A stretch of DNA of 64,000 bases, taken from the NCBI RefSeq assembly GCF_900113375.1, contig NZ_FOPC01000004.1, positions 1 to 64,000 on the forward strand, given 5' to 3'. Made by a program: the position numbers and the translations under genes. Of the stretch, positions 1-64,000 are shown piece by piece. Within the stretch, counting starts at the first letter, position 1, and the number at the start of each line of letters is the position of its first letter. The notes under the pieces were generated by a model. The model worked only from the letters and a program-made list of their open reading frames with translations, was not told where the DNA came from and did not search any database. This stretch comes from Algoriphagus hitonicola. Its GTDB lineage: Bacteria; Bacteroidota; Bacteroidia; Cytophagales; Cyclobacteriaceae.

Positions 1-31
1 GCTGGAAAAATAGCTGAGATCTAGCTTGGGA

Positions 32-44
32 GTCCCGTAGGGAC
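32..44. repeat. short palindrome (REP-like)
   Basis: GTCCC-GTA-GGGAC is a perfect 5-bp stem with a 3-nt loop in non-coding sequence at the left edge. Similar short palindromes are scattered in Bacteroidota intergenic regions. No gene can be assigned to it, and its function is unknown. Confidence 0.45.
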
Positions 45-92
45 GGAGCATTTTTATTTGGCGGGGATAAAGACAATAAAAAAATTCATGCA

Positions 93-345
93 TTCGTGGC
101 TATTAAAGAGGCAAGAAATAAGAGCCGAGAGATAAGAAAGAAGACCGAAGACTGAAGGAAATGAAACTTGGTTTTCCACCGAAAACCATTCGTGAATTAG
201 TGGCTATTAAAGAGGCAAGAATTAAGAGCCGAGAGATAAGAAAGAAGACTGAAGACGGAAGGAAATGACACTTGGTTTTTCGGCGGTTTCACTTAAAACT
301 ATTAGTGAATTCGTGGCTGAAAAAGGCACAAGTGATAAGAATTAA
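93..345. repeat. imperfect tandem repeat, about 104-bp period, purine-rich
   Basis: Two long copies (about 93-177 and 197-280) share nearly the whole stretch from 'gtggctattaaagaggcaag' through 'aagagccgagagataag' to 'ggaaatga.acttggttttt', with only a few substitutions. A third, decayed copy begins near 310 with 'ttcgtggct'. The sequence is strongly A/G biased and holds no convincing ORF. Together with the flanks this accounts for the gene-free stretch 1-394. It looks like a non-coding dispersed repeat of the genome. Confidence 0.7.
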
Positions 346-394
346 GGTCATTTCCTTCAGGAGAATATTTCTTTTGTCCACTGGGAAAATCCCA

Positions 395-429
395 TAAAAA
401 AAAGCTCCCTCTCAGGAGCTTTTGAGTTT
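395..429 (-). terminator. intrinsic terminator of the RsuA/RluB-type synthase gene
   Basis: AGCTCC (403-408) pairs with GGAGCT (415-420) around a 6-nt loop. On the minus strand the stem is followed by a run of eight Ts. It sits directly after the stop codon of the minus-strand gene ending at 430. Confidence 0.8.
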
Positions 430-1656
430 TTAGATAAAGAATTTGAGTTTGATCACTTCTTTTTCAGATAGGAAACGATAATGTCCCCTTTTCAAGTCTT
501 TCTTATCCAATCCAGCATATAGAACTCGATCCAGGGCTGTCACATCATAGCCTAAGTGTGCAAAAATCCGACGGACGATGCGGTTTCTTCCGATATGAAT
601 CTCCAGACCAAGTATGGTTCTATCCTTGGACAAAACCTGCATATCATCCACATTTGCCGGACCATCTTCCAGCGTCAATCCTTCTATAATCGCCTCCTCA
701 TCTTTCTTGGTCAGTGGCTTGTCCAGTGTCACTTGATAGATCTTTTTGATCTCATTGGATGGGTGAGAAAGCTTTGCTGCCAGTTCTCCATCATTGGTGA
801 AAAGAAGAAGACCTGTGGTATTTCGATCCAATCGCCCTACGGGAAAAATCCGCTCTTCACAAGCATTCCCAACCAGATTCATCACGGTCTTTCGATCCAT
901 AGGATCATCCGTGGTGGTGATAAAATCTTTCGGCTTGTTCAAAAGCAGATAAACAGGCTTTTCGGGATTGATCCGCTTACCATTATAAACTACACGGTCG
1001 GATTTTTTTACTTTATATCCCAATTCGGTAATGACCTCATTGTTTACACTGATCAAACCTTTACTGATCATTTGATCAGCTTCACGCCGACTACAAATAC
1101 CTGAGTTGGCGATATACTTATTCAGCCGGATATCTGTGCCGGATTCGGAGTCTTTTGATTTCTTTGAAGGAAGTGCATCAAAATTGTAATCCGGTCTATC
1201 CAAGTCATCTTTTGGAGTGTTTTTTCGATTTTTACCAAATCCAACCTTGGTATTACCCGTGGTTTTTTTAATAAATTCCTTTTCACCAAAGATGGGTTTT
1301 TGATCTTTTCCACGCCCCAAATAAGTCTGCTTTTGAGGTTCTCGATCACTCCTGCGATCTCCCTTTTCAAACTTCTTTTCAAATTTTTTAGGACTGTCGT
1401 CTTTTGCAAAATCCGGTCTGGGCTTCAGCGTCCTTTTCGGAAATTTACTATCCTCCTCCTTCTGAAATCTGGGCTTTTGATCTCGGTTTTCATCTTGTTT
1501 CCAGTTCCGTGAACCTGAAGGTCTCTTGCCATCAAATTTTTTCGGGGAACGCTTTTGATCGTCTTTACCGGAAAACTTGGATTTTGAATTGCTCTTTGAT
1601 TCTTCAGAATCAGATTTAGAGCTAAAAAATGGTCTTTTTGAATTGTCTTTTTTCAT
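430..1656 (-). CDS. RsuA/RluB-family rRNA pseudouridine synthase with long basic N-terminal extension
   Basis: The enzyme isomerises a specific uridine of ribosomal RNA to pseudouridine. Residues 1-170 are an extremely charged, low-complexity tail rich in K, S, D, R and P. Residues about 176-225 form an S4 RNA-binding domain (LNKYIANSGICSRREAD). The catalytic domain follows, with the family motif GRLDRNTTG in which Asp277 is the expected catalytic residue, then RNRIVRRIFAHLGYDV near the end. The E. coli homologues lack the 170-residue tail. Similar tails are common in Bacteroidota members and probably add unspecific RNA contacts. The gene is monocistronic, with a -7 box upstream and its own terminator. 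RluB-like is preferred over RsuA or RluE, but the target base cannot be told from sequence. Confidence 0.9.
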   Translation of the reverse strand: MKKDNSKRPFFSSKSDSEESKSNSKSKFSGKDDQKRSPKKFDGKRPSGSRNWKQDENRDQKPRFQKEEDSKFPKRTLKPRPDFAKDDSPKKFEKKFEKGDRRSDREPQKQTYLGRGKDQKPIFGEKEFIKKTTGNTKVGFGKNRKNTPKDDLDRPDYNFDALPSKKSKDSESGTDIRLNKYIANSGICSRREADQMISKGLISVNNEVITELGYKVKKSDRVVYNGKRINPEKPVYLLLNKPKDFITTTDDPMDRKTVMNLVGNACEERIFPVGRLDRNTTGLLLFTNDGELAAKLSHPSNEIKKIYQVTLDKPLTKKDEEAIIEGLTLEDGPANVDDMQVLSKDRTILGLEIHIGRNRIVRRIFAHLGYDVTALDRVLYAGLDKKDLKRGHYRFLSEKEVIKLKFFI

Positions 1657-1695
1657 AGAATATGCAACATCACTGCTGTAGTAAGATTTGTAAAC

Positions 1696-1718
1696 AAGAA
1701 CTTGAAATACAAGTTCTT
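1696..1718. other. 9-bp perfect inverted repeat in the 5' leader
   Basis: AAGAACTTG and CAAGTTCTT form a perfect 9-bp stem with a 5-nt loop (AAATA). It lies between the predicted transcription start and the start codon at 1656, so it would form in the mRNA leader of the pseudouridine synthase. It is not followed by a T-run on either strand. A protein-binding operator is the alternative. Confidence 0.5.
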
Positions 1719-1728
1719 AATCGGGCTG

Positions 1729-1736
1729 CAAAGGTA
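1729..1736 (-). promoter_or_regulatory. Bacteroidota -7 box, TACCTTTG
   Basis: TACCTTTG on the minus strand matches TAnnTTTG, the -7 element read by the Bacteroidota primary sigma factor. It lies 73 nt upstream of the start at 1656. No good TTG is seen at the expected -33 distance. Confidence 0.5.
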
Positions 1737-1773
1737 CAACCAATAATTGGAATTTACTTATTGATCAAAAAAA

Positions 1774-2583
1774 TCACTGATTCTTATAATAATGCTCCGT
1801 GGCCTTGCGAACGGATCCCTCTGAAAGCAGCAAAGCCTTAGCCTCCCGCTCATTAAGTCCGGTTGCTTCCATAATCATGCGAGTTCCTCTATTGACTAAT
1901 TTGGCATTAGACAGCTGCATATCGACCATCTTATTCCCCTTGACCCGACCGAGTTTGATCATCACTGTAGTTGATATCATATTCAACACCAGCTTCTGTG
2001 CGGTTCCTGCCTTCATTCGGGTACTTCCTGTGACAAATTCAGGCCCGACTACTACTTCGATCGGGTATTCAACTTCCTGACTTAGAGGAGAACTGGGATT
2101 ACAAGTGATGCAGGCCGTTAAAAGACCTTTTGCTTTGGCTTCCCTCACTCCTCCGATTACATAAGGGGTAGTTCCCGAAGCCGCAATTCCTATCACCGTG
2201 TCTTTTTCATTAAATCCATATTCCAGGATGTCTTTCCAGGCTTGATTTTCGTCGTCTTCCGCATTTTCCACCGCTTTACGAATGGCATCGTCTCCTCCGG
2301 CTATCAGACCGATCACCCAATCATGAGGAACTCCATAGGTCGGCGGACACTCAGAGGCGTCCAAAATCCCCAGCCGTCCTGAAGTTCCCGCTCCGATATA
2401 AAATAAGCGTCCTCCAGCATCCATCCGCGGAACGATCTTCTCAACCAAAGCAGAGATGTTAGGAATCACCTCTTTTACAGCTTCAGGTACTCGGTGATCC
2501 TCTTGATTGATATTTTGTAGAAGCTCCTGTACAGACATGAGCTCTAAGTTATCGTAATGGGAGGTGCTTTCAGTTACTTTCAT
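1774..2583 (-). CDS. murQ: N-acetylmuramic acid 6-phosphate etherase
   Basis: MurQ cleaves the D-lactyl ether of MurNAc-6-phosphate to GlcNAc-6-phosphate and D-lactate, a cytoplasmic step of peptidoglycan recycling. The SIS domain carries the signature GAGTSGRLGILDASECPPTYG in two parts, GAGTSGRLG (64-72) and SECPPTYG (77-84). Glu78 and Glu109 align with the E. coli catalytic Glu83 and Glu114 at a constant offset of five. The 269 residues are slightly shorter than E. coli MurQ (298) at the C-terminus. It is the last gene of the operon, 78 bp after a BadF/MurK-type kinase that could make its substrate. No transporter is adjacent. Confidence 0.96.
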   Translation of the reverse strand: MKVTESTSHYDNLELMSVQELLQNINQEDHRVPEAVKEVIPNISALVEKIVPRMDAGGRLFYIGAGTSGRLGILDASECPPTYGVPHDWVIGLIAGGDDAIRKAVENAEDDENQAWKDILEYGFNEKDTVIGIAASGTTPYVIGGVREAKAKGLLTACITCNPSSPLSQEVEYPIEVVVGPEFVTGSTRMKAGTAQKLVLNMISTTVMIKLGRVKGNKMVDMQLSNAKLVNRGTRMIMEATGLNEREAKALLLSEGSVRKATEHYYKNQ

Positions 2584-2661
2584 CGGTTGATTGGTTATTT
2601 TTCAATAGGCTGAAAATGCCCCGCTCCATGAAGTCAAGAGGCAGGTGTTTTAAGGGGTACT

Positions 2662-3504
2662 TCATAGTTTTTTCTGATGATAAAGCGTCAGGCCTGCAAT
2701 CGGGCTTTCGATGATCAATTTAACATGTAATCCCCTATCCATGGCTGCCTTGCGAAGAATGTCCGAATTGTAATGGGCAATGGACCCTACAAAGTTCACT
2801 GGCTTTTTATCATAATCCCGATACTTGCATACATGCTTGGAAAAGAACTCCTGAAAGGAATCATAAAACAGCTGATAGCAATAAGGATTTGATCGATGCT
2901 CCGTGATAAATCGGCAAAAGCTCGCCATATACCGATTGGGAAAGGGCTGACGATAGACGTGATCCTGAATGATCTCCCGAGTCAAATGAAACCGCTCTAA
3001 AACTTCAGCTTTGATCTCCGACGGCATTTCGTCATTTATGAAATCACGAAGAAATTTTCTCCCTACATATCCTCCACCCCCTTCATCACCCAAGATATAA
3101 CCCGGTGCCGGCCGGGAATCGATGATTTTCTCACCGTCATAATCACAACTATTGGAGCCCGTGCCCAAAATACAGGCAATTCCTGCCTCATAGCCACAGG
3201 TGGCATGCGCTGCGGCAGCAAGGTCATGATCTACTTCGATATGGGCCTCGGAGTATAGGGTTTGAAGCGCCTGAACTACTTCAGCTTTGCGCTCAGGGGC
3301 TGAGCATCCCGCTCCATAATAGAAAATCTGCTTTACCGATCCTTCCAAATTAAGCAGAAATTCATCCCTCATTTGCAAGGCCATTTCTTCGGAAGTCTGA
3401 TAGTAGGGATTAAAACCTACTCCCCTATGCTGAGAGATTTTTCCATCCGGATGAATTACCCTCCAATCCGTCTTACTCGATCCGCTATCCGCTATCAATA
3501 TCAT
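2662..3504 (-). CDS. BadF/BadG-family amino-sugar kinase (MurK/NagK-like)
   Basis: ASKHA-fold ATPase of the BadF/BadG/BcrA/BcrD type. It shows the N-terminal phosphate loop ADSGSSKTDWRV (5-16), a second nucleotide loop GTGSNSCDYDG, and ILGDEGGGGYVGRKFLRDF. Bacteroidota proteins of this family phosphorylate GlcNAc or MurNAc, and Tannerella MurK, encoded beside murQ, is a MurNAc kinase. Position directly before murQ supports MurNAc (or dual MurNAc/GlcNAc) kinase activity supplying MurNAc-6-phosphate. Its start overlaps the end of the b5-like gene by 4 nt, implying translational coupling. The exact sugar is inferred. Confidence 0.85.
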   Translation of the reverse strand: MILIADSGSSKTDWRVIHPDGKISQHRGVGFNPYYQTSEEMALQMRDEFLLNLEGSVKQIFYYGAGCSAPERKAEVVQALQTLYSEAHIEVDHDLAAAAHATCGYEAGIACILGTGSNSCDYDGEKIIDSRPAPGYILGDEGGGGYVGRKFLRDFINDEMPSEIKAEVLERFHLTREIIQDHVYRQPFPNRYMASFCRFITEHRSNPYCYQLFYDSFQEFFSKHVCKYRDYDKKPVNFVGSIAHYNSDILRKAAMDRGLHVKLIIESPIAGLTLYHQKKL

Positions 3505-3734
3505 AAATTCTCCAATTTTCCTATGGGCTGAAACCGCTCAAAAACCCGCTGTGTATGGGGGGCATCTGCCAGTTCTTCGGTCAGATCCTGACCAGCCCAG
3601 TGTTCATAATGCTTCCCGTTTTTCCATAATTTAGATTTACTCACATCATAAATGATGCCTTGGAAAGCGATCCATATTTCAGGTTTATCCTGCCCATTTC
3701 GTAAGGCAAGCTGCTGCTTCGTGTAAACCTTCAT
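3501..3734 (-). CDS. small cytochrome b5-like haem-binding domain protein
   Basis: A 77-residue single-domain protein. YDVSKSKLWKNGKHYEHWAG (residues 29-48) and ADAPHTQRVFERF (57-69) resemble the minimal prokaryotic cytochrome b5 domain, in which histidines bind haem b. Candidate ligands are in GKHYEHWAG and APHTQ. No signal peptide is present, so it is probably cytoplasmic. It overlaps the arginase-like gene upstream by 1 nt (TAATG) and the kinase downstream by 4 nt. A redox partner cannot be named, and its role in a sugar-recycling operon is unexplained. Confidence 0.75.
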   Translation of the reverse strand: MKVYTKQQLALRNGQDKPEIWIAFQGIIYDVSKSKLWKNGKHYEHWAGQDLTEELADAPHTQRVFERFQPIGKLENL

Positions 3735-4885
3735 TAAAGCAATTTAATCTGAGCATTGATCCAACGTTCCGGGATTTCGCCTTTTTGGGCAGTTTGATAA
3801 TCCGAGTAGCTACAGGGAACGGTACTGACCCGATCAAATTTTTCAGTTTCATTGTGTGGAATTTCCATCCACCATTTTCCGCTCTTCTTGCTTTTGTAGA
3901 AAACGAGCGTATTCGGCTTGGTGTCCAAGGAAACGGTGTATTTGATATAATCACTGCTTTTAAAGGATAGACTGTCCTTACGGGAATAAAAGCCCTCAAT
4001 AAAATACCAAATCATCACAGCGGCGACTTTTGCGGTTTTATTATGCGCGTCATCATAGTAAGGCTCGTAACTGTAGATCCCCATCGAGCTGAGTTTTTCA
4101 TTCATGCCGGCAAACCAACAAATCTGACAAGCTTCCTGTGCAGTCAATCCAAAGGGCTGGGCGTCGACTACTCCTGGAGCATCAGCCGATTGAATCGCAC
4201 AAAGGTCAAAACTCAATAAATCCGCATTTCGGATCATGGGTTCTATCTCCTTCAATTCTTTCCGCACGATCCCCAATCGCATATGATCAAAATACAACTT
4301 CTCCATGACATTGATCAATGATGGATCTACCAAAAAGCTCTGATATGCCAAATGAGAATAGGAAAATAAAAAATTGGGCTGATGAAGGATTATTTCCTGG
4401 GTATGCTGATCAGCCATGGGACCGGATTCTTCCAAATCCAGTTTAGAATCCACAGTCAAAAGGCTGACTAATTTTTTCATCTTTTGATAAGACAGGTACT
4501 GGCCATAATCCAAGTCATGGGTACCGCCGATGTAGATGGGGAGAATCTGCTGTTTCATCAAAAATTCTCCGACTTTTTGAATCCGATCGTAGGTTTCTTC
4601 CAGGGTTTTTCCCGGAGTCAGGTCTCCCAAATCGGCGATGCGATAGGCCCCCATTCCGCGTTTCAGATCATAAAGCTTTTCTCTGATTTCGGTAGCTCCT
4701 CTTGCGATACTTTCCCCTTTTTTAATTCCTCGGTCTTCCTTGAGGCCGACAAGTGCGATCTGTATGCCTTTTAGGTCGGGAAATTCTTCCCCAAACCAGT
4801 GAATCTGCTTGAAAAAGGAATTTTCAGAATACTTTTTCTGCCAAAGAAACTCTGCAACAGGTTCAAAAAAAGAAGATATACTCAT
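3734..4885 (-). CDS. arginase/formimidoylglutamase-like (ureohydrolase fold) protein with altered metal site
   Basis: The 383-residue protein has the ureohydrolase outline: GGTHD (120-124), a strand ending TVDSKLD (144-150), and SFDLCAIQSADAPGVVDAQP (225-244) followed by GLTAQEA. In true arginases these are GGxH, DAHxD and SxDxDxxDP and bind two Mn ions. Here the middle His is Lys148 and the second Asp of the last motif is Cys229, so at least two ligands are changed. Such divergent members are widespread in Bacteroidota and are usually labelled formimidoylglutamase. Hydrolysis of formimidoylglutamate is therefore doubtful. It is the first gene of a four-gene operon with the b5-like protein, the kinase and murQ. 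Confidence 0.75.
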   Translation of the reverse strand: MSISSFFEPVAEFLWQKKYSENSFFKQIHWFGEEFPDLKGIQIALVGLKEDRGIKKGESIARGATEIREKLYDLKRGMGAYRIADLGDLTPGKTLEETYDRIQKVGEFLMKQQILPIYIGGTHDLDYGQYLSYQKMKKLVSLLTVDSKLDLEESGPMADQHTQEIILHQPNFLFSYSHLAYQSFLVDPSLINVMEKLYFDHMRLGIVRKELKEIEPMIRNADLLSFDLCAIQSADAPGVVDAQPFGLTAQEACQICWFAGMNEKLSSMGIYSYEPYYDDAHNKTAKVAAVMIWYFIEGFYSRKDSLSFKSSDYIKYTVSLDTKPNTLVFYKSKKSGKWWMEIPHNETEKFDRVSTVPCSYSDYQTAQKGEIPERWINAQIKLL

Positions 4886-4940
4886 AAAAGAAGGGTGGAT
4901 ATGCGGTAAAAATAATCAAAAACCCGCCAAGAAATAAAAA

Positions 4941-4960
4941 AATCCCGCCGAAGCGGGATT
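4941..4960 (-). terminator. intrinsic terminator of nqrF
   Basis: AATCCCGC, loop CGAA, GCGGGATT: an 8-bp perfect stem with a tetraloop, followed on the minus strand by a T-run. It lies 12 nt past the nqrF stop codon. Confidence 0.88.
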
Positions 4961-4971
4961 TTTAAAGGAGA

Positions 4972-6276
4972 TTAACCTCCAAAGTCATCAAATCTAATAT
5001 TCTCTTGGGGAATTCCCAGATCGTCGAGCATCTTCAAAACTGCTGCGTTCATCAAAGGAGGGCCGCAAAGGTAGTACTCTACTTCATCTGGCTCCGGATG
5101 ATCTTTCAGATAGTTGTCATACAAGACTTGGTGAATAAATCCTACGTAGCCATCACCTTCTTTATCATCAAGTGACTTTTTGATCTTCCAATTATCCTCT
5201 GGAAGTGGCTCGGAAAGACCGATATGGAAATTAAAGTTTGGAAAGTCTTTTTCGATATCTCTGAAGTGAGGTGTGTAGAACAATTCCTTCTTAGATCGAC
5301 CTCCGTACCAGTATGAAACTTTTCTACCTGTCTTTTCAGTATGGAAAAGGTGGAAGATGTGAGATCTCAACGGGGCCATACCTGCCCCACCACCGATGTA
5401 GATCATTTCTCTTTCGGTAGGATTGATATGGAATTCACCGTAAGGTCCGGAGATGGTTACTTTGTCTCCTGGCTTTCTTGAGAATACATAAGAAGAACAA
5501 ACTCCCGGATTGACATCCATCCACTTGTTATTCGCACGATCCCATGGTGGTGTAGCGATACGAATGGTCAGCATCACAATGTTACCTTCAGCAGGGTGAT
5601 TTGCCATGGAATACGCTCGGAAAAGTTCCTCGTCGTTTTTCATGACTAGATCCCAAAGCCCAAATTTATCCCAATCACTCTGATAGACATCGGCAGGGTG
5701 TCCCAACTCTGGATGTGGAGTGATATCCATATCCTTGAAGTTAACGGTAATGACAGGAACATCAATTTGAATGTATCCACCTGATTCAAAGTCAAGATTT
5801 TCTCCCTCAGGAAGTTTTACTTTGAATTCTTTGATGAAAGTAGAAACGTTGTAATTCGAGATTACTTCGCAATCCCACTTCTTGATACCAAAGATCTCCT
5901 CCGGTACACGGATTTTCATATCCTGCTTTACCTTCACCTGACAGGCAAGACGAACATTTCCTTGCTGCTCAGCTCGGCTAAGATGTCCGACTTCGGTAGG
6001 AAGCACTTCTCCTCCACCTTCTTCGACCACGCACTTGCACATCGCGCAAGTTCCGCCGCCTCCACAGGCTGAAGGAAGAAAAATTTTCTGATTGCCTAAA
6101 GTTGACAATAAGCTTACGCCAGCAGAAGTGACGATTGGCTTGCTTTCGTCACCATTGATGACAATCTTAACATCCCCGGAGTTGACCAATTTGGATTGGG
6201 CAAAAAGGAGAATAAATACCAGTAGCAGGATAATTAGGGTAAAAGCTACAATGGAAGTAATAATTACAGAACCCAT
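4972..6276 (-). CDS. nqrF: Na+-translocating NADH:quinone reductase subunit F
   Basis: NqrF is the NADH-oxidising entry subunit of the sodium-pumping Nqr complex, moving electrons from NADH through FAD and a [2Fe-2S] cluster. One N-terminal membrane helix (residues 5-26) is followed by a ferredoxin domain with Cys71, Cys77, Cys80 and Cys112. The FAD motif RAYSMAN and the NADH motif [14 protein letters not shown] come next, and the protein ends DDFGG as in Vibrio. At 434 residues it is about 27 longer than Vibrio NqrF (407), mostly through an insert in the FAD domain. No nqrA-E genes are beside it: accD lies upstream and a terminator follows at once, so the subunit is encoded as a solitary gene here. 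Confidence 0.95.
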
Positions 6277-6322
6277 GAAATTTTGGTTTTACTTTTCGTA
6301 TGGAATCCCACAATTGGGAGCA

Positions 6323-6356
6323 CAAATATATTTATTAATCAGTAAAAGAGGCCAAA
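6323..6356 (-). promoter_or_regulatory. probable nqrF promoter (-7 TATATTTG, -33 TTTG)
   Basis: On the minus strand TATATTTG (6330-6323) matches the -7 consensus TAnnTTTG, and TTTG lies 22 nt further upstream (6356-6353). The spacer is slightly long. It sits about 47 nt before the nqrF start and after the end of the region where an accD transcript would begin, supporting separate transcription of nqrF. Confidence 0.5.
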
Positions 6357-6408
6357 ATTGAACTCAAATTTGCCCAATTTAACCCTCAGATTTTTATAGG
6401 ATAACTGA

Positions 6409-7251
6409 TTAATTGTTCAAGAGGTTTAACAAAGTGGTCAACCTGTTTTTCAACTGTCTACGATCGATGATGAAATCCAGAAATCCGTGTTCCAAAACAA
6501 ACTCTGAACTTTGAAAACCTTTTGGTAAATCCTTGCCGATCGTCTCTCTAATGACCCGAGGACCCGCAAAACCGATCAAAGCTCCAGGCTCGGCAATATT
6601 AAAATCGCCCAGCATGGCATAGGATGCAGTCACTCCGCCCGTCGTCGGATCTGTGAGTAGGGAAATGTAAGGGATTGCTGCTTGATCCAGCAAGGCCAGC
6701 TTGGCAGAAGTTTTTGCCATTTGCATCAGAGAAAATCCAGCCTCCATCATCCGGGCTCCTCCAGACTTGGAAATCATCAAAAAAGGAATTTTGTGCTTTA
6801 ATGAATAGTCGATCGCCCGTGCGATTTTTTCTCCGACTACCGAGCCCATGGAGCCTCCAATAAAATTAAAATCCATACACGCCACTACGATCGCCAACCC
6901 ATTCATTTTTCCATGTGCAGTTCTTACTGCATCATTGAGCTCGGTCTTTTCGATGGTAGCCGTGATCCGGGAGGTGTAGGGTTTAGTATCAGAAAATTTG
7001 AGCGGATCTCCGGACTTCATATCCTTATCCAGCTCAGTGAATTTGTTGTTGTCAAAAAGGATCTCGAAATATTCCTTGGAGCCGATTTTGACGTGAAAGT
7101 CATCATCAGGACACACAAAGGCGTTATTTTTAAGTTCTCGGGTATGGATGATATTTCCATTGGGGGTTTTAAACCACAAGCCATCCGGCGCATCTTTCTT
7201 CTCTGCGGTTGAGGTTTTGATCCCTTTGTCAGTTCGTTTAAACCAAGCCAT
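6409..7251 (-). CDS. accD: acetyl-CoA carboxylase carboxyltransferase subunit beta
   Basis: AccD with AccA transfers the carboxyl group from carboxybiotin to acetyl-CoA, making malonyl-CoA for fatty-acid synthesis. The crotonase-type core is clear: [55 protein letters not shown] and [11 protein letters not shown]. The start MAWFKR is typical of the family in Bacteroidota. The N-terminal zinc ribbon of E. coli AccD (four cysteines) is almost gone: only one Cys remains, in [11 protein letters not shown], and the other positions are non-ligands. The fold of the region is nevertheless recognisable. The gene appears monocistronic. Confidence 0.95.
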
Positions 7252-7290
7252 ATTGAGTTTTTAGAATTTTTTTTGACGAGTCAAAGAGTA

Positions 7291-7298
7291 CAAATTTA
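7291..7298 (-). promoter_or_regulatory. possible accD -7 box, TAAATTTG
   Basis: TAAATTTG on the minus strand fits TAnnTTTG and lies about 40 nt upstream of the accD start. No TTG occurs at the expected distance for a -33 element, so the assignment is weak. Confidence 0.35.
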
Positions 7299-7472
7299 GA
7301 CCTTAATTCCATTAAATAAAATCACCGGTCAATATGTGCCTAAGATTGAGATTTGGACGGTTTCCTAATTCTCTTTAGAAAAAATCGATTTTACTGCTGT
7401 GATAATTCTTCTATTTTTGAGAGAGAAAGCAACTAGGCTGCTTTAAAACCCTTCATAACCAAGTCCAAAAGA

Positions 7473-9107
7473 ATGAATCTTCCCATCCTACTCACATTTT
7501 CAGCTGTAGTTTTATTCTTGGCCTATAAGTATTATGGTTCATTGGTTTACAAGAAATTTGGACTTTCGGACAAAAATCCGGCTCCTTCTCACACCCTGAG
7601 AGACGGAGTGGATTATGAACCGAGTAAACCGATCGTGGTTTTAGGTCATCATTTCGCCTCTATTGCTGGCGCTGGACCGATCGTCGGGCCGATTATCGCG
7701 GTTACTTTTGGATGGATTCCAGCCGTAATTTGGATTCTTGTTGGCGGAATATTTTTTGGGGCAGTACATGATTTGGGAAGTATGGCCGCATCACTCCGGA
7801 CAGAGGGAAAGTCAATCGGTGTGATCATCAGAAATCAAATCGGACTTCGGGGAAAGCAGTTATTTATCATATTTAGTTTTTCTACATTGATTCTGGTAAT
7901 CGGGGTTTTTGCAGATATTATCGCCAAAACTTTTGTCAGCAATCCGGGAGTGGCCTCAGCCTCAATTTTATTTATTTTCTTGGCAATAGGATTCGGGATT
8001 GTCAATAAGCTCGTCGGCAGCAGAAAAACAGCATTTATCCTCATCAGCATTATTGGTGTCATTTTGATGTACTATTTTGTGTACTTGGGAATGCAAATTC
8101 CTTTTGCGCTGGATTATCGCATTTGGATTTTACTCTTACTTGCCTATGCATTTTTAGCCTCGGTGACCCCAGTCAGCATGCTTCTTCAACCTAGGGATTA
8201 TCTCAATAGCTTTTTGCTCTATGGAATGATGATCGCTGCGATATTGGGAGTTTTTGTCGCCAATCCTGAAATCAAAATGGGAAATGAAATCAGTCTTTCC
8301 TCCGAAAATTTAGGCTATATTTTCCCAGTACTTTTCGTGACTATCGCCTGCGGAGCAATCAGTGGTTTTCATTCTTTGGTCGCATCCGGTACAACTTCCA
8401 AGCAGCTGGACAAAGAATCCGATGCCAAAATCGTCGGTTTTGGGGGAATGCTGATCGAGTCTTTCTTGGCGATTATTTCGGTTGGTGCAGTAGTAGTGCT
8501 GACAAGAGGCGAATACCTCGAGCGATTAGGGGTAGAAGGCCCGGTGGCTCTTTTTTCGACAGGGCTAGGAGGAATGATTGCGACCTTGGGGGTTTCTGAG
8601 CAGTTTGCGGTTAGTTTTGTTGCCCTGACCGTTTCGGCATTCGCATTGACCACCTTGGATACTTGCACGAGATTGGCACGTTTTACCGTTCAGGAGTATT
8701 TTGAGGATGTTCCCCAGCCTTCGGCCAAATTCATTTCAAAAAACCGATATGTATCTACCGGTTTGGTCATCATCTTTTCGATATTGCTATTAGCCTCTGG
8801 AGAATTCACCACACTTTGGCCGATCTTCGGTTCTGCCAATCAGCTGCTAGCTGCCCTTGCCCTTTTGACGATTGCCGTTTGGATGATTCGGAAAAAAGAA
8901 AATGCGCTTTTTGTGACGATCCCCATGTTCTTCATGTTTACGGTCACCTTGGCTTCTTTAGGACTTTTTGCTTGGAAAAATTTTCAGGATCAAGTGTATG
9001 TATTGTCCATTATTGCAGCTTTGTTATTTGGATTGGCGATAGCCCTTATGATCTTAGCCACCAAAAGCATCAAAAAAGAAATCAAAGAGCCCGCAAAGGC
9101 TCTTTGA
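7473..9107 (+). CDS. cstA: carbon starvation protein A family transporter
   Basis: Polytopic inner-membrane protein of the CstA family, which imports peptides and/or pyruvate in other bacteria. Diagnostic stretches are SKPIVVLGHHFASIAGAGP, HDLGSMAASLRTEGKSIG, FHSLVASGTTSKQLDKE and FGSANQLLAALALL. It has 544 residues and well over ten hydrophobic segments, shorter than E. coli CstA (701). The start at 7473 gives a first membrane helix straight after MNLP. It is monocistronic, flanked by divergent accD and convergent downstream genes. A possible -7 box (TATTTTTG, 7412-7419) is about 50 nt upstream. The substrate cannot be read from sequence. Confidence 0.93.
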   Translation: MNLPILLTFSAVVLFLAYKYYGSLVYKKFGLSDKNPAPSHTLRDGVDYEPSKPIVVLGHHFASIAGAGPIVGPIIAVTFGWIPAVIWILVGGIFFGAVHDLGSMAASLRTEGKSIGVIIRNQIGLRGKQLFIIFSFSTLILVIGVFADIIAKTFVSNPGVASASILFIFLAIGFGIVNKLVGSRKTAFILISIIGVILMYYFVYLGMQIPFALDYRIWILLLLAYAFLASVTPVSMLLQPRDYLNSFLLYGMMIAAILGVFVANPEIKMGNEISLSSENLGYIFPVLFVTIACGAISGFHSLVASGTTSKQLDKESDAKIVGFGGMLIESFLAIISVGAVVVLTRGEYLERLGVEGPVALFSTGLGGMIATLGVSEQFAVSFVALTVSAFALTTLDTCTRLARFTVQEYFEDVPQPSAKFISKNRYVSTGLVIIFSILLLASGEFTTLWPIFGSANQLLAALALLTIAVWMIRKKENALFVTIPMFFMFTVTLASLGLFAWKNFQDQVYVLSIIAALLFGLAIALMILATKSIKKEIKEPAKAL

Positions 9108-9108
9108 T
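9081..9108. terminator. terminator overlapping the cstA stop codon
   Basis: ATCAAAGAGCC (9081-9091), loop CGCAAA, GGCTCTTTGAT (9098-9108): an 11-bp perfect stem whose right arm contains the cstA stop codon (9105-9107). It separates cstA from the convergent gene ending at 9121 and could act in both directions, although the T-runs are short. Confidence 0.65.
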
Positions 9109-9120
9109 TTCAATTCATAT

Positions 9121-10671
9121 TTAATCGGCACCGTCGATTTTTGCTTTATCAATGGAGTACTGAGCTACATTGATCCCCTGATTAGTTCCGACATAGGCAT
9201 CAAAAGTCCAGTGAATACCACCATAAACTCTAGATATGGCAGCTTCTTCTGCCCATTCCCTAACTTGATTGGCCTCTTGAGGAAAAATATAAGCCAAAAC
9301 CTCTGCACCGGCTGCCGAAAATGCAGAATGCCCGGAGGTATAGGATGGGAAATTGGGAGTACCGGCGATAGTTTCAAATCCTTCAATCAATTGAATAGGA
9401 CGCGGATAATGATAGTAATATTTTGCATCCCAGCAACTAATCCCAGCATCCATGATCGCCATGTTCATATATGCCAAAGTCCTTGCTGATCTTAGGGTAT
9501 TCAATTTATACTTCACTATAAACCGATTGGCAAAATCATTCCAATGTCCGGGAGGAGTATAGGTGCCTAATCCATCCTGCCAAAAATTGGCAATCCGTCT
9601 GCGTTCAACAGTTCGATTTGCTGCATATTCTTCAAGCAGCCGAACATCCTCCAGGTATTCGGGAGAATTAGGTGCTGGAGGAACTGGCGGGCGAGTTGCC
9701 TCCACGTTGGGGACATTCCACATGGTCACTTGACCAAATAATGGAGTCAGACCTACCGGACGCCGGGGCACTTCCAAATTTTCCCATTTCCATCCAAATC
9801 TTTCAAAAGCGGCATTTTCCAATGAATCCGACACGGATTTAGGAGTCTGGGCATTTTTCATACCGTCGCTACTGGCTCGCTGGAGGGCTACCGCTGCGAT
9901 CTCTTTACCAATAATAACCCCTGCATCCACATCACTTTTCACATGTTCGCCAGAAAGCATAAGAGCTTGAAGATGATCCTGCTCGAGATTTTCCAAGTAT
10001 TCCGCTTCCAATGGAAACATCGCTTTCAAAACCGCTACTGATGCTGCCGCTACGACAGCTCCATCTGACGGGTAAGAAGGAAGCGGGTTGGGTGCAAACT
10101 CATGTGGGATGGATTCATCGACCAAATACGGCGCCTCTCTATCAAAAGTAAATTTGTAATGCCAGGCGGTGATCATTCCGTCGAATTGCGCAACTGACAG
10201 GTAAGCTAGTGCTCTACTGGCATAAGGGGGATGCGCAAAAGGAAAGGCAGGCGGACCTGCTGGATTTGCGGGATTGGGCAGGGTGTAGGTCCCATCCTCA
10301 TTGGGTCCCGGAATCAGATTATACTTGGCGATCAGTTCCAAGGCGATTTCATTCCATCTCACTACCGGGTTGTTTGTCCATCGATGGACGGCTTGTTTAT
10401 CTGCCTCGCTTGCCTGAGACAAAATCTCCTTCAGTTCTGCTAATTCGGCCTGATAGGAATCCGAATCCACGGGCGAGGGTGCTGAGATTTCGATGGCAGC
10501 ACCGTTCTCCACCAAAACCGGCTTCCAGTTTCCGCCATCCTCATCTATGGACGAGAAGGTATAGTTTTCAAAGGCCAGTTCGGTGGGTAGATCTTTCATA
10601 CAGGAATAAAAAATTCCCGCTAGAACGAGTAATAGTATTGATTTTTTCATGTGTTTATAATTGTTTTTCAA
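9121..10671 (-). CDS. PAP2-superfamily / vanadium haloperoxidase-like lipoprotein
   Basis: A lipoprotein signal (hydrophobic stretch ending FYSC, Cys24) precedes a large helical domain. The C-terminal half carries all three phosphate/vanadate-binding motifs: KYYYHYPRP (417-425), PSYTSGHSA (442-450) and SRVYGGIHWTFD (480-491). The N-terminal half contains a degenerate echo, HYKFTFDREAP (171-181) and PSYPSDGAV (198-206), matching the two-bundle architecture of vanadium haloperoxidases. It could be a phosphatase or a haloperoxidase; sequence alone does not decide. A start seven codons later (10650, MKKSILLL) would give a more usual signal peptide. It is the last of three minus-strand genes and follows two outer-membrane barrels. 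Confidence 0.85.
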   Translation of the reverse strand: MKNNYKHMKKSILLLVLAGIFYSCMKDLPTELAFENYTFSSIDEDGGNWKPVLVENGAAIEISAPSPVDSDSYQAELAELKEILSQASEADKQAVHRWTNNPVVRWNEIALELIAKYNLIPGPNEDGTYTLPNPANPAGPPAFPFAHPPYASRALAYLSVAQFDGMITAWHYKFTFDREAPYLVDESIPHEFAPNPLPSYPSDGAVVAAASVAVLKAMFPLEAEYLENLEQDHLQALMLSGEHVKSDVDAGVIIGKEIAAVALQRASSDGMKNAQTPKSVSDSLENAAFERFGWKWENLEVPRRPVGLTPLFGQVTMWNVPNVEATRPPVPPAPNSPEYLEDVRLLEEYAANRTVERRRIANFWQDGLGTYTPPGHWNDFANRFIVKYKLNTLRSARTLAYMNMAIMDAGISCWDAKYYYHYPRPIQLIEGFETIAGTPNFPSYTSGHSAFSAAGAEVLAYIFPQEANQVREWAEEAAISRVYGGIHWTFDAYVGTNQGINVAQYSIDKAKIDGAD

Positions 10672-10763
10672 AGGTCACATAGCCCGCCCCGATCTCTCGG
10701 GGGAATCTCGCAATGATAATCATCCCACTGTGTGTCGCCTTCGACATGCTCGATTTCATGCGT

Positions 10764-11735
10764 TTAGTTTTTTATTCCGAATTGATAAGTGACTCCCAAG
10801 CCCCAGGTTGACATTTCAGGCATATTTCTTCCCTCGATGACCTGATTCCAGTAGCCTAAAACTCCAAATCCATTAATTTTCGGGAAATAGTAATGAGCAA
10901 ATCCCCCCAATCGCATAAAGTCTACCTTATTGGTAGGCTGGGGTGCATTGTAGGCCCTGATATCATCTCCGGAAACTGAATTTTGGGTTGAAAGTGTGGC
11001 TTCTACTCTCAGGGAATTTTGCCAAAACCATTTTCCGGCAGTGAGGTCAAAATTGATCGAATTGGGCACATCCATCCAAGGGGTGAAGTAACTCCCATTG
11101 TTGTAGTAATATTCTCTCTCTGCCTTAGTATATCCTTTCCATAAATAACCTGCGAGAGCTCGACCATAGAAACCACTTAGTAGTTGATAATGACCCAGAA
11201 TTCTCCAGGCAAATTGTGGAGTTTTCAATCCCAAACTGTAGGGTTGGTAATCGGACAAATAATTAGAGGCCGGGACAGAAAACATTGCTGATGCCAAAAG
11301 ACTTAGCTGATGTTTTTCGGTTTTTTTATCCAAAATCTGATATTTAAATCCTGTCGAAAGATCCTGTAGACCTGAGGTTCCGGCAAACTTTCCCCCATTA
11401 GGAATAGTAGAATTGGTCTGGACAAAAGGCAAGCCCAAATACATGTCCAATTTATCCGTAATACCATAAGCAGCCATGACCAAGGCAGACCTACGCTGCA
11501 CCGTAGCAATCGTGCCGTTTTTCCTTAATACTTCGCCCTCCCAATACTGATCAAATCTTCCAAATTCATAATTTACCAGGATACATAAGTCCTGTTTTGG
11601 CATCATCAATTCATCAAGAGGTGTCTGTCCATTGGATTCTATGGAGATCAAGTGGAAGCAGCAGAGAAAAACTAATGGAATCAATTTTCTATTTTCTAGC
11701 ATAATTTTTCTGTTCAATAGGTTCATCTTCCTCAT
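10764..11735 (-). CDS. predicted outer-membrane beta-barrel protein
   Basis: A signal peptide (hydrophobic LIPLVFLCCFHLISI, cleavage near SNGQ) is followed by alternating amphipathic strands rich in Tyr, Phe and Gly, ending with an aromatic-rich strand (WGLGVTYQFGIKN) as in outer-membrane barrels. Pieces such as YGITDKLDMYLGLPFVQT and GLQDLSTGFKYQ resemble the MetA/phenol-degradation type transporter barrels. The start overlaps the upstream gene's stop (TAATG). An internal Met at codon 12 gives the better signal peptide and may be the true start. The substrate is unknown. It is probably co-transcribed with its neighbours. Confidence 0.65.
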   Translation of the reverse strand: MRKMNLLNRKIMLENRKLIPLVFLCCFHLISIESNGQTPLDELMMPKQDLCILVNYEFGRFDQYWEGEVLRKNGTIATVQRRSALVMAAYGITDKLDMYLGLPFVQTNSTIPNGGKFAGTSGLQDLSTGFKYQILDKKTEKHQLSLLASAMFSVPASNYLSDYQPYSLGLKTPQFAWRILGHYQLLSGFYGRALAGYLWKGYTKAEREYYYNNGSYFTPWMDVPNSINFDLTAGKWFWQNSLRVEATLSTQNSVSGDDIRAYNAPQPTNKVDFMRLGGFAHYYFPKINGFGVLGYWNQVIEGRNMPEMSTWGLGVTYQFGIKN

Positions 11736-12844
11736 TATAATGAGTTAAAAATCTCAGGAGCTTTTTTTGGAATCCTCCAAGCCAAGGAGAAATTGACCAA
11801 ATAATCAGCAAAAGCCGCATCTCCATGGACCACATCTCCAGGACTGCTGTCTGCGATGTCGGTCAGACTTTGGGTCCGGTTACGAACCAAAGCAACAGGG
11901 ACATTTACTGTAGCGGTGACATTTCCCAGCATATAGCTGACTCCCGGCTCCACTGAAATCACATAGCCTGGACGTCTAAACCCATCGCTTTCGCCCAAAA
12001 TATCACGAACGGGTACTCCCTCAGCCCGGCCCCCCAGGATAATACCCAACCCATGTACGGATTTGATCCCATAAAATACTCCTCCTCTCAAGGCAAATTG
12101 ATCCGGGACACTCATGATGGCTTCACTCTGTCGGCTCCGGTTCGTTGGAGTTCCATTCACGTTTCTCGGATTGAATAAGTAAAACCCACTGTAATAGCCA
12201 TAAAGTCCCTGATTCAACTCCCAGATTCCCTGTGTATCCACTATCAATCCCAGACCTCCATCTCCTAATTGAATGGATTGGTCCACCGTACGTAGCTCAG
12301 AGTTTCCATTGGGTCCGACGTTGTAAAAGGTACTCTTGGCGGCATAATCACCGGTAGGCAATTTGAGTCCTAGTCCCAAAGCCATGTTTCCTTTTCGGGG
12401 TTTTTCATCCGAAAAAAGCCAATATCCCCCTCCGATTCGCATATCTGCTAATCCTTGGGAGTAGGTTTTGTGTCTGGATTCCCGACCATGCTCATACAGT
12501 GAGGAGCGCTCATTGTAGGCATAAGGCAGGGATATCAATCCATAAAATCGATCAGTAAAAGCATAACTCACATTCAGGTCCACTCCATGGGACCAGTTGA
12601 TTACCTCGGTGTTATTTTCGATCCGACTGGGTTCTTCGTGAGTACCTCGAAAGTGCCGAAAACTCCTGAAATAGCGGTAATTCAGGCTTAAGTTCCAGTC
12701 GCCTGCGGCTTGAAAATTACCCTGTCCGACCGCATTGCCTATGCCGGAAAATTGCCGGATAGCGACGCAGCCTTGACCAAAGCTAAAATAAGGGTGCAGG
12801 AACAGTCCTGTCCCTAGAATTAGGACTAGTAATATTTTTTTCAT
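11735..12844 (-). CDS. predicted outer-membrane barrel, MetA-pathway transporter-like
   Basis: A signal peptide (residues 1-23, ending FSFGQ) precedes a barrel. The segment MALGLGLKLPTGDYAAK with GDGGLGLIVD downstream is typical of the 'MetA-pathway of phenol degradation' outer-membrane family. VSYAFTDRFYGLISLPYAY and the many alternating strands also support a barrel. A cysteine lies three residues after the predicted cleavage site (QGCVAIRQFSG). It is the first gene of a three-gene set with another barrel and the PAP2-like lipoprotein, suggesting an envelope function that remains undefined. Confidence 0.7.
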   Translation of the reverse strand: MKKILLVLILGTGLFLHPYFSFGQGCVAIRQFSGIGNAVGQGNFQAAGDWNLSLNYRYFRSFRHFRGTHEEPSRIENNTEVINWSHGVDLNVSYAFTDRFYGLISLPYAYNERSSLYEHGRESRHKTYSQGLADMRIGGGYWLFSDEKPRKGNMALGLGLKLPTGDYAAKSTFYNVGPNGNSELRTVDQSIQLGDGGLGLIVDTQGIWELNQGLYGYYSGFYLFNPRNVNGTPTNRSRQSEAIMSVPDQFALRGGVFYGIKSVHGLGIILGGRAEGVPVRDILGESDGFRRPGYVISVEPGVSYMLGNVTATVNVPVALVRNRTQSLTDIADSSPGDVVHGDAAFADYLVNFSLAWRIPKKAPEIFNSL

Positions 12845-13100
12845 CTTGTATTAGCGTATAAGTTTTGAGAAAATCTCCTACGCTTCAAACCCATCCCATT
12901 GATGAAATCAGACAGATATAATTTCCCCTAAAGCATGGAGAAAATATTTTGCCTGGGCTGACCGAAATGGGAGAGCATTTAAAGCTGAGGAGAATAAATA
13001 AGTCAGTGGTCAGCATTGGACCCACTGATTTTGGGCAGGAACAGCCGTTCCATTCTGTTTCAAGCCAAAGGTGAAACAGAAAAATTGACCCAAGAAAACC

Positions 13101-13709
13101 TTAGCTAAGCTGTGGAGGCGGTGAGTCTAATTGAAAAAAAGGACTCTTATAAGCTGAAAAAATAAACCCTTGATGTGTTAATTCCGGTGCTAGTCTGAAA
13201 GTCTGGAAATCCAAAAATTCTAGTTCCAGGTAATCTTTTACAAATATTTTTAGCTGATTGGAGCTTTGATTGTCTCCGGGAAATTCACGTTCGGCCAAGG
13301 CTGAAACCCATTTCATTACCGTTGACTCCAAGGTTTGGCGGGCTGTATCTGGTACATAAACGATCTGAAGGGTATCACTCTGATACCGTTGCTTGATCGC
13401 CCGATAATAATTTCCGTTCTTTTCAAATCGGGTATTGGTTAATTGAAAATCTTCCTGATCAGCCATGTAAGGCGCACTCAAGGGAATTTCCATCAACTGC
13501 TCTTCCAATCCTGACAGCTCCTGTCCGTAGATCTTATCCTGCCAATTGGTCTCCAATTGATATTTTTGGGAAAAGTAGAATAGATAATACCCAAAATGAT
13601 AGCTCATAAAGCAAAGAAGGAGCGCTATGGGTAAGACTTTTTTCAAAAGAAAATAAATTAACTGCCTAAATCCGAATTCACTAAAATTTATTATCGGAAA
13701 GTAACTCAA
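13101..13709 (-). CDS. unknown single-pass membrane protein
   Basis: The 202-residue protein has one membrane helix (about residues 23-45, VLPIALLLCFMSYHFGYYLFYF) and a soluble C-terminal part of about 155 residues with no motif I recognise, ending in a Pro-rich tail (SPPPQLS). Its start lies inside the end of the preceding 68-codon membrane-protein gene (29-nt overlap in another frame), so the two are probably translated together. The soluble part is likely periplasmic, judged only from its composition. Confidence 0.6.
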   Translation of the reverse strand: MSYFPIINFSEFGFRQLIYFLLKKVLPIALLLCFMSYHFGYYLFYFSQKYQLETNWQDKIYGQELSGLEEQLMEIPLSAPYMADQEDFQLTNTRFEKNGNYYRAIKQRYQSDTLQIVYVPDTARQTLESTVMKWVSALAEREFPGDNQSSNQLKIFVKDYLELEFLDFQTFRLAPELTHQGFIFSAYKSPFFQLDSPPPQLS

Positions 13710-13887
13710 TGATAAAATAAATTCCTAAAAAAATCAAAAAAGACGAGCCATAAATTTTGATAACCTTAAGTCGATTCATTCGGTCCAAAAACCATAAAAC
13801 CAAGACAGGTCTAATCAATCCAGCCAAAAGTAATAAAAAGCTGAAACAAGCTAACAACAACAAAACAAGAGAGACCGCTTCCAGCAT
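13681..13887 (-). CDS. small two-helix membrane protein
   Basis: A 68-residue protein with two hydrophobic helices (about 5-31 and 47-64) joined by a basic loop, FLDRMNRLKVIKIYG. I do not recognise the family, although small proteins with a similar GLIRPVLVLWF...NR.KV pattern occur in Bacteroidota. It lies after the infB terminator and overlaps the next gene by 29 nt, so the pair forms a separate transcription unit. Confidence 0.65.
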   Translation of the reverse strand: MLEAVSLVLLLLACFSFLLLLAGLIRPVLVLWFLDRMNRLKVIKIYGSSFLIFLGIYFIIELLSDNKF

Positions 13888-13899
13888 ATTTCAAAACTA

Positions 13900-13929
13900 A
13901 AAAAGGAACGACTTTCGCCGTTCCTTTTT
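13900..13929 (-). terminator. terminator of the rimP-nusA-infB operon
   Basis: AAAAAGGAACG (13900-13910), 8-nt loop, CGTTCCTTTTT (13919-13929): an 11-bp perfect stem ending in T5 on both strands. It lies 20 nt after the infB stop codon. Confidence 0.88.
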
Positions 13930-13948
13930 CTCAAAATTTATTCAAACT

Positions 13949-16786
13949 TTATTTTTTACGTTTGATTTCCTTCATCTCATAACCTTCGATGGTATCGTCT
14001 ACTTCGATGTTATTGAAGTTCTTGATCGAAATACCACATTCGTAACCGGCCTTCACCTCTGCTACATCATCCTTGAATCGCTTCAACTGATCGATTTCAC
14101 CGTCATGAATGACAATTCCGTCCCGAATGACACGGATTTTATTCTTTCTGGTAATGAATCCATCGGTCACATAAGAACCTGCCACTGTTCCCACCTTGGA
14201 GATTTTGAATACTTCACGTACTTGGATATTTCCAGTGATGACTTCTTCAAATTCAGGTTCAAGCATCCCTTCGATGGCATCCTTGATTTGATTGATCGCA
14301 TCATAGATAATCGAATAATGGCGGATCTCAATCTCTTCCTGCTCGGCCACCTTTTTGGCATTAGAAGAAGGTCGAACCTGGAATCCAATGATAATCGCAT
14401 CTGACGCCGAGGCCAAAAGCACATCAGATTCTGAAATCTGACCGACACCTTTGTGAATGATATTTACTTTAACCTCATCTTTAGAAAGCTTGAGTAAAGA
14501 ATCCGAAAGGGCTTCGACCGAACCGTCCACGTCACCTTTGATGATGATATTGAGTTCTTTGAAGCTTCCGATCGCCAAACGTCTTCCGATTTCATCAAGC
14601 GTAATGTGCTTCTTGGTTCGAAGACTTTGCTCACGCTGAATCTGTTCTCGGGAGTTGGCAATCTCTCTCGCCTCTCGCTCGGAATCATAGACCTTAAAGG
14701 TATCTCCGGCCTGAGGTGCACCACTCAATCCCAGTACTTGTACCGGAGTCGATGGGCCTGCTTCTTTTACCTTTTTGCCTTTGTGATCAAACATGGCTTT
14801 CACTCGACCATGATGCTGTCCGGCTAGGATGATATCTCCGATTTGAAGGGTACCAGCCTGAACCATGATGGTCGTGACATATCCTCTTCCTTTATCCAGA
14901 GATGCTTCAATTACGGTACCTACCGCATTTTTATCCGGATTGGCTTTTAATTCGAGAATTTCTGACTCAAGGAGTACTTTTTCAAGTAAATCTTCTACGC
15001 CCTGACCCGTTTTGGCCGAAATGTCCTGAGATTGGTATTTACCACCCCACTCTTCGACCAGCAAGTTCATATTTGCCAATTCCTCTTTGATTTTGTGAGG
15101 ATTTGCATTGGGCTTGTCCACTTTATTGATTGCGAAAATCATCGGGACCCCTGCAACTTGGGCGTGATTGATTGCCTCTTTGGTTTGAGGCATGATATTA
15201 TCGTCTGCGGCGATTACAATAATTGCCACATCCGTGATTTTGGCTCCCCTAGCACGCATGGCCGTAAAGGCTTCGTGACCCGGTGTATCCAAAAATGCAA
15301 TTTTATGCCCGGTTTTTGTCATCACGTCATAAGCTCCGATGTGCTGGGTAATTCCCCCGGCTTCATCCTCGGTGACTTTTGACATCCGGATATAATCCAA
15401 AAGGGATGTTTTACCGTGATCGACGTGACCCATGATGGTGACGATTGGGGCTCTTTCTACCAAATCCTCTGCCTCATCAGTTTCTACCTCGGCAATTTCA
15501 TCCTCAATCGACTTGGTGAATTCGACATCATAACCAAATTCATCAGCTATAATGGTGATCGCTTCCGCATCCAAGCGCTGATTGATCGACACAAACATGC
15601 CCAAAGACATGCAAGTCGAAATAATCTGATTGACAGAAACGTCAAGTAGCGCCGCGAGATCATTGGCAGAGATAAACTCTGTTACTTTTAAGATCTTGCT
15701 GTTGTCCTCGGTATGAGTGTCAGTTTCTCGCTCTCTGTCGGCTTTTTTATCCCGACGGCTTTTCCCTTTGCCTCCTCCGGGTTTATTTCCCTGAAGTCTA
15801 GCCAGCGTCTGTTTGATCTGATCCTGAATTTCTTTTTGGGTAGGCTCTGCCTTTTGGGTCCTGTTGGGATGGTTAGCCTTTTGAGGAGTCCTTGGAGGAC
15901 CACTTCTCTGTCCTTGATTTCTGTTTTGAGGACCTCCTCCTGCTTTGTCAATTCGTTTTCTCGGACGCTTTTTGTCTCGGTTTCGCTCATCGGAGGAAGC
16001 CACTGGTCCGCCTTTTTTCTTGCTTTTATCTACCGGCAATTCAATTTTACCCAAAACAGTCAATCCCTTAAGAGAATCTGCTTTGGCTGAAATCAACTGG
16101 GATTCCGGAGCTGTTCCTTTTGGGAGTTCAGGTTTCTTTTGTTCGACAGGTTTTACAGGCCCTTGTGTGGGCTTTTGATGCTGGGATTGCGCAGGTCTTT
16201 GCGCGGGCTGTTCAGGCTTTCTAGGTGCCTGAGGTGTTCTTTGTTCGGCGGGTTTTTGCGGTGCTTTTGGCTCATGGGCCTTCACAGGCGCAGCGGGTTT
16301 AGGAGCTGGAGGAGTAGGTTTCTTATTGAGATCGATTTTTCCCAATACTTTTATTCCTTCCAACTTGGGAGCTTCGGGCGCAACTTTCTCAGCCTCTTCC
16401 GCAGGAGCGGGAGGTGGGGTTGGCTTTTTCTCCTCTTTTTTCTCTTCTACCGGAGGGGGAGCAGGTTTTGGATCCTCCTTAGGTTGAGGTGCGGGAGCAG
16501 GCGCAGGTTCGGGCTCCGGAGCCTTTTCTGGCTTCGGCTCCGACTCTAGGGTCACCGTCTCGTGACGCTTCCCAATGGATAGATGGGATGCCTCCTCTTT
16601 TTCGAGCGCAGAGGATTTGAATTCCTTATTCAACATTTCTACCTGCTCCATGTTGATTTTGGAATTGGGATTATCCTGCACTTCAAAGCCCTTTTTAGCC
16701 AAACTCTCCACGATGGTTGCCGTTCCCACGTTGAGTTTTCTGGCTAAAGCGCCTAATCGCATCATTTTTTCTTCTGACATAAGCAA
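13949..16786 (-). CDS. infB: translation initiation factor IF-2
   Basis: IF-2 is the GTPase that brings initiator tRNA to the 30S subunit. The 945 residues comprise an N-terminal IF2N module ([17 protein letters not shown]), a long Pro/Ala/Lys/Glu-rich linker (about 75-340), a second IF2N-like helical module ([19 protein letters not shown]), and the GTPase domain with GHVDHGKTS (G1, near 452), [16 protein letters not shown] (G3) and NKVDKPNA (G4). The C-terminal domains end in EIKRKK. The linker makes it longer than E. coli IF-2 (890), as in other Bacteroidota. It is the third gene of rimP-nusA-infB, 56 bp after nusA, and a terminator follows. Confidence 0.97.
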
Positions 16787-16842
16787 AAACCTCTTTCGAA
16801 ATCTTATTGTAAAATTGGGTATTTTAAAGGGCTTTCAAACCC

Positions 16843-18087
16843 TTACTGTTCAAATTCTTGTCTGAGGATTCGGAAAATCTCATCGATGGTCCCCTCCTCA
16901 AGTTCGGTTCTTCTCAGCAAATCCTCTCGGGTAAGTGCCAATACACTTTTTGCTGTATCCAAACCGGTTTTCTTTAATTCTTCGATAATCCAAGCTTCAA
17001 TTTCATCAGCAAATTCTGCCAAATCCACATCTTCCTCTTCATATTCGTTCAATTCTCTAAAGACATCAATCTCATAGCCTACCAATCGGCTTGCCAATTT
17101 GATATTGAAGCCTCCTTTTCCAATGGCAAGAGAAACCTGATCGGGTTTCAGATAAACTGAAATCCGCTTAGTCTCCTCATTCACTGCGATCGAAGAAACT
17201 TTGGCAGGACTCAGGGCACGAGACACGTAGAGGTCGAGATTTTCAGTGAAATTGATCACATCAATATTTTCATTCTGCAATTCTCTGACCACCGCGTGGA
17301 TTCTTGATCCTTTCATTCCCACACAAGCACCCACGGGATCGATTCGGTCATCGTAAGACTCCACCGCTACTTTGGCTCGCTCGCCTGGTTCGCGTACGAT
17401 CTTGACAATGGTGATCAAACCATCATATACCTCGGGTACTTCATTTTCAAACAATCGCTCCAAGAATACCGGACTGGTCCGGGAAAGGATGATTTTCGGA
17501 GTTCCGTTCATCATATCCACTTTATGGACGATCGCTTTTACCGAATCCCCCTTTCTAAATCTATCCTTGGGTATTTGCTCACCTTTGGGCAAAATCAATT
17601 CATTCCCTTCTCCGTCAATAAGCAAGATTTCTCTGCCTAGGATCTGATATACTTCTGCCGAAACGATCTCACCAACCTGCTCCTCATACTTATTGAATAG
17701 GAGGTCTTTTTCGAGATCTTTGATCCGCTGAATCAAGGTTTGACGAGCCATCTGAACTGCCCGTCTTCCAAAATCCTCCAACTCGATTTTTTCGTAAACT
17801 TCTTCTCCAATCTCAAAATCCGGCTCGATCTTACGGGCATCGGTGAGACTGATTTTGTCAAAATCCCAAATATCTTCAGAGTTGTCATCTACGATTTCCC
17901 GAATACGGAAAATTTCCAAATCGCCTTTGTCAGCGTTGATCGTCACATCGAAGTTTTCGTCTGTTTCAAACTTCTTGCGAATCATCGCTCGGAAAACATC
18001 TTCCAGAATACGGATCATGGTAGGTCGATCCACATTTTTAGATCTCGCAAATTCAGCGAAGGATTCTATTAAGACTTTGGCATCCAT
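16843..18087 (-). CDS. nusA: transcription termination/antitermination factor NusA
   Basis: NusA binds RNA polymerase and nascent RNA to control pausing, termination and antitermination. The 414 residues hold the N-terminal polymerase-binding domain (MDAKVLIESFAEFARSKNV), an S1 domain (about 130-200, EQVGEIVSAEVYQI), and two KH domains containing DPVGACVGMKGSRIHAV and DQVSLAIGKGGFNIKLA. An acidic C-terminal segment ends in a helix-hairpin-helix-like region (TREDLLRRTELEEGTIDEI). It is shorter than E. coli NusA (495) because the duplicated acidic C-terminal repeats are reduced. The gene lies 5 nt after rimP. Confidence 0.97.
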   Translation of the reverse strand: MDAKVLIESFAEFARSKNVDRPTMIRILEDVFRAMIRKKFETDENFDVTINADKGDLEIFRIREIVDDNSEDIWDFDKISLTDARKIEPDFEIGEEVYEKIELEDFGRRAVQMARQTLIQRIKDLEKDLLFNKYEEQVGEIVSAEVYQILGREILLIDGEGNELILPKGEQIPKDRFRKGDSVKAIVHKVDMMNGTPKIILSRTSPVFLERLFENEVPEVYDGLITIVKIVREPGERAKVAVESYDDRIDPVGACVGMKGSRIHAVVRELQNENIDVINFTENLDLYVSRALSPAKVSSIAVNEETKRISVYLKPDQVSLAIGKGGFNIKLASRLVGYEIDVFRELNEYEEEDVDLAEFADEIEAWIIEELKKTGLDTAKSVLALTREDLLRRTELEEGTIDEIFRILRQEFEQ

Positions 18088-18092
18088 TTGAT

Positions 18093-18575
18093 TTATTTAA
18101 AAGATACTTGAACAATTGATTTTTTTATATCCTCAAGGGCATGCGAAGTTTCTTCTTCAGTGGCTTTTTTCCCCTTCTCTTTTTTCTTGACCTGCAGCGT
18201 TATACTTCCGTCTGCCACAGTCAGGAGCTTACCTTTTACTTCTTTGCCATCTTGGAGCAAAACCTTGAGTTCCCTACCTATATTCTTTATATATTGCCTT
18301 TCGCTAGCAAGCGGATAATCCACTCCCGGCGAGGAGACCTCAATACGATAGGCGTTTTCGATCAGGTTTTTATCCTCGATTTCATTAGAAACTGCCCTAC
18401 TCACTTTTGCACAAGTGTCAATCGTCACTCCCTGATCTGCATCAATGAGTATGCTGAGAAGTGTTTGGTCTCCTTGGGGAGAGATTTTCACTTCTACCAC
18501 AAAATGGCCCTGATCAGGAAGATGACCTGACACCATTTCTTCTAGAACCTCGCGCAATTCAGACATAGTATGCAT
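18093..18575 (-). CDS. rimP: ribosome maturation factor RimP
   Basis: RimP assists assembly of the 30S subunit. The 160 residues show the family core DQGVTIDTCAKVSRAVSNE followed by YRIEVSSPGVDYPL, then a small SH3-like C-terminal domain (GKEVKGKLLTVADGSITLQV). A Met at codon 4 (MSELREV) is an equally plausible start. It is the first gene of the rimP-nusA-infB operon, with a well-placed promoter about 50 nt upstream. Confidence 0.95.
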   Translation of the reverse strand: MHTMSELREVLEEMVSGHLPDQGHFVVEVKISPQGDQTLLSILIDADQGVTIDTCAKVSRAVSNEIEDKNLIENAYRIEVSSPGVDYPLASERQYIKNIGRELKVLLQDGKEVKGKLLTVADGSITLQVKKKEKGKKATEEETSHALEDIKKSIVQVSFK

Positions 18576-18623
18576 AATGAAAGAGGGGACTTGGTGTCCC
18601 CTCTAGAAACTTCGAATACGGCA

Positions 18624-18654
18624 CAAATGTAAAATATTTTTAATCGAAAAACAA
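18624..18654 (-). promoter_or_regulatory. promoter of rimP-nusA-infB
   Basis: On the minus strand TTG (18654-18652), a 20-nt spacer, then TACATTTG (18631-18624) match the Bacteroidota -33/-7 consensus. The predicted start of transcription near 18617 leaves a leader of about 40 nt before rimP. Confidence 0.68.
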
Positions 18655-18808
18655 TTTGTACTGAAATTCAATCGTCTATCAAATACATGCTCCTGTGGAC
18701 CCAAACTGCTTGAATGCTAAAAAAATATTTTGCTGACTCTGATCAATTTTCTTTCGGTTTGATCGGAAAAAATATCTACTTTCTCTCCGATTTCTGCCAC
18801 GAAGATAA

Positions 18809-18816
18809 TAATTTTG
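18809..18816 (+). promoter_or_regulatory. possible mreB -7 box, TAATTTTG
   Basis: TAATTTTG matches TAnnTTTG about 80 nt upstream of the mreB start, in the intergenic region divergent from rimP. No TTG lies at the right distance upstream, so this is tentative. Confidence 0.35.
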
Positions 18817-18897
18817 CCGACCCCCGTTTAATAAGGTGTACCTTGCGTGCTCTTTATCAAACAGCAAACCTCAATTACAAAAGCCAATCATCAAAAC

Positions 18898-19926
18898 ATG
18901 GGATTATTTGATTTTTTCTCCAGTGATATAGCCATCGACTTAGGGACTGCCAACACCTTGATTATCCACAAGGATAAAATCGTGGTGGACGAGCCTTCGA
19001 TCATTGCTATCGACAAAACCAACAACCGCGTACTGGCGGTCGGTAGGGAAGCAATGAATATGCATGAGAAAACTCACGAAAACATTAAAACGATCCGTCC
19101 TCTAAAAGACGGTGTTATTGCCGACTTTTATGCCGCTGAGCAGATGATTCGTGGGTTGATCAAAATGATCCCGGGACAGAAAAAAGGGATGTTTCCCCAA
19201 TCCCATCGAATGGTAATTTGTATTCCTTCAGGTATTACCGAAGTGGAAAAAAGAGCAGTTCGAGATTCGGCTGAGCATGCCGGGGCCAAGGAAGTCTATA
19301 TGATTTTTGAACCAATCGCCGCAGCAATTGGCATTGGGATTGATATTGAAAAACCGATGGGATCCATGATCGTGGATATCGGGGGAGGTACGACGGAGAT
19401 CGCCTTGATAGCCCTATCGGGAATTGTCGCTGACCAATCGATCCGGGTAGCCGGTGATACTTTTACCAAAGATATCCTAGACTATATGAGAAGGCAACAT
19501 AACCTACTCATCGGTGAGCGGTCTGCCGAGAAGGTCAAAATCGCAATTGGGTCTGCTTTGACCGAATTGGATGATGCACCCGAAGATTATGAAATCAGAG
19601 GTCGTGATCTCATGACCGGGATTCCTAAAGTCATCAAGGTCTCTTATTCCGAAATCGCATTTGCACTGGACAAATCAGTTTCTAAAATTGAAGAGGCAGT
19701 GCTCAAAGCACTGGAAATCGCACCGCCGGAACTATCTGCGGATATTTATGACAATGGCATCCATCTCACCGGAGGTGGGGCTCTGCTAAAAGGACTCGAT
19801 AAACGCCTTCACCAAAAGACCAAACTTCCGATTCATATCGCCGAAGATCCACTCAGAGCCGTCGTTAGGGGAACCGGAACAGCTTTGAAAAACATACATA
19901 ATTTTAGAACGGTATTGATGACCTAA
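18898..19926 (+). CDS. mreB: rod shape-determining protein MreB
   Basis: MreB is the bacterial actin that organises lateral cell-wall synthesis. I start it at 18898 (MGLFDFFSSDIAIDLGTANT), giving 342 residues. An in-frame ATG at 18847 would add 17 residues unlike any MreB. Nucleotide-binding signatures are DLGTANTLI (phosphate 1), VDIGGGTTEIALI (phosphate 2) and LTGGGALLKGLD (adenosine). The N-terminal GLFDFF is consistent with the membrane-binding amphipathic end. It is the first gene of mreB-mreC-mreD-mrdA-rodA, with 7 nt to mreC. Confidence 0.97.
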   Translation: MGLFDFFSSDIAIDLGTANTLIIHKDKIVVDEPSIIAIDKTNNRVLAVGREAMNMHEKTHENIKTIRPLKDGVIADFYAAEQMIRGLIKMIPGQKKGMFPQSHRMVICIPSGITEVEKRAVRDSAEHAGAKEVYMIFEPIAAAIGIGIDIEKPMGSMIVDIGGGTTEIALIALSGIVADQSIRVAGDTFTKDILDYMRRQHNLLIGERSAEKVKIAIGSALTELDDAPEDYEIRGRDLMTGIPKVIKVSYSEIAFALDKSVSKIEEAVLKALEIAPPELSADIYDNGIHLTGGGALLKGLDKRLHQKTKLPIHIAEDPLRAVVRGTGTALKNIHNFRTVLMT

Positions 19927-19933
19927 ACCCTGA

Positions 19934-20773
19934 ATGCTACGCATCCTCCAATTTCTATATAGCCTTCGGGCTTTTCTTTTGTTTCTTTTGCTGGAATTGG
20001 TGGCAATCTGGTTAATCGTCTCCAATAATTCCCCACAAGGTGCGGCATTCTTCAACTCTTCCAATGCGGTTTTCGGTTCGGTATTAAAAACCCAATCAGA
20101 CATTTCGGATTTTCTGGATTTGGCAGAGGCCAATGAAGAACTTTTGCGTCAGAATGCTGAATTGCTCGCACGATTGGAAGTGGTTGAAATTAACCGAGAT
20201 AGTACCGACAATCAGCCACTAGACAGTAATTTTGTGGCTGAGCATGAGTTTAAAAGTGCCAGAGTCATTGCGCAGACCTTGCGCTATGCCCAAAATCACC
20301 TCACGCTAGACAAAGGAAAATCTCACGGCGTAAAACCTGGCATGGGAGTTTTTAACCATTCCGGGATAGTCGGACGGGTAAAAACAGTCTCAGAAAATTA
20401 CTCAGTTGCCATTTCTGTCCTCAATACCGGGCTTTTGATATCCTCCAAAATCAAACCTTCCGGTGTCTATGGATCCATCAATTGGGATGGGCAAAACACA
20501 ACAGAGGTAAAAATGCTCTATATCCCAAGACATGTCGAAGCCCAAGCGGGAGACACGGTCGTCACCTCAGGTTATAATGCGATTTTCCCGGAGGGAATTG
20601 CAGTAGGTGTCATCAAAAAAGTAGAACAAGGATCCAATCAAAATTACCTGGATATTGTCGTCGAGTTAAGCACAGATTTCAGTAAAATCAATTACGTATA
20701 TCTTGTGGAAAACAATCAGATTGAAGAACGGGATACCCTTAACCAAGAAGCAGAAATAGTCAATGAATATTAG
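19934..20773 (+). CDS. mreC: rod shape-determining protein MreC
   Basis: MreC links the MreB/RodA/PBP2 elongation complex in the periplasm. One N-terminal membrane helix (about 10-30) is followed by a coiled-coil segment (about 55-85, DLAEANEELLRQNAELLARL) and the beta-rich MreC domain, with NHLTLDKGKSHGVKPGMGV and GDTVVTSGYNAIFPEGIAVG. The length of 279 is normal. Its end overlaps mreD by 11 nt. Confidence 0.95.
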   Translation: MLRILQFLYSLRAFLLFLLLELVAIWLIVSNNSPQGAAFFNSSNAVFGSVLKTQSDISDFLDLAEANEELLRQNAELLARLEVVEINRDSTDNQPLDSNFVAEHEFKSARVIAQTLRYAQNHLTLDKGKSHGVKPGMGVFNHSGIVGRVKTVSENYSVAISVLNTGLLISSKIKPSGVYGSINWDGQNTTEVKMLYIPRHVEAQAGDTVVTSGYNAIFPEGIAVGVIKKVEQGSNQNYLDIVVELSTDFSKINYVYLVENNQIEERDTLNQEAEIVNEY

Positions 20774-21284
20774 ATCCCTGATTACTTTTATTTTCACAGG
20801 AATCATCTTAATGGTAGTGCAGGTTTTATTTCTGAAAAACCTGGCCGTATTCGGTGTAGCCATGGGTTTTTTATACCTCATGTTTATTCTTGACCTTTCT
20901 ATCAACAGCAATAAAATCAATCTATTGTTGATCGCCTTCTTCTTGGGTTTGCTGATCGATATTTTCTACGATACGATCGGAATGCACGCTGCCGCCGCCA
21001 CCTTGGTGGCATTTGTTCGGCCCTATTGGCTGAAAGCCATCAGTCCCACAGGCGGATATGACGAGTCCAATCGCCCGGACCTACACGAAATGGGCCTCAG
21101 CTGGTACATCAGTTATTCATTTCCTTTATTTTTTATCTATTCATTTTTATTTTTCACTATCGATCAGTGGGGAACTGGGGGATTGCTGGGAGTGCTGTAT
21201 AAAAGTCTTTTTTCGACCATTTTCAGCATGCTTTTGGCTATACTGGTTCAAGTACTGTTCTTTAAAAGAAGGAGAAGAATCTAA
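20763..21284 (+). CDS. mreD: rod shape-determining protein MreD
   Basis: A small polytopic membrane protein of 173 residues with five to six helices. The central motif FFLGLLIDIFYDTIGMHAAA, with its conserved acidic and His residues, fits MreD, a partner of MreC in the elongasome. It overlaps mreC by 11 nt and mrdA by 1 nt (TAATG), indicating translational coupling. MreD is poorly conserved in sequence, so much of the assignment rests on position. Confidence 0.88.
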   Translation: MNIRSLITFIFTGIILMVVQVLFLKNLAVFGVAMGFLYLMFILDLSINSNKINLLLIAFFLGLLIDIFYDTIGMHAAAATLVAFVRPYWLKAISPTGGYDESNRPDLHEMGLSWYISYSFPLFFIYSFLFFTIDQWGTGGLLGVLYKSLFSTIFSMLLAILVQVLFFKRRRRI

Positions 21285-23086
21285 TGAACGATCAAAGACC
21301 GGTAGTCATCATCATTTTCATTTTTACGGTAGGGCTGATTCTTTTGATAAAATTATTCAGCATCCAAGTTGCGGATGATAGTTTTATGAAAAGAGCCGAG
21401 CGAAATGCAGTTCAGCGAGTAGTAGACCATCCCTACCGGGGATTGATTTATGACCGAAATGGTAAACTTTTGGTTTACAATAATCCCATTTTTGACTTGA
21501 TGCTCGTCCCTCAGGAATTTGAAGTTGGCGATACTACGCGGTTTTTGGAGCTTTTTGACATCAGCAAAGAGGAACTGATCGAAGCCTACAATGCGGCCAA
21601 AAAATATTCCTGGGTAAAACCCTCCCCATTGATTAAACAAATCTCTACGACGGATTTTGCCCGAATTCAGGATTACCTTATAGACTATCCCGGTCTATTT
21701 GTCATGACTCGATCTGTCAGATCTTATCCACAGCCGGTCGCTTCCCATGCATTGGGATATATCGGAGAGATCAACGCCCGTCAGATGGAGCTGGATTCTG
21801 CTAAGTATTATTCTCAAGGAGACTATGTGGGATTGAGTGGAATGGAACGATATTACGAACGGCAGTTGCGGGGACAGAAAGGTGTTAAATATAAAATGGT
21901 GAATGTCCGCGGGGTGGACAAAGGCCCTTTCAAAGATGGAGAATACGATACCGCCTCGGTGGCAGGAATTAATCTCACCTCCACCATTGATATGGAATTG
22001 CAGCTTTATGGTGAGCAGTTGATGGCAGGAAAAACCGGATCGGTAGTTGCCATAGAGCCTAAAACAGGGGAAATTCTATCTATGATTTCGGCTCCTTTTT
22101 ATGATCCGAATCAGTTGACAGGAGCGGATTTTGGAAAGACCTATACTGCTTTGAACAAAATGGAAACTAAGCCTTTGTTCAATCGGCCTATCATGGCCAA
22201 ATACCCTCCGGGGTCAATTTTTAAAATTGTCCAAAGCTTAATTGGATTACAGGATGGGATTCTGACACAGGAAACCACATTCGCCTGTAACCGATCGCTG
22301 GTAGCATGCCATAATCACCCCTCACCGGTGAATTTATTCGGAGCCATTCGGAATTCCTGCAATCCCTATTATCATCAGGCTTTCCGAAGGATGATCAATC
22401 GGGAAGTCTCATCCAATACCTACAAAGACACCGAAATTGGGCTGAATGACTGGCGGGAAAAAGTAATGAAATTTGGCTTGGGGACATCTCTAGGCATTGA
22501 TATCACCGGAGAACTGGGCGGGGATGTGCCTTCGAGCAAGCTTTATGATAAATTTTATGGAGAAGGTCGATGGAAATACTCGACGATTTATTCCCTGTCA
22601 ATCGGTCAGGGTGAGCTGCAGGTGACTCCCCTTCAAATGGCCAATCTTGCCGCCATATTTGCCAACAAAGGGTATTATTATTCCCCCCACCTGATCAAGG
22701 CAATCAACGGAGACCAAACCCAAATCCCGGAGAAATACCGGATCAAAAATGAGGTAGGCGTAGATGCGCATCATTTTGATATGGTTCAGGATGCTATGGC
22801 GGAGGCCTTGTACGGAACGGCCAATCGAGCTATCATCCAAGACATCGTCATCGCCGGAAAAACAGGAACTGCACAAAATCCCCATGGAGAAGATCACTCG
22901 GTATTCGTGGCCTTTGCTCCCAAGGATGATCCCAAAATCGCCATTGCAGTCTATGTGGAAAATGCCGGCTGGGGTGGCCGTGCTGCGGCAAGTACTGCCT
23001 CCCTGATGATCGAAAAATACCTTCGGGGAATGATTACCAGACCCGCTCTGGAGGAATATGTGTTAGCTGGAGATTTTAAAGATTAA
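21284..23086 (+). CDS. mrdA: penicillin-binding protein 2 (elongasome transpeptidase)
   Basis: PBP2 cross-links peptidoglycan during elongation as partner of RodA. It has one N-terminal membrane helix (about 8-26), a dimerisation/pedestal domain including HALGYIGEIN, and a transpeptidase domain. The three active-site motifs are S311-IF-K314 in PPGSIFKI, SCN (358-360) and KTG (526-528) in AGKTGTAQNP. The 600 residues match the family. It directly abuts rodA, with stop TAA followed at once by ATG, which argues for stoichiometric production of the two partners. Confidence 0.96.
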   Translation: MNDQRPVVIIIFIFTVGLILLIKLFSIQVADDSFMKRAERNAVQRVVDHPYRGLIYDRNGKLLVYNNPIFDLMLVPQEFEVGDTTRFLELFDISKEELIEAYNAAKKYSWVKPSPLIKQISTTDFARIQDYLIDYPGLFVMTRSVRSYPQPVASHALGYIGEINARQMELDSAKYYSQGDYVGLSGMERYYERQLRGQKGVKYKMVNVRGVDKGPFKDGEYDTASVAGINLTSTIDMELQLYGEQLMAGKTGSVVAIEPKTGEILSMISAPFYDPNQLTGADFGKTYTALNKMETKPLFNRPIMAKYPPGSIFKIVQSLIGLQDGILTQETTFACNRSLVACHNHPSPVNLFGAIRNSCNPYYHQAFRRMINREVSSNTYKDTEIGLNDWREKVMKFGLGTSLGIDITGELGGDVPSSKLYDKFYGEGRWKYSTIYSLSIGQGELQVTPLQMANLAAIFANKGYYYSPHLIKAINGDQTQIPEKYRIKNEVGVDAHHFDMVQDAMAEALYGTANRAIIQDIVIAGKTGTAQNPHGEDHSVFVAFAPKDDPKIAIAVYVENAGWGGRAAASTASLMIEKYLRGMITRPALEEYVLAGDFKD

Positions 23087-24361
23087 ATGCGGGATTCGGA
23101 TATACATATTAATCGTGTAGACTGGGTGGTAGTCACCATTTATTTTGCCTTGGTGATCTTCGGCTGGTTTAATATTTATGCGGCAGTGTACGACAGTCAG
23201 GCTCCTCAGAGCATGTTTGACATGTCTATCAACTCCGGCAAACAACTCGTACGAATCGGTGCGGCTGTGATTTTGATCGTTTTGATCATGGTGGCAGATT
23301 ATCGGTTTTTTGAAAATCTGTCCCTTTACATTTTTATTGCATTTATGCTTTTGCTGTTGATTACGCCTATTTTTGGAAAGGTTGTCAATGGGCAGCGAGC
23401 CTGGTTCGAAATCGGACCCATTCAGATTCAGCCGGGTGAATTTGCCAAATTTGCCACTGCTTTGGCTTTGGCAAAAGTCATGGAGAGGCCCACCTTTGAC
23501 CTCACCAAGAGAAACCATCAGTTGATCGCTTTTGGAGTGTTGCTGCTGCCGGTCGCCTTCATTTTGCTTCAGCCAGATACCGGTACAGCCATGGTTTATT
23601 TTGCCATGCTTTTGATGTTTTATCGGGAGGGATTTCCCCAGAAATATTACCTGTTGGGCTTTGGTTTCATTGCCTTGACACTGCTGTCCTTGGGGATCGA
23701 AAACAATCTTTATTTAGCTATTGGGATTGGTGTGATCATTTTGTTTTTGATCCTTTTAGGAAAAAAATCCTGGCAGAAAGTGGTGGCCTTTTCTTTGATT
23801 GGTTTGGGACTGATCGCTTACAGTTATAGTATAGATTATGTCGTATCCAAGCTGCCCGAGCATCAGCAAAACCGAATTATGGTCTTGTTCAATCCCAACT
23901 TGGACCCATTGGGAGTTGGCTGGAATGTCACCCAATCGAAAATCGCCATCGGCTCAGGAGGCTTGTTTGGAAAGGGCTATCTGGAGGGAACCCAGACCAA
24001 GTTTGATTTTGTCCCCGAGCAGCATACTGATTTTATTTTTTGCACGCTGGGAGAAGAATTTGGATGGGCCGGAAGCCTGGTGGTGATTTCGCTTTTTGTC
24101 ACTTTGCTGGTTCGGTTGGTCATCATGGCGGAGCGGCAAAAAAATCGCTTTTCGCGGGTTTATGGGTATTGCGTTATTTCCATTTTACTTTTTCACTTTA
24201 TGATCAATATTGCGATGACCGTGGGTTTGTTTCCTGTCGTGGGGATTCCGCTGCCATTTTTTAGCTACGGAGGATCATCCTTATGGTCATTTACGATTTT
24301 ACTCTTCGTATTTATCAAATTGGATTCTTCCCGGGCACTTCAGCTCGGCCGATTTAAATAG
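23087..24361 (+). CDS. rodA: rod shape-determining glycosyltransferase RodA
   Basis: SEDS-family membrane glycosyltransferase that polymerises lipid II in the elongasome. The 424 residues contain about ten helices and the motifs INGQRAWFEIGPIQIQPGE-like (here VNGQRAWFEIGPIQIQPGE), KFDFVPEQHTDFIFC with the conserved EQHTDFI, and GIPLPFFSYGGSS near the C-terminus. It is the last gene of the mre-mrd operon and starts right after the mrdA stop. A hairpin follows. Confidence 0.96.
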   Translation: MRDSDIHINRVDWVVVTIYFALVIFGWFNIYAAVYDSQAPQSMFDMSINSGKQLVRIGAAVILIVLIMVADYRFFENLSLYIFIAFMLLLLITPIFGKVVNGQRAWFEIGPIQIQPGEFAKFATALALAKVMERPTFDLTKRNHQLIAFGVLLLPVAFILLQPDTGTAMVYFAMLLMFYREGFPQKYYLLGFGFIALTLLSLGIENNLYLAIGIGVIILFLILLGKKSWQKVVAFSLIGLGLIAYSYSIDYVVSKLPEHQQNRIMVLFNPNLDPLGVGWNVTQSKIAIGSGGLFGKGYLEGTQTKFDFVPEQHTDFIFCTLGEEFGWAGSLVVISLFVTLLVRLVIMAERQKNRFSRVYGYCVISILLFHFMINIAMTVGLFPVVGIPLPFFSYGGSSLWSFTILLFVFIKLDSSRALQLGRFK

Positions 24362-24399
24362 GGTCTGCCAGACTTTTGAGTATGTCTTTAAAAAGAAAA

Positions 24400-24428
24400 A
24401 AGCTATCCAAAACCAAATAGGATAGCTT
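24400..24428 (-). terminator. terminator between rodA and the convergent unknown gene
   Basis: AAGCTATCC (24400-24408), 11-nt loop, GGATAGCTT (24420-24428). On the minus strand the stem is followed by a T-rich run, so it terminates the minus-strand gene ending at 24450. On the plus strand it may also help end the rodA transcript, although no T-run follows there. Confidence 0.7.
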
Positions 24429-24449
24429 CAATCTAGAAATCAATAGAAT

Positions 24450-25538
24450 TTAATCTGCGAATTTCCGGTAAATCAACTGGGTGAATTCATGAACTGCCTC
24501 TGATTGGACATCCCAGTCTAGTTCAGATACATAGCGCTGATTGACCAAATCGATCGCCTGATCAAAATCCCGACAATCATCGATGGATTTCAGCGCATGA
24601 CCGAGTAGATCCGCGTTGCCATCAAATAACTCCTTGGTAAACATAAAGCGCTGATTGATGGCGAGGCTTTCGGATAATTCGCCCAAAATCGCCTTCATTC
24701 CTCGGTAGGATTCAATCGAAAAACGGGACTTCAAATCTTCCGAATTTAACTTTTTCCCATTCGATGTGGAATTCTGGATAGGTGCAGGTGGGGTTTCTCT
24801 GATTGGCTCCACAGTTGGTTTCACTGAAGTGTCCTCTCCCATTTGATCAAAAAATGACGAGTCGGATTCAGATTCCTTCTTCTCTTTTTCAACAACTGGA
24901 CTAGATGGTACTTCTTCCTGAACCAAATAAGCATCAAGATCAAACGCCTGAACGTCCCCAAGGGTAGCCAAAAGTAAATTGACTGACTCGAGGTTCTCCT
25001 TCACAGCCTGATAATTGGCTGCAATGGCTTTTTTATACGCCGATCGATCATGACCAAATCCGGTCTTATCCACCAAAAATGAAATGACGGTCACATGCCA
25101 TTTGTAATATTTTTTATTCTCTTTAAGGTATTCATTGATTTTACTTTCCGGTGCCTTGTCTATTTCAGACTGATAATATCCCACCGGATCAGTGGCGAGT
25201 TGTATGGCATTTTGGACCGCTGCAGCCACCAAAGGCTCCAAATAACTGCGCTCGACTTTTATCCTGCGGGAAAGCACGTTCATAAATTGAGTCAAGGCTT
25301 CGTGTACGGCTATATCCCTGTAATCAAAATAGGGATTGCTTTTCAGCTTTTCCAATTCCTCCTGCCAAAGCTCAAAAAGCCGCTTGATGACAAAGAAATT
25401 GACCTGCACAGCAGAGGTCAGCTGGACAATGTCCTGTCCTGTAATAAACTGCTTCTCTGCATAATATCGATCACAGACTTTGGAAGCGAAGTTTTTGGAG
25501 TAATTTTCTAAATAATTGCTGTTAATTTGGACTGTCAT
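24450..25538 (-). CDS. conserved Bacteroidota protein of unknown function
   Basis: The 362-residue cytoplasmic protein has no signal peptide or membrane segment. Residues about 1-200 are mainly helical with no motif I know. Residues about 205-265 are an acidic, Ser/Pro-rich linker. Residues about 278-362 form a compact helical domain (INQRFMFTKELFDGNADLL, then DFDQAIDLVNQRYVSELDWD) that resembles a short module seen at the C-terminus of several uncharacterised Bacteroidota proteins. It is divergent from the ferredoxin gene with only 34 nt between. No function is proposed. Confidence 0.75.
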   Translation of the reverse strand: MTVQINSNYLENYSKNFASKVCDRYYAEKQFITGQDIVQLTSAVQVNFFVIKRLFELWQEELEKLKSNPYFDYRDIAVHEALTQFMNVLSRRIKVERSYLEPLVAAAVQNAIQLATDPVGYYQSEIDKAPESKINEYLKENKKYYKWHVTVISFLVDKTGFGHDRSAYKKAIAANYQAVKENLESVNLLLATLGDVQAFDLDAYLVQEEVPSSPVVEKEKKESESDSSFFDQMGEDTSVKPTVEPIRETPPAPIQNSTSNGKKLNSEDLKSRFSIESYRGMKAILGELSESLAINQRFMFTKELFDGNADLLGHALKSIDDCRDFDQAIDLVNQRYVSELDWDVQSEAVHEFTQLIYRKFAD

Positions 25539-25572
25539 TGCTTAGGTGATGTTTAGAAAAGTAAACGAATAA

Positions 25573-25899
25573 ATGCCGAAAATCGTCATTGAAAACCTAT
25601 TTAATCGCACAATTAATTTTACGGATACTTCTCGTAAAGTTATTGAATTAATCCATGAAAATAATATTGATTGGATGCATGCCTGCGGCAAAAAGGGTCG
25701 ATGCACCAGTTGCAAAATGATCATGGTATCGGGACAGGAAAATCTCAGCAGCCCCAGCGATCGGGAAATTTACTTTCGAAAACTCAAGAGACTCGGGCCA
25801 AATGAGCGTCTCTCTTGCCAGTGTAGTTTATTAGACGGAGAAATTTGTATCCGAGTCGCCGACATCAATAAATTTCCTCATTTAGAATACAGCGAATAG
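25573..25899 (+). CDS. [2Fe-2S] ferredoxin
   Basis: A small plant-type ferredoxin of 108 residues. Cluster ligands are Cys38, Cys44, Cys47 (CGKKGRCTSC) and Cys82 in LSCQCSLL, the usual C-x5-C-x2-C...C spacing. There is no signal peptide, so it acts in the cytoplasm as an electron carrier. It lies 3 nt before tdk, suggesting one transcript with tdk and possibly recO. The partner enzyme is not evident. Confidence 0.9.
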   Translation: MPKIVIENLFNRTINFTDTSRKVIELIHENNIDWMHACGKKGRCTSCKMIMVSGQENLSSPSDREIYFRKLKRLGPNERLSCQCSLLDGEICIRVADINKFPHLEYSE

Positions 25900-25902
25900 C
25901 AT

Positions 25903-26487
25903 ATGTTTATTGAACCTTCTGTCAATCGGAAAAATACTCCTTTCCAAAAAGGTCAAATCGAGGTCATTTGCGGTTCGATGTTTTCTGGAAAGACTGAAGA
26001 ATTGATTCGGAGGCTGAATCGTGCCAAAATAGCCCGACAAAAGGTAGAGATTTTTAAACCCAGTGTGGACAAGCGCTATCATGAAGAGGATGTGGTCTCT
26101 CACAATGATACTTCCATCCGCTCCACGCCGGTAAATTTTGCAGAAGACATCCTCCTACTAAGCGGGAACTGCGATGTGGTCGGAATTGACGAGGTCCAAT
26201 TTTTTGATGAGCAGATCGTTTCGGTTGCCCAAAAGCTGGCCAATCAAGGCAAGCGGGTGATTCTTGCCGGCTTGGACATGGATTTTGAAGGCAAGCCTTT
26301 CGGACCCATGCCTAAACTTATGGCCGTTGCGGAATATGTCACAAAAGTCCATGCCATCTGTATGAAATGCGGTGATTTAGCGGCATTTTCATTTCGATTA
26401 TCAGACTCTAAGCAGAAAGTAATGCTTGGAGAAAAAGACAGCTACGAGGCTCGCTGTAGAAAATGTTTCTATGAAGACAAGCGCTAA
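25903..26487 (+). CDS. tdk: thymidine kinase
   Basis: Type II thymidine kinase that phosphorylates thymidine to dTMP in nucleotide salvage. The P-loop GSMFSGKT is at 24-31, the catalytic Glu97 lies in GIDEVQFFD, and a structural zinc is bound by Cys153, Cys156, Cys185 and Cys188 (CMKC...CRKC). The lasso region YEARCRKC is present. The 194 residues are normal for the family. Confidence 0.97.
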
Positions 26488-26535
26488 AAAACGAGTTTCC
26501 ACAATTTTCAACCTGAACTAATATCCCACTGCTCC

Positions 26536-27225
26536 ATGCTCAAAAAGACAGAAGGAATAGTGGTCAACAGCATCCGCTACAAGGAGAGTAGCGTGATTGT
26601 TAAGATTTTTACCCGTGAGATCGGTCTAAAATCCTATGTGGTCAATGGTATCAGAACCCAAGGAAGCAAATCTAAAACCGCACTTTTTCAACCGATGACG
26701 GTGTTGGATTTGGTCGTATACGACAGGGAAAATCAAGGATTACATCGACTTTCGGAATTTAAGCTTTCCCGACCGTTTCAGCATATTCCCTTTGATTTTG
26801 AGCGGACCGGCTTGGCTTTATTTATGTCTGAAGTGATCAATCGGTCCATTTATGAAAATTACCAAAATGAAGAGCTGTTTGATTTTTTAAAAAGAAGCCT
26901 TTTTCATTTGGATCAAAAAGAGAAAAATATCCGTCATTTTCCCCATGTCTTCTTAATCGAGCAAGCTAAATATTTGGGATTTGGGGCGGATGATCCTCAA
27001 GAATATATCGATGAAAGCAAGAGACTGGCTTTTACGAAAGATGAATATAGCAAAGCATTCGAATACTTACGGCAGTTGATGTCCGATTCGTTTGACTGTC
27101 AATATAAGCCCGGATTGCAGATCCGGAGAAAGCTGCTGGATTATTTGTTGGAGTTTTATAATGAGCAACTTGGGAGCAATCAGGTATGGAAATCCATGAC
27201 AATTTTGAGACAACTGATGATATGA
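26536..27225 (+). CDS. recO: DNA repair protein RecO
   Basis: RecO works with RecR (and RecF) to load RecA at gaps and anneals SSB-coated strands. The N-terminal OB fold begins KKTEGIVVNSIRYKESSVIV and continues with FTREIGLKSYVVNGIR. The helical C-terminal domain follows. The zinc-binding cysteines found in many RecO proteins are absent here, as is usual in Bacteroidota. The gene lies 48 nt after tdk. Confidence 0.92.
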   Translation: MLKKTEGIVVNSIRYKESSVIVKIFTREIGLKSYVVNGIRTQGSKSKTALFQPMTVLDLVVYDRENQGLHRLSEFKLSRPFQHIPFDFERTGLALFMSEVINRSIYENYQNEELFDFLKRSLFHLDQKEKNIRHFPHVFLIEQAKYLGFGADDPQEYIDESKRLAFTKDEYSKAFEYLRQLMSDSFDCQYKPGLQIRRKLLDYLLEFYNEQLGSNQVWKSMTILRQLMI

Positions 27226-27432
27226 TTTGAGTCCTTTTAAAAATAATCAGATTTTGGGTACAAAATTTGCGAAATACATTGGGAAGAACTAATATTGTAC
27301 CATCACCGTGAATGTACAAGTCAGCCCACTTTGACTTGAGTTTTTCCTGCAGACCTTTTTTGCTCAGAAAAGCATCCACGATTCCAAAGACCGCATTTTA
27401 CCTCAAAACATTATTTATTACACACCCTCTTT

Positions 27433-29187
27433 ATGTACAACATAGAAGAACTCAGAATCAGGCTATTATCTGAACTGAAGGAAATCGCCGAAGAGCTGGG
27501 CGTAAAAAACTTCAAAACGCTAAAAAAAGACGAATTAGTCTACGCTATTTTGGATCAGCAGGCCATCACACCAGAGCAGGCACTTCCTAAGAAAAAACCT
27601 TCAGCCACAGAGACACAACCAGCTGAAGAGGCGCCAAAACCCGCCGAAAAACCGGAACCCAAACCTATACAAAAGGAAGAGCCGGAATTCAAATCAAAAT
27701 TCAGAAGGCAAAATGTCACTGAAATCACCGAAGAAGCAAAATCTCCCAAACCAGAAGCTCCGGTAGAAAGACCTAAAGTCGAGCATAAGTCAAAAAAAGA
27801 AGAGCCTGCTCCAAAAAAGGAAGAACCTCAAAAAGAGCCAAAAGCTCAAGAAGAAAACAAAACTTTTAGACCTCGGAAGAAAATTTTTGAGGAAGTAAAT
27901 GTCCCCGAAGAAACTCAGGCGGACGTTTCAGAAGAAAAGCCCGCGAAGCCAGAGCCGGAGATCGAATTACCCAAGCGTAAAAATTTCAAATCACAGGATG
28001 AAATGCTTGTTCCTGCGGCTGAGACTGTTCCATCCCATCGTTCAAAGAAACCTTACGTCAGCCCTCGGGAATTTGACGGAATCATTGAAAATGAAGGTGT
28101 ACTCGAAATCATGCAGGAAGGATATGGATTCCTTCGTTCATTGGATTACAATTACTTGGCTTCCCCAGATGATATTTATGTGTCACCGAGTCAAATCAAA
28201 CTTTTCGGTTTGAAAACGGGGGATCATATTAAGGGGTCCATTCGGCCTCCTAAAGAAGGAGAGAAATACTTCGCTCTTTTGAAAATCGGAACCGTCAACG
28301 GCAAAACCACAGATGAAATCAGAGATCGGGTACCATTCGAATACTTGACGCCACTCTTCCCTGAGGAAAGATTAAATCTTTCTACTCGTCCGGATGGATA
28401 TTCTACCCGAATTTTGGACTTGTTTGCTCCGATAGGAAAAGGACAGCGAGGAATGATCGTTGCCCAACCAAAAACAGGTAAGACGGTACTCCTCCAGCAA
28501 ATCGCCAACGCCATTACCAGAAACCATCCTGAAGTTCACTTGATGATCTTGCTGATCGATGAGCGACCCGAAGAAGTAACAGATATGGCGAGGTCAGTTA
28601 ATGCCGAAGTGATTTCATCCACCTTTGACGAGACTGCCGATAGACATGTAAAAGTGTCCAATATCGTGTTGGAAAAAGCAAAGCGAATGGTGGAAGTCGG
28701 TCATGATGTGGTGATCCTTTTGGACTCCATCACCCGACTAGCCCGAGCCCATAATACTGTGGTACCTAGCTCCGGAAAAATCCTTTCCGGTGGTGTAGAT
28801 GCCAATGCCCTGCACAAACCTAAGCGATTCTTTGGAGCAGCCCGAAATGTAGAAAATGGGGGTTCTTTGACTATCATCGCTACTGCTTTGGTAGAGACGG
28901 GATCTAAAATGGATGAGGTGATCTTTGAGGAATTCAAAGGAACTGGCAACATGGAACTCGCGCTAGACCGTAAGTTGGCCAATAGAAGAATTTATCCTGC
29001 TATTGATGTATTGGGTTCTGGGACCCGACGAGAAGATCTACTTATGGACAAAGAAGAAATGCAGCGCGTCTGGATTTTGAGAAAACTCATGAGCGATATG
29101 AATTCGCAAGAATCCATGGAATTCCTTCTCAATAGAATGAAAGGAACCCGAGACAATGCTGAGTTTTTGATCAGCATGAACGGATAA
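27433..29187 (+). CDS. rho: transcription termination factor Rho with disordered N-terminal insertion
   Basis: Rho is the hexameric RNA helicase that ends transcription. The 584 residues include a short N-terminal Rho domain ([20 protein letters not shown]), then a 150-residue low-complexity insert rich in K, E and P (about 50-205). The RNA-binding cold-shock-like domain follows ([16 protein letters not shown]), then the ATPase with [11 protein letters not shown] (near 348-358), [13 protein letters not shown] and [15 protein letters not shown]. coli Rho (419 residues) lacks the insert. A comparable insert in Bacteroides Rho has been reported to affect its behaviour through phase separation. 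An intrinsic terminator follows. Confidence 0.97.
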
Positions 29188-29209
29188 AGTCAAATCATCT
29201 TAAATATCA

Positions 29210-29244
29210 AGTCCCCGGTTCTAAATGATCGGGGACTTTTTTTT
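29210..29244 (+). terminator. intrinsic terminator of rho
   Basis: AGTCCCCG (29210-29217), 12-nt loop, CGGGGACT (29230-29237), then a run of Ts. It lies 22 nt after the rho stop codon. Confidence 0.9.
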
Positions 29245-29376
29245 AGCTGAAAAATCAATTCAAGAGCAATTTTCTGCTTTTTTATTATCTTTTTTTGCAG
29301 TTCATAAGCATTTTTCAACATTTTGGTAATGAATTTGTTAAAGCTAAGATATTGATCACCCAATCAATCACCACCC

Positions 29377-30678
29377 TTGACAAAATATATACTGAACAAA
29401 GGCATTTTGCTGAGCCTTTTGGCTTGGTTGTGCATTGAGATACCGCTTCTGGCACAATGTGCCGAATGCGGAAGTCCACGTACGTATACTTCAAACGCGA
29501 CCTCTTTAAACGATAGAACTAATGGAGGATTAAATGCATCTCGCTGGACAGGCTCCGGTAATTTTTCCGCTGGTCAAATCGCCAAGTTTTCTGCTGAGGA
29601 TGAAAGTTACACCTGGACGGCTTCAGATTTTAATTTAGGAGGCATCATCCTATCAAATGGCGCTGATCTCACCCTTAATCGTGGTAACAATGGAAATGAA
29701 CCCGGATTTACCATTAGTGATGGATGTATTGTCGTTGGGTCTGGATCAGTTTTACGAATAGTGTACATCACTGAGCTTTCAAATCTCCGAATTTGTGTAG
29801 AAGATGGCGGCTCTATTATTTTTGATCAACGGAATATCAATGGCAATGTAGAACGAAATGATTTCACGTTTGGCAATGTCATCATTGATTTACAGGGTCC
29901 CAATGCAGAATTAGAATTTGGAGACGCAGATATTATCATAGAATCGGGTGGACTAGTAATCGATGGATGGACTGGCGACGAAAGTGAGCTTTGCGAAAAT
30001 AGTGACCCGCCTATCCCGGGTAGCTCAGGAAATATTTCTTGGACTAGCGAAATCCAACTTCTATCCCTGTGCGAGATCTTGAATGGTCGGGTTTTACCCA
30101 TAGAGTTAGCTTATTTTCAATCCAAATTTCAAGATGAAAATAGATCTGTTTTACTCGAATGGGCCACTCTTACTGAAAAAGATACCGAATCGTTTGAGAT
30201 AGAACGATCAGTAGACGGGGTGGAACGATGGGAAAAGATCAAAGAAATCAATGCCAATGGAAACTCAGAAGGTTTTCAGGCCTATAATTTTTCAGATCAA
30301 TATCTTCCCCTTAGTGGGTCCAATGTTTACTATAGAATACGAATCATTGCCAGAAATGGTGTTCACTACATTTCTCAGCTTACAAGAGTGCCTCTTCCCT
30401 CACTCGTACAAACGGGAAAGCTTTGGCATATCTATCCCAATCCAAGTTTTGGAGGAGATCTAAGAATACAGCCCCATGATTCTGATTTTTCCGACTTTGA
30501 GGAAGTTCGGGTTCGGATTTTTGGAAAGTACTCCCAAAACCAAATCTTGACAGCACAAAGTCTAGAGGAATTAAATACCAAATTATCTTTGGAAATACAA
30601 GAATATTCACCAGGCATTATACTCTTAGAAATACAGTCAAAAAGAGGTGTGGAAGTAATCAAATTGATTCGAAAATAA
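29377..30678 (+). CDS. secreted protein with T9SS type A C-terminal sorting domain
   Basis: The 433-residue protein has a signal peptide (about 1-27, LLSLLAWLCIEIPLLAQ), a beta-rich N-terminal domain with Cys pairs (CAECGSP) and a repeated 'asymmetric' strand pattern, then the common Bacteroidota module LPIELAYFQSKF...LLEWATLTEKDTESFEIERS. It ends with a C-terminal sorting domain containing IYPNPSFGGDL and finishing EVIKLIRK. Export through the Sec and type IX systems to the surface or medium is inferred. The start is TTG: the in-frame ATG upstream is cut off by a stop, and no usable ATG precedes the signal peptide. It is the first of three related cargo genes. Confidence 0.85.
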   Translation: MTKYILNKGILLSLLAWLCIEIPLLAQCAECGSPRTYTSNATSLNDRTNGGLNASRWTGSGNFSAGQIAKFSAEDESYTWTASDFNLGGIILSNGADLTLNRGNNGNEPGFTISDGCIVVGSGSVLRIVYITELSNLRICVEDGGSIIFDQRNINGNVERNDFTFGNVIIDLQGPNAELEFGDADIIIESGGLVIDGWTGDESELCENSDPPIPGSSGNISWTSEIQLLSLCEILNGRVLPIELAYFQSKFQDENRSVLLEWATLTEKDTESFEIERSVDGVERWEKIKEINANGNSEGFQAYNFSDQYLPLSGSNVYYRIRIIARNGVHYISQLTRVPLPSLVQTGKLWHIYPNPSFGGDLRIQPHDSDFSDFEEVRVRIFGKYSQNQILTAQSLEELNTKLSLEIQEYSPGIILLEIQSKRGVEVIKLIRK

Positions 30679-30736
30679 GTTAAAATCTTATCCAATTCAC
30701 TCTTTCTTTATTCATTAAACACCCAATAATCTCCTT

Positions 30737-30764
30737 GAGAGCAATTCCTTGCTCTCATTTTTTT
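30737..30764 (+). terminator. intrinsic terminator of the first T9SS cargo gene
   Basis: GAGAGCAA (30737-30744), loop TTCC, TTGCTCTC (30749-30756), followed by A and a run of eight Ts. Confidence 0.9.
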
Positions 30765-30774
30765 TAAAATTTAA

Positions 30775-30805
30775 TTTGTTTTATTACCTCTTAAATGTAC
30801 ATTTG
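30775..30805 (+). promoter_or_regulatory. promoter of the glycine-rich T9SS cargo gene
   Basis: TTTG (30775-30778), a 19-nt spacer and TACATTTG (30798-30805) fit the Bacteroidota -33/-7 consensus. Transcription would start near 30812, giving a leader of about 100 nt before 30916. It lies directly after the previous gene's terminator. Confidence 0.65.
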
Positions 30806-30826
30806 AATCTATTTATATCGATCAAA

Positions 30827-30841
30827 CAAAATATTATTTGT
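30827..30841. repeat. 15-nt motif shared by two T9SS cargo upstream regions (copy 1)
   Basis: CAAAATATTATTTGT occurs here in the leader of the glycine-rich cargo gene and again, identical, at 32818-32832 upstream of the giant cargo gene. It is close to a palindrome and very AT-rich, so chance is possible. Confidence 0.35.
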
Positions 30842-30915
30842 ATAAATAAAGAATATTGGATTTCAGATACATAAAAAAGTAACTCAGAGAATCTCCAGAA
30901 ATCACCTCACAAGAA

Positions 30916-32340
30916 ATGGTACAAATGAATCCAAATACAAGCTTAAAGGCGAGAGTCTTTCGCAAACCGGATTTACAAATTTTATTTTGTATAGTATTGT
31001 TTCATATACATTTTTTTGCTTTTGATCAAATTGCTCTCGGGCAAACAACCGAGCGCTTTACCAGTCCAGGAAACTTTACCTTCACGGTTCCCAACTACTC
31101 AGGATCTGACTTAAAGCCTGGAGACGAAGTGCTTGTTGATCTGGAAGTGATTATTGTAGGCGCAGGTGGTGGTGGTGGCAAAGGAAATGGCGCAGGCGGA
31201 GGCGGCGGAGGTCAAGTTCGGACGATAACAATTGAAGCCCTGGAGGGGGCAGTATTGACAGGTTCTATCGGCGAGGGAGGAACCGGACGCTCAGGTCCAA
31301 ACGGTGCAGGGGCAAATGGACAACCCACTATATTTAATGGCATATCAAGCAGTGGTGGAATAGGAGGTAGTGGCGGGAATGCAGGAGGGGGTGGAAATTC
31401 TGGATCCGGTACCTCCCGTGGAAATGGAAATAGAAACGGTTCTAGATATGCAGGAGGAGGAGGAGGAGGAGCCTCTGGAAACGGAAATAACGGAACTACA
31501 AGCTTCCCGCCTCCTTCTGCAAGAGGAGGAAATGGAGGAGCAGGAATAAATGGATACGGAGGCGGCGGCGGAGGGGCTGCTAATGGAGGAGCTGGTTCAA
31601 ATAATGTCGTCGGTCAAGGCGTAGATGGAGGAAGCAACGGTAGCACTGGAAATGCCTCAGGTGCATCTAATGGCGGCGGCGGCGGCGGTGGAAGATTAAG
31701 TGGCGGAAACGGTGGAAATGGAGTCGTGGAAATCAATATTTCATTTAGAATCCTTCCGGTACAATACCTCTATTTCGAAGCAAATTTTAATAGCGCGGAA
31801 AGAATTGGCAAATTAGACTGGGCTACGGCAAAAGAATGGGAAAACTCTCACTTCGAAATCGAAAGGGCTCAAAATGGAATAGATCAATGGAAAAAAATTG
31901 GTGAAGTTCGGGCGGTGGGCTATTCTGATCAACCGGAAAAATACTCTTTTAAAGATGATAAAATCCCTTTGTCGGGAGGATCCTTATTCTATAGAATTAA
32001 ACAGATTGATTTAAATGCCAAGTCAACTAATCTAAGCGAAGTTGTGGGTTTATATGTTCCTTCGGTTCGCCAGACAAATGGCAACTGGAGAGTTTATCCC
32101 AATCCCGCAACAGTGGATAATATCAATATTGATCATCTTAATGCTGAAAGCCATAATGGAAAGCCTATTACGTTTAGGCTGGTCGGAAACTCGATAAACA
32201 CGCCTTACAAAACGGTGGAAGACATTGAATCTTTAAATACCGAACTTCGGGAATCTATTTCAACTATCAGGAAGGGATTTTTGGTGATAGAAATTCAATG
32301 GAACAATACAGTGGAAATTCTAAAAGTAATTTTTGAATAG
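30916..32340 (+). CDS. glycine-rich secreted protein with T9SS C-terminal sorting domain
   Basis: The 474-residue protein has a signal segment (about 18-42), a leading strand region FTSPGNFTFTVPNYSG, then a glycine-rich domain (about 75-275) made of GGGG and GNGG runs, typical of the Gly-rich domains of adhesins and tail fibres. The C-terminal third, VQYLYFEANFNSAERIGKLD, with WATAKEWENSHFEIERA, is a close paralogue of the same region in the giant protein downstream. A sorting domain follows (VYPNPATVDN to LKVIFE). An internal Met at codon 4 is an alternative start. It is probably displayed on the surface or secreted by the type IX system; its ligand is unknown. Confidence 0.85.
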   Translation: MVQMNPNTSLKARVFRKPDLQILFCIVLFHIHFFAFDQIALGQTTERFTSPGNFTFTVPNYSGSDLKPGDEVLVDLEVIIVGAGGGGGKGNGAGGGGGGQVRTITIEALEGAVLTGSIGEGGTGRSGPNGAGANGQPTIFNGISSSGGIGGSGGNAGGGGNSGSGTSRGNGNRNGSRYAGGGGGGASGNGNNGTTSFPPPSARGGNGGAGINGYGGGGGGAANGGAGSNNVVGQGVDGGSNGSTGNASGASNGGGGGGGRLSGGNGGNGVVEINISFRILPVQYLYFEANFNSAERIGKLDWATAKEWENSHFEIERAQNGIDQWKKIGEVRAVGYSDQPEKYSFKDDKIPLSGGSLFYRIKQIDLNAKSTNLSEVVGLYVPSVRQTNGNWRVYPNPATVDNINIDHLNAESHNGKPITFRLVGNSINTPYKTVEDIESLNTELRESISTIRKGFLVIEIQWNNTVEILKVIFE

Positions 32341-33145
32341 TCTTCTTTAACCTGAAATAACTAAGCCCAAATTCTTTCTGAATCAGACAGAAGGCTTCGA
32401 GAGATTCAAGACTAATTAATTATAAGTAGATCAAATACACTTATAAACTGTTTCTGCTATCACTTATTCGGGCTTTTTCAAGAAAGCTACTGTGAGGATT
32501 TTAACCTTTAAAAATAGCCAGTAAAATCAACATCCGAATTATTCCATAATTCGTAATTCCTGTTTGTTAAAGAAAACTTTGCCATATAGGACAATTACAA
32601 ATCTTTAGAGGATTAAAAATTTTGCCAGCCGATAAAAAAACAAAGCATAGTCAGAAAGAAACAATAATGCATCGATAGGATAAAAAGTTAGCCAATCAAA
32701 AACGAAGTGGAGAATTCACAAAATCCATAATGACTCAGATATGGGTGTCCATTTTAAAAATTTTATTTGTTTATAAAGTTCAATGATTTAAATTGTAAGC
32801 CCTTTAGTCATTAATGGCAAAATATTATTTGTTTAGACAAGATTAAAATGTAATTCAAATATAAAAAAAGGTTAGAAATAGATTTAAGATAAATTATCCT
32901 TGAATCTATATTGACTATAATCAAAGAAAAGAGCATCAAAATATAGAAGAAAGCCCAATCACGGATCGTGTCAAAACATGATTTAAAGAGTTTAGTTGAT
33001 TCCCTTTAGAAAAGCATGGATCTTAGCTCTTGATTTTAAAACGATTACATGCAAATTTTTGGGTAAAAATTAGGAAATTGAAATGCAAATCTTTAAATTT
33101 GAAATACGTTTTTTAGGGTTTGAAAAACATTTATAGACTAACTGG
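32341..33145. other. 800-bp AT-rich intergenic region with one strong hairpin
   Basis: No convincing gene is present. At 32363-32397 AAGCC...GGCTT encloses TTCTTTCTG/CAGACAGAA (one mismatch), a long hairpin just after the glycine-rich cargo gene. No T-run follows, so it may act as an mRNA 3'-end stabiliser rather than a classic terminator. The second copy of the 15-nt motif CAAAATATTATTTGT is at 32818-32832, and TAAATTTG at 33094-33101 is a possible -7 box for the giant gene. The rest shows nothing I can name. Confidence 0.5.
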
Positions 33146-36100
33146 ATGAAAAAACATTTACCAGTTTTACTCCTATCCATTTTTCTGATATTTATCAGCT
33201 GGGAGACTTTTGCCCAAACCCAGACGATTATCAATACTACAGCTGGAGGAGGGGAAACTTTTGTAGTCCCTCCCGGCGTGACCTCAATTACTGTGGAAGT
33301 ATGGGGAGCTGGTGGCAGAGGAGGTTCAAGATCAGGATCTAATGGAGTTACTGGTGGCGGTGGCGGTGGGGCTTACTCTAAAAGTGTGCTATCTGTTACA
33401 GCAGGACAAACTATCAGCTATTATGTGGGTTTTGGATCAAAAACCGCTGACCCCGGAGAAGATTCTTGGTTTTTAGATAATACCACAGTAATGGCCAAAG
33501 GAGGAAATTCTGTCGGCACTAATGTGCTCACAGGTGCTACAGGAGGTTCTAGTGCTTCTAGTTTTGGAGATGAATCCTTTAGTGGAGGAAATGGTGGTGA
33601 TGGTTCAGGAAATAATGCGGGTGGAGGAGGCTCGTCTGCGGGAATAAATGCTAACGGAAACAACACAGCGAACTCCACAGGAGCAACAGCTCCTGCCGGT
33701 GGGGGAGATGGTGGAGACGGCAGGACAGGTAGTCAGGGTCGTGGAGAAGATGGTTTATCTCCTGGAGGAGGGGGCGGTGGTTCGCGGCGAAATAATGCCT
33801 CAGGAACGGAACAAGTTGGCGGATATGGTGCAGACGGTCAGATCCGGATTTCCTATATCGCATTGACTTCATATACCAGTTCTGATGATCAATACGTTTG
33901 TGAAGATGACCCGATTAACGAAATCACTTATTCATTACCTCCTAATTCTACTGTAGAAATTATAGATCTACCGCCTGGATTAACTTCTAATTACAATAGC
34001 ACAGCAGGTACTATTTCTATCACAGGAATTCCAACAGCAGATGGAACTTACACCATCAATGCCACTCCTGATTACAATTCATTTATAACGCTTACTCAAA
34101 GTGGGTCTGTTACGATCATTCCTAAACCGGATGTGACAGACATAGCAGAAACTGTTTGCAGCGGGGAACCCTTCACTGTTATTCCTGTGGATGGAACAAA
34201 TGGTTTTATTCCTGATGTAACCACGTATTCCTGGGACGCTCCATCGATGCCCAGTGGACTGACCGGAGGTGCTGCAGGAAGTGGGGATGAAATTTCCGGG
34301 ACTTTAACCAACACGACCAACTCGGCACTTGATGCAATCTATACCGTCACACCTACTCATAATGGATGTGATGGTGATCCTTTTGAGGTTGCTGTAACTG
34401 TCGATCCCGTTGCAACCATTGACGATCAAACGGTAGAAGTTTGTACCGGAGATGATTTTTCTTTCACACCGACTGACGGGACCGATGGAGTTGTACCGGC
34501 GGGAACTACCTATACTTGGGAGTCCCCTTCAGTGACAGGGGGCCTCACAGGGGGAGACGCAGATAGTGGAAGTTCTATCTCAGCAACCCTTAACAATCCA
34601 ACCAATACCCAACAAACTGCAACTTATACTGTTACTCCAACTTCTGGAACCTGCGTTGGACCAGATTTTACAGTTACGGTGACCGTCGACCCAGGACCAA
34701 ATATTGATGATTTAACCAGTTCTATATGTAGTGAAGAAACTTTTACAGTTACTCCTGAGAACGGGACCGATGGAATTGTGCCTGCAGGAACTACTTACAC
34801 TTGGGGATCCCCTTTAGTGACTGGGGGCCTAACAGGGGGAGTTGCTGGTAGTGGAAGTAGTATCACTGGAACCCTAACCAATCCGACCAATACTAGTCAA
34901 ACGGCAACTTATACGGTGACTCCAAGTTCTGCAAGCTGTTCAGATGAGACTTTTTTACTGACAGTGACGGTTGATCCAAAACCTGATGTTTCGGATATAA
35001 ATGAAACTATTTGTAGTGGAGGTTCATTCAATCTAACACCTGTAGATGAAATTGTTCCGTCTGGCACTACTTATTCATGGAGCCCTCCCTCAATTTCAGG
35101 GGATATAACAGGTGGCGAAGCCGGAAATGGAAGCACGATTTCAGGTACGTTAACTAATAATACGAATACAGCTCAAACTGCAACCTATACCGTAACTCCA
35201 ATCTCAGGGGATTGTACAGGAGAGGATTTTACGGTTACTGTAACCGTTGATCCTAAGGCAACAATTGATGATCAAACGGTAGAAGTATGTACTGGAGATC
35301 CTTTTTCTTTCACCCCAGCGAATGTGACCGATGGAATCGTGCCTTCTGGAACCACCTATACTTGGGAAGCTCCCGACTTGGAAAGTGGATTGACCGGAGG
35401 AGAGGCGGACAGTGGAAATATTATCACCGGTACTCTAACTAATACAAGCAATACCTCAAAAACCGCAACCTACACTGTAACTCCAATCTCAGGATCCTGT
35501 ACAGGAGAGGAATTTACAGTTACCGTGACCATAAATCCCGGACCTAGTATTGATGATATTAACACCTCAATCTGCAGTGAAGGGACCTTTGACATCACCC
35601 CTGAAAACGGGACTGATGGAATTGTGCCGTCAGGGACTACCTACACCTGGACCTTACTATCAGCTGATGCGGGCATCTCTGGTGCAGTGGATGGAAGCGG
35701 AAACAGTATTTCAGGCACCCTAACTAATTCAACCAGTTTATCTCAGGCGGCCGTTTACGAGGTTACTCCTACCTCAGGAACCTGCTCCGATGACACCTTT
35801 TTATTAACTGTGACAGTTGATCCAAAACCCGATGTTTCGGATATGGCTGAAACTATTTGTAGTGAAGGTTCATTCGACCTAACACCTGTTGATGGAACCA
35901 ATGGAATTGTTCCGGCCGGAATTTCTTATTCATGGGAAGCTCCCTCGATTTCAGGTGAATTAACCGGAGGAGAAGCTGGAAGTGGAAATACGATTTCGGG
36001 GACATTAACTAACACCTCAAACATTGTCCAAACTGCTACTTACACAGTCACTCCAACTGTTGATGGTTGCATAGGTGAAGATTTTGTTGTCACCATAACT

Positions 36101-39100
36101 GTAGATCCTGTCCCAACCATTGATGATATTTCCATCAACTCCTGTACTGGAGATCCTTTTACTATTGAACCCGCAGATGGGATTGTACCTTCCGGGACCA
36201 CATATGATTGGGAATTGATCTCGGTTACGGGTGGAATAACTGGAGGAGAGGATGGAAGTGGAGGCACTATTACCGGAACCTTAACCAATCCAAGCGATAC
36301 TCCACAGACTGCAACTTACACGGTAACTCCAACCTCCGGAAGCTGTATCGGGCCGGATTTTACAGTTACAGTCACAGTCGACCCCATCACGGAAATAACT
36401 GTTCAGCCTTCAGATATTGGAGAGGTAGACTGTTTTGGTGATGGGTTTGACCCGATTTCTGTCACCGCTGTGGGAGGAGGATTAGAGTATCAATGGTATT
36501 CCAAAACAGATAATTTGGATCCAATTACTAATCCTGGTAATCTTATTTCTGGGGCTAATTCCGCAAGTTTTACACCTCCTTCCAACACCCCAGTTTTAGA
36601 AAGCTATTACTACTATGTGGTAGTTATCGGTAATTGTGGGGAGGTAATTTCTTCACTTTCGGGGGAATATGTGGCTACGGAACCAGAAACAACAATTATT
36701 GATGACCCATCTACTACTGATCTAGAAGTATGCAAGGATGACGCGTTCCCAGAATTAGTGGTAAGTGCAATTGGAGAAACAGACCCTGACACCTACCCTG
36801 AAGTAACATATCAATGGTATAGCAATACTAGCCCTTCCAATACGGGAGGAACTCTAATTGATGGAGCTACTTCTTCAACTTTTACCCCACCAAGCAATAC
36901 GGTTGGTACCCTATATTATTATGCCGAGGCAGCGTCTTTATGCGGTACAGTTCCCACAGATGTTTCAGGTGCTCATACAGTTACTCCTTTAACAGAAATT
37001 GAAGAAGAGGATCTAGCCGGTCAAGTGATTTGTGATGGGGATGATTTTGATCCTATTTCGGTGGAAGCCTATGGAACTGGTACTATTTCCTATCAATGGT
37101 ATCAAAATGATGAAAACTCAACTACCTCTGGTAATATTGTAGCGATTGGATCAGATTCAAATACATTTACTCCTCCTTCAGGATTATCAAATCCTTCACA
37201 ATCGGAAACTTACTATTATTTTGTTGTGGTTTCGAGTGATTGTGGACCAGACATTACCTCCACTATTTCTGGCGAATTTACTGTGAATCCAATTCCAGAA
37301 GTAACCAATACCTCCCTAAATCAGACTATCTGTTCAGGTGGTAGTTCAACGGAAGTAGCTCTCACTTCAGATGTGGGAGGAACCACATTTAATTGGACAG
37401 CAAGTGCCTCAAGTGGAATTACTGGATACACGGCTTCTGGTTCGGGACCAATACCTGCAGAAACTTTATCGAATCCAGGAACCACCCGAGGGTCTGTTAC
37501 TTACAGCATTACTCCAAGTGCAAATGGATGTACTGGTCCATCTGTTGATTATACCATCTATGTGGACCCTTTACCAACGGTTACGAACGCTGTTATGTCC
37601 CAGACAATATGTTCTGGAGAAACCACGGAAGAAGTTTATTTGACATCGGATGTTGCTAGTACTAGTTTCGCTTGGACTGCAACTGCAACGTCTGGTGTTA
37701 CTGGATTTACTACAAATGGAACTGGTCCAATTCCAGCCCAAACCATAACAACTTCTGAAAATAGCCCAGGTACGGTAACCTATGAAATAACCCCAACCGC
37801 AAATACTTGTGCCGGACCCATTGCTACCTATACCATTCAGGTTAATCCAATTCCAACAATAACAAATTCAGAGTTGGATCAAACCATTTGCTCCGGAGAA
37901 AGCAGCTCTCAAGTTGACTTCACATCTTTAGTAGATGGGACTACCTTTGATTGGACGGTAGTTTCATCAAGTGGAGCTTCTGGGTTTACCTCAAGTGGAT
38001 CAGGTTCCCTTACTTCTCAGGCAATTACAGCAACCGGGCCAACGCAAGGATCGGTGACTTTTGAAGTGACTCCATCAGCTAATGATTGCTTTGGGCCCTC
38101 TGAGACTTATACTATTTATATAGATCCAATTCCTACGGTTACTAATACCGAATTGGAACAAACCATTTGCTCGGGAGGAAGTACCTCAGAGGTCGAACTT
38201 ACATCAGATGTTTCTGATGTATCTTTTGATTGGACAGCTGTGGGCTCGACGGGGGTTACCGGATTTACTTCGAGTGGATCAGGTCCAATCCCCGCAGAAA
38301 CAATAACAAATTCTGGAACGACACAAGGCACAGTAACCTATACCATCATTCCAAGTGCAAGCGGGTGTTCAGGTTCTTCCACTGATTATATCGTAAAAGT
38401 TGATCCATTACCAACTCCAACATTTATAGAATACCCGGGAACTGAAGTTTGCGAGCAAAGCAGTGTCGCCTACACCACTCAGCCAGGACAAAACAATTAC
38501 AATTGGAATATACCGGGATCAGAAGGAACCGATTACACGATTATTTCTGGAGGAACATCAGGTGAAAGTGTCACGCTAGAGTGGTTGACTACAGGTTCTA
38601 AGACGGTAACAGCTAGCTATACTGATTCAACTACTGGATGTATAGCTTCTTCCCCAGCCTCATCAACGACTGAGGTAGAACCTTTTGCAACAATAGGTCC
38701 TACCTCAATTGCGACCCCAAGCGTTTGTATTTCTGACCCTTCTTCCTTGAGTTTTACTCAATCCACAACGGGAGTAACAAGTATTGGTACACCGACAGGA
38801 TTACCTCCCGGAATCACAGCTTCATTTAATTCTTCGACTGGAGAGATCTCATTCTCCGGCACTGCTACAACAATAGGATTCTACAGCTATAGCATCCCAT
38901 TAAACGGCAACTGCGTCAATGGCCTAACTGCCACAGGGACAATAGATGTCACCCCTGAATATGAACTGACGTCAGTAAGTTCTGTTTCGGCTACTATCAC
39001 TGGAGGTACTGCGAGTATCACCATTAATGGAGATGTTTCTTCCTTACCTAATGGAGAATATGAAGTGACCTACATTTTGGATGATGGAATTAATCCTCCT

Positions 39101-41077
39101 GCTGAACACTCGTCATCCTCTTTCAATGTAAATGATGGTAGAGGTACTTTTGCTTCCATACCCTTGGATGATTTGGATGTTGAGGCCTATCAATTGACCA
39201 TCAAAACAATAAGCAAAACCACTGGAGGCTGTGTTACTGATTTAGACATAGACGACCCTATTAATACCACCTACTTTAGTGTTTGTGGGGCACCTTTTAC
39301 TGAGGATGGAACCTTCTTTGTACCAGCAGGAGTATATGAGGTTACCATTCAAGCTACTGGAGCTGGTGCAACAGGTGAAACTGAAACCGTTACTATTCCA
39401 GTAAATCCAGGGCAAGCATTGGGTATTTATGTCGGCCAAAGTGGAGATACTGGAACTGGCCGGGACACTTGGGTAACTCGAGATTCCTCTCTCCCCGATC
39501 CAGAAACTTCCAGTTTTGTATATGCCAACGGAGGCGGAGGAAATGGAGCTGATGGACAGGTAAATATATCCTATTCCTGCCCTGATGCTAATGATGCGGA
39601 TTGCATGGAGGTGGTTGATGACGGAGCAGTTAGCGGAACTACCATTATTCGATTTATATGCGATGATGTTTGGGAAGTCCCAGAAGGTTTAGTCGAATTT
39701 TCAATTTATGCAATCGGCGGTGGAGGCGGTGGTGGCATGGGACAAACCGGCGGTGGTGGTGGTGGCGGTGGAATTGCCTCTACCACTGTTTTTAGTAATG
39801 CTCAATATGGATTCCCAGCAGGTCATTCCCTCAATATTACAGTAGGCCAGGGTGGATCGGGTGCATCGACGGTAAATGTAAAAGGGGGAAATGGAGGCAA
39901 CTCGGAGGTAACCGGTACCATCCCAGATCCAAATGGAGATATAAACATCAATCTTAATGCCCTAGGAGGTGGAGGGGGTGGATCCTTTAACAATCTCGAC
40001 GGAACCGATGGGGCCTCAGGAGGAGGTGGCGCTTTCAGTGATCAAGAAACTAACACCGCTGGCATAGGGGGCTCAGGCACTCCAGGACAGGGAAATGACG
40101 GAGGTAATGGAGGTGAAGGAAATAAAGAAAATTCGGCAAGTGCTGGCGGCGGCGGTGGTGGTGCCGGAGAAGAAGGAGGTAATGGAGATGGGGCAGGAGT
40201 TGGACGATCAAAAGCAGGAGATGGAGGAGATGGGGCGATTTTTGAAATAGATGGTACTCCTTATGGTTATGGAGCTGGCGGTGGTGGCATAGGGTTTAAT
40301 TTTAATGGAAACCCTGTGAGTGATGGTGAAGGTGGTGAAGCAAATGGAATTAAAATAGGAGGAGATGCAGGTTTGGATGGAATTGGAAATGACGGCACCA
40401 TTTACACCGGATCTGGTGGAGGAGCTGGAAATACTTTAGGCGGAAATGGCGGACAAGGGGTTGTCTATATCACCTACTTTAACTTCAGCATCCTCCCCAT
40501 CGAATACCTCTACTTTGATGTGGAATATCAGGAGGAATCTAGAACGGGTAAATTAAACTGGGCGACTGCCAAAGAATGGGAAAATGCTCATTTTGAAATT
40601 GAGCGCTCTATCAATGGGGTAAATAATTGGGAAACGATCGCTGAAGTTCCCGGTGCTGGATATTCTGAAGTGATCACCGAATATGAGTTCATTGATCAAA
40701 ACCTTCCAGCAGCTGGAGGTGTCGTTTACTATCGACTAAAAGATGTGAGTTTCTACCAGGAGTATTCCTATAGTAATACCCGATCTATGGTCGTTCCATC
40801 GCTTTCAGGCACAAGTTCTTGGATCGCCTATCCTAACCCAAGTCATCGATCTAGTGAAATTACTTTAGATCTCTTAAATACATCGGAATACAATGACGAA
40901 CCAATTACTGTTCAAATTTCTGATGTGCGCGGTGTTTCTGAAAGCTACACGGTAAGAAGTGCACAAGAAGTAACGGAAGTTGTCAATTCCCATTTACAAA
41001 TCACTGACTTTGGAATTTATATCATTCAGCTTTCTTGGGGGGATAATCAGCAGCAGCTAAAAATTATTCGAAACTAA
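33146..41077 (+). CDS. giant modular surface protein with Ig/PKD-like repeats and T9SS sorting domain
   Basis: The 2643-residue protein has a signal peptide (1-23, ending TFAQ). Its modules in order are: a glycine-rich domain (about 25-236); one Ig-like module (238-326); eight PKD-like repeats of 95 (or 92) residues (327-1080); three Ig-like modules with the YQWY signature (1081-1382); four repeats of exactly 93 residues (1383-1754); more PKD-like modules to about 2040; two further glycine-rich domains (about 2045-2145 and 2170-2448); the IEYLYFDVEYQ module (2449-2555); and a sorting domain (YPNPSHRSSE to QLKIIRN). Most repeats carry two cysteines, probably one disulphide each. The plan fits a long, stalk-like adhesin exported by the type IX system. 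Its partner is unknown. Confidence 0.88.
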   Translation: MKKHLPVLLLSIFLIFISWETFAQTQTIINTTAGGGETFVVPPGVTSITVEVWGAGGRGGSRSGSNGVTGGGGGGAYSKSVLSVTAGQTISYYVGFGSKTADPGEDSWFLDNTTVMAKGGNSVGTNVLTGATGGSSASSFGDESFSGGNGGDGSGNNAGGGGSSAGINANGNNTANSTGATAPAGGGDGGDGRTGSQGRGEDGLSPGGGGGGSRRNNASGTEQVGGYGADGQIRISYIALTSYTSSDDQYVCEDDPINEITYSLPPNSTVEIIDLPPGLTSNYNSTAGTISITGIPTADGTYTINATPDYNSFITLTQSGSVTIIPKPDVTDIAETVCSGEPFTVIPVDGTNGFIPDVTTYSWDAPSMPSGLTGGAAGSGDEISGTLTNTTNSALDAIYTVTPTHNGCDGDPFEVAVTVDPVATIDDQTVEVCTGDDFSFTPTDGTDGVVPAGTTYTWESPSVTGGLTGGDADSGSSISATLNNPTNTQQTATYTVTPTSGTCVGPDFTVTVTVDPGPNIDDLTSSICSEETFTVTPENGTDGIVPAGTTYTWGSPLVTGGLTGGVAGSGSSITGTLTNPTNTSQTATYTVTPSSASCSDETFLLTVTVDPKPDVSDINETICSGGSFNLTPVDEIVPSGTTYSWSPPSISGDITGGEAGNGSTISGTLTNNTNTAQTATYTVTPISGDCTGEDFTVTVTVDPKATIDDQTVEVCTGDPFSFTPANVTDGIVPSGTTYTWEAPDLESGLTGGEADSGNIITGTLTNTSNTSKTATYTVTPISGSCTGEEFTVTVTINPGPSIDDINTSICSEGTFDITPENGTDGIVPSGTTYTWTLLSADAGISGAVDGSGNSISGTLTNSTSLSQAAVYEVTPTSGTCSDDTFLLTVTVDPKPDVSDMAETICSEGSFDLTPVDGTNGIVPAGISYSWEAPSISGELTGGEAGSGNTISGTLTNTSNIVQTATYTVTPTVDGCIGEDFVVTITVDPVPTIDDISINSCTGDPFTIEPADGIVPSGTTYDWELISVTGGITGGEDGSGGTITGTLTNPSDTPQTATYTVTPTSGSCIGPDFTVTVTVDPITEITVQPSDIGEVDCFGDGFDPISVTAVGGGLEYQWYSKTDNLDPITNPGNLISGANSASFTPPSNTPVLESYYYYVVVIGNCGEVISSLSGEYVATEPETTIIDDPSTTDLEVCKDDAFPELVVSAIGETDPDTYPEVTYQWYSNTSPSNTGGTLIDGATSSTFTPPSNTVGTLYYYAEAASLCGTVPTDVSGAHTVTPLTEIEEEDLAGQVICDGDDFDPISVEAYGTGTISYQWYQNDENSTTSGNIVAIGSDSNTFTPPSGLSNPSQSETYYYFVVVSSDCGPDITSTISGEFTVNPIPEVTNTSLNQTICSGGSSTEVALTSDVGGTTFNWTASASSGITGYTASGSGPIPAETLSNPGTTRGSVTYSITPSANGCTGPSVDYTIYVDPLPTVTNAVMSQTICSGETTEEVYLTSDVASTSFAWTATATSGVTGFTTNGTGPIPAQTITTSENSPGTVTYEITPTANTCAGPIATYTIQVNPIPTITNSELDQTICSGESSSQVDFTSLVDGTTFDWTVVSSSGASGFTSSGSGSLTSQAITATGPTQGSVTFEVTPSANDCFGPSETYTIYIDPIPTVTNTELEQTICSGGSTSEVELTSDVSDVSFDWTAVGSTGVTGFTSSGSGPIPAETITNSGTTQGTVTYTIIPSASGCSGSSTDYIVKVDPLPTPTFIEYPGTEVCEQSSVAYTTQPGQNNYNWNIPGSEGTDYTIISGGTSGESVTLEWLTTGSKTVTASYTDSTTGCIASSPASSTTEVEPFATIGPTSIATPSVCISDPSSLSFTQSTTGVTSIGTPTGLPPGITASFNSSTGEISFSGTATTIGFYSYSIPLNGNCVNGLTATGTIDVTPEYELTSVSSVSATITGGTASITINGDVSSLPNGEYEVTYILDDGINPPAEHSSSSFNVNDGRGTFASIPLDDLDVEAYQLTIKTISKTTGGCVTDLDIDDPINTTYFSVCGAPFTEDGTFFVPAGVYEVTIQATGAGATGETETVTIPVNPGQALGIYVGQSGDTGTGRDTWVTRDSSLPDPETSSFVYANGGGGNGADGQVNISYSCPDANDADCMEVVDDGAVSGTTIIRFICDDVWEVPEGLVEFSIYAIGGGGGGGMGQTGGGGGGGGIASTTVFSNAQYGFPAGHSLNITVGQGGSGASTVNVKGGNGGNSEVTGTIPDPNGDININLNALGGGGGGSFNNLDGTDGASGGGGAFSDQETNTAGIGGSGTPGQGNDGGNGGEGNKENSASAGGGGGGAGEEGGNGDGAGVGRSKAGDGGDGAIFEIDGTPYGYGAGGGGIGFNFNGNPVSDGEGGEANGIKIGGDAGLDGIGNDGTIYTGSGGGAGNTLGGNGGQGVVYITYFNFSILPIEYLYFDVEYQEESRTGKLNWATAKEWENAHFEIERSINGVNNWETIAEVPGAGYSEVITEYEFIDQNLPAAGGVVYYRLKDVSFYQEYSYSNTRSMVVPSLSGTSSWIAYPNPSHRSSEITLDLLNTSEYNDEPITVQISDVRGVSESYTVRSAQEVTEVVNSHLQITDFGIYIIQLSWGDNQQQLKIIRN
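34124..36385 (+). repeat. eight-unit coding repeat (285 bp) with three-unit higher-order period
   Basis: Unit starts are 34124, 34409, 34694, 34979, 35255, 35540, 35825 and 36110. Six units are 285 bp. Units 4 and 8 are 276 bp because both lack the same three-residue loop near GTNG. Units 1, 4 and 7 begin KPDV, units 2 and 5 ATIDDQTVEVCTGD, and units 3 and 6 GP.IDD...SICSE, so the array expanded as blocks of three units (855 and 846 bp). Confidence 0.9.
37292..38407 (+). repeat. four-unit coding repeat, exact 279-bp period
   Basis: Units start at 37292, 37571, 37850 and 38129, each 279 bp (93 residues) without any length change. Each begins with (I/L)P.(V/I)TN followed by QTICSG, contains a TF.WT strand and ends with a (V/I)(D/N)P boundary. 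The constant length suggests recent duplication or a strict structural constraint. Confidence 0.88.
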
Positions 41078-41633
41078 AGGGAGGCACCCCATTTATAGGG
41101 GATTTCACTTTCAACACAAAAGAATGTTTCAAAAAATGTTCTATTGTCAGCCTGAGTTTTAAATATTTTTCAAACATCCAAAAAGGAAATGAGGGAAATT
41201 TTCCTTTGAAGTAAGGCCGTGGTCACACTTAGTCTTAAATATTCTTCGAACATACAAAAAGGAGATGACGAAAATTATGGTTTGAATCAAATTTTTGGTC
41301 ACGCTGAGCACTTGAGAGACGAGAGTCTCGAAATCGAAGTGTCCTCGTACCTTCAGACTCCCGTCTTTCGGGTGCTCGGAATGACCCCAATTTTGTGATA
41401 TTAAGCATCTCTGTCATTGGTACCACTTGAGAAATGAGAGTCCCGAAATCGAAGTGTTATGGTTCGACGTTTAAGTAGGGCTTCGACTTCGCTCAGCCTG
41501 ACAGTAACAAAAATCTATCTTTGGTAGTGGAGTCGAAGGCCATTTCTAGCGTTTCGGACCTCATTTTGATTTCCACACCCTCGTCTCTTCAATGCCGCTG
41601 CCACAAACTTAACTTATGAGATCAGCCTCCTTT
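41078..41633. repeat. intergenic repeat region with REP-like sequences
   Basis: There is no gene between the giant cargo gene and the AsmA-like gene. Two related copies of 'taaatatt.ttc.aacat.c' are at about 41159-41195 and 41233-41270. Two copies of a 34-bp unit starting CACTTGAGA and ending AAATCGAAGTGT are at about 41308-41342 and 41425-41458. The sequence CTTCGACTTCGCTCAGCCTG (41481-41500) is of the type dispersed through many Bacteroidota genomes. Small hairpins such as GAGAC-GAGA-GTCTC (41316-41329) lie inside the units. This is dispersed repetitive DNA, not a coding region. Confidence 0.6.
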
Positions 41634-44600
41634 TTACTCCTCCTCATCCTTCCTTCTCACCGGCAACTGTGGCTGACCTAGACCCACACTACCTTTTAAA
41701 CCCGTAAGGGTTGCTTTCCACCAAGCATTAAAAATAAACTTGGATTGATCTCGCTTGAGATAAATATCGGAGCGAACCACATTTCCGAGGAATTTTCTGG
41801 GGTTATTATTTTTAATCAAGGTATTAGCCAAAAAGGTCATCCTTCCGAGTTTACCAGTGCCTTTGGTCAGACTTACACTATCCAAAAAAGAGACATTCAA
41901 CCCTTCATATCGAAAATCCATCCGTCCAAAAGCCTCTTCCTTATCCAATCGGAAACTCCAATCTCCTTTTTTTACGTCTCCTGAGTTAATCCTTAAAAAT
42001 GCTCCACGCGACAGGATATGATTAATCTGTTGGAGATTAAAGGTGTCCAATTGGGCAGTGACCTCCATCGGATAAGGGTCATCAAAGTGCATCTGAACCT
42101 GCAAATCCAATTCCCCTGTGCCCATCAATTTGGCAGAAGCCAGCACATAGCTATCATCTATGGGGTACTCCCGATTGGGTTCGCTGATGGCAAATGGCGT
42201 CAGGACTGCCTCCAAATCATGAAATTCCACTTTTCCCGGAGACATGGAATTCGCCACAAATTCCTGATATCGCACAAATCCCTGATGAAGAAACACCGAA
42301 TCTACACGAAGATTAAATGGAAGATTTTGAAGAATCTCTTGAGGCATAGGCTTAACCTGACCTTCCCTCAGCGGAATTCGCTTATCCCGGAGGACGTCAA
42401 GCTTCATCTGAGAGGCGATTACCCGCTTAGCTTGCATCCCCTCACCGGAAATCATTTGCTCCAAATCAATCGATTCAACCGAAACCCTTTCTAAATCCAA
42501 GCGTATCGCGTCCGTTTGATACCCTTTTTTTCGAAGATATTCATAGGTCCCCATGGCCGGTTTGTAGGCCACCCCCTCCAGCAACAAGTTGCGCTCCGAA
42601 AATGAAATCTTATCCGCACGGAAAATCTCCATACTGTCTTTACTATAGAGCTCATAATCCTTCACCGACAGCTTTAGATCTTCATCCAAGAAAAAATTAG
42701 CCTGCGCGCCAGATGAAAAATTAAGCAAGTCAAAATCCAAATCATTCAGGGCTAAATCTATCCCCTGAAACCCTAATCTCGGTATCGGCCCTTTCCCTTT
42801 TTGGTGAAATTCGATTTTTCCCTCGGTGATCATTAAATTTTGCAACATCAAAGTATGTACAAAAGCCTCCTCATTTTTAGACCTGGGACCAGATTGACCT
42901 GAAGAATTTTGGGTAGAAGCCGTATCCAAATACACGCGCATATCCGGACCAGATATCCGAATACTTTCCAGATTTACCCTTCCGGTACGTTGGATCTCCG
43001 CAAGGGTATTATTGCGTATTCCGAGTTCATCAATTTTTCCCGAAAAAAGTACCCCTTCGGAATTTTCCAAATCAACAGGCTCGATTTCCAATCCCAAAAA
43101 AACCGTCTCATCCCCTTTGTTATTGATCAAAACTTCGGAAAATCGGATTTGATGTAAACTATCCGGTAGCGCAAAAGAAAAATCATTGACTGCCAAAGAA
43201 ATCTCATCAAACAACTCCGCCAAAATCAACTCATTTTCCATTTCTTCATCCAGAAAAAAGTCAGACACTGACACATCAAAAGTCGCCTGAATGGATTCTA
43301 CCTCTTGGTTGGCTATTTGAAAAGTCAATCTCAAATCCGATTCTTTTGCCAAAATCTCCTGTATCCTAAGAAAATCAATAGACCTGCTAAAGGCTCCCGA
43401 ATTTCGATTGCTTCTTTCTTCTTTTCGGACAAACTCCGGCTCAATATCCAAGTTGATCTGACTCCCCTCCACACTCAATTTTGAAAGATCAAGTCTGTTT
43501 TCGTAAAGGAAATCCTCCAGATCCAATCCTTCCAACGTTAATTTTGGCAAGACCAAAGACAAGGCAAGTTTGCTTTCAAGCTGAGGTCCGGGATTGAGTA
43601 CGAGACTATCGATGGTGATCGCTTGGGTTTTGGTATTGTACTGCACATTTCCGGTACTGACATCATAGTCCCCTTTGGCCAGACTAAAGGAATATCCCGC
43701 TAGATTGAGAATGATTTCATCTGAAAAAAAACTGCGATCTATATCCAGTTCTTGTCCGGGTGCATAGTAAAAATCCCGGACAACAAGGGATAAATCCTCC
43801 TCGCTGAAACTCACTTCTTGTCTGCCGGTAATGTCTGTGAAATCCATTTTCCCCTGAAAAAATCCAACCGAATCAATCGACACCACTTTGAAATAATCGG
43901 AGAGCAAATCCTGAATTTCCTGCGAAGAGGCCGAAAATTCCCGATTTCCGCCAGAATTCCGCTTTCGAAGTTGATTATAAATCAGATGTGGCTGGGAAAC
44001 CAATATGTAATCGATCAATAGTTCCTCATCCAACAGTGCGGCCCGCACATCGATTCCCTGCAACTGAAAAACCGGAACAGTCAGGTCGATCGTTGCCGAT
44101 TTGCCATAGGTATCCAAGAGCTGCTGGATTTGATCGGGTTTTTCAGGTTTCAATGAAAAATTACTCACCTCGACCAGTCTCCGTTTGGAGTCGATCAAGA
44201 TTCGATCCGCCGTGAATAAGTGAAGGTTATCCCTCAATTTCAACTGATACTGATCCAGACTCAAGACTAATTCTTCTGCCAAAAGCAAATCCCGCATACT
44301 CGCTGATGATTCCGGTTTGATGAAAACATCCTCTAACTGAAGACTGAATTTTTCAAAATTCACATTATCACTCCGATCTCCGGATTCATTTTGAAATTGC
44401 ATGGTGCCTTCGTTGATCGAAAGCAAACCAATGTTTACCTCATCCAGGTACCCTTGCAAGAGTTTCTGTGCCGAAAATCTTCTCGTACTATCCCGCTGAG
44501 CTACGCGGTCGATAAACTCCACTTGAGGCTGATTCATCTCCAGCAGATCTACATCGAGTATCGCTTCATTGTAAAGCTTTTTCAGATTGGCTTCATCCAA

Positions 44601-45983
44601 TTGGAGCTTGGGCAAAGAAAGTCGAATCACCTGGCGTACGGTACTATCTTCCTGCCCCAGCAAAGGGGAAATTTCAAATCCCTCCACTTCTATTTGATCC
44701 AAAAAAGAAGAGATGGAAACCTTATCCCCATGAATCACATGGACGCCATCTGTCAGGTTAAGCGTGAAATCTTCCAATTCCATCGCTGCATCTTTTCCGT
44801 AAAAAAATTGATTTTCCCGTTTCGCAGCATCCCATCCCAGGTAGAAATCAGCCATTTTAAAATCCACATCCTCAATTTCGATTCTACTGCGTAGACTGTC
44901 TTCTGGATCAAGGGAAAAGAATTTTCCATTATTCACCGAAAACTCACGAATAGAAAAAGACTTTAAAATCCCATCAATCAAGGAATTTAAATCTCCCTCA
45001 CCCTTTACCTCCTCTTCCACGAGTTCCCTGGGGAAATGAGTCATCTGAAACTCCGGGTCATTGAGCACGATCTCCTCGATCTCAACTTCGGAAGTTAAAA
45101 ATGCCTGATTTAGATCAAAATTATTTACGTTCAACTCATCCAACTTAAGATCATAATAGGCCCGACTGGGAATTTCTCGGTTTGGACTTAATCGAAATCT
45201 CTGAATGTCAATTAGATTTTCCAGAGAACTGACTAATACTTTGTCCGCAAATATCACATGAACTTCATCGGAAAGCGGAAACTCGACCTGTTCCAGGTCA
45301 AACTCAAATCCCTTGGCATTAAATGGTGTATCCCAGTCTGTCCCAGTCGTCCAGTCCACATCCTCAATCATCACTTTCGTATTTTGAGCTTTTAGGGATT
45401 TTTGGCTCAGGAAATTCAGGAAAAACAAATCGGCATGATTGATCTCAATCGCTTCGATAAATAATCCTCCAAATGGTATCCGCTGAATACTTTTTTGAAT
45501 CTCCTCTTCTAATTCCTTGACCGGAGATCGCTTGACAAAGCCAGATGAAGAGTCAGCGGCCTCTTTATCCCTATTGGGTAAAATCAATCCCAAATCAGGA
45601 TTATCAAGTTCGATTTTGCCCACCCGAAAAACCTTTTCAGACCAATCATACCAAATATCCAATACAGCAATCTCATCAAGGGTGAAATCAAAAACCACCT
45701 GCTCACTACTGACTCGGTTTCCCTCGATAGGCTTCATCACGATGCCATTTAAAAAGACCCCTCTCCGCAAAAGGGAGAAGTTAAGCCGGTTAAAATCTAC
45801 CTGATAGACTCCCCCTGTAGCCTCATTTATTTTGTCTCGGGTCCAGTTAACTAAAAAAAAGTTAGATCCGAAATAAATCAAAAATTCCAAAAACAGAACC
45901 CCAAGAAAAATAATGGTAAAAATTCGGACAAATTTTTTCCGTAAGGGATGTTTGGATAGTTTTTCCTTGATGCGACGAATCAT
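41634..45983 (-). CDS. large AsmA/TamB-like periplasmic protein
   Basis: The 1449-residue protein has one N-terminal membrane helix (about 20-42) and a long beta-rich body with no cysteine motif. The sentence 'short strand - D..H.I.ADK..ISS - ...FxLxP - ...L.L..L.L' recurs six times at intervals of about 172-185 residues, for example LSDEVHVIFADKVLVSS, LTDGVHVIHGDKVSISS and LRDNLHLFTADRILIDS. The topology and repetition resemble AsmA/TamB/YhdP-type proteins, whose repeated beta grooves move phospholipids to the outer membrane. That role is an inference; the family call is moderate. The gene ends in a basic/acidic tail (VRRKDEEE) and lies just downstream of tRNA-like element 1 and its terminator. 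Confidence 0.65.
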   Translation of the reverse strand: MIRRIKEKLSKHPLRKKFVRIFTIIFLGVLFLEFLIYFGSNFFLVNWTRDKINEATGGVYQVDFNRLNFSLLRRGVFLNGIVMKPIEGNRVSSEQVVFDFTLDEIAVLDIWYDWSEKVFRVGKIELDNPDLGLILPNRDKEAADSSSGFVKRSPVKELEEEIQKSIQRIPFGGLFIEAIEINHADLFFLNFLSQKSLKAQNTKVMIEDVDWTTGTDWDTPFNAKGFEFDLEQVEFPLSDEVHVIFADKVLVSSLENLIDIQRFRLSPNREIPSRAYYDLKLDELNVNNFDLNQAFLTSEVEIEEIVLNDPEFQMTHFPRELVEEEVKGEGDLNSLIDGILKSFSIREFSVNNGKFFSLDPEDSLRSRIEIEDVDFKMADFYLGWDAAKRENQFFYGKDAAMELEDFTLNLTDGVHVIHGDKVSISSFLDQIEVEGFEISPLLGQEDSTVRQVIRLSLPKLQLDEANLKKLYNEAILDVDLLEMNQPQVEFIDRVAQRDSTRRFSAQKLLQGYLDEVNIGLLSINEGTMQFQNESGDRSDNVNFEKFSLQLEDVFIKPESSASMRDLLLAEELVLSLDQYQLKLRDNLHLFTADRILIDSKRRLVEVSNFSLKPEKPDQIQQLLDTYGKSATIDLTVPVFQLQGIDVRAALLDEELLIDYILVSQPHLIYNQLRKRNSGGNREFSASSQEIQDLLSDYFKVVSIDSVGFFQGKMDFTDITGRQEVSFSEEDLSLVVRDFYYAPGQELDIDRSFFSDEIILNLAGYSFSLAKGDYDVSTGNVQYNTKTQAITIDSLVLNPGPQLESKLALSLVLPKLTLEGLDLEDFLYENRLDLSKLSVEGSQINLDIEPEFVRKEERSNRNSGAFSRSIDFLRIQEILAKESDLRLTFQIANQEVESIQATFDVSVSDFFLDEEMENELILAELFDEISLAVNDFSFALPDSLHQIRFSEVLINNKGDETVFLGLEIEPVDLENSEGVLFSGKIDELGIRNNTLAEIQRTGRVNLESIRISGPDMRVYLDTASTQNSSGQSGPRSKNEEAFVHTLMLQNLMITEGKIEFHQKGKGPIPRLGFQGIDLALNDLDFDLLNFSSGAQANFFLDEDLKLSVKDYELYSKDSMEIFRADKISFSERNLLLEGVAYKPAMGTYEYLRKKGYQTDAIRLDLERVSVESIDLEQMISGEGMQAKRVIASQMKLDVLRDKRIPLREGQVKPMPQEILQNLPFNLRVDSVFLHQGFVRYQEFVANSMSPGKVEFHDLEAVLTPFAISEPNREYPIDDSYVLASAKLMGTGELDLQVQMHFDDPYPMEVTAQLDTFNLQQINHILSRGAFLRINSGDVKKGDWSFRLDKEEAFGRMDFRYEGLNVSFLDSVSLTKGTGKLGRMTFLANTLIKNNNPRKFLGNVVRSDIYLKRDQSKFIFNAWWKATLTGLKGSVGLGQPQLPVRRKDEEE

Positions 45984-46027
45984 CGGAGTGAATTTGATGT
46001 AAAATAACTAATTACTCCAGATAAAAG

Positions 46028-46053
46028 AAAAGCAGCACCGAGATGCTGCTTTT
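46028..46053 (-). terminator. intrinsic terminator after tRNA-like element 1
   Basis: AAAAGCAGCA (46028-46037), loop CCGAGA, TGCTGCTTTT (46044-46053): a 10-bp perfect stem, followed on the minus strand by CTTTT. It begins 6 nt after the 3' end of the tRNA-like element and lies before the start of the AsmA-like gene. Confidence 0.85.
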
Positions 46054-46058
46054 TATTG

Positions 46059-46195
46059 CTGTAGGAGAAGGATTCGAACCTCCACGGAGTAGTTAGGCTA
46101 TAGTCCGGTTTGTGCTACGCTTTTTCCCACCGATAATTATCGGTACTCCACCCCCGAGACAGGAGGGCTTGTCTGCCAATTTCAACATCCTACAG
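46059..46195 (-). ncRNA. tRNA-like element 1 (class II cloverleaf, oversized variable arm)
   Basis: On the minus strand the 137 nt read as acceptor CTGTAGGA/TCCTACAG (8 bp, or 7 bp with G73), D-arm TTG-AAATTGGCAGA-CAA exactly as in tRNA-Leu, anticodon arm CCCTC-CTGTCTC-GGGGG, and T-arm GGAGG-TTCGAAT-CCTTC. Between the last two lie 67 nt where a class II tRNA has about 12-24. This variable region opens with GGAGTA/TACTCC pairing and contains a perfect 16-nt palindrome (46129-46144). The formal anticodon would be GUC, but position 37 is U, unusual for a working tRNA. CCA is not encoded. It may be a modified tRNA, a tRNA-like regulatory RNA or a decayed gene. Confidence 0.6.
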
Positions 46196-46245
46196 TATAT
46201 ATCTTTAAAAGCTTTCGCTTTAAATCGCAATTTAAAAGCGACAAA

Positions 46246-46374
46246 TTAACTTACGAACCAAAAACCGATTCGTCTCCATTGCTTAATTCGCCGCTCTAAA
46301 ACTTCAGCTCTTCTTTTAAGAGCTTGTTTAATAGGTCTGAGATCAATTCGTTCGTTTGGAAGTGCTTGACTCAT
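46246..46374 (-). CDS. possible small basic protein (42 codons)
   Basis: This short ORF lies between the two tRNA-like elements on the same strand: ATG at 46374, TAA at 46246. It codes for MSQALPNERIDLRPIKQALK, then RRAEVLERRIKQWRRIGFWF, then VS. It is strongly basic, predicted helical, with an aromatic end. A -7-like box (TAATTTTG, 46391-46384) lies 10 nt upstream. I do not recognise it. Coding is supported only by the open frame and composition, so it may be spurious. Confidence 0.3.
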   Translation of the reverse strand: MSQALPNERIDLRPIKQALKRRAEVLERRIKQWRRIGFWFVS

Positions 46375-46383
46375 TCATTGAGT

Positions 46384-46391
46384 CAAAATTA
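46384..46391 (-). promoter_or_regulatory. possible -7 box, TAATTTTG
   Basis: TAATTTTG on the minus strand fits TAnnTTTG and could drive the 42-codon ORF and tRNA-like element 1. There is no TTG at the right -33 distance (the nearest is about 29 nt away), so this is weak. Confidence 0.25.
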
Positions 46392-46544
46392 GAAAAACCA
46401 TTTGTTTTTTAAAATTTTGACAAAGAAATAGTTTGTTTTTTTAAGTATTTTTATCAAAAACCGATTTTCATTAGCAATTCCGAATTCAAACGATAAAAAT
46501 TCTTTCTTCAATTAAGAAAATGGTAATGCGGAAAAGGCATAAAA

Positions 46545-46573
46545 AAAACCATGAAACAAAATTTCATGGTTTT
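46545..46573 (-). terminator. intrinsic terminator after tRNA-like element 2
   Basis: AAAACCATGAAA (46545-46556), loop CAAAA, TTTCATGGTTTT (46562-46573): a 12-bp perfect stem, continued on the minus strand by a run of Ts (eight in all). It starts about 30 nt after the 3' end of element 2. Confidence 0.88.
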
Positions 46574-46604
46574 AGTCAATTAACAATAAACCCAAAATAA
46601 CCTG

Positions 46605-46731
46605 CTGTAGGAGAAGGATTCGAACCTCCACGGAGTAGTTAGGCAAATTTACGAGCTCGCTAAAATGCTTTATTCTATGGTCTCCACCCCCGAGACAGGA
46701 GGGCTTGTCTGCCAATTTCAACATCCTACAG
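46605..46731 (-). ncRNA. tRNA-like element 2 (class II cloverleaf, oversized variable arm)
   Basis: The 127 nt share with element 1 an identical 5' part of 50 nt (acceptor, D-arm, anticodon arm and TGGAG) and an identical 3' part of 40 nt (GCCTAACTACTCCGT, T-arm, acceptor). The copy-specific middle is 37 nt (47 in element 1) with no clear similarity between copies, giving a variable arm of 57 nt. The arms add up exactly to the length: 8+2+17+1+17+57+17+8. It has its own promoter upstream and its own terminator downstream, so it is probably transcribed alone. As in element 1, anticodon loop CUGUCUC has U at position 37. Confidence 0.62.
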
Positions 46732-46783
46732 TATAGTGTTTAAAATCTGGTTAGCTTCCCTTTTGTTAGCTACCTTGATGATT

Positions 46784-46816
46784 CAAATATACAAGGATTC
46801 GATTCTTTTTTGCAAA
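46784..46816 (-). promoter_or_regulatory. promoter of tRNA-like element 2
   Basis: On the minus strand TTTG (46816-46813), a 21-nt spacer and TATATTTG (46791-46784) match the Bacteroidota -33/-7 consensus. Transcription would start near 46777, about 45 nt before the 5' end of the element, leaving a leader to be trimmed as for a tRNA precursor. Confidence 0.62.
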
Positions 46817-47014
46817 TTATTCAAGATTTAATCTAAATTTTTACATTATAATTAATGAAATCGATTGAATTTTAATTAATCATCAATTTTAAAACCAATT
46901 ACTTCTGCATAATTGACAAATCATTAATGAAATCCACAGGAATTGGAGTTTCTCAAAAAATGAGCTTTGAAATTTAGCTTTTTTCAAAATTTGGGAGAAA
47001 AAGATAGCTATCAA

Positions 47015-48049
47015 TCAATTGGAAATAACATAGCCTTCCCATTTTTCAAGAACTCGGAGAAAATCCTCGGGCAATTCTGAATCAAAAAATAACTTCTCCT
47101 GGGTTTTAGGATGAATGAATCCCAATGATTTGGCATGCAAGGCCTGTCTCGGCATAATCTCAAAACAATTTTGAATAAATGATTTATACTTCGAAAACTG
47201 AGTTCCTTTCCGGATTTTATCTCCTCCATACATGGCATCGTTAAACAACGGGTGGCCGAGGTATTTCATATGTGCCCGGATCTGATGAGTGCGGCCGGTT
47301 TCCAGATTGCACTGAATCAAACTCACATAGCGGAGCCTCTTCAGTACTTTCCAATGAGTGATCGCATGCTTTCCTTGGGAGCCATCCGGAAAGATGTCCA
47401 TCACTTTTCGGTCTTTAGCGCTTCTCCCTATATGTCCGGTCACCGTACCTTGATCTTCTTCCGGTTCACCCCAAACCAACGCATAATAGGTCCGCTCGAT
47501 CGTGTGATGAAAAAATTGCGCAGCCAAATGAGTCATGGATTCCTCATTTTTGGCAATGACTAAGAGCCCTGAGGTATCCTTGTCGATGCGGTGTACCAGT
47601 CCAGGACGGCCGGCATTTCCTTTCATCTCCGGTAAATGCTCAAAATGATACACCAAGCCATTGACCAATGTCCCAGTCCAGTTGCCATGAGCTGGATGAA
47701 CGACCATTCCCGGAGGCTTATTGACGACCATCAAATCCGTATCTTCATAAATAATATCCAAAGGAATATTTTCAGCCAACACCTCCGTCTCCCGGGGAGG
47801 CATGGTCAGCATAATCTTAATTTCGTCGTTGGGTTTGATTTTATAATTGGACTTAGTCGGCTGTCCATTGACCAGAATAGTCCCCGAATCTATGGATTGC
47901 TGAACCCTGTTTCTGGAAGCGTTGGCGATCTTATCGGTGATAAATTTATCGATGCGTGTTGAGGTTTGTCCTTTGTCCACCACCAGTCGATAGTGTTCGT
48001 AGAGTTCAACCTCCTCTTCATCAAAATCTTCTTCTCCCATTTTATTCAT
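47015..48049 (-). CDS. rluD: RluD-family 23S rRNA pseudouridine synthase
   Basis: The enzyme makes pseudouridines in 23S rRNA (RluD: helix 69). The 344 residues comprise an acidic N-terminus, an S4 domain (about 30-80, TRIDKFITDKIANASRNRVQ) and the catalytic domain with the family motif HRIDKDTSGL, where Asp156 is catalytic. RTHQIRAHMKYLGHPLFND is near residue 260. A start at codon 4 (MGEEDFDEE) is possible. It is divergent from the desulfhydrase-like gene with 52 nt between. RluD fits better than RluA or RluC because of the S4 domain and sequence style, but the target is inferred. Confidence 0.88.
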   Translation of the reverse strand: MNKMGEEDFDEEEVELYEHYRLVVDKGQTSTRIDKFITDKIANASRNRVQQSIDSGTILVNGQPTKSNYKIKPNDEIKIMLTMPPRETEVLAENIPLDIIYEDTDLMVVNKPPGMVVHPAHGNWTGTLVNGLVYHFEHLPEMKGNAGRPGLVHRIDKDTSGLLVIAKNEESMTHLAAQFFHHTIERTYYALVWGEPEEDQGTVTGHIGRSAKDRKVMDIFPDGSQGKHAITHWKVLKRLRYVSLIQCNLETGRTHQIRAHMKYLGHPLFNDAMYGGDKIRKGTQFSKYKSFIQNCFEIMPRQALHAKSLGFIHPKTQEKLFFDSELPEDFLRVLEKWEGYVISN

Positions 48050-48101
48050 GCCGTAAAATTAAAAGGATCTGCCTTAACTTTACTACACTTGACCATTTCA
48101 C

Positions 48102-49025
48102 ATGCTCGTAGCCAATCCCATCATCAATCAGCCCCTCGATCATCCAATTTTGGAAAAAAGCGGAATCGGGCTTTCCATCAAGCGACTTGATTGGGTTCAC
48201 CCGGAGGTCTCTGGCAATAAATTTTTCAAACTGAAATACAATCTGGAACAGGCTCAAAAGCAGTCAACTATCCCCATTTTGACTTTTGGAGGGGCGTATT
48301 CCAATCATATTCAAGCCACTGCAGCTGCCGCAAATTCACTAAATCTCAAATCGATCGGGGTGATTCGGGGTGAAGAAACCCTACCCCTAAATCCCACCTT
48401 GGAAGCTGCCCAAAAAAATGGAATGAAATTCCATTATCTGAACCGGTCAGACTATCGAAAGAAAACTTCTCCTGAAATTCTGAAGGACTTCAGAGAGCGA
48501 TTTGGTGAATATTATCTTATTCCCGAGGGAGGAACCAATAGTTTTGCCATCAAAGGCACAGCTGAGATTTTGGAGCCGGAGGACCATAACTTTGATCTGC
48601 TGACGGTATCCATCGGGACTGGAGGAACTTTTGCCGGAATTTTAAACCAAATGAATTCTCAGCAAAAACTTCTCGGATTTTCCGCCTTGAAAGGAGAGTT
48701 TATTCATGCCGAAATTCAATTACTCCTTGAAAAATACGATATGATCCCAAAGGGAAAATATGAAATCATCACCGCCTATCATTTTGGAGGCTATGCCAAC
48801 TATCAGCAGGCCTTGATCGATTTTATTTGGTGGTTTTATGAGCAATTTGGCATTCCGCTGGACCCGATTTACACGGGCAAACATTTTTTTGGAATCTGGG
48901 ATAAAATTGAAAAGGGTGAATTTCCAAAAGGGACCAAAATATTAAGTATTCATACAGGAGGCCTACAGGGAATCGCCGGTTTTACCGAGAGAACTGGAAT
49001 TAAGCTCCCACCTCTTTCAGGGTAA
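48102..49025 (+). CDS. PLP-dependent D-cysteine desulfhydrase / ACC deaminase-like protein
   Basis: Fold type II PLP enzyme of 307 residues. SGNKFFKLKYNLEQA (37-51) holds the likely PLP lysine Lys40, and TFGGAYSNHIQATAAAA is the neighbouring substrate/PLP loop with the conserved SNH. The glycine-rich phosphate site is VSIGTGGTFAGIL. Family members degrade D-cysteine to pyruvate, sulphide and ammonia, or open 1-aminocyclopropane-1-carboxylate; in Bacteroidota the substrate is mostly untested. The usual R after GNK is replaced by F. Its 3' end overlaps the convergent AlbA_2 gene by 26 bp. Confidence 0.85.
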   Translation: MLVANPIINQPLDHPILEKSGIGLSIKRLDWVHPEVSGNKFFKLKYNLEQAQKQSTIPILTFGGAYSNHIQATAAAANSLNLKSIGVIRGEETLPLNPTLEAAQKNGMKFHYLNRSDYRKKTSPEILKDFRERFGEYYLIPEGGTNSFAIKGTAEILEPEDHNFDLLTVSIGTGGTFAGILNQMNSQQKLLGFSALKGEFIHAEIQLLLEKYDMIPKGKYEIITAYHFGGYANYQQALIDFIWWFYEQFGIPLDPIYTGKHFFGIWDKIEKGEFPKGTKILSIHTGGLQGIAGFTERTGIKLPPLSG

Positions 49026-49644
49026 AATAATCCTCGGACTCCTGAGGATGAATCTGAAGGACATTTGCCAAAACCAATCGAACAAGCGTTTTACTAGCCA
49101 AAAAATACGGAAGCTTTGCCAATCGGGCATATTCTTTCATGGTGATTTTGCCCATTTCCTCCAGGGATTTCATCAAGATTTCTTCTTTTTTCCCGTAGGT
49201 AAAGACGGTGTCTTTCGGATCTCTTCCACGCTTCAAAATTTCCCATACTTCCCTACTTGCTTGAACGCTCCGATCGGCCACGCGGACAAATGCTTGTTTC
49301 CGCTGCTTTTCCTGAATGTAATGTGGCCTGACTTTACTTTGTGGAATCAAAAATGCTGCGACTCCTTTTTTCTCGGAAAGCTTCACCGAACTAACCTGAT
49401 ACTCCAATAAAGGGGAAATCAAGTCTTTGATGGCTTTTTCCAAGACAAAAACCTCTTCTTCGATAAACCGCTGACCACTGACCGTCCCATCATCGTCCAC
49501 CCCGACTAGCAAAGTCCCTCCGGCAGTATTTGCCAAGGCCACCAGTTCCCTCACCACCTTTTCCGGAAAGGCAATCTTTTTTTTAAATTCCAATGTAAGA
49601 CCCTCGCCCTTTGCTGCCAGGGTCTTTATTTCTTGAAGTGTCAT
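49000..49644 (-). CDS. AlbA_2 (Schlafen-like) domain protein, possible transcriptional regulator
   Basis: The 214-residue protein has an N-terminal AlbA_2/Schlafen-type domain (LEFKKKIAFPEKVVRELVA, then NTAGGTLLVGVDDDGTVSG), followed by HYIQEKQRKQAFVRVADRS and a C-terminal winged-helix-like part (GKITMKEYARLAKLPYFLAS). The family is annotated as ATP-binding or nucleic-acid binding, and its cellular role is unclear. It lies 7 nt after uvrB and is probably co-transcribed. Its end overlaps the convergent desulfhydrase-like gene by 26 bp. Confidence 0.82.
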   Translation of the reverse strand: MTLQEIKTLAAKGEGLTLEFKKKIAFPEKVVRELVALANTAGGTLLVGVDDDGTVSGQRFIEEEVFVLEKAIKDLISPLLEYQVSSVKLSEKKGVAAFLIPQSKVRPHYIQEKQRKQAFVRVADRSVQASREVWEILKRGRDPKDTVFTYGKKEEILMKSLEEMGKITMKEYARLAKLPYFLASKTLVRLVLANVLQIHPQESEDYFTLKEVGA

Positions 49645-49651
49645 TGTTCGG

Positions 49652-51694
49652 TTAATTTCCCGGGCCTCTTTTCAATTCTTCCAATCGGGCCTTTTGGGCT
49701 TGCCACTCATCCCGAAGCCGGGCAGCCTCCATGAAATTCAGCTCTTTGGCGGCCTTTTCCATTTGTTTCTGCGTTTGAGCAATCAGTTTTTCGAGCTTGT
49801 CAATGCTCAAATATTGCACCACTGGGTCAGCTGCAAAAGCTGCCTCTCCCGGCATCGGTTCAGCATAGACTTTTGCCTTCTTTTTGGAATCCGCCACTTT
49901 GGTTTGTCCCATGATTTTATCACGGGATTTGATTACGGTAGTTGGGGTGATACCATGTTCTTCATTATAGACCATTTGCAAAGCTCTTCGACGTTTGGTT
50001 TCGTCGATGGCCATTTGCATGGAATCTGTGATTTTATCCGCATACATGATGACACGCCCTTCTGAATTACGGGCTGCCCGACCGATAGTCTGTACCAAAC
50101 TCCGCTCATTTCGCAGAAAACCCTCTTTATCCGCATCCAAAATTGCGACCAATGAAACCTCAGGAAGGTCAAGCCCTTCTCTCAATAAGTTTACACCCAC
50201 TAGCACATCAAATACACCCAGTCGCAATTCCCGAAGAATCTCAACTCGATCCAGCGTTTTGACCTCCGAGTGAATATATCGGGATTTTACACCCGCTCGT
50301 TCCAGGTATTTTTGAAGTTCTTCTGCCATTCGCTTGGTCAAGGTAGTCACCAAAACCCGGGCGTCGGTTTGAATCGTCTGATCAATTTCTTCCAAAAGAT
50401 CGTCAATTTGATTTTGACTCGGTCTCACTTCAATGGTAGGATCCAATAGCCCTGTCGGTCTAATAATCTGCTCTACAACTACTCCCTCTGTCAGCCCCAA
50501 TTCATAATCGGCCGGAGTTGCAGAAACATAGATTACCTGATTGGTCAAATCTTCAAATTCATCAAATTTCAGCGGCCGATTGTCCAAAGCGGAAGGCAAT
50601 CGAAAGCCAAAATCCACCAGATTCACCTTACGGGATCGATCTCCACCCCACATCGCCCGAACCTGTGGTACGGTCACATGGCTTTCGTCAATCACCATCA
50701 AGAAATCATCCGGAAAATAATCCAGCAAACAGAATGGACGCATTCCAGGCTGACGTCGGTCAAAATATCGGGAATAGTTTTCTACTCCCGAGCAATAACC
50801 CAACTCTCGGATCATTTCCAAATCAAATTCCGTTCGCTCCTGAAGCCGCTTGGCTTCCATAAACTTCCCCTCTTTCTCAAAAAAGTTAACCTGAGCCACC
50901 ATGTCATCTTGGATTTCCTTGATGGCCGTGGTAATGGTATCCCGTCCAGTTACAAAGAGATTTGCAGGAAAAATCGAAATGATCTTTTCGTCATTTAGTT
51001 TTTTGCCAGATACAGGATCTATTCGCTGAATGGCTTCAATCTCATCTCCCCAAAAGAAAATCCGATAACCCCAATCGGCATAAGCCACGAAGATATCCAC
51101 CGTATCACCTTTGACCCGAAATGTCCCGTGAGTCAGATCCTGATGAGTACGTGAATACAAAATATCCACGAGCTTAAACAGCAATTGATTGCGGGGTATC
51201 CGATCTCCTTCTTGAAGTTTCACTACATTTTTGGCAAATTCTTCCGGGTTTCCGATACCATAAATACAGGAAACCGATGCCACCACGATCACATCTCTCC
51301 TTCCTGTCAACAGGGCTGAAGTGGCACTCAGCCGCAACTTTTCGATTTCCTGATTGATAGAGAGATCCTTCTCGATATAGGTACCCGAACTGGGAATAAA
51401 GGCCTCCGGCTGATAATAATCGTAATAGGAGATGAAATATTCGACCGCATTTTCGGGAAAAAACTGCTTAAACTCTCCGTAAAGTTGAGCGGCAAGGGTT
51501 TTATTATGGCTCAAGACCAAGGTAGGTTTCTGAACTTGCTGAATGACATTGGCGACCGTGAAGGTCTTACCCGATCCGGTCACTCCCAGCAAAACCTGGG
51601 ATTCATCTCCAGCATTTATTCCTGAGGTGAGTTGCCGAATCGCCTCCGGTTGGTCTCCTGTAGGTTGATAATCAGATGTCAGTTTAAATTCCAT
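49652..51694 (-). CDS. uvrB: excinuclease ABC subunit UvrB
   Basis: UvrB is the damage-verifying helicase-like subunit of nucleotide excision repair. The 680 residues include the P-loop GVTGSGKT (37-44), the beta-hairpin region with YYDYYQPEA, helicase motifs [22 protein letters not shown] and QTIGRAARN, and the C-terminal UVR coiled coil for UvrC binding ([20 protein letters not shown]). The length is typical. It is the first gene of a short unit with the AlbA_2 protein. Confidence 0.98.
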
Positions 51695-51754
51695 AATATA
51701 TGCTCCAAGTAACCCAACATCAAAAGGGGTAACAAAAGTTTTAAAGCCGCCGGA

Positions 51755-52948
51755 TCAAGCAGAAGCCAGCTGTTTATACTTCTCAATATTATAATACAAA
51801 TAATTGGTTCGGAGAATAATCACCAACATCAGTGGAATCAAACTGGGATGAAAGGACTGCCAACCCAAAATCCAAAAAACAACCGCCGCATCCGCCATAA
51901 TCAAAGCAAACAGCACGTATGGTCGTACCCATTTTTTCAGATTTTTAGAGGCTAATCCGATTGCCAAGAGTAAATGTCCGGGGAAAGCCCAGAGCATATT
52001 CCAGTTCCATTTGGTCGCACTGTGATCCGTAGCAAACCACAGCAAACACACCACCAGTCCAAGAAGGCCCAAAAATGAAAATAAGCCGATATCAAAGCCG
52101 ATAAAAAGGCGTCTGCGCTTGTATCCCAACCACGTAATCAAGGTAAAAGCAATAGCTACCACCCAAAAAATCCAATAGGGATTGATGGCTGGAAGTCCTT
52201 CCGCTGGCTTGGGAAATTCGAGGATCACTTGGGTCTCTTTGACCAGAGGCCGCGAAGGTCCGTCTCCTTGGATTTCCGCCCGGGCAAAAGACGCCTCCAT
52301 ATAATCGGGCAAAAACTGCTCTTCTTGTGGAGTAGCATCCCGATCGATCACGGCACCGAGCGCCAAGTCAATTCCCAAATCTGCCCAAGGAATCCGCAGG
52401 ACATATTCATCGATCAATTCTCTAAAGGTCCGCTCCCTACTTTCTGCTTCCTGATCATTCCAAACCAAATCATCCCCTAAAACCAAATCCATCGCATCCC
52501 GGATTCGCGTGGCACAATTGTCAAAGAAGAAATCATAACGATAATATCTACGCTCAGGCAGGTAATTGACCTGAAGAAACTCCACCATATATTGCTGCTG
52601 CTCGTAGGAGAGATCCAAGACCTGCTCTCTTACCCCGCGACGCTCGGCATTGTAGGTGGCGATAAAATCCGCATAGTTAGAAACAGAGAGCATATAATCG
52701 AGCTTTCCTCCGGCAAATTTTCCGTAAAAATTGGGGGTATTAAAGTTGAAAGTACCGTAGTTAAATACATAATCCGTCCCGTCGGCCCGGTTGAGGACAC
52801 GGATGGCGCTATGCCCAAAGGCCATATACAGATCCTCCCCAGGATCACAGGTCAATAGGCTGATTCGGTAGATTTGAGCCTGAGCACCGCTCAAGGCCAT
52901 GATTACCAATGAAATAAACCATAGTGAGATTTTGAATTTAAAATTCAT
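51755..52948 (-). CDS. DUF4105 (Lnb N-terminal) membrane protein
   Basis: The 397-residue protein has a signal peptide (1-24, ending GAQAQ) and a periplasmic DUF4105 domain (about 28-230) with GEDLYMAFGHSAIRV (His46) and FFDNCATRIRDAM (Cys145), a His/Cys pair reminiscent of NlpC-type hydrolases. Four to five membrane helices follow at about 250-390. The domain is common in Bacteroidota, and no reaction is established. It is divergent from a T9SS cargo gene with 38 nt between. Confidence 0.85.
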   Translation of the reverse strand: MNFKFKISLWFISLVIMALSGAQAQIYRISLLTCDPGEDLYMAFGHSAIRVLNRADGTDYVFNYGTFNFNTPNFYGKFAGGKLDYMLSVSNYADFIATYNAERRGVREQVLDLSYEQQQYMVEFLQVNYLPERRYYRYDFFFDNCATRIRDAMDLVLGDDLVWNDQEAESRERTFRELIDEYVLRIPWADLGIDLALGAVIDRDATPQEEQFLPDYMEASFARAEIQGDGPSRPLVKETQVILEFPKPAEGLPAINPYWIFWVVAIAFTLITWLGYKRRRLFIGFDIGLFSFLGLLGLVVCLLWFATDHSATKWNWNMLWAFPGHLLLAIGLASKNLKKWVRPYVLFALIMADAAVVFWILGWQSFHPSLIPLMLVIILRTNYLYYNIEKYKQLASA

Positions 52949-52986
52949 TGTGTTAAATTAATTCTCCTTTTTTAAACTCTTTTACC

Positions 52987-55293
52987 ATGTTTTTCAGGGA
53001 CAAAACAGTAGTCCATTTGGCACTTTTTAAAAGCCGAATATACAGGATATTGTCGGCAATAGGATTATTATGCCTGCTATACGGTCAAGGATTATCTCAG
53101 GAACCAGGCGCCTACAGGACAATTTTAAGTGGAGATTTTCAAACAACCAGTATTTGGGAGCAATACGATGGAACTGTCTGGAACGCTGCGACCGAACCTC
53201 CCGACCAAACCAATGACGTTTACATCAATCAGAACCATACGCTTAGTCTTAGTCAGGATGAGGAAGTGAAGAGCCTTTTTATTAATGCTGAGGCAGAAGC
53301 CGGGCAAAAATTGAATCTGAATGGATTTAATCTTGACATTTATGGGTCGCTTCAAGCCTTTGAAGGCCCCGCTCCAGGCACTCCAAATCGTGCTTGGAAC
53401 AGTACCAATTGGATCGGAAATTCACTTACTTCCACTTTGACCTTTCGGGGAGATAGCCGAATCATTATTCCTCGCGATGCTTGGTCTGCTCAATCTGACA
53501 ACAGTCGTTATTCCGTTGTTTTTGATCCGGGACCTGGCGTGGAGCTGACTATTCAGGAAGCCTTCAAATCTCTTCGATTTACCATCCGCTCGGGCACCCT
53601 AATTCAGGAACTTGATACCAGCGTAAACCCCGAAAACTGCCCAACCTTTTCATTTAATACCAATACTTCCCAGTTTGGAGGTGGTCCCTATGGAGACTTG
53701 ATTATTGAAGACGGAGCAACTCTGATCACGAACTGCAATGAGGAAATCAGTTTCCGCTCCGGTTCAATCAGTGCGGCCAACTTTGACCTACAACAAGGAG
53801 GCACTCTGATTTTGGAGGGAGAAAATCCACAAGTCGAAGCGGCCACCGTTCAGTTGAATGGAACGGTAATTCACCGCGGTCCAAATAGCCCTAAAAACTT
53901 CCTTTCCAAAAGCTATGCAGATGCCAGCACTCCACAGTCTGTCCGTAATTTGGTATTGGAGGGTAATGAAAATTTAAGCCTTCCAAACAATCTTACCATC
54001 TTAGGAAACCTTACCCAATCCGGTACAGGTGAAATAATCGCTCAATTTTCCCATCTCCAATTTCTGGGAGGAAGTGATCAATTAATTGAAAATTCTTCAC
54101 TTGAAACTCAAGAACTCACTCTAAACAAGCCCAGCGGGGAATTAATTGTGGAGGAGGATCTTCGCGTACTGGAAACTTTAAATATGTTGTCCGGCAGCCT
54201 AAATCTCAACGGAAACGAACTTCACCTAAATGAGACAGGCGGAGGCGAACTCAACTATCTTGGCGGAAGCTGGAAAAATGCTTCACTTTATACTTATCAT
54301 AATATCCCGACTTCGTTCGACGCGGTCAATGGTACTTTTCCGTTTGAAGACACCAAAAATGGTGGAATCAGAAAGGTCCAACTCTTGGGAAATTCTGCTG
54401 GTGGAGATTTGAATATTGAATTCACCGAATATGAAGGGGCTGAGTATAACGCAGATTTTGATGACTCAGACGATACTCCAATTTTGTATAGACTGTATTC
54501 GTATTTTCAGTTTTCGGGGTTAAATCCCAGTACCAATCCGGTAGAATTACGGATTTCCGCAGATAAATTGATTGTGGATGATGTGGATGATTTGAGGATA
54601 GTCGGAACTGGATATGCCGCACCCGGAGATCATTTGGATGGCTTGGATCCAGATGAACTTTGGGCGAGACGGGATTTGACATTTGAAGATCTTGAGGGGG
54701 TGAATTTTACGATCGGAAGTTTTAGGACTCTTTCTATTTTGCCTATTACCTGGGTGGATTTTTCCGTCCAAGAATCAAAAGAGGGCGCGCTCTTAGAATG
54801 GGAAGTAGCCCAAAACGGGAACAGCGGAATCTATGAAATTTACCATTCCCTATCTTCTGATATTTCATCTGAGAGAAAAATTGCGGAGGTTCCTTCCAAT
54901 CCCGGTGAGGGTACTTTTAACTATCAGTATTTCGATCCGGCTATCAATCTTCAGCTGGATCATTACTATCGAATCAAATTTATTGAAAAAAACAAGGAAG
55001 ATAAGTGGAGTTGGGTAATTCGCTTAGAGCCAACTGCCTATTCTAGCGATCAGCAATTCTCTCTTTTTCCAAACCCCTATTCCAACGGAAAGCTGGATGT
55101 CTTGATTCCTAAAAACTGGGCCTTAGAGAATATTCAAGTTGAAATTTTAAAATTACCTGGAAAGCAAGTTTACCAGGGAATTTGGGATGAAAACAAAATA
55201 GTAAAACAACTTACTCATGGAAGTCCGGGGCTTTACATCATTCAAGTCACGCATCAATCGGAAAGTCAGGTAGTCCGATGGATTCGCCACTAA
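52987..55293 (+). CDS. secreted beta-rich protein with T9SS sorting domain
   Basis: The 768-residue protein has a signal segment (about 15-37, ILSAIGLLCLLYGQGLSQ), a long beta-helix-like body (GDFQTTSIWEQYDGTVWN, then repeated 'LxLxGN...V' strands, e.g. LTILGNLTQSGTGEI), the LPITWVDFSVQESKEGALLE fibronectin-like module near 595, and a canonical sorting domain (FPNPYSNGKLDVLIP ending VVRWIRH). Export by the type IX system is inferred. It is a distant relative of the three cargo genes at 29377-41077. Enzymatic motifs are not seen. Confidence 0.87.
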   Translation: MFFRDKTVVHLALFKSRIYRILSAIGLLCLLYGQGLSQEPGAYRTILSGDFQTTSIWEQYDGTVWNAATEPPDQTNDVYINQNHTLSLSQDEEVKSLFINAEAEAGQKLNLNGFNLDIYGSLQAFEGPAPGTPNRAWNSTNWIGNSLTSTLTFRGDSRIIIPRDAWSAQSDNSRYSVVFDPGPGVELTIQEAFKSLRFTIRSGTLIQELDTSVNPENCPTFSFNTNTSQFGGGPYGDLIIEDGATLITNCNEEISFRSGSISAANFDLQQGGTLILEGENPQVEAATVQLNGTVIHRGPNSPKNFLSKSYADASTPQSVRNLVLEGNENLSLPNNLTILGNLTQSGTGEIIAQFSHLQFLGGSDQLIENSSLETQELTLNKPSGELIVEEDLRVLETLNMLSGSLNLNGNELHLNETGGGELNYLGGSWKNASLYTYHNIPTSFDAVNGTFPFEDTKNGGIRKVQLLGNSAGGDLNIEFTEYEGAEYNADFDDSDDTPILYRLYSYFQFSGLNPSTNPVELRISADKLIVDDVDDLRIVGTGYAAPGDHLDGLDPDELWARRDLTFEDLEGVNFTIGSFRTLSILPITWVDFSVQESKEGALLEWEVAQNGNSGIYEIYHSLSSDISSERKIAEVPSNPGEGTFNYQYFDPAINLQLDHYYRIKFIEKNKEDKWSWVIRLEPTAYSSDQQFSLFPNPYSNGKLDVLIPKNWALENIQVEILKLPGKQVYQGIWDENKIVKQLTHGSPGLYIIQVTHQSESQVVRWIRH

Positions 55294-55377
55294 TCACCAA
55301 GATCGATAAAATTATCAAAGGCATTCGGGGCTCTAATCCAAATTTTTTATCTTGGAAGCTTAACCCAATCTCAGCCT

Positions 55378-56691
55378 ATGACCCTTGTACTTGTATTGGT
55401 TAGCATCATCCTCCTGGTGGTTCTGATCGTTTGGGCCAAACTCAATCCTTTTTTGGCCTTTTTGATTTCCTCCATTACTGCCGGTTTTTTACTGGGATTG
55501 CCTGCGGATCAAATCGCCGGTTCGGTCCAAAAAGGCATGGGCGACCTTCTTGGAGACCTGGTCATTGTGATCGTGATGGGGGCCATGCTGGGTAAACTCG
55601 TCGCAGAAAGCGGAGCTGCACAGCGGATCGCGGGTTTTTTGATGAAGATATTTGGGGAAAAACGCATCACTTGGGCCATGGCCTTGACCGGATTGATTGT
55701 CGGCATTCCATTGTTCTATAATGTAGGTTTTGTTTTATTAGTCCCCTTGGCTTTTACAGTATCCTATCAGTACAGGATTTCGGCCGTTTACGTCGGTATT
55801 CCACTCTTGGCAGCACTCTCGGTGACGCATGGATTTTTGCCGCCGCATCCTTCTCCTGCCGCCTTGGTTTCACAGTTTGGTGCCAATATGGGACTGACTT
55901 TATTTTATGGATTTTTGGTAACGATTCCGACAGTCATTATCGCTGGTCCGCTTTATGCCAAGCTTTTGAAAAATGTAAAGGCCGATCCCCTAAAAACCTT
56001 TCAAGCCGAAATCAAGCCGGAGGAAGAATTACCTGGAATCGGAAACAGCCTTTTCACGGCGCTCTTACCCGTTTTTCTGTTGGTTGGGACTACTGCCTTG
56101 AGTTTGCAGGCGGGGGAAAATTTAACTTACGGTCCGCTGGTCAAGTTTATTTCCAATCCGGGAGTGGTGATGATCGTATCGGTACTTTATGCTACGTTTT
56201 CGCTCGGTTTATTACGCGGGTTCAAGATGAAAGAACTCATGGATCGCTATACCGATGCGACCAAGGATATCGCAATGATTCTTCTTATCGTGGCTGGAGC
56301 AGGCGCGTTAAAGCAGATCTTCACCGATACGGGAGTGAGTCTGACGATAGCCGAAGGATTAAAAACCTGGGATGTTCATCCGCTCGTTTTGGCTTGGACG
56401 ATTACAGCAATCATCCGAGTCTGTGTGGGTTCGGCAACAGTGGCGGGATTGACCACAGCGGGTATTATTGCTCCTCTTGTCACCACTATGAATGTGGACC
56501 CCAATCTCTTGGTATTGGCGATTGGAGCAGGAAGCCTGATGTTTTCCCACTTTAATGATGCCGGTTTTTGGATGTATAAAGAATTTTTTAATGTAAGCAT
56601 CAAAGACACCATCAAAACCTGGTCGGTAATGGAGACATTGGTGGCAGTGGTTGGCTTGATTGGTGTCTTGATTTTGGATATATTTATCTAA
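55378..56691 (+). CDS. GntP-family permease
   Basis: Inner-membrane symporter of the gluconate:H+ family, 437 residues with about twelve helices. Signatures are VIVIVMGAMLGKLVAESGAA, HGFLPPHPSPAALV and HFNDAGFWMYKEFF. Family substrates are gluconate, other sugar acids and D-serine (DsdX). It lies 13 nt before a RidA-family gene, which favours an amino- or imino-acid related substrate, but this is inference. Confidence 0.92.
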   Translation: MTLVLVLVSIILLVVLIVWAKLNPFLAFLISSITAGFLLGLPADQIAGSVQKGMGDLLGDLVIVIVMGAMLGKLVAESGAAQRIAGFLMKIFGEKRITWAMALTGLIVGIPLFYNVGFVLLVPLAFTVSYQYRISAVYVGIPLLAALSVTHGFLPPHPSPAALVSQFGANMGLTLFYGFLVTIPTVIIAGPLYAKLLKNVKADPLKTFQAEIKPEEELPGIGNSLFTALLPVFLLVGTTALSLQAGENLTYGPLVKFISNPGVVMIVSVLYATFSLGLLRGFKMKELMDRYTDATKDIAMILLIVAGAGALKQIFTDTGVSLTIAEGLKTWDVHPLVLAWTITAIIRVCVGSATVAGLTTAGIIAPLVTTMNVDPNLLVLAIGAGSLMFSHFNDAGFWMYKEFFNVSIKDTIKTWSVMETLVAVVGLIGVLILDIFI

Positions 56692-56704
56692 ACTGATATT
56701 AATT

Positions 56705-57172
56705 ATGGAATCTGCAGAAAGCAACTTTGAAAAACTAGGATTAACCTTACCTCCTGCTCCCAAGCCTTTGGGGGTTTATAAACCTTGTCTGATCGATGGC
56801 AAATACCTTTACCTCTCTGGGCATGGAACAGTCAAAGATGATGGAAGTATGATCATCGGACGGATCGGAGAGGATTTGGAAGCTGATGCAGGAAAACTCG
56901 CTGCCCGGCAAGTGGGGCTGGCTATGTTGTCCACCATCAAAAAAAACTTGGGATCCCTCAACCGTGTCAAGCGAGTCATCAAGGTAACAGGCATGGTCAA
57001 TTGCAGTTCAGATTTTGAGCGACATCCTTTTGTGATCAACGGATGCAGTGAATTATTTGCCAAAATATGGGGAGAAGAAAACGGAGTAGGTGTCCGATCT
57101 GCAGTGGGAATGGGATCACTTCCTGATAATATTCCAGTCGAAATCGAAGCCATATTTGAGCTTCATGAATAA
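56705..57172 (+). CDS. RidA-family protein
   Basis: The 155-residue RidA/YjgF-fold protein resembles the longer bacterial branch (start LGLTLPPAPKPLGVYKPCLI). Segments LYLSGHGTVKDDG, CSELFAKIWGEENGVGVRSAVG and ending VEIEAIFELHE fit the family. RidA proper hydrolyses reactive enamine/imine intermediates made by PLP enzymes. The family arginine is present in GVRSAVG. Coupled to the GntP permease, it may protect during catabolism of the imported compound. It is convergent with the mltF-like gene, 2 nt apart. Confidence 0.88.
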   Translation: MESAESNFEKLGLTLPPAPKPLGVYKPCLIDGKYLYLSGHGTVKDDGSMIIGRIGEDLEADAGKLAARQVGLAMLSTIKKNLGSLNRVKRVIKVTGMVNCSSDFERHPFVINGCSELFAKIWGEENGVGVRSAVGMGSLPDNIPVEIEAIFELHE

Positions 57173-57174
57173 GC

Positions 57175-58581
57175 TTAAGGGGATACCAAAGCCTTATACG
57201 ATTCAAAAATATTGATCACATCCTCCACGTAGCGTACGGCCAAGTGCCCTTTGGCAAATCCACTTCTGACCACAGGATCCCGATAGTATTCGGGATTGGT
57301 TTTTTGCTCCAAAAAATAGGCGACTTCATCCCAGCTTTGGGTATTACTTCCGTATTTTAATGCAAGCCTCCAGGCGTCTTCTACATGCCCATGTCCGATA
57401 TTGTATGAAGAGAGAATAAATTTTATCCGTTCGTTGGTTTCCGGCACCCGCTCCATCCAAAACTTATCCAAATACCGTAGATACCGGACTCCGCCCATAA
57501 GCGATTGATCCGGATCATTGGGATTGGTTACCCCAAATCGCTCCAAGGTCACGGGCATCAACTGGAGTAAACCCTGAGCGCCGGCATAGGAAATAGCGGT
57601 GGTATCAAAACGGGACTCCTTGTAAACCAAAGAAGCCAACAATCGCCAGTCCCAACCCAACTCCTGTGCACCTTGCTGAATAAGTTCATCATACACCGAA
57701 ATTCGGTTTCCCGCTAGGGAGGAAAATGGACTCGTGGAGCGGAAATAACTGTTTTTGGAATTCAGAAAATATTTGGCGTAAAGAATAGGGATCAGCTTAT
57801 TTTTTTCTTGATCCAACCATTTATTTACCGTTCCCAGCAGTTTGGGAGAATTGTCCCGCAGTGCCCAAGAAACATCCTCCGACTCGGTGACCTTCCAAGA
57901 GATATTCAACCCATCATAATAGGTGGCATTAGCCTGAGCAATATTTTGATCGGCGATCGTCCATTTGATTTCACCATCCACCACTTGATCGATCAGAGTT
58001 TCTTCATGCAAAGGGGATTCAATCACAGTAAAATTAACCTGCAAAGAATCTTTGATTTTGCAAAGTTGGGACTTATAAATCGCTCCCTTTCGGACATAAA
58101 CCGTATCTGACTCAAGGTCCTGCCAAGATTGGATTTTTGGACTTTGGAGTGAGCCGACTAAAACGGTGCTAATATCTCCTAAAGGCCGAGAAAAGGTGGC
58201 CATTTCATCCCGTTCAGGGCTATATTCCAAATTCATGGCGATTAGATCGACCGTCCCATCATTCAAAAAATCAAAGGCCTTGTCAATATCAGAAACCAAC
58301 ACCAAATTAAGCTGAACGCCCAGCTCCTTGGTGAGATCTTGTAAAAGTTCATATTCGTAGCCCATTCTCCGGCCGCGATAGATATAATATCCGGTCGAAT
58401 TATTGTCCACGGCGGCTCTTAGAATACCGCGCTTTTTAATCCCCTCCAGATCCAAAATGTAGGGATCTTCTTTTCTGACCTTATTCAGTTGCTGCTCCAG
58501 AAAGGTGCATTGTACCCCGAACAAAATCAAAATCAAGGTAGAAAATAAAATAACGACTGACTTTCGCATGCACTTGGACAA
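57175..58581 (-). CDS. mltF: MltF-like membrane-bound lytic transglycosylase
   Basis: MltF-type enzymes cleave peptidoglycan glycan strands, producing 1,6-anhydroMurNAc ends. The 468 residues comprise an N-terminal signal with a possible lipid-attachment Cys25 (FGVQC, not a perfect lipobox), a substrate-binding-protein-like domain (about 50-280, GILRAAVDNNSTGYYIYRG), and a C-terminal SLT domain with catalytic Glu323 in YKESRF and GAQGLLQLMP following. Both domains and their order match E. coli MltF. It supplies the kind of muropeptide that recycling genes such as murQ use. Confidence 0.92.
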   Translation of the reverse strand: MSKCMRKSVVILFSTLILILFGVQCTFLEQQLNKVRKEDPYILDLEGIKKRGILRAAVDNNSTGYYIYRGRRMGYEYELLQDLTKELGVQLNLVLVSDIDKAFDFLNDGTVDLIAMNLEYSPERDEMATFSRPLGDISTVLVGSLQSPKIQSWQDLESDTVYVRKGAIYKSQLCKIKDSLQVNFTVIESPLHEETLIDQVVDGEIKWTIADQNIAQANATYYDGLNISWKVTESEDVSWALRDNSPKLLGTVNKWLDQEKNKLIPILYAKYFLNSKNSYFRSTSPFSSLAGNRISVYDELIQQGAQELGWDWRLLASLVYKESRFDTTAISYAGAQGLLQLMPVTLERFGVTNPNDPDQSLMGGVRYLRYLDKFWMERVPETNERIKFILSSYNIGHGHVEDAWRLALKYGSNTQSWDEVAYFLEQKTNPEYYRDPVVRSGFAKGHLAVRYVEDVINIFESYKALVSP

Positions 58582-58659
58582 AGTCCGATGGTTCGAAAGC
58601 CTTGATAGTCAAATGGTATGCCAAAGACTAAAATAGCCTCACCTTAAAAAATGCTAAAG

Positions 58660-58688
58660 AAAAAGGGTTCCCGAAAGAACCCCTTTTT
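58660..58688 (-). terminator. terminator of the RND efflux operon
   Basis: AAAAAGGGTTC and GAACCCCTTTTT pair around CCGAAA with one bulged C. On the minus strand the hairpin ends in T5. It lies 3 nt after the tolC stop codon. Confidence 0.82.
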
Positions 58689-58690
58689 CC

Positions 58691-60034
58691 TTATTGATTA
58701 CCGGGGAGATTCAGCTCCTCAAAAGAACTATCGAAGTATAATTTGCCGGAAAGCCGCATCAATTCAATTTCTTGTTCTTTGATGTTGTAAATAGAGGTAA
58801 TCAGTCTGTTTTCAGCAGTTAGAAGATTCACCTGAGCATCTCTGAATTCGAGGTAGGAAGCAATACCCAATCTAAAACGTTCCAAGGCGATTTCACTACT
58901 CTCTTTGGCAACTGCATAATTATCTTTTTCGATTTCTAGCAGCTTTTGATTGTTTTGATAGGTGTTGTAGGCACGGTGAATATCGGATTTTAGCTGGATT
59001 TCATACTGATCCACAGCATAGCCTTGGATTCGCTGCTGAACCCGAGCGTTCTGGATTCGACGGTTTAGCGTGAAACCGGAAAACAAATTGATCGAAATAT
59101 TCCCTCCATAATTCAATCCTTGGCGTTGATTTTGGATCAGGAAACCAGCATCAGAATTGGAGGTATTTTCCACATAATTGGCATTCAGACTTAAGCCCGG
59201 AAGTCGTTGTGCCTGCAATTCTTTCAGCTGAAGAAAGGCGACATTTTCCTGACGCTGAGTGACCAGCCACTGCTTGTTTTCGAGGAAAGCATTTTCCTCT
59301 AAATCCAATAAGCGAAGCTCCTGTCCCACCGTGATCGTATCATTGACTTCAAAATCCGCCGATGGCTCCAAAGCCATCAATTCATTTAAATTGATCCGTG
59401 CAGCCTGAATGATCTGCTCTTGATTTTGAAGCTGACTTAAATCCGTATTGTAATCTACCTCAGCAGTCAAAAAATCACGTTTCCCTGCTCCACCGAGTTC
59501 ATATTGAGCTTGGGCGATGTCCAACCTGGCTTGACTTAGTTCCAAGGTGTTTTGAAGTACCCGATAGCGCTGAAGCTCCAGTACCAAGCGATAATAGGCT
59601 GTCGAAATTGCGGCGACGGTGTTCTCCACCGTAACTTTTGCCTCCAATTGCGAAATTTCCGTCAATTGTCCGAGTCGCTTTAATACTACGACGGCCTCTG
59701 GCCGAAAGCCATATATTGCAGCCACTGTAAAGTTTTCCGAGCGGGATCTCGCATCGTCAATCTGTCTGGGCTCAGGGTCATTGACAAATCGCTGCGTAAC
59801 ATCTTCCCTCGAAAAATTTCTAGTATAGGTCGCGTCCAAAATGGGCATCACTGCACCAAGCCCAACTTCTTTTTCTCCTTCACGAAGTTTGACGTTTTCT
59901 ACTGCGATTTTTACATCAAAATTATTTTCCAAGCCAACCTGAATCGCTCTTTCCAAATTAAGCGACTCGGTTTCTTGGGCAAATAAATTTATACTCAAGC
60001 AGCTCAAAAAGAGCAAAATAGCTATTTTCTTCAT
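58691..60034 (-). CDS. TolC-family outer-membrane efflux channel
   Basis: Outer-membrane component of a tripartite efflux pump, 447 residues. The signal peptide is 1-19 (LFAQE). Two OEP repeats follow, each with long amphipathic helices: LNLERAIQVGLENNFDVKIA starts the first, and LDIAQAQYELGGAGKRDFL plus LERFRLGIASYLEFRDAQVN are the canonical helix motifs. Trimer formation is inferred. The start overlaps the RND gene stop by 1 nt (TAATG), so it is the third gene of MFP-RND-TolC. Confidence 0.93.
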   Translation of the reverse strand: MKKIAILLFLSCLSINLFAQETESLNLERAIQVGLENNFDVKIAVENVKLREGEKEVGLGAVMPILDATYTRNFSREDVTQRFVNDPEPRQIDDARSRSENFTVAAIYGFRPEAVVVLKRLGQLTEISQLEAKVTVENTVAAISTAYYRLVLELQRYRVLQNTLELSQARLDIAQAQYELGGAGKRDFLTAEVDYNTDLSQLQNQEQIIQAARINLNELMALEPSADFEVNDTITVGQELRLLDLEENAFLENKQWLVTQRQENVAFLQLKELQAQRLPGLSLNANYVENTSNSDAGFLIQNQRQGLNYGGNISINLFSGFTLNRRIQNARVQQRIQGYAVDQYEIQLKSDIHRAYNTYQNNQKLLEIEKDNYAVAKESSEIALERFRLGIASYLEFRDAQVNLLTAENRLITSIYNIKEQEIELMRLSGKLYFDSSFEELNLPGNQ

Positions 60035-63000
60035 TATATTCTGGCTAATCTACCTTCTTTGGAAGTGAGATACGTATAAATGGCAGGGATAATAAATAAA
60101 GTCAACACCGTTGCGAAAGTCAATCCGCCAATTACCGCAGCCCCCATCGGAACGCGGCTTTCGGCTCCTGCTCCTAGTCCAAGTGCAATCGGCAAAATAC
60201 CCAAAATCGTAGAAAGGGAAGTCATCAAAATCGGTCGGAAACGAGCCACTGCCGCACCAAAGATCGCCTCATCAATGGACATGCCCTGGGCTTTTCGCTG
60301 ATTGGCAAATTCGACAATCAGAATCCCGTTTTTAGTCACCAAACCTATCAGCATGATAATACCAATCTGGGAGAAAATATTTAAGGTAAAGTCAAAGATC
60401 CATAGTGTAAACAAAGATCCAAACAAGGCCAAAGGTACAGTAAACATAATCGTCAACGGATCCAAGAAGCTCTCAAACTGAGCAGATAGAACCAAATAGA
60501 TTAAAACCAAAGCAAAGATGAAGGCGAAAATCAAACTGTTGGAAGATTCTCTGAATTCTTTGGAAGGTCCTGACACGTCTGTGGTAAATGACTCATCCAA
60601 TACTTCGGATGAAATTCGGTCCATTTCTTCCAAGCCATCACCAATAGTGTATCCATCTGCAAGGTTTGCCGAGACGGTAGCCGAGACAAAACGATTAAAC
60701 CGATACAACTGGGGAGGAGTGGATTTTTCTACCACGGTGACCAAATTATCCAATTGGACAAGTTCACCATTTTCCGCCCGCACGTAAAGCATTCTCAAAT
60801 TAATCGGCTCATTTCGATCTTCGATCTGCATTTCTCCTACTACCTGATATTGCTTACCATTCATAATGAAATAGGCAAATCGCTGACCGGAATAGGAAAG
60901 CTGCAAGGTCCGTGCGATTTCCTGGACAGATACTCCAATATTTCTGGCTTTGTCCCGGTCGATTTCAATCTCCAACTCAGGCTTGGTAAACTTCAAGTTG
61001 ATATCAGCAAAAATGAATTTATCGCTGGAATTGACCGCTTCCATAAATTCAGGAATCTTCTCTTTGAGCTTTTCCAGAGTTGGCGCCTGAAGGACATATT
61101 GGACGGGAAGTCCCCCTCTTCGATCTCCAATAGATTGGGCTTGGGAAGCAAATGCCCGGACAGAGGTGTAGTTTTTTAGTTTTTCATTGACCAAGGAGAA
61201 AATTTCCTGCTGGGAGCGAGAACGCTGATCGGCATCCGTCAGGATAAGTCGGTTAAACCCAGAGTTGGTGCTGGCGGTGCCAAAACCTGGGGAAGTCACA
61301 GAAATCTGTCCCTCCAATTCTTCCTCGGGAAGTGTTTCCTGAAAATCTTTCACCATTTCGTCAATCACTCGATCCATGTAGCCAAAAGTAGCCCCTTCGG
61401 GTCCGGATAGATTAATTCGGATTTCACCGCGATCTTCTACCGGAGCGAGTTCGGTCGGGATCTGATTGAAAAGGAAATAAATTCCAAATCCCATCAAAAC
61501 CACCAGACCAAAGGCTGTCCATCTTATTTTCATAAAACGACTCAACACCTCGTCGTACTTATCGTTTAGCCAAACAAATACGGGTTCTGACTTTTCGTAA
61601 AACCAGTTATGCTTTTCTCTTCGTTTCAAGAATTTTGCGCTGAGCATCGGTGTCATCGTCAAGGCGACGAATGAGGAAATAATCACAGATCCTGCCACCA
61701 CGATTCCAAACTCTCTAAATAGTCTACCCGTCGTGCCGGTCAAAAATATGACTGGCAAGAATACCGCTGCCAATGCCACCGTAGTAGCAATTACAGCAAA
61801 GAAAATCTCTTCAGATCCTTTTTGAGCAGCTTCGAGAGGTTTTTCCCCTTTTTCTATTCGGGCATAAATATTCTCCAAGACGACAATGGCATCATCTACC
61901 ACCAGTCCGATGGACAGTACGATTCCGAGCAGGGTCAGTACATTGATCGAAAAGTCCATCAAGTACATAATGAAAAACACCCCGATCAGAGAAATCGGAA
62001 TAGTCAAAACTGGAATAAAGGTCGTTCGCCAGTCTCTCAAAAACAGGAAGATAATCGCTACCACCAGGATGAAGGCCGTTATGATCGTTTCCTGCACTTC
62101 AGAAATCGAGCTCCTGATGTATTTGGTAGAGTCAAAACCGATCTCAGTTTCTACATCCGCGGGGAGATCTTTTTTGATGAACTCCAATCGCCGATAAAAC
62201 TCATCGACAATTTCAATACTATTCGAACCTGGAAGTGGAACCAAAACCACACCAACCATCGGCACACCATCCCGTTTGAGTACGGTGCGCTCGTTTAGCG
62301 CAGCGAGTTCGGCCTGTCCAATATCCTGAAATTTGACAATGTTGTTTTGATCCTCTTTAATAATCAGATCATTAAATTCCTGAGGGGAACTCAAGCGGCT
62401 TTTAGTTCGCACAGAAAGCTCAATGGTAGCTCCTTCGATTCTTCCCGAAGGCAACTCTACATTTTCAGATTGTACCCGGGATAAGACATCCAAAGGTGTC
62501 ACTCCATAGGACGCCATTTTGAGCGGGTCCATTCGAAGCCGAATGGCATATTCTTTTTCTCCCCAGATCTGAACTCGGCTGACACCGGGAATTGTCTGCA
62601 AACGCTCCTTGAATATATTATTGGCCAAATCAGAGAGGTCTAGCAGGCTTCGCTCATCACTCTTGACATTGAGAAAAACAATAGGCTGAGAATCCGCATC
62701 GGCTTTGGATACTTCAGGAGGATCCGCATCGGGAGGAAGATTATTCTGAGCACCGGAAACTTTGTCCCGCACATCATTGGCCGCTGTCTCCAGATTAGCT
62801 CCTACGTCAAATTCCACCGTGATACTACTAGCGCCATCATTACTGGTAGAGGTTAATGATTTGATCCCTTGGATCCCATTAATCGCCTCTTCAAGCGGTT
62901 CGGTAATTTGCGCTTCGATGACATCGGCATTGGCGCCGACATAGTTTGTCCTTACGTTAATCACTGGAGGATCTACACTTGGAAACTCCCGAACTCCCAA

Positions 63001-63096
63001 AAGTGAAATCCCAATGGCCCCAAACAGGACGATAACTAGGGACATCACGATGGCCAATACTGGCCTATTAATACTTAAACTTGATAAACTCGCCAT
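60034..63096 (-). CDS. RND-family efflux transporter (AcrB-like, HAE1 type)
   Basis: Inner-membrane proton-driven pump of 1020 residues. A first helix (about 10-30) is followed by a porter domain, helices 2-6 containing GLVVDDAIVVLENI with the paired Asp (about 400) used in proton relay, a second porter domain, and helices 8-12 with a typical ending (GAAVIGGLTFATVLTLFIIP). YVGANADVIEAQITEPLEEA and SISLIGV-like stretches fit the HAE1 branch (drugs, organic compounds) rather than heavy-metal pumps. It lies between a membrane-fusion gene (1 nt) and tolC (1-nt overlap). Confidence 0.95.
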   Translation of the reverse strand: MASLSSLSINRPVLAIVMSLVIVLFGAIGISLLGVREFPSVDPPVINVRTNYVGANADVIEAQITEPLEEAINGIQGIKSLTSTSNDGASSITVEFDVGANLETAANDVRDKVSGAQNNLPPDADPPEVSKADADSQPIVFLNVKSDERSLLDLSDLANNIFKERLQTIPGVSRVQIWGEKEYAIRLRMDPLKMASYGVTPLDVLSRVQSENVELPSGRIEGATIELSVRTKSRLSSPQEFNDLIIKEDQNNIVKFQDIGQAELAALNERTVLKRDGVPMVGVVLVPLPGSNSIEIVDEFYRRLEFIKKDLPADVETEIGFDSTKYIRSSISEVQETIITAFILVVAIIFLFLRDWRTTFIPVLTIPISLIGVFFIMYLMDFSINVLTLLGIVLSIGLVVDDAIVVLENIYARIEKGEKPLEAAQKGSEEIFFAVIATTVALAAVFLPVIFLTGTTGRLFREFGIVVAGSVIISSFVALTMTPMLSAKFLKRREKHNWFYEKSEPVFVWLNDKYDEVLSRFMKIRWTAFGLVVLMGFGIYFLFNQIPTELAPVEDRGEIRINLSGPEGATFGYMDRVIDEMVKDFQETLPEEELEGQISVTSPGFGTASTNSGFNRLILTDADQRSRSQQEIFSLVNEKLKNYTSVRAFASQAQSIGDRRGGLPVQYVLQAPTLEKLKEKIPEFMEAVNSSDKFIFADINLKFTKPELEIEIDRDKARNIGVSVQEIARTLQLSYSGQRFAYFIMNGKQYQVVGEMQIEDRNEPINLRMLYVRAENGELVQLDNLVTVVEKSTPPQLYRFNRFVSATVSANLADGYTIGDGLEEMDRISSEVLDESFTTDVSGPSKEFRESSNSLIFAFIFALVLIYLVLSAQFESFLDPLTIMFTVPLALFGSLFTLWIFDFTLNIFSQIGIIMLIGLVTKNGILIVEFANQRKAQGMSIDEAIFGAAVARFRPILMTSLSTILGILPIALGLGAGAESRVPMGAAVIGGLTFATVLTLFIIPAIYTYLTSKEGRLARI

Positions 63097-63097
63097 C

Positions 63098-64000
63098 TTA
63101 ATTGATTTGCGTGTATGATACGGCCATTCCCGGCCTAGCTTGTAAAACCCCTGTGGTCAATACCAAATCCCCCTCCTTTAATCCATCAACGATTTGAACT
63201 TGGGTATCTGTACGAGTGCCTATTTCTACTTTTCGCTCCTGCACTTTGTCATCTTCTCCTACGATGTACACTTTATAGCCTTCCAATTCTGGAATAATTG
63301 ATTCAGAAGGAACCAATAACGCATCTTCTTTTTCTTCCAATACAAAACGGATTCTCACGAACATTCCCGGAAGAAATTTTCCGTCTTTATTAGGACTCAA
63401 GGCCCGTAATTTTAGCGTCCGGGTAGCCGCGTCGATTTGCGGTTCGAAAGCATATACCTCTCCCTCCACCTCTTCAGGAGTAGCGTCATTGGAGAAGTAA
63501 ATTTTTGATCCCACTTCGGCAACGGTTGCGTATCGTTCTGGGATAGAAAACTCGATTTTTATCGGGTCAAGATTTACGATGCTCGCGATAATATCCGTTG
63601 GTGCGATAACGCTCCCCTCCGACACTTGTCGCAGACCGAGCACTCCATTAAACGGTGCTCTGATGATTCGCTTGGAAAGCTGCGCCTCGACTAATTTAAT
63701 ATCTGCAAGTGTAGTATTGAATTCATTGAGCACAATGTCATATTCCTCCTGACTGATCGCCTCCCGCTCCAACAATTGTTTTTGACGATTTTCTTGAGAT
63801 TCAAAAAGCTTTTGGGTGTATTCCAGCCGCTGGAATTGCGCCTGAAGCTCATCGTCGTCAAGGTATAAAATTGGAGTTCCTTTGGTCACATACTGACCTT
63901 CTCTGAATGCTATTCTTCGGATCAGGCCTGAAACTTCCGTACGGATATTCACTGACTCATTGGGAATTATGGTTCCGGTCACCGAAAGTTGGTTTCGGAG
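63098..64000 (-). CDS. periplasmic membrane-fusion protein of the RND pump (partial, 5' end outside window)
   Basis: HlyD/AcrA-type adaptor. The frame stays open to the window edge (residues LRNQLSV precede TGTIIPNESVNIRTEVSG), and the GTG at 63982 is an internal Val, so the true start and signal peptide lie beyond 64000. Visible domains are the lipoyl half (SGLIRRIAFREGQYVTKGTP), a coiled-coil hairpin (about 55-120 of the visible part), the returning lipoyl half (APFNGVLGLRQVSEGS), the beta-barrel (KIEFSIPERYATV) and the membrane-proximal domain (GLKEGDLVLTTG). One nucleotide separates it from the RND gene. Confidence 0.93.
   Translation of the reverse strand, partial: LRNQLSVTGTIIPNESVNIRTEVSGLIRRIAFREGQYVTKGTPILYLDDDELQAQFQRLEYTQKLFESQENRQKQLLEREAISQEEYDIVLNEFNTTLADIKLVEAQLSKRIIRAPFNGVLGLRQVSEGSVIAPTDIIASIVNLDPIKIEFSIPERYATVAEVGSKIYFSNDATPEEVEGEVYAFEPQIDAATRTLKLRALSPNKDGKFLPGMFVRIRFVLEEKEDALLVPSESIIPELEGYKVYIVGEDDKVQERKVEIGTRTDTQVQIVDGLKEGDLVLTTGVLQARPGMAVSYTQIN

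What the first reader, a model, noticed from the sequence alone, without database searches (positions are those of the whole stretch)
46059..46731. Twin tRNA-like RNAs with identical ends, different middles and giant variable arms
Seen: two minus-strand elements share a 50-nt 5' part and a 40-nt 3' part without a mismatch, but their middles (47 and 37 nt) do not match. All cloverleaf arms can be drawn: acceptor TGTAGGA/TCCTACA, D-arm identical in layout to tRNA-Leu, anticodon arm CCCTC/GGGGG, T-arm with TTCGAAT. The variable arm is 67 or 57 nt, where class II tRNAs have about 12-24. Anticodon loop CUGUCUC gives formal anticodon GUC with U37, where working tRNAs carry a purine. Perfect conservation of both ends beside divergent middles suggests selection on the tRNA-like body. 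Inference: a tRNA-like family with a variable payload loop, perhaps regulatory or a tRNA with an unusual role.
Basis: partly seen in the sequence, partly recalled or inferred. Interest (0 to 1): 0.82.

Follow-up and report, generated by a model that had tools for sequence, protein, structure and literature searches.

The report
Non-decoding tRNA, probably for making asparagine
Many Bacteroidota bacteria and their large phages carry an apparently undescribed tRNA-shaped RNA with a giant side arm that occurs together with the enzyme turning tRNA-bound aspartate into asparagine, which suggests a tRNA used as a workbench for making asparagine rather than for reading codons.

Summary
In detail: two minus-strand RNAs (46605-46730, 46059-46194) form cloverleaves with 57- and 67-nt variable regions. 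They belong to a large family with no Rfam match and strong covariation (24 pairs, 99.5% of cells paired, 16 pairs changed on both sides), found in Cytophagales, Chitinophagales, Saprospiraceae and tRNA arrays of large phages.

Its near-invariant bases are aspartate determinants (G34 U35 C36, G73, G2-C71; C38 recalled) joined with U1-A72, the pair GatCAB reads in tRNA-Asn. An AsnC-like regulator lies divergently upstream at 76 of 136 bacterial places. gatB is present in all 40 element-positive genomes of the phylum sample; within the class 23/26 gatB+ genomes have the element against 0/57 gatB-. AsnRS occurs in 40/40 genomes tested, GlnRS in 36/40. E. coli-type AsnB or AsnA occurs in 1/23 element-positive but 15/17 element-negative genomes, although other AsnB-like enzymes are common in both.

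Best reading: a dedicated non-decoding tRNA, charged with Asp by ordinary AspRS and amidated by GatCAB to supply asparagine. Charging, amidation and release are inferred, not shown.

The parts
46605..46730 (-). tRNA-like RNA copy 1 (126 nt, U1 to G73); CGAGCTCG apical loop in the V arm
   Evidence: sequence; CM match 134.4 bits; covariation
46059..46194 (-). tRNA-like RNA copy 2 (136 nt, U1 to G73); V arm holds an inserted palindromic repeat
   Evidence: sequence; CM match 120.7 bits
46687..46703 (-). copy 1 anticodon arm, loop CUGUCUC (G34 U35 C36, C38)
46151..46167 (-). copy 2 anticodon arm, identical to copy 1
46630..46686 (-). copy 1 variable region (57 nt): 4-bp base stem, ATAAA/CTAA internal loop, P2 hairpin
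46084..46150 (-). copy 2 variable region (67 nt)
46579..46602 (-). conserved trailer GGTTATTTTGGGTTTATTGTTAAT after copy 1, function unknown
   Evidence: one exact copy in 35 of the 36 genus genomes searched
46545..46573 (-). terminator-like hairpin after copy 1
   Evidence: 13-bp stem, T tail
46028..46053 (-). terminator-like hairpin after copy 2
   Evidence: 11-bp stem, T tail
46784..46816 (-). Bacteroidota-type promoter-like TTTG...TATATTTG upstream of copy 1
   Evidence: read from sequence; consensus recalled, not tested; the sigma-70 scan found no excess over shuffles

Best explanation
Each element is a stable tRNA-like RNA that does not decode. It combines the aspartate identity set (so that the ordinary AspRS can charge it with Asp) with the U1-A72 pair that GatCAB reads in tRNA-Asn (so that the Asp can be amidated on the RNA to Asn). 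It therefore serves as a dedicated carrier for tRNA-dependent asparagine synthesis in Bacteroidota that have AsnRS and mostly lack AsnA and E. coli-type AsnB. Unusual bases around the anticodon and the giant V arm probably keep it off the ribosome, where a GUC anticodon bearing Asn would misread Asp codons. An AsnC-like regulator, divergent upstream in many lineages, probably adjusts its transcription to asparagine. Large phages carry it with their tRNAs, presumably to keep asparagine supplied. Shown here: structure, family, identity bases, gene neighbour, co-occurrence. Inferred: charging, amidation, release of free Asn, exclusion from the ribosome, regulation.
For: Covariation. In 268 unique elements U1-A72 in 197/198 bacterial and 66/70 viral, G73 in 267/268, G34 in 264/268. 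The finder imposed G2 and 35-38, so these rest on other sets: G2-C71 26/26; in 23 elements located by the CM, G2-C71, U35, C36, C38 and G73 in 23/23, G34 in 20/23, U1-A72 in 22/23 (the exception lacks its 3' half), while 32, 33 and 37 vary. Determinants as in PMC9976931 and PMC4206432 (passages; C38 recalled). ARAGORN calls two phage elements with a short V region tRNA-Asp(gtc). AsnC-like gene divergent upstream at 76/136 places, 66/110 loci (for two and one examples). gatB in 40/40 element-positive genomes of the phylum sample; class 23/26 vs 0/57; family 160/173 vs 6/23 as searched, 163/173 vs 3/23 after CM recheck. AsnRS 40/40, GlnRS 36/40. E. coli-type AsnB: element+ 0/23, element- 12/17; AsnA 1/23 vs 8/17; either 1/23 vs 15/17, p=5e-8. 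AsnA in the wider set: 3/51 element+ vs 9/29 element-.
Against: No biochemistry. G1-C72, strictly conserved in bacterial tRNA-Asp and important for its charging (PMC9976931), is replaced, and position 10 is A, T or G rather than the recalled G10, so AspRS might charge it poorly. Other AEB-family enzymes over the TIGR01536 cut-off exist in 20/23 element-positive genomes, own genome included (two), and could make asparagine; AsnA coexists in G078, G353 and G357. gatB without element: 13 (10 after recheck) in the family, e.g. G128 and G027 whose genus-mates have it; 3 in the class; and outside the class nearly all gatB+ genomes. Element without gatB after recheck: G062 (52% complete), G119 (60%), G155 (94%, 880 contigs). 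Some members carry U34 or C34 (G057, G171, G092, G162, G357, G574), Glu-type anticodons; eight f4 elements have a T-T mismatch in the anticodon stem and three of those a purine 37. Four element-positive genomes lack GlnRS and may need GatCAB for Gln. The window locus has no AsnC neighbour. Genomes are related, so p-values overstate independence.
Confidence: 0.6

Rival explanations
1. It is charged with Asp and amidated, but the Asn-RNA is a donor for another reaction (cell envelope, peptide ligase, protein tagging) or a sensor of Asn/Gln, not a route to free asparagine.
For: Same identity and co-occurrence evidence; AsnC-like neighbour; other AEB enzymes are present in 20/23 element-positive genomes.
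Against: Near-exclusion with AsnA/E. coli-type AsnB (1/23 vs 15/17) points to free Asn; among the neighbour clusters that I looked at, no conserved acceptor-side enzyme stood out.
Confidence: 0.16
2. It is a real decoding tRNA (Asp type) with an oversized V arm.
For: Complete cloverleaf, G34 U35 C36, tRNA genes in all six viral loci scanned; ARAGORN names short-V forms tRNA-Asp; three elements have G37.
Against: U33 is missing in 33/268, 37 is a pyrimidine in 20/23, U1-A72 instead of G1-C72, Glu-type anticodons in some members, phage contigs L011 and L014 carry a normal tRNA-Asp(gtc) as well, co-loss with gatB unexplained.
Confidence: 0.06
3. It is a trans-acting regulatory or decoy RNA (sponge for a synthetase, bait for anticodon nucleases) whose link with gatB is indirect.
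For: Stand-alone units with terminator-like hairpins and conserved trailers, carriage by phages.
Against: Does not predict U1-A72 plus Asp identity, nor the joint variation of element, gatB and AsnA/AsnB within single genera.
Confidence: 0.13
4. GatCAB in these genomes acts on ordinary tRNA-Asn or tRNA-Gln with a relaxed AspRS or GluRS, as in Bdellovibrio, and the element only shares its distribution.
For: That pathway is shown in Bdellovibrio and is offered for a group of genera that includes Bacteroidetes (PMC4206432, passages read).
Against: Does not explain why the element carries both identity sets or is missing together with gatB in members of genera g15, g31, g36 and g50.
Confidence: 0.05

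Closest known systems
tRNA-dependent asparagine synthesis by GatCAB (asparagine transamidosome; Deinococcus, Thermus, Bdellovibrio, Staphylococcus)
   Same: Asp on a U1-A72 RNA amidated by GatCAB in genomes that also have AsnRS and lack asparagine synthetase
   Different: Known systems use decoding tRNA-Asn and a relaxed or second AspRS; here a separate RNA with its own Asp anticodon would let the ordinary AspRS do it
Bacterial tRNA-Asp
   Same: G34 U35 C36 C38, G73, G2-C71
   Different: U1-A72, class-II-like D arm, V region mostly 39-131 nt, positions 32, 33 and 37 variable
allo-tRNA, tRNA-Sec and selC* tRNA-Cys (PMC7609411, passages read)
   Same: unusual tRNA-like RNAs with a long V arm; some allo-tRNAs have GUC anticodons
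   Different: those have 8/4, 9/3 or 13-bp acceptor branches; this one is 7/5 with a far longer, often branched V arm
tmRNA
   Same: tRNA-like ends, a structured domain, carried by phages (one viral locus, L017, has both)
   Different: tmRNA lacks an anticodon arm (recalled); here the anticodon stem is present and covaries; I did not search for a tag reading frame

Membership tests
tRNA-dependent asparagine synthesis (GatCAB route) | carrier RNA with U1-A72 | tested here: met
   197/198 bacterial, 66/70 viral unique elements
tRNA-dependent asparagine synthesis (GatCAB route) | GatCAB encoded in the genome | tested here: met
   gatB only was searched: 40/40 element-positive genomes; own genome G000:C19, intact 486 aa; gatA and gatC not searched; three fragmentary family genomes have the element without gatB
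tRNA-dependent asparagine synthesis (GatCAB route) | RNA is aspartylated by an AspRS of the cell | not testable with these tools
   identity bases present; G1-C72 absent
tRNA-dependent asparagine synthesis (GatCAB route) | no other asparagine synthetase | tested here: inconclusive
   AsnA and E. coli-type AsnB absent in 22/23 element-positive genomes, but other AEB enzymes over cut-off in 20/23
decoding tRNA-Asp | G1-C72, purine 37 and U33 | tested here: not met
   U1-A72; 37 pyrimidine in 20/23; U33 missing in 33/268
decoding tRNA-Asp | GUC anticodon, C38, G73 | tested here: met
   G34 264/268, G73 267/268; in 23 CM-found elements G34 20, U35 C36 C38 23, G73 23
allo-tRNA / tRNA-Sec | 8/4, 9/3 or 13-bp acceptor branch | tested here: not met
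   7-bp acceptor and 5-bp T stem by covariation
tmRNA | no anticodon arm | tested here: not met
   anticodon stem covaries; ARAGORN found no tmRNA in the window
Rfam release 15 families (tRNA RF00005 included) | match at gathering score | tested here: not met
   window 44000-49000: only chance-level matches, two of them (RF04351, 18.4 bits against 68, opposite strand) overlapping the elements; five loci: none on an element

The most novel reading that the evidence does not exclude
The first dedicated, non-decoding transfer RNA used for amino-acid synthesis: a tRNA whose two ends carry the identity signals of two enzymes (AspRS at the anticodon, GatCAB at the first pair) so that aspartate is loaded, amidated and released as asparagine without touching translation, under an AsnC-type sensor, and taken up by large phages.
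Probability: 0.55. Interest if true: 0.95.

Novelty: new variant of a known kind. Interest (0 to 1): 0.88.

Why it matters
It would answer why many Bacteroidota keep GatCAB although they have AsnRS and mostly GlnRS, and how those without AsnA or E. coli-type AsnB make asparagine; a 2014 survey (PMC4206432, passages read) listed Bacteroidetes among genera with AsnRS, GlnRS and GatCAB but no asparagine synthetase and pointed to tRNA-Asn. A tRNA freed from decoding to act as a metabolic cofactor would be a new job for tRNA, and one with a simple genetic test. It also adds a widespread RNA family, with phage carriage, that ARAGORN and Rfam missed here.

Tried and rejected
Ordinary tRNA with an intron: rejected, the V arm base stem covaries as a class II arm. 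Rfam families: none. Named phages and plasmids: no blastn match with one query each. A mobile element: not favoured, since many bacterial loci share the AsnC-like neighbour. Kissing-loop dimers as the general principle: palindromes of 6 or more in the 3' linker in 20/26 non-redundant viral long-type elements (shuffles mean 7.5, max 15) but 11/46 bacterial long-type (mean 9.6) and 18/51 short-type (mean 18.5), so at most a phage feature. Folding energy as evidence: not significant. The raw tally (349/395) is therefore not an element count; I counted 40 from a list that was cut at about 55 bits, in a search that scored only eight candidates per genome, so element-negatives there can be misses. 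Literature searches: no listing that I recognised as describing this RNA; only open-access papers are held.

Limits of the counts: the finder behind the 268 set required G2, at least six acceptor pairs and TCTC at 35-38, and the collection scans required GTCTC, so those bases are partly imposed there; searches are the checks. The 23 elements were not drawn at random: they are those that an earlier print had missed plus rechecked discordant genomes. Of 120 genome-contig loci 110 held a full element by the finder; five more look like truncated or altered members by eye (L124, L177, L185, L196, L203); five (L114, L139, L154, L162, L181) are chance hits in other phyla. E. coli-type AsnB was read from the split TIGR01536 match in 12 genomes and confirmed with NF006949 for three of them; five other AEB proteins from four element-positive genomes fell below that model's cut-off. 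The AsnA match of G056 is just under its cut-off. The family sets were typed from the rows, unlisted negatives by complement; as searched, one of 13 gatB- genomes at least 95% complete (G042, blastn E 0.006) counted as element-positive, after recheck none.

Full report
The finding. Two minus-strand elements at 46730-46605 and 46194-46059 share their ends and differ in the middle. Both can be drawn as full cloverleaves: 7-bp acceptor, 3-bp D stem with class-II-type loop, 5-bp anticodon stem, 5-bp T stem with TTCGAAT loop, and a variable region of 57 or 67 nt. Each is followed by a terminator-like hairpin. ARAGORN reports no tRNA and Rfam only chance-level matches. The own genome holds only these two copies by blastn; the further model hits listed there are tRNA-sized and weak. 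The same-genus genome G082 and a public record of Algoriphagus boseongensis have a contig of the same length (152,570), so the window is probably Algoriphagus.

A real family. A blastn search with copy 1 found matches in 166 of 196 genomes of the bacterial family, 1-11 per genome (the weakest, G042 at E 0.006, is not a member by the model). An alignment of 26 bacterial and viral members gives 99.5% paired cells over 24 pairs, 16 pairs changed on both sides, with no shuffle as good. A covariance model found members in 40 of 395 phylum genomes by my cut (65 bits or more and over 105 nt); the search was a filtered one that scored eight candidates per genome, so negatives are not certain. In six viral loci scanned, 1-16 tRNA genes were found. 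Some bacterial loci hold small arrays.

Anatomy of the V arm. The base stem (GGGG/CCCC and variants) covaries. Then comes a shared internal loop ATAAA/CTAA (both anchors in 125 of 140 non-redundant elements) and a helix P2: its first pair forms in 113 of 125 against a shuffled mean of 57.5 (C-G, G-C, T-A), the second in 69 (mean 46.4) and the third in 55 (39.6); the fourth is no better than chance (40 against 43). Long forms add a GGTTGACCAC hairpin and a variable helix. Part of the difference between the two window copies is an inserted palindromic repeat, which relatives carry at other places too.

What is conserved. Among 268 unique elements U1-A72 occurs in 263 and G73 in 267, followed by C in all; G34 in 264. 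The finder imposed G2 and 35-38, so I checked 23 elements located by the model: G2-C71, U35, C36, C38 and G73 in 23 of 23, G34 in 20, U1-A72 in 22 (the other, G176, has lost its 3' half), while 32, 33 and 37 vary. G34, U35, C36, G73 and G2-C71 are aspartate determinants, U1-A72 is the pair by which GatCAB knows tRNA-Asn, and G1-C72 and U20a prevent amidation of tRNA-Asp (PMC9976931, passages; U1-A72 also PMC4206432). C38 as a determinant is recalled. The RNA therefore combines two identity sets that normal tRNAs keep apart. Against this, it lacks the G1-C72 pair that the same review calls crucial for aspartate identity.

Neighbour. Clustering the genes beside 136 bacterial element places showed one recurrent partner: an AsnC-like regulator, divergent and upstream at 76 places (the nearest upstream gene at 75 of them), in 66 of 110 loci. 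Two examples scored best against the AsnC model of NCBIfam (E 3e-47 and 1e-49, below its strict cut-off), and one matched E. coli AsnC 2CG4 best in the PDB. AsnC is the asparagine-responsive regulator of E. coli asnA (recalled). The window locus lacks this arrangement.

The prediction and its test. If GatCAB is the partner, genomes with the element must have gatB. In the phylum sample all 40 do. Within the class, 23 of 26 gatB-positive genomes have the element and 0 of 57 gatB-negative ones do (p=1e-17). In the family the table as searched is 160/13/6/17 (element+ gatB+, element- gatB+, element+ gatB-, element- gatB-; p=6e-12), and 163/10/3/20 after the covariance-model recheck (p=4e-17); the three remaining element-positive gatB-negative genomes are incomplete or fragmented, and after recheck none of the 13 gatB-negative genomes at least 95% complete has the element. 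Element and gatB vary together inside genera g15, g31, g36 and g50, so this is not only a deep split; but G128 and G027 have gatB and no element found while genus-mates have both. Outside the class gatB is common and, of those genomes, only three of one family (G463, G471, G528) passed my cut for the element. p-values ignore relatedness.

Why it is probably not for translation. AsnRS is present in 40 of 40 genomes tested and GlnRS in 36 of 40, the four without it being element-positive; so in most of these genomes GatCAB should not be needed for Asn-tRNA or Gln-tRNA. The E. coli-type AsnB (split TIGR01536 match, open frames of 549-578 aa; three confirmed as asparagine synthase B, one of them with PDB 1CT9 as best match) occurs in 12 of 17 element-negative and 0 of 23 element-positive genomes; AsnA in 8 of 17 and 1 of 23; either in 15 of 17 and 1 of 23. 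In all 80 genomes searched for AsnA it occurs in 3 of 51 element-positive and 9 of 29 element-negative. Two element-negative genomes (G212, G307) have neither. Element-positive genomes mostly have other AEB-family amidotransferases (20 of 23 over the cut-off, own genome two); three (G041, G057, G438) have none over the cut-off and no AsnA.

Reading. The economical explanation is a dedicated carrier for tRNA-dependent asparagine synthesis. The known route in Bdellovibrio, Deinococcus and Thermus uses tRNA-Asn and a relaxed or second AspRS (PMC4206432, passages). Here a separate RNA with an aspartate anticodon would let the ordinary AspRS load it, at the price of having to stay off the ribosome. 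The V arm and the loop variants may serve that, or docking to GatCAB. How Asn is released is unknown.

Open points. Members with U34 or C34 look Glu-like and may carry Glu to Gln. Some f4 elements have C37 or G37 and a T-T mismatch in the anticodon stem. Viral long-type forms have palindromic linkers of changing sequence. Family-specific trailers are conserved. None of the chemistry has been shown.

Noticed in passing
window 46569-46602 (minus): Trailer GGTTATTTTGGGTTTATTGTTAATTGACTAAA after copy 1; its 24-mer has one exact copy in 35 of 36 genus genomes. A different conserved trailer (TTTTAGTTTGTTGATGAAGTGTAAT) follows several elements of Dyadobacter and Spirosoma. Possible processed sRNA; function unknown.
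   Followed up: partly
window copy 2 V arm; L027, L034, L041: Palindromic repeat like TCCCGATAGCTATCGGGA inserted into elements, in L034 and L041 replacing part of the D/anticodon arms.
   Followed up: no
L008, L010, L219, L227, L241, L262 and other viral loci: Palindromes of 6-12 nt with changing sequence after the GGTNGACCAC hairpin in 20 of 26 non-redundant viral long-type elements; possible homodimer contact.
   Followed up: partly
L229, L241, L290, L256, L272, L274, L281: Extra stretches or hairpins inserted in the D loop of some viral elements.
   Followed up: no
leaders of elements in e.g. L070, L083, L101: AGTTCTT shortly upstream of the element resembles a boxA antitermination signal (recalled consensus; seen, not counted).
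   Followed up: no
L073, L079, L081, L346, L347, L348: Anticodon loops CTTTCTC or CTCTCTC: Glu-type U34/C34 instead of G34.
   Followed up: no
L086, L087, L088, L096: Elements of one family (f4) with loops TTGTCCC or TTGTCGC and a T-T mismatch in the anticodon stem.
   Followed up: no
L354: Element of G176 that keeps its 5' half but has lost the 3' half; probably a decayed copy.
   Followed up: no
L238: Phage element with only a 26-nt V region, of the kind that ARAGORN names tRNA-Asp(gtc).
   Followed up: no
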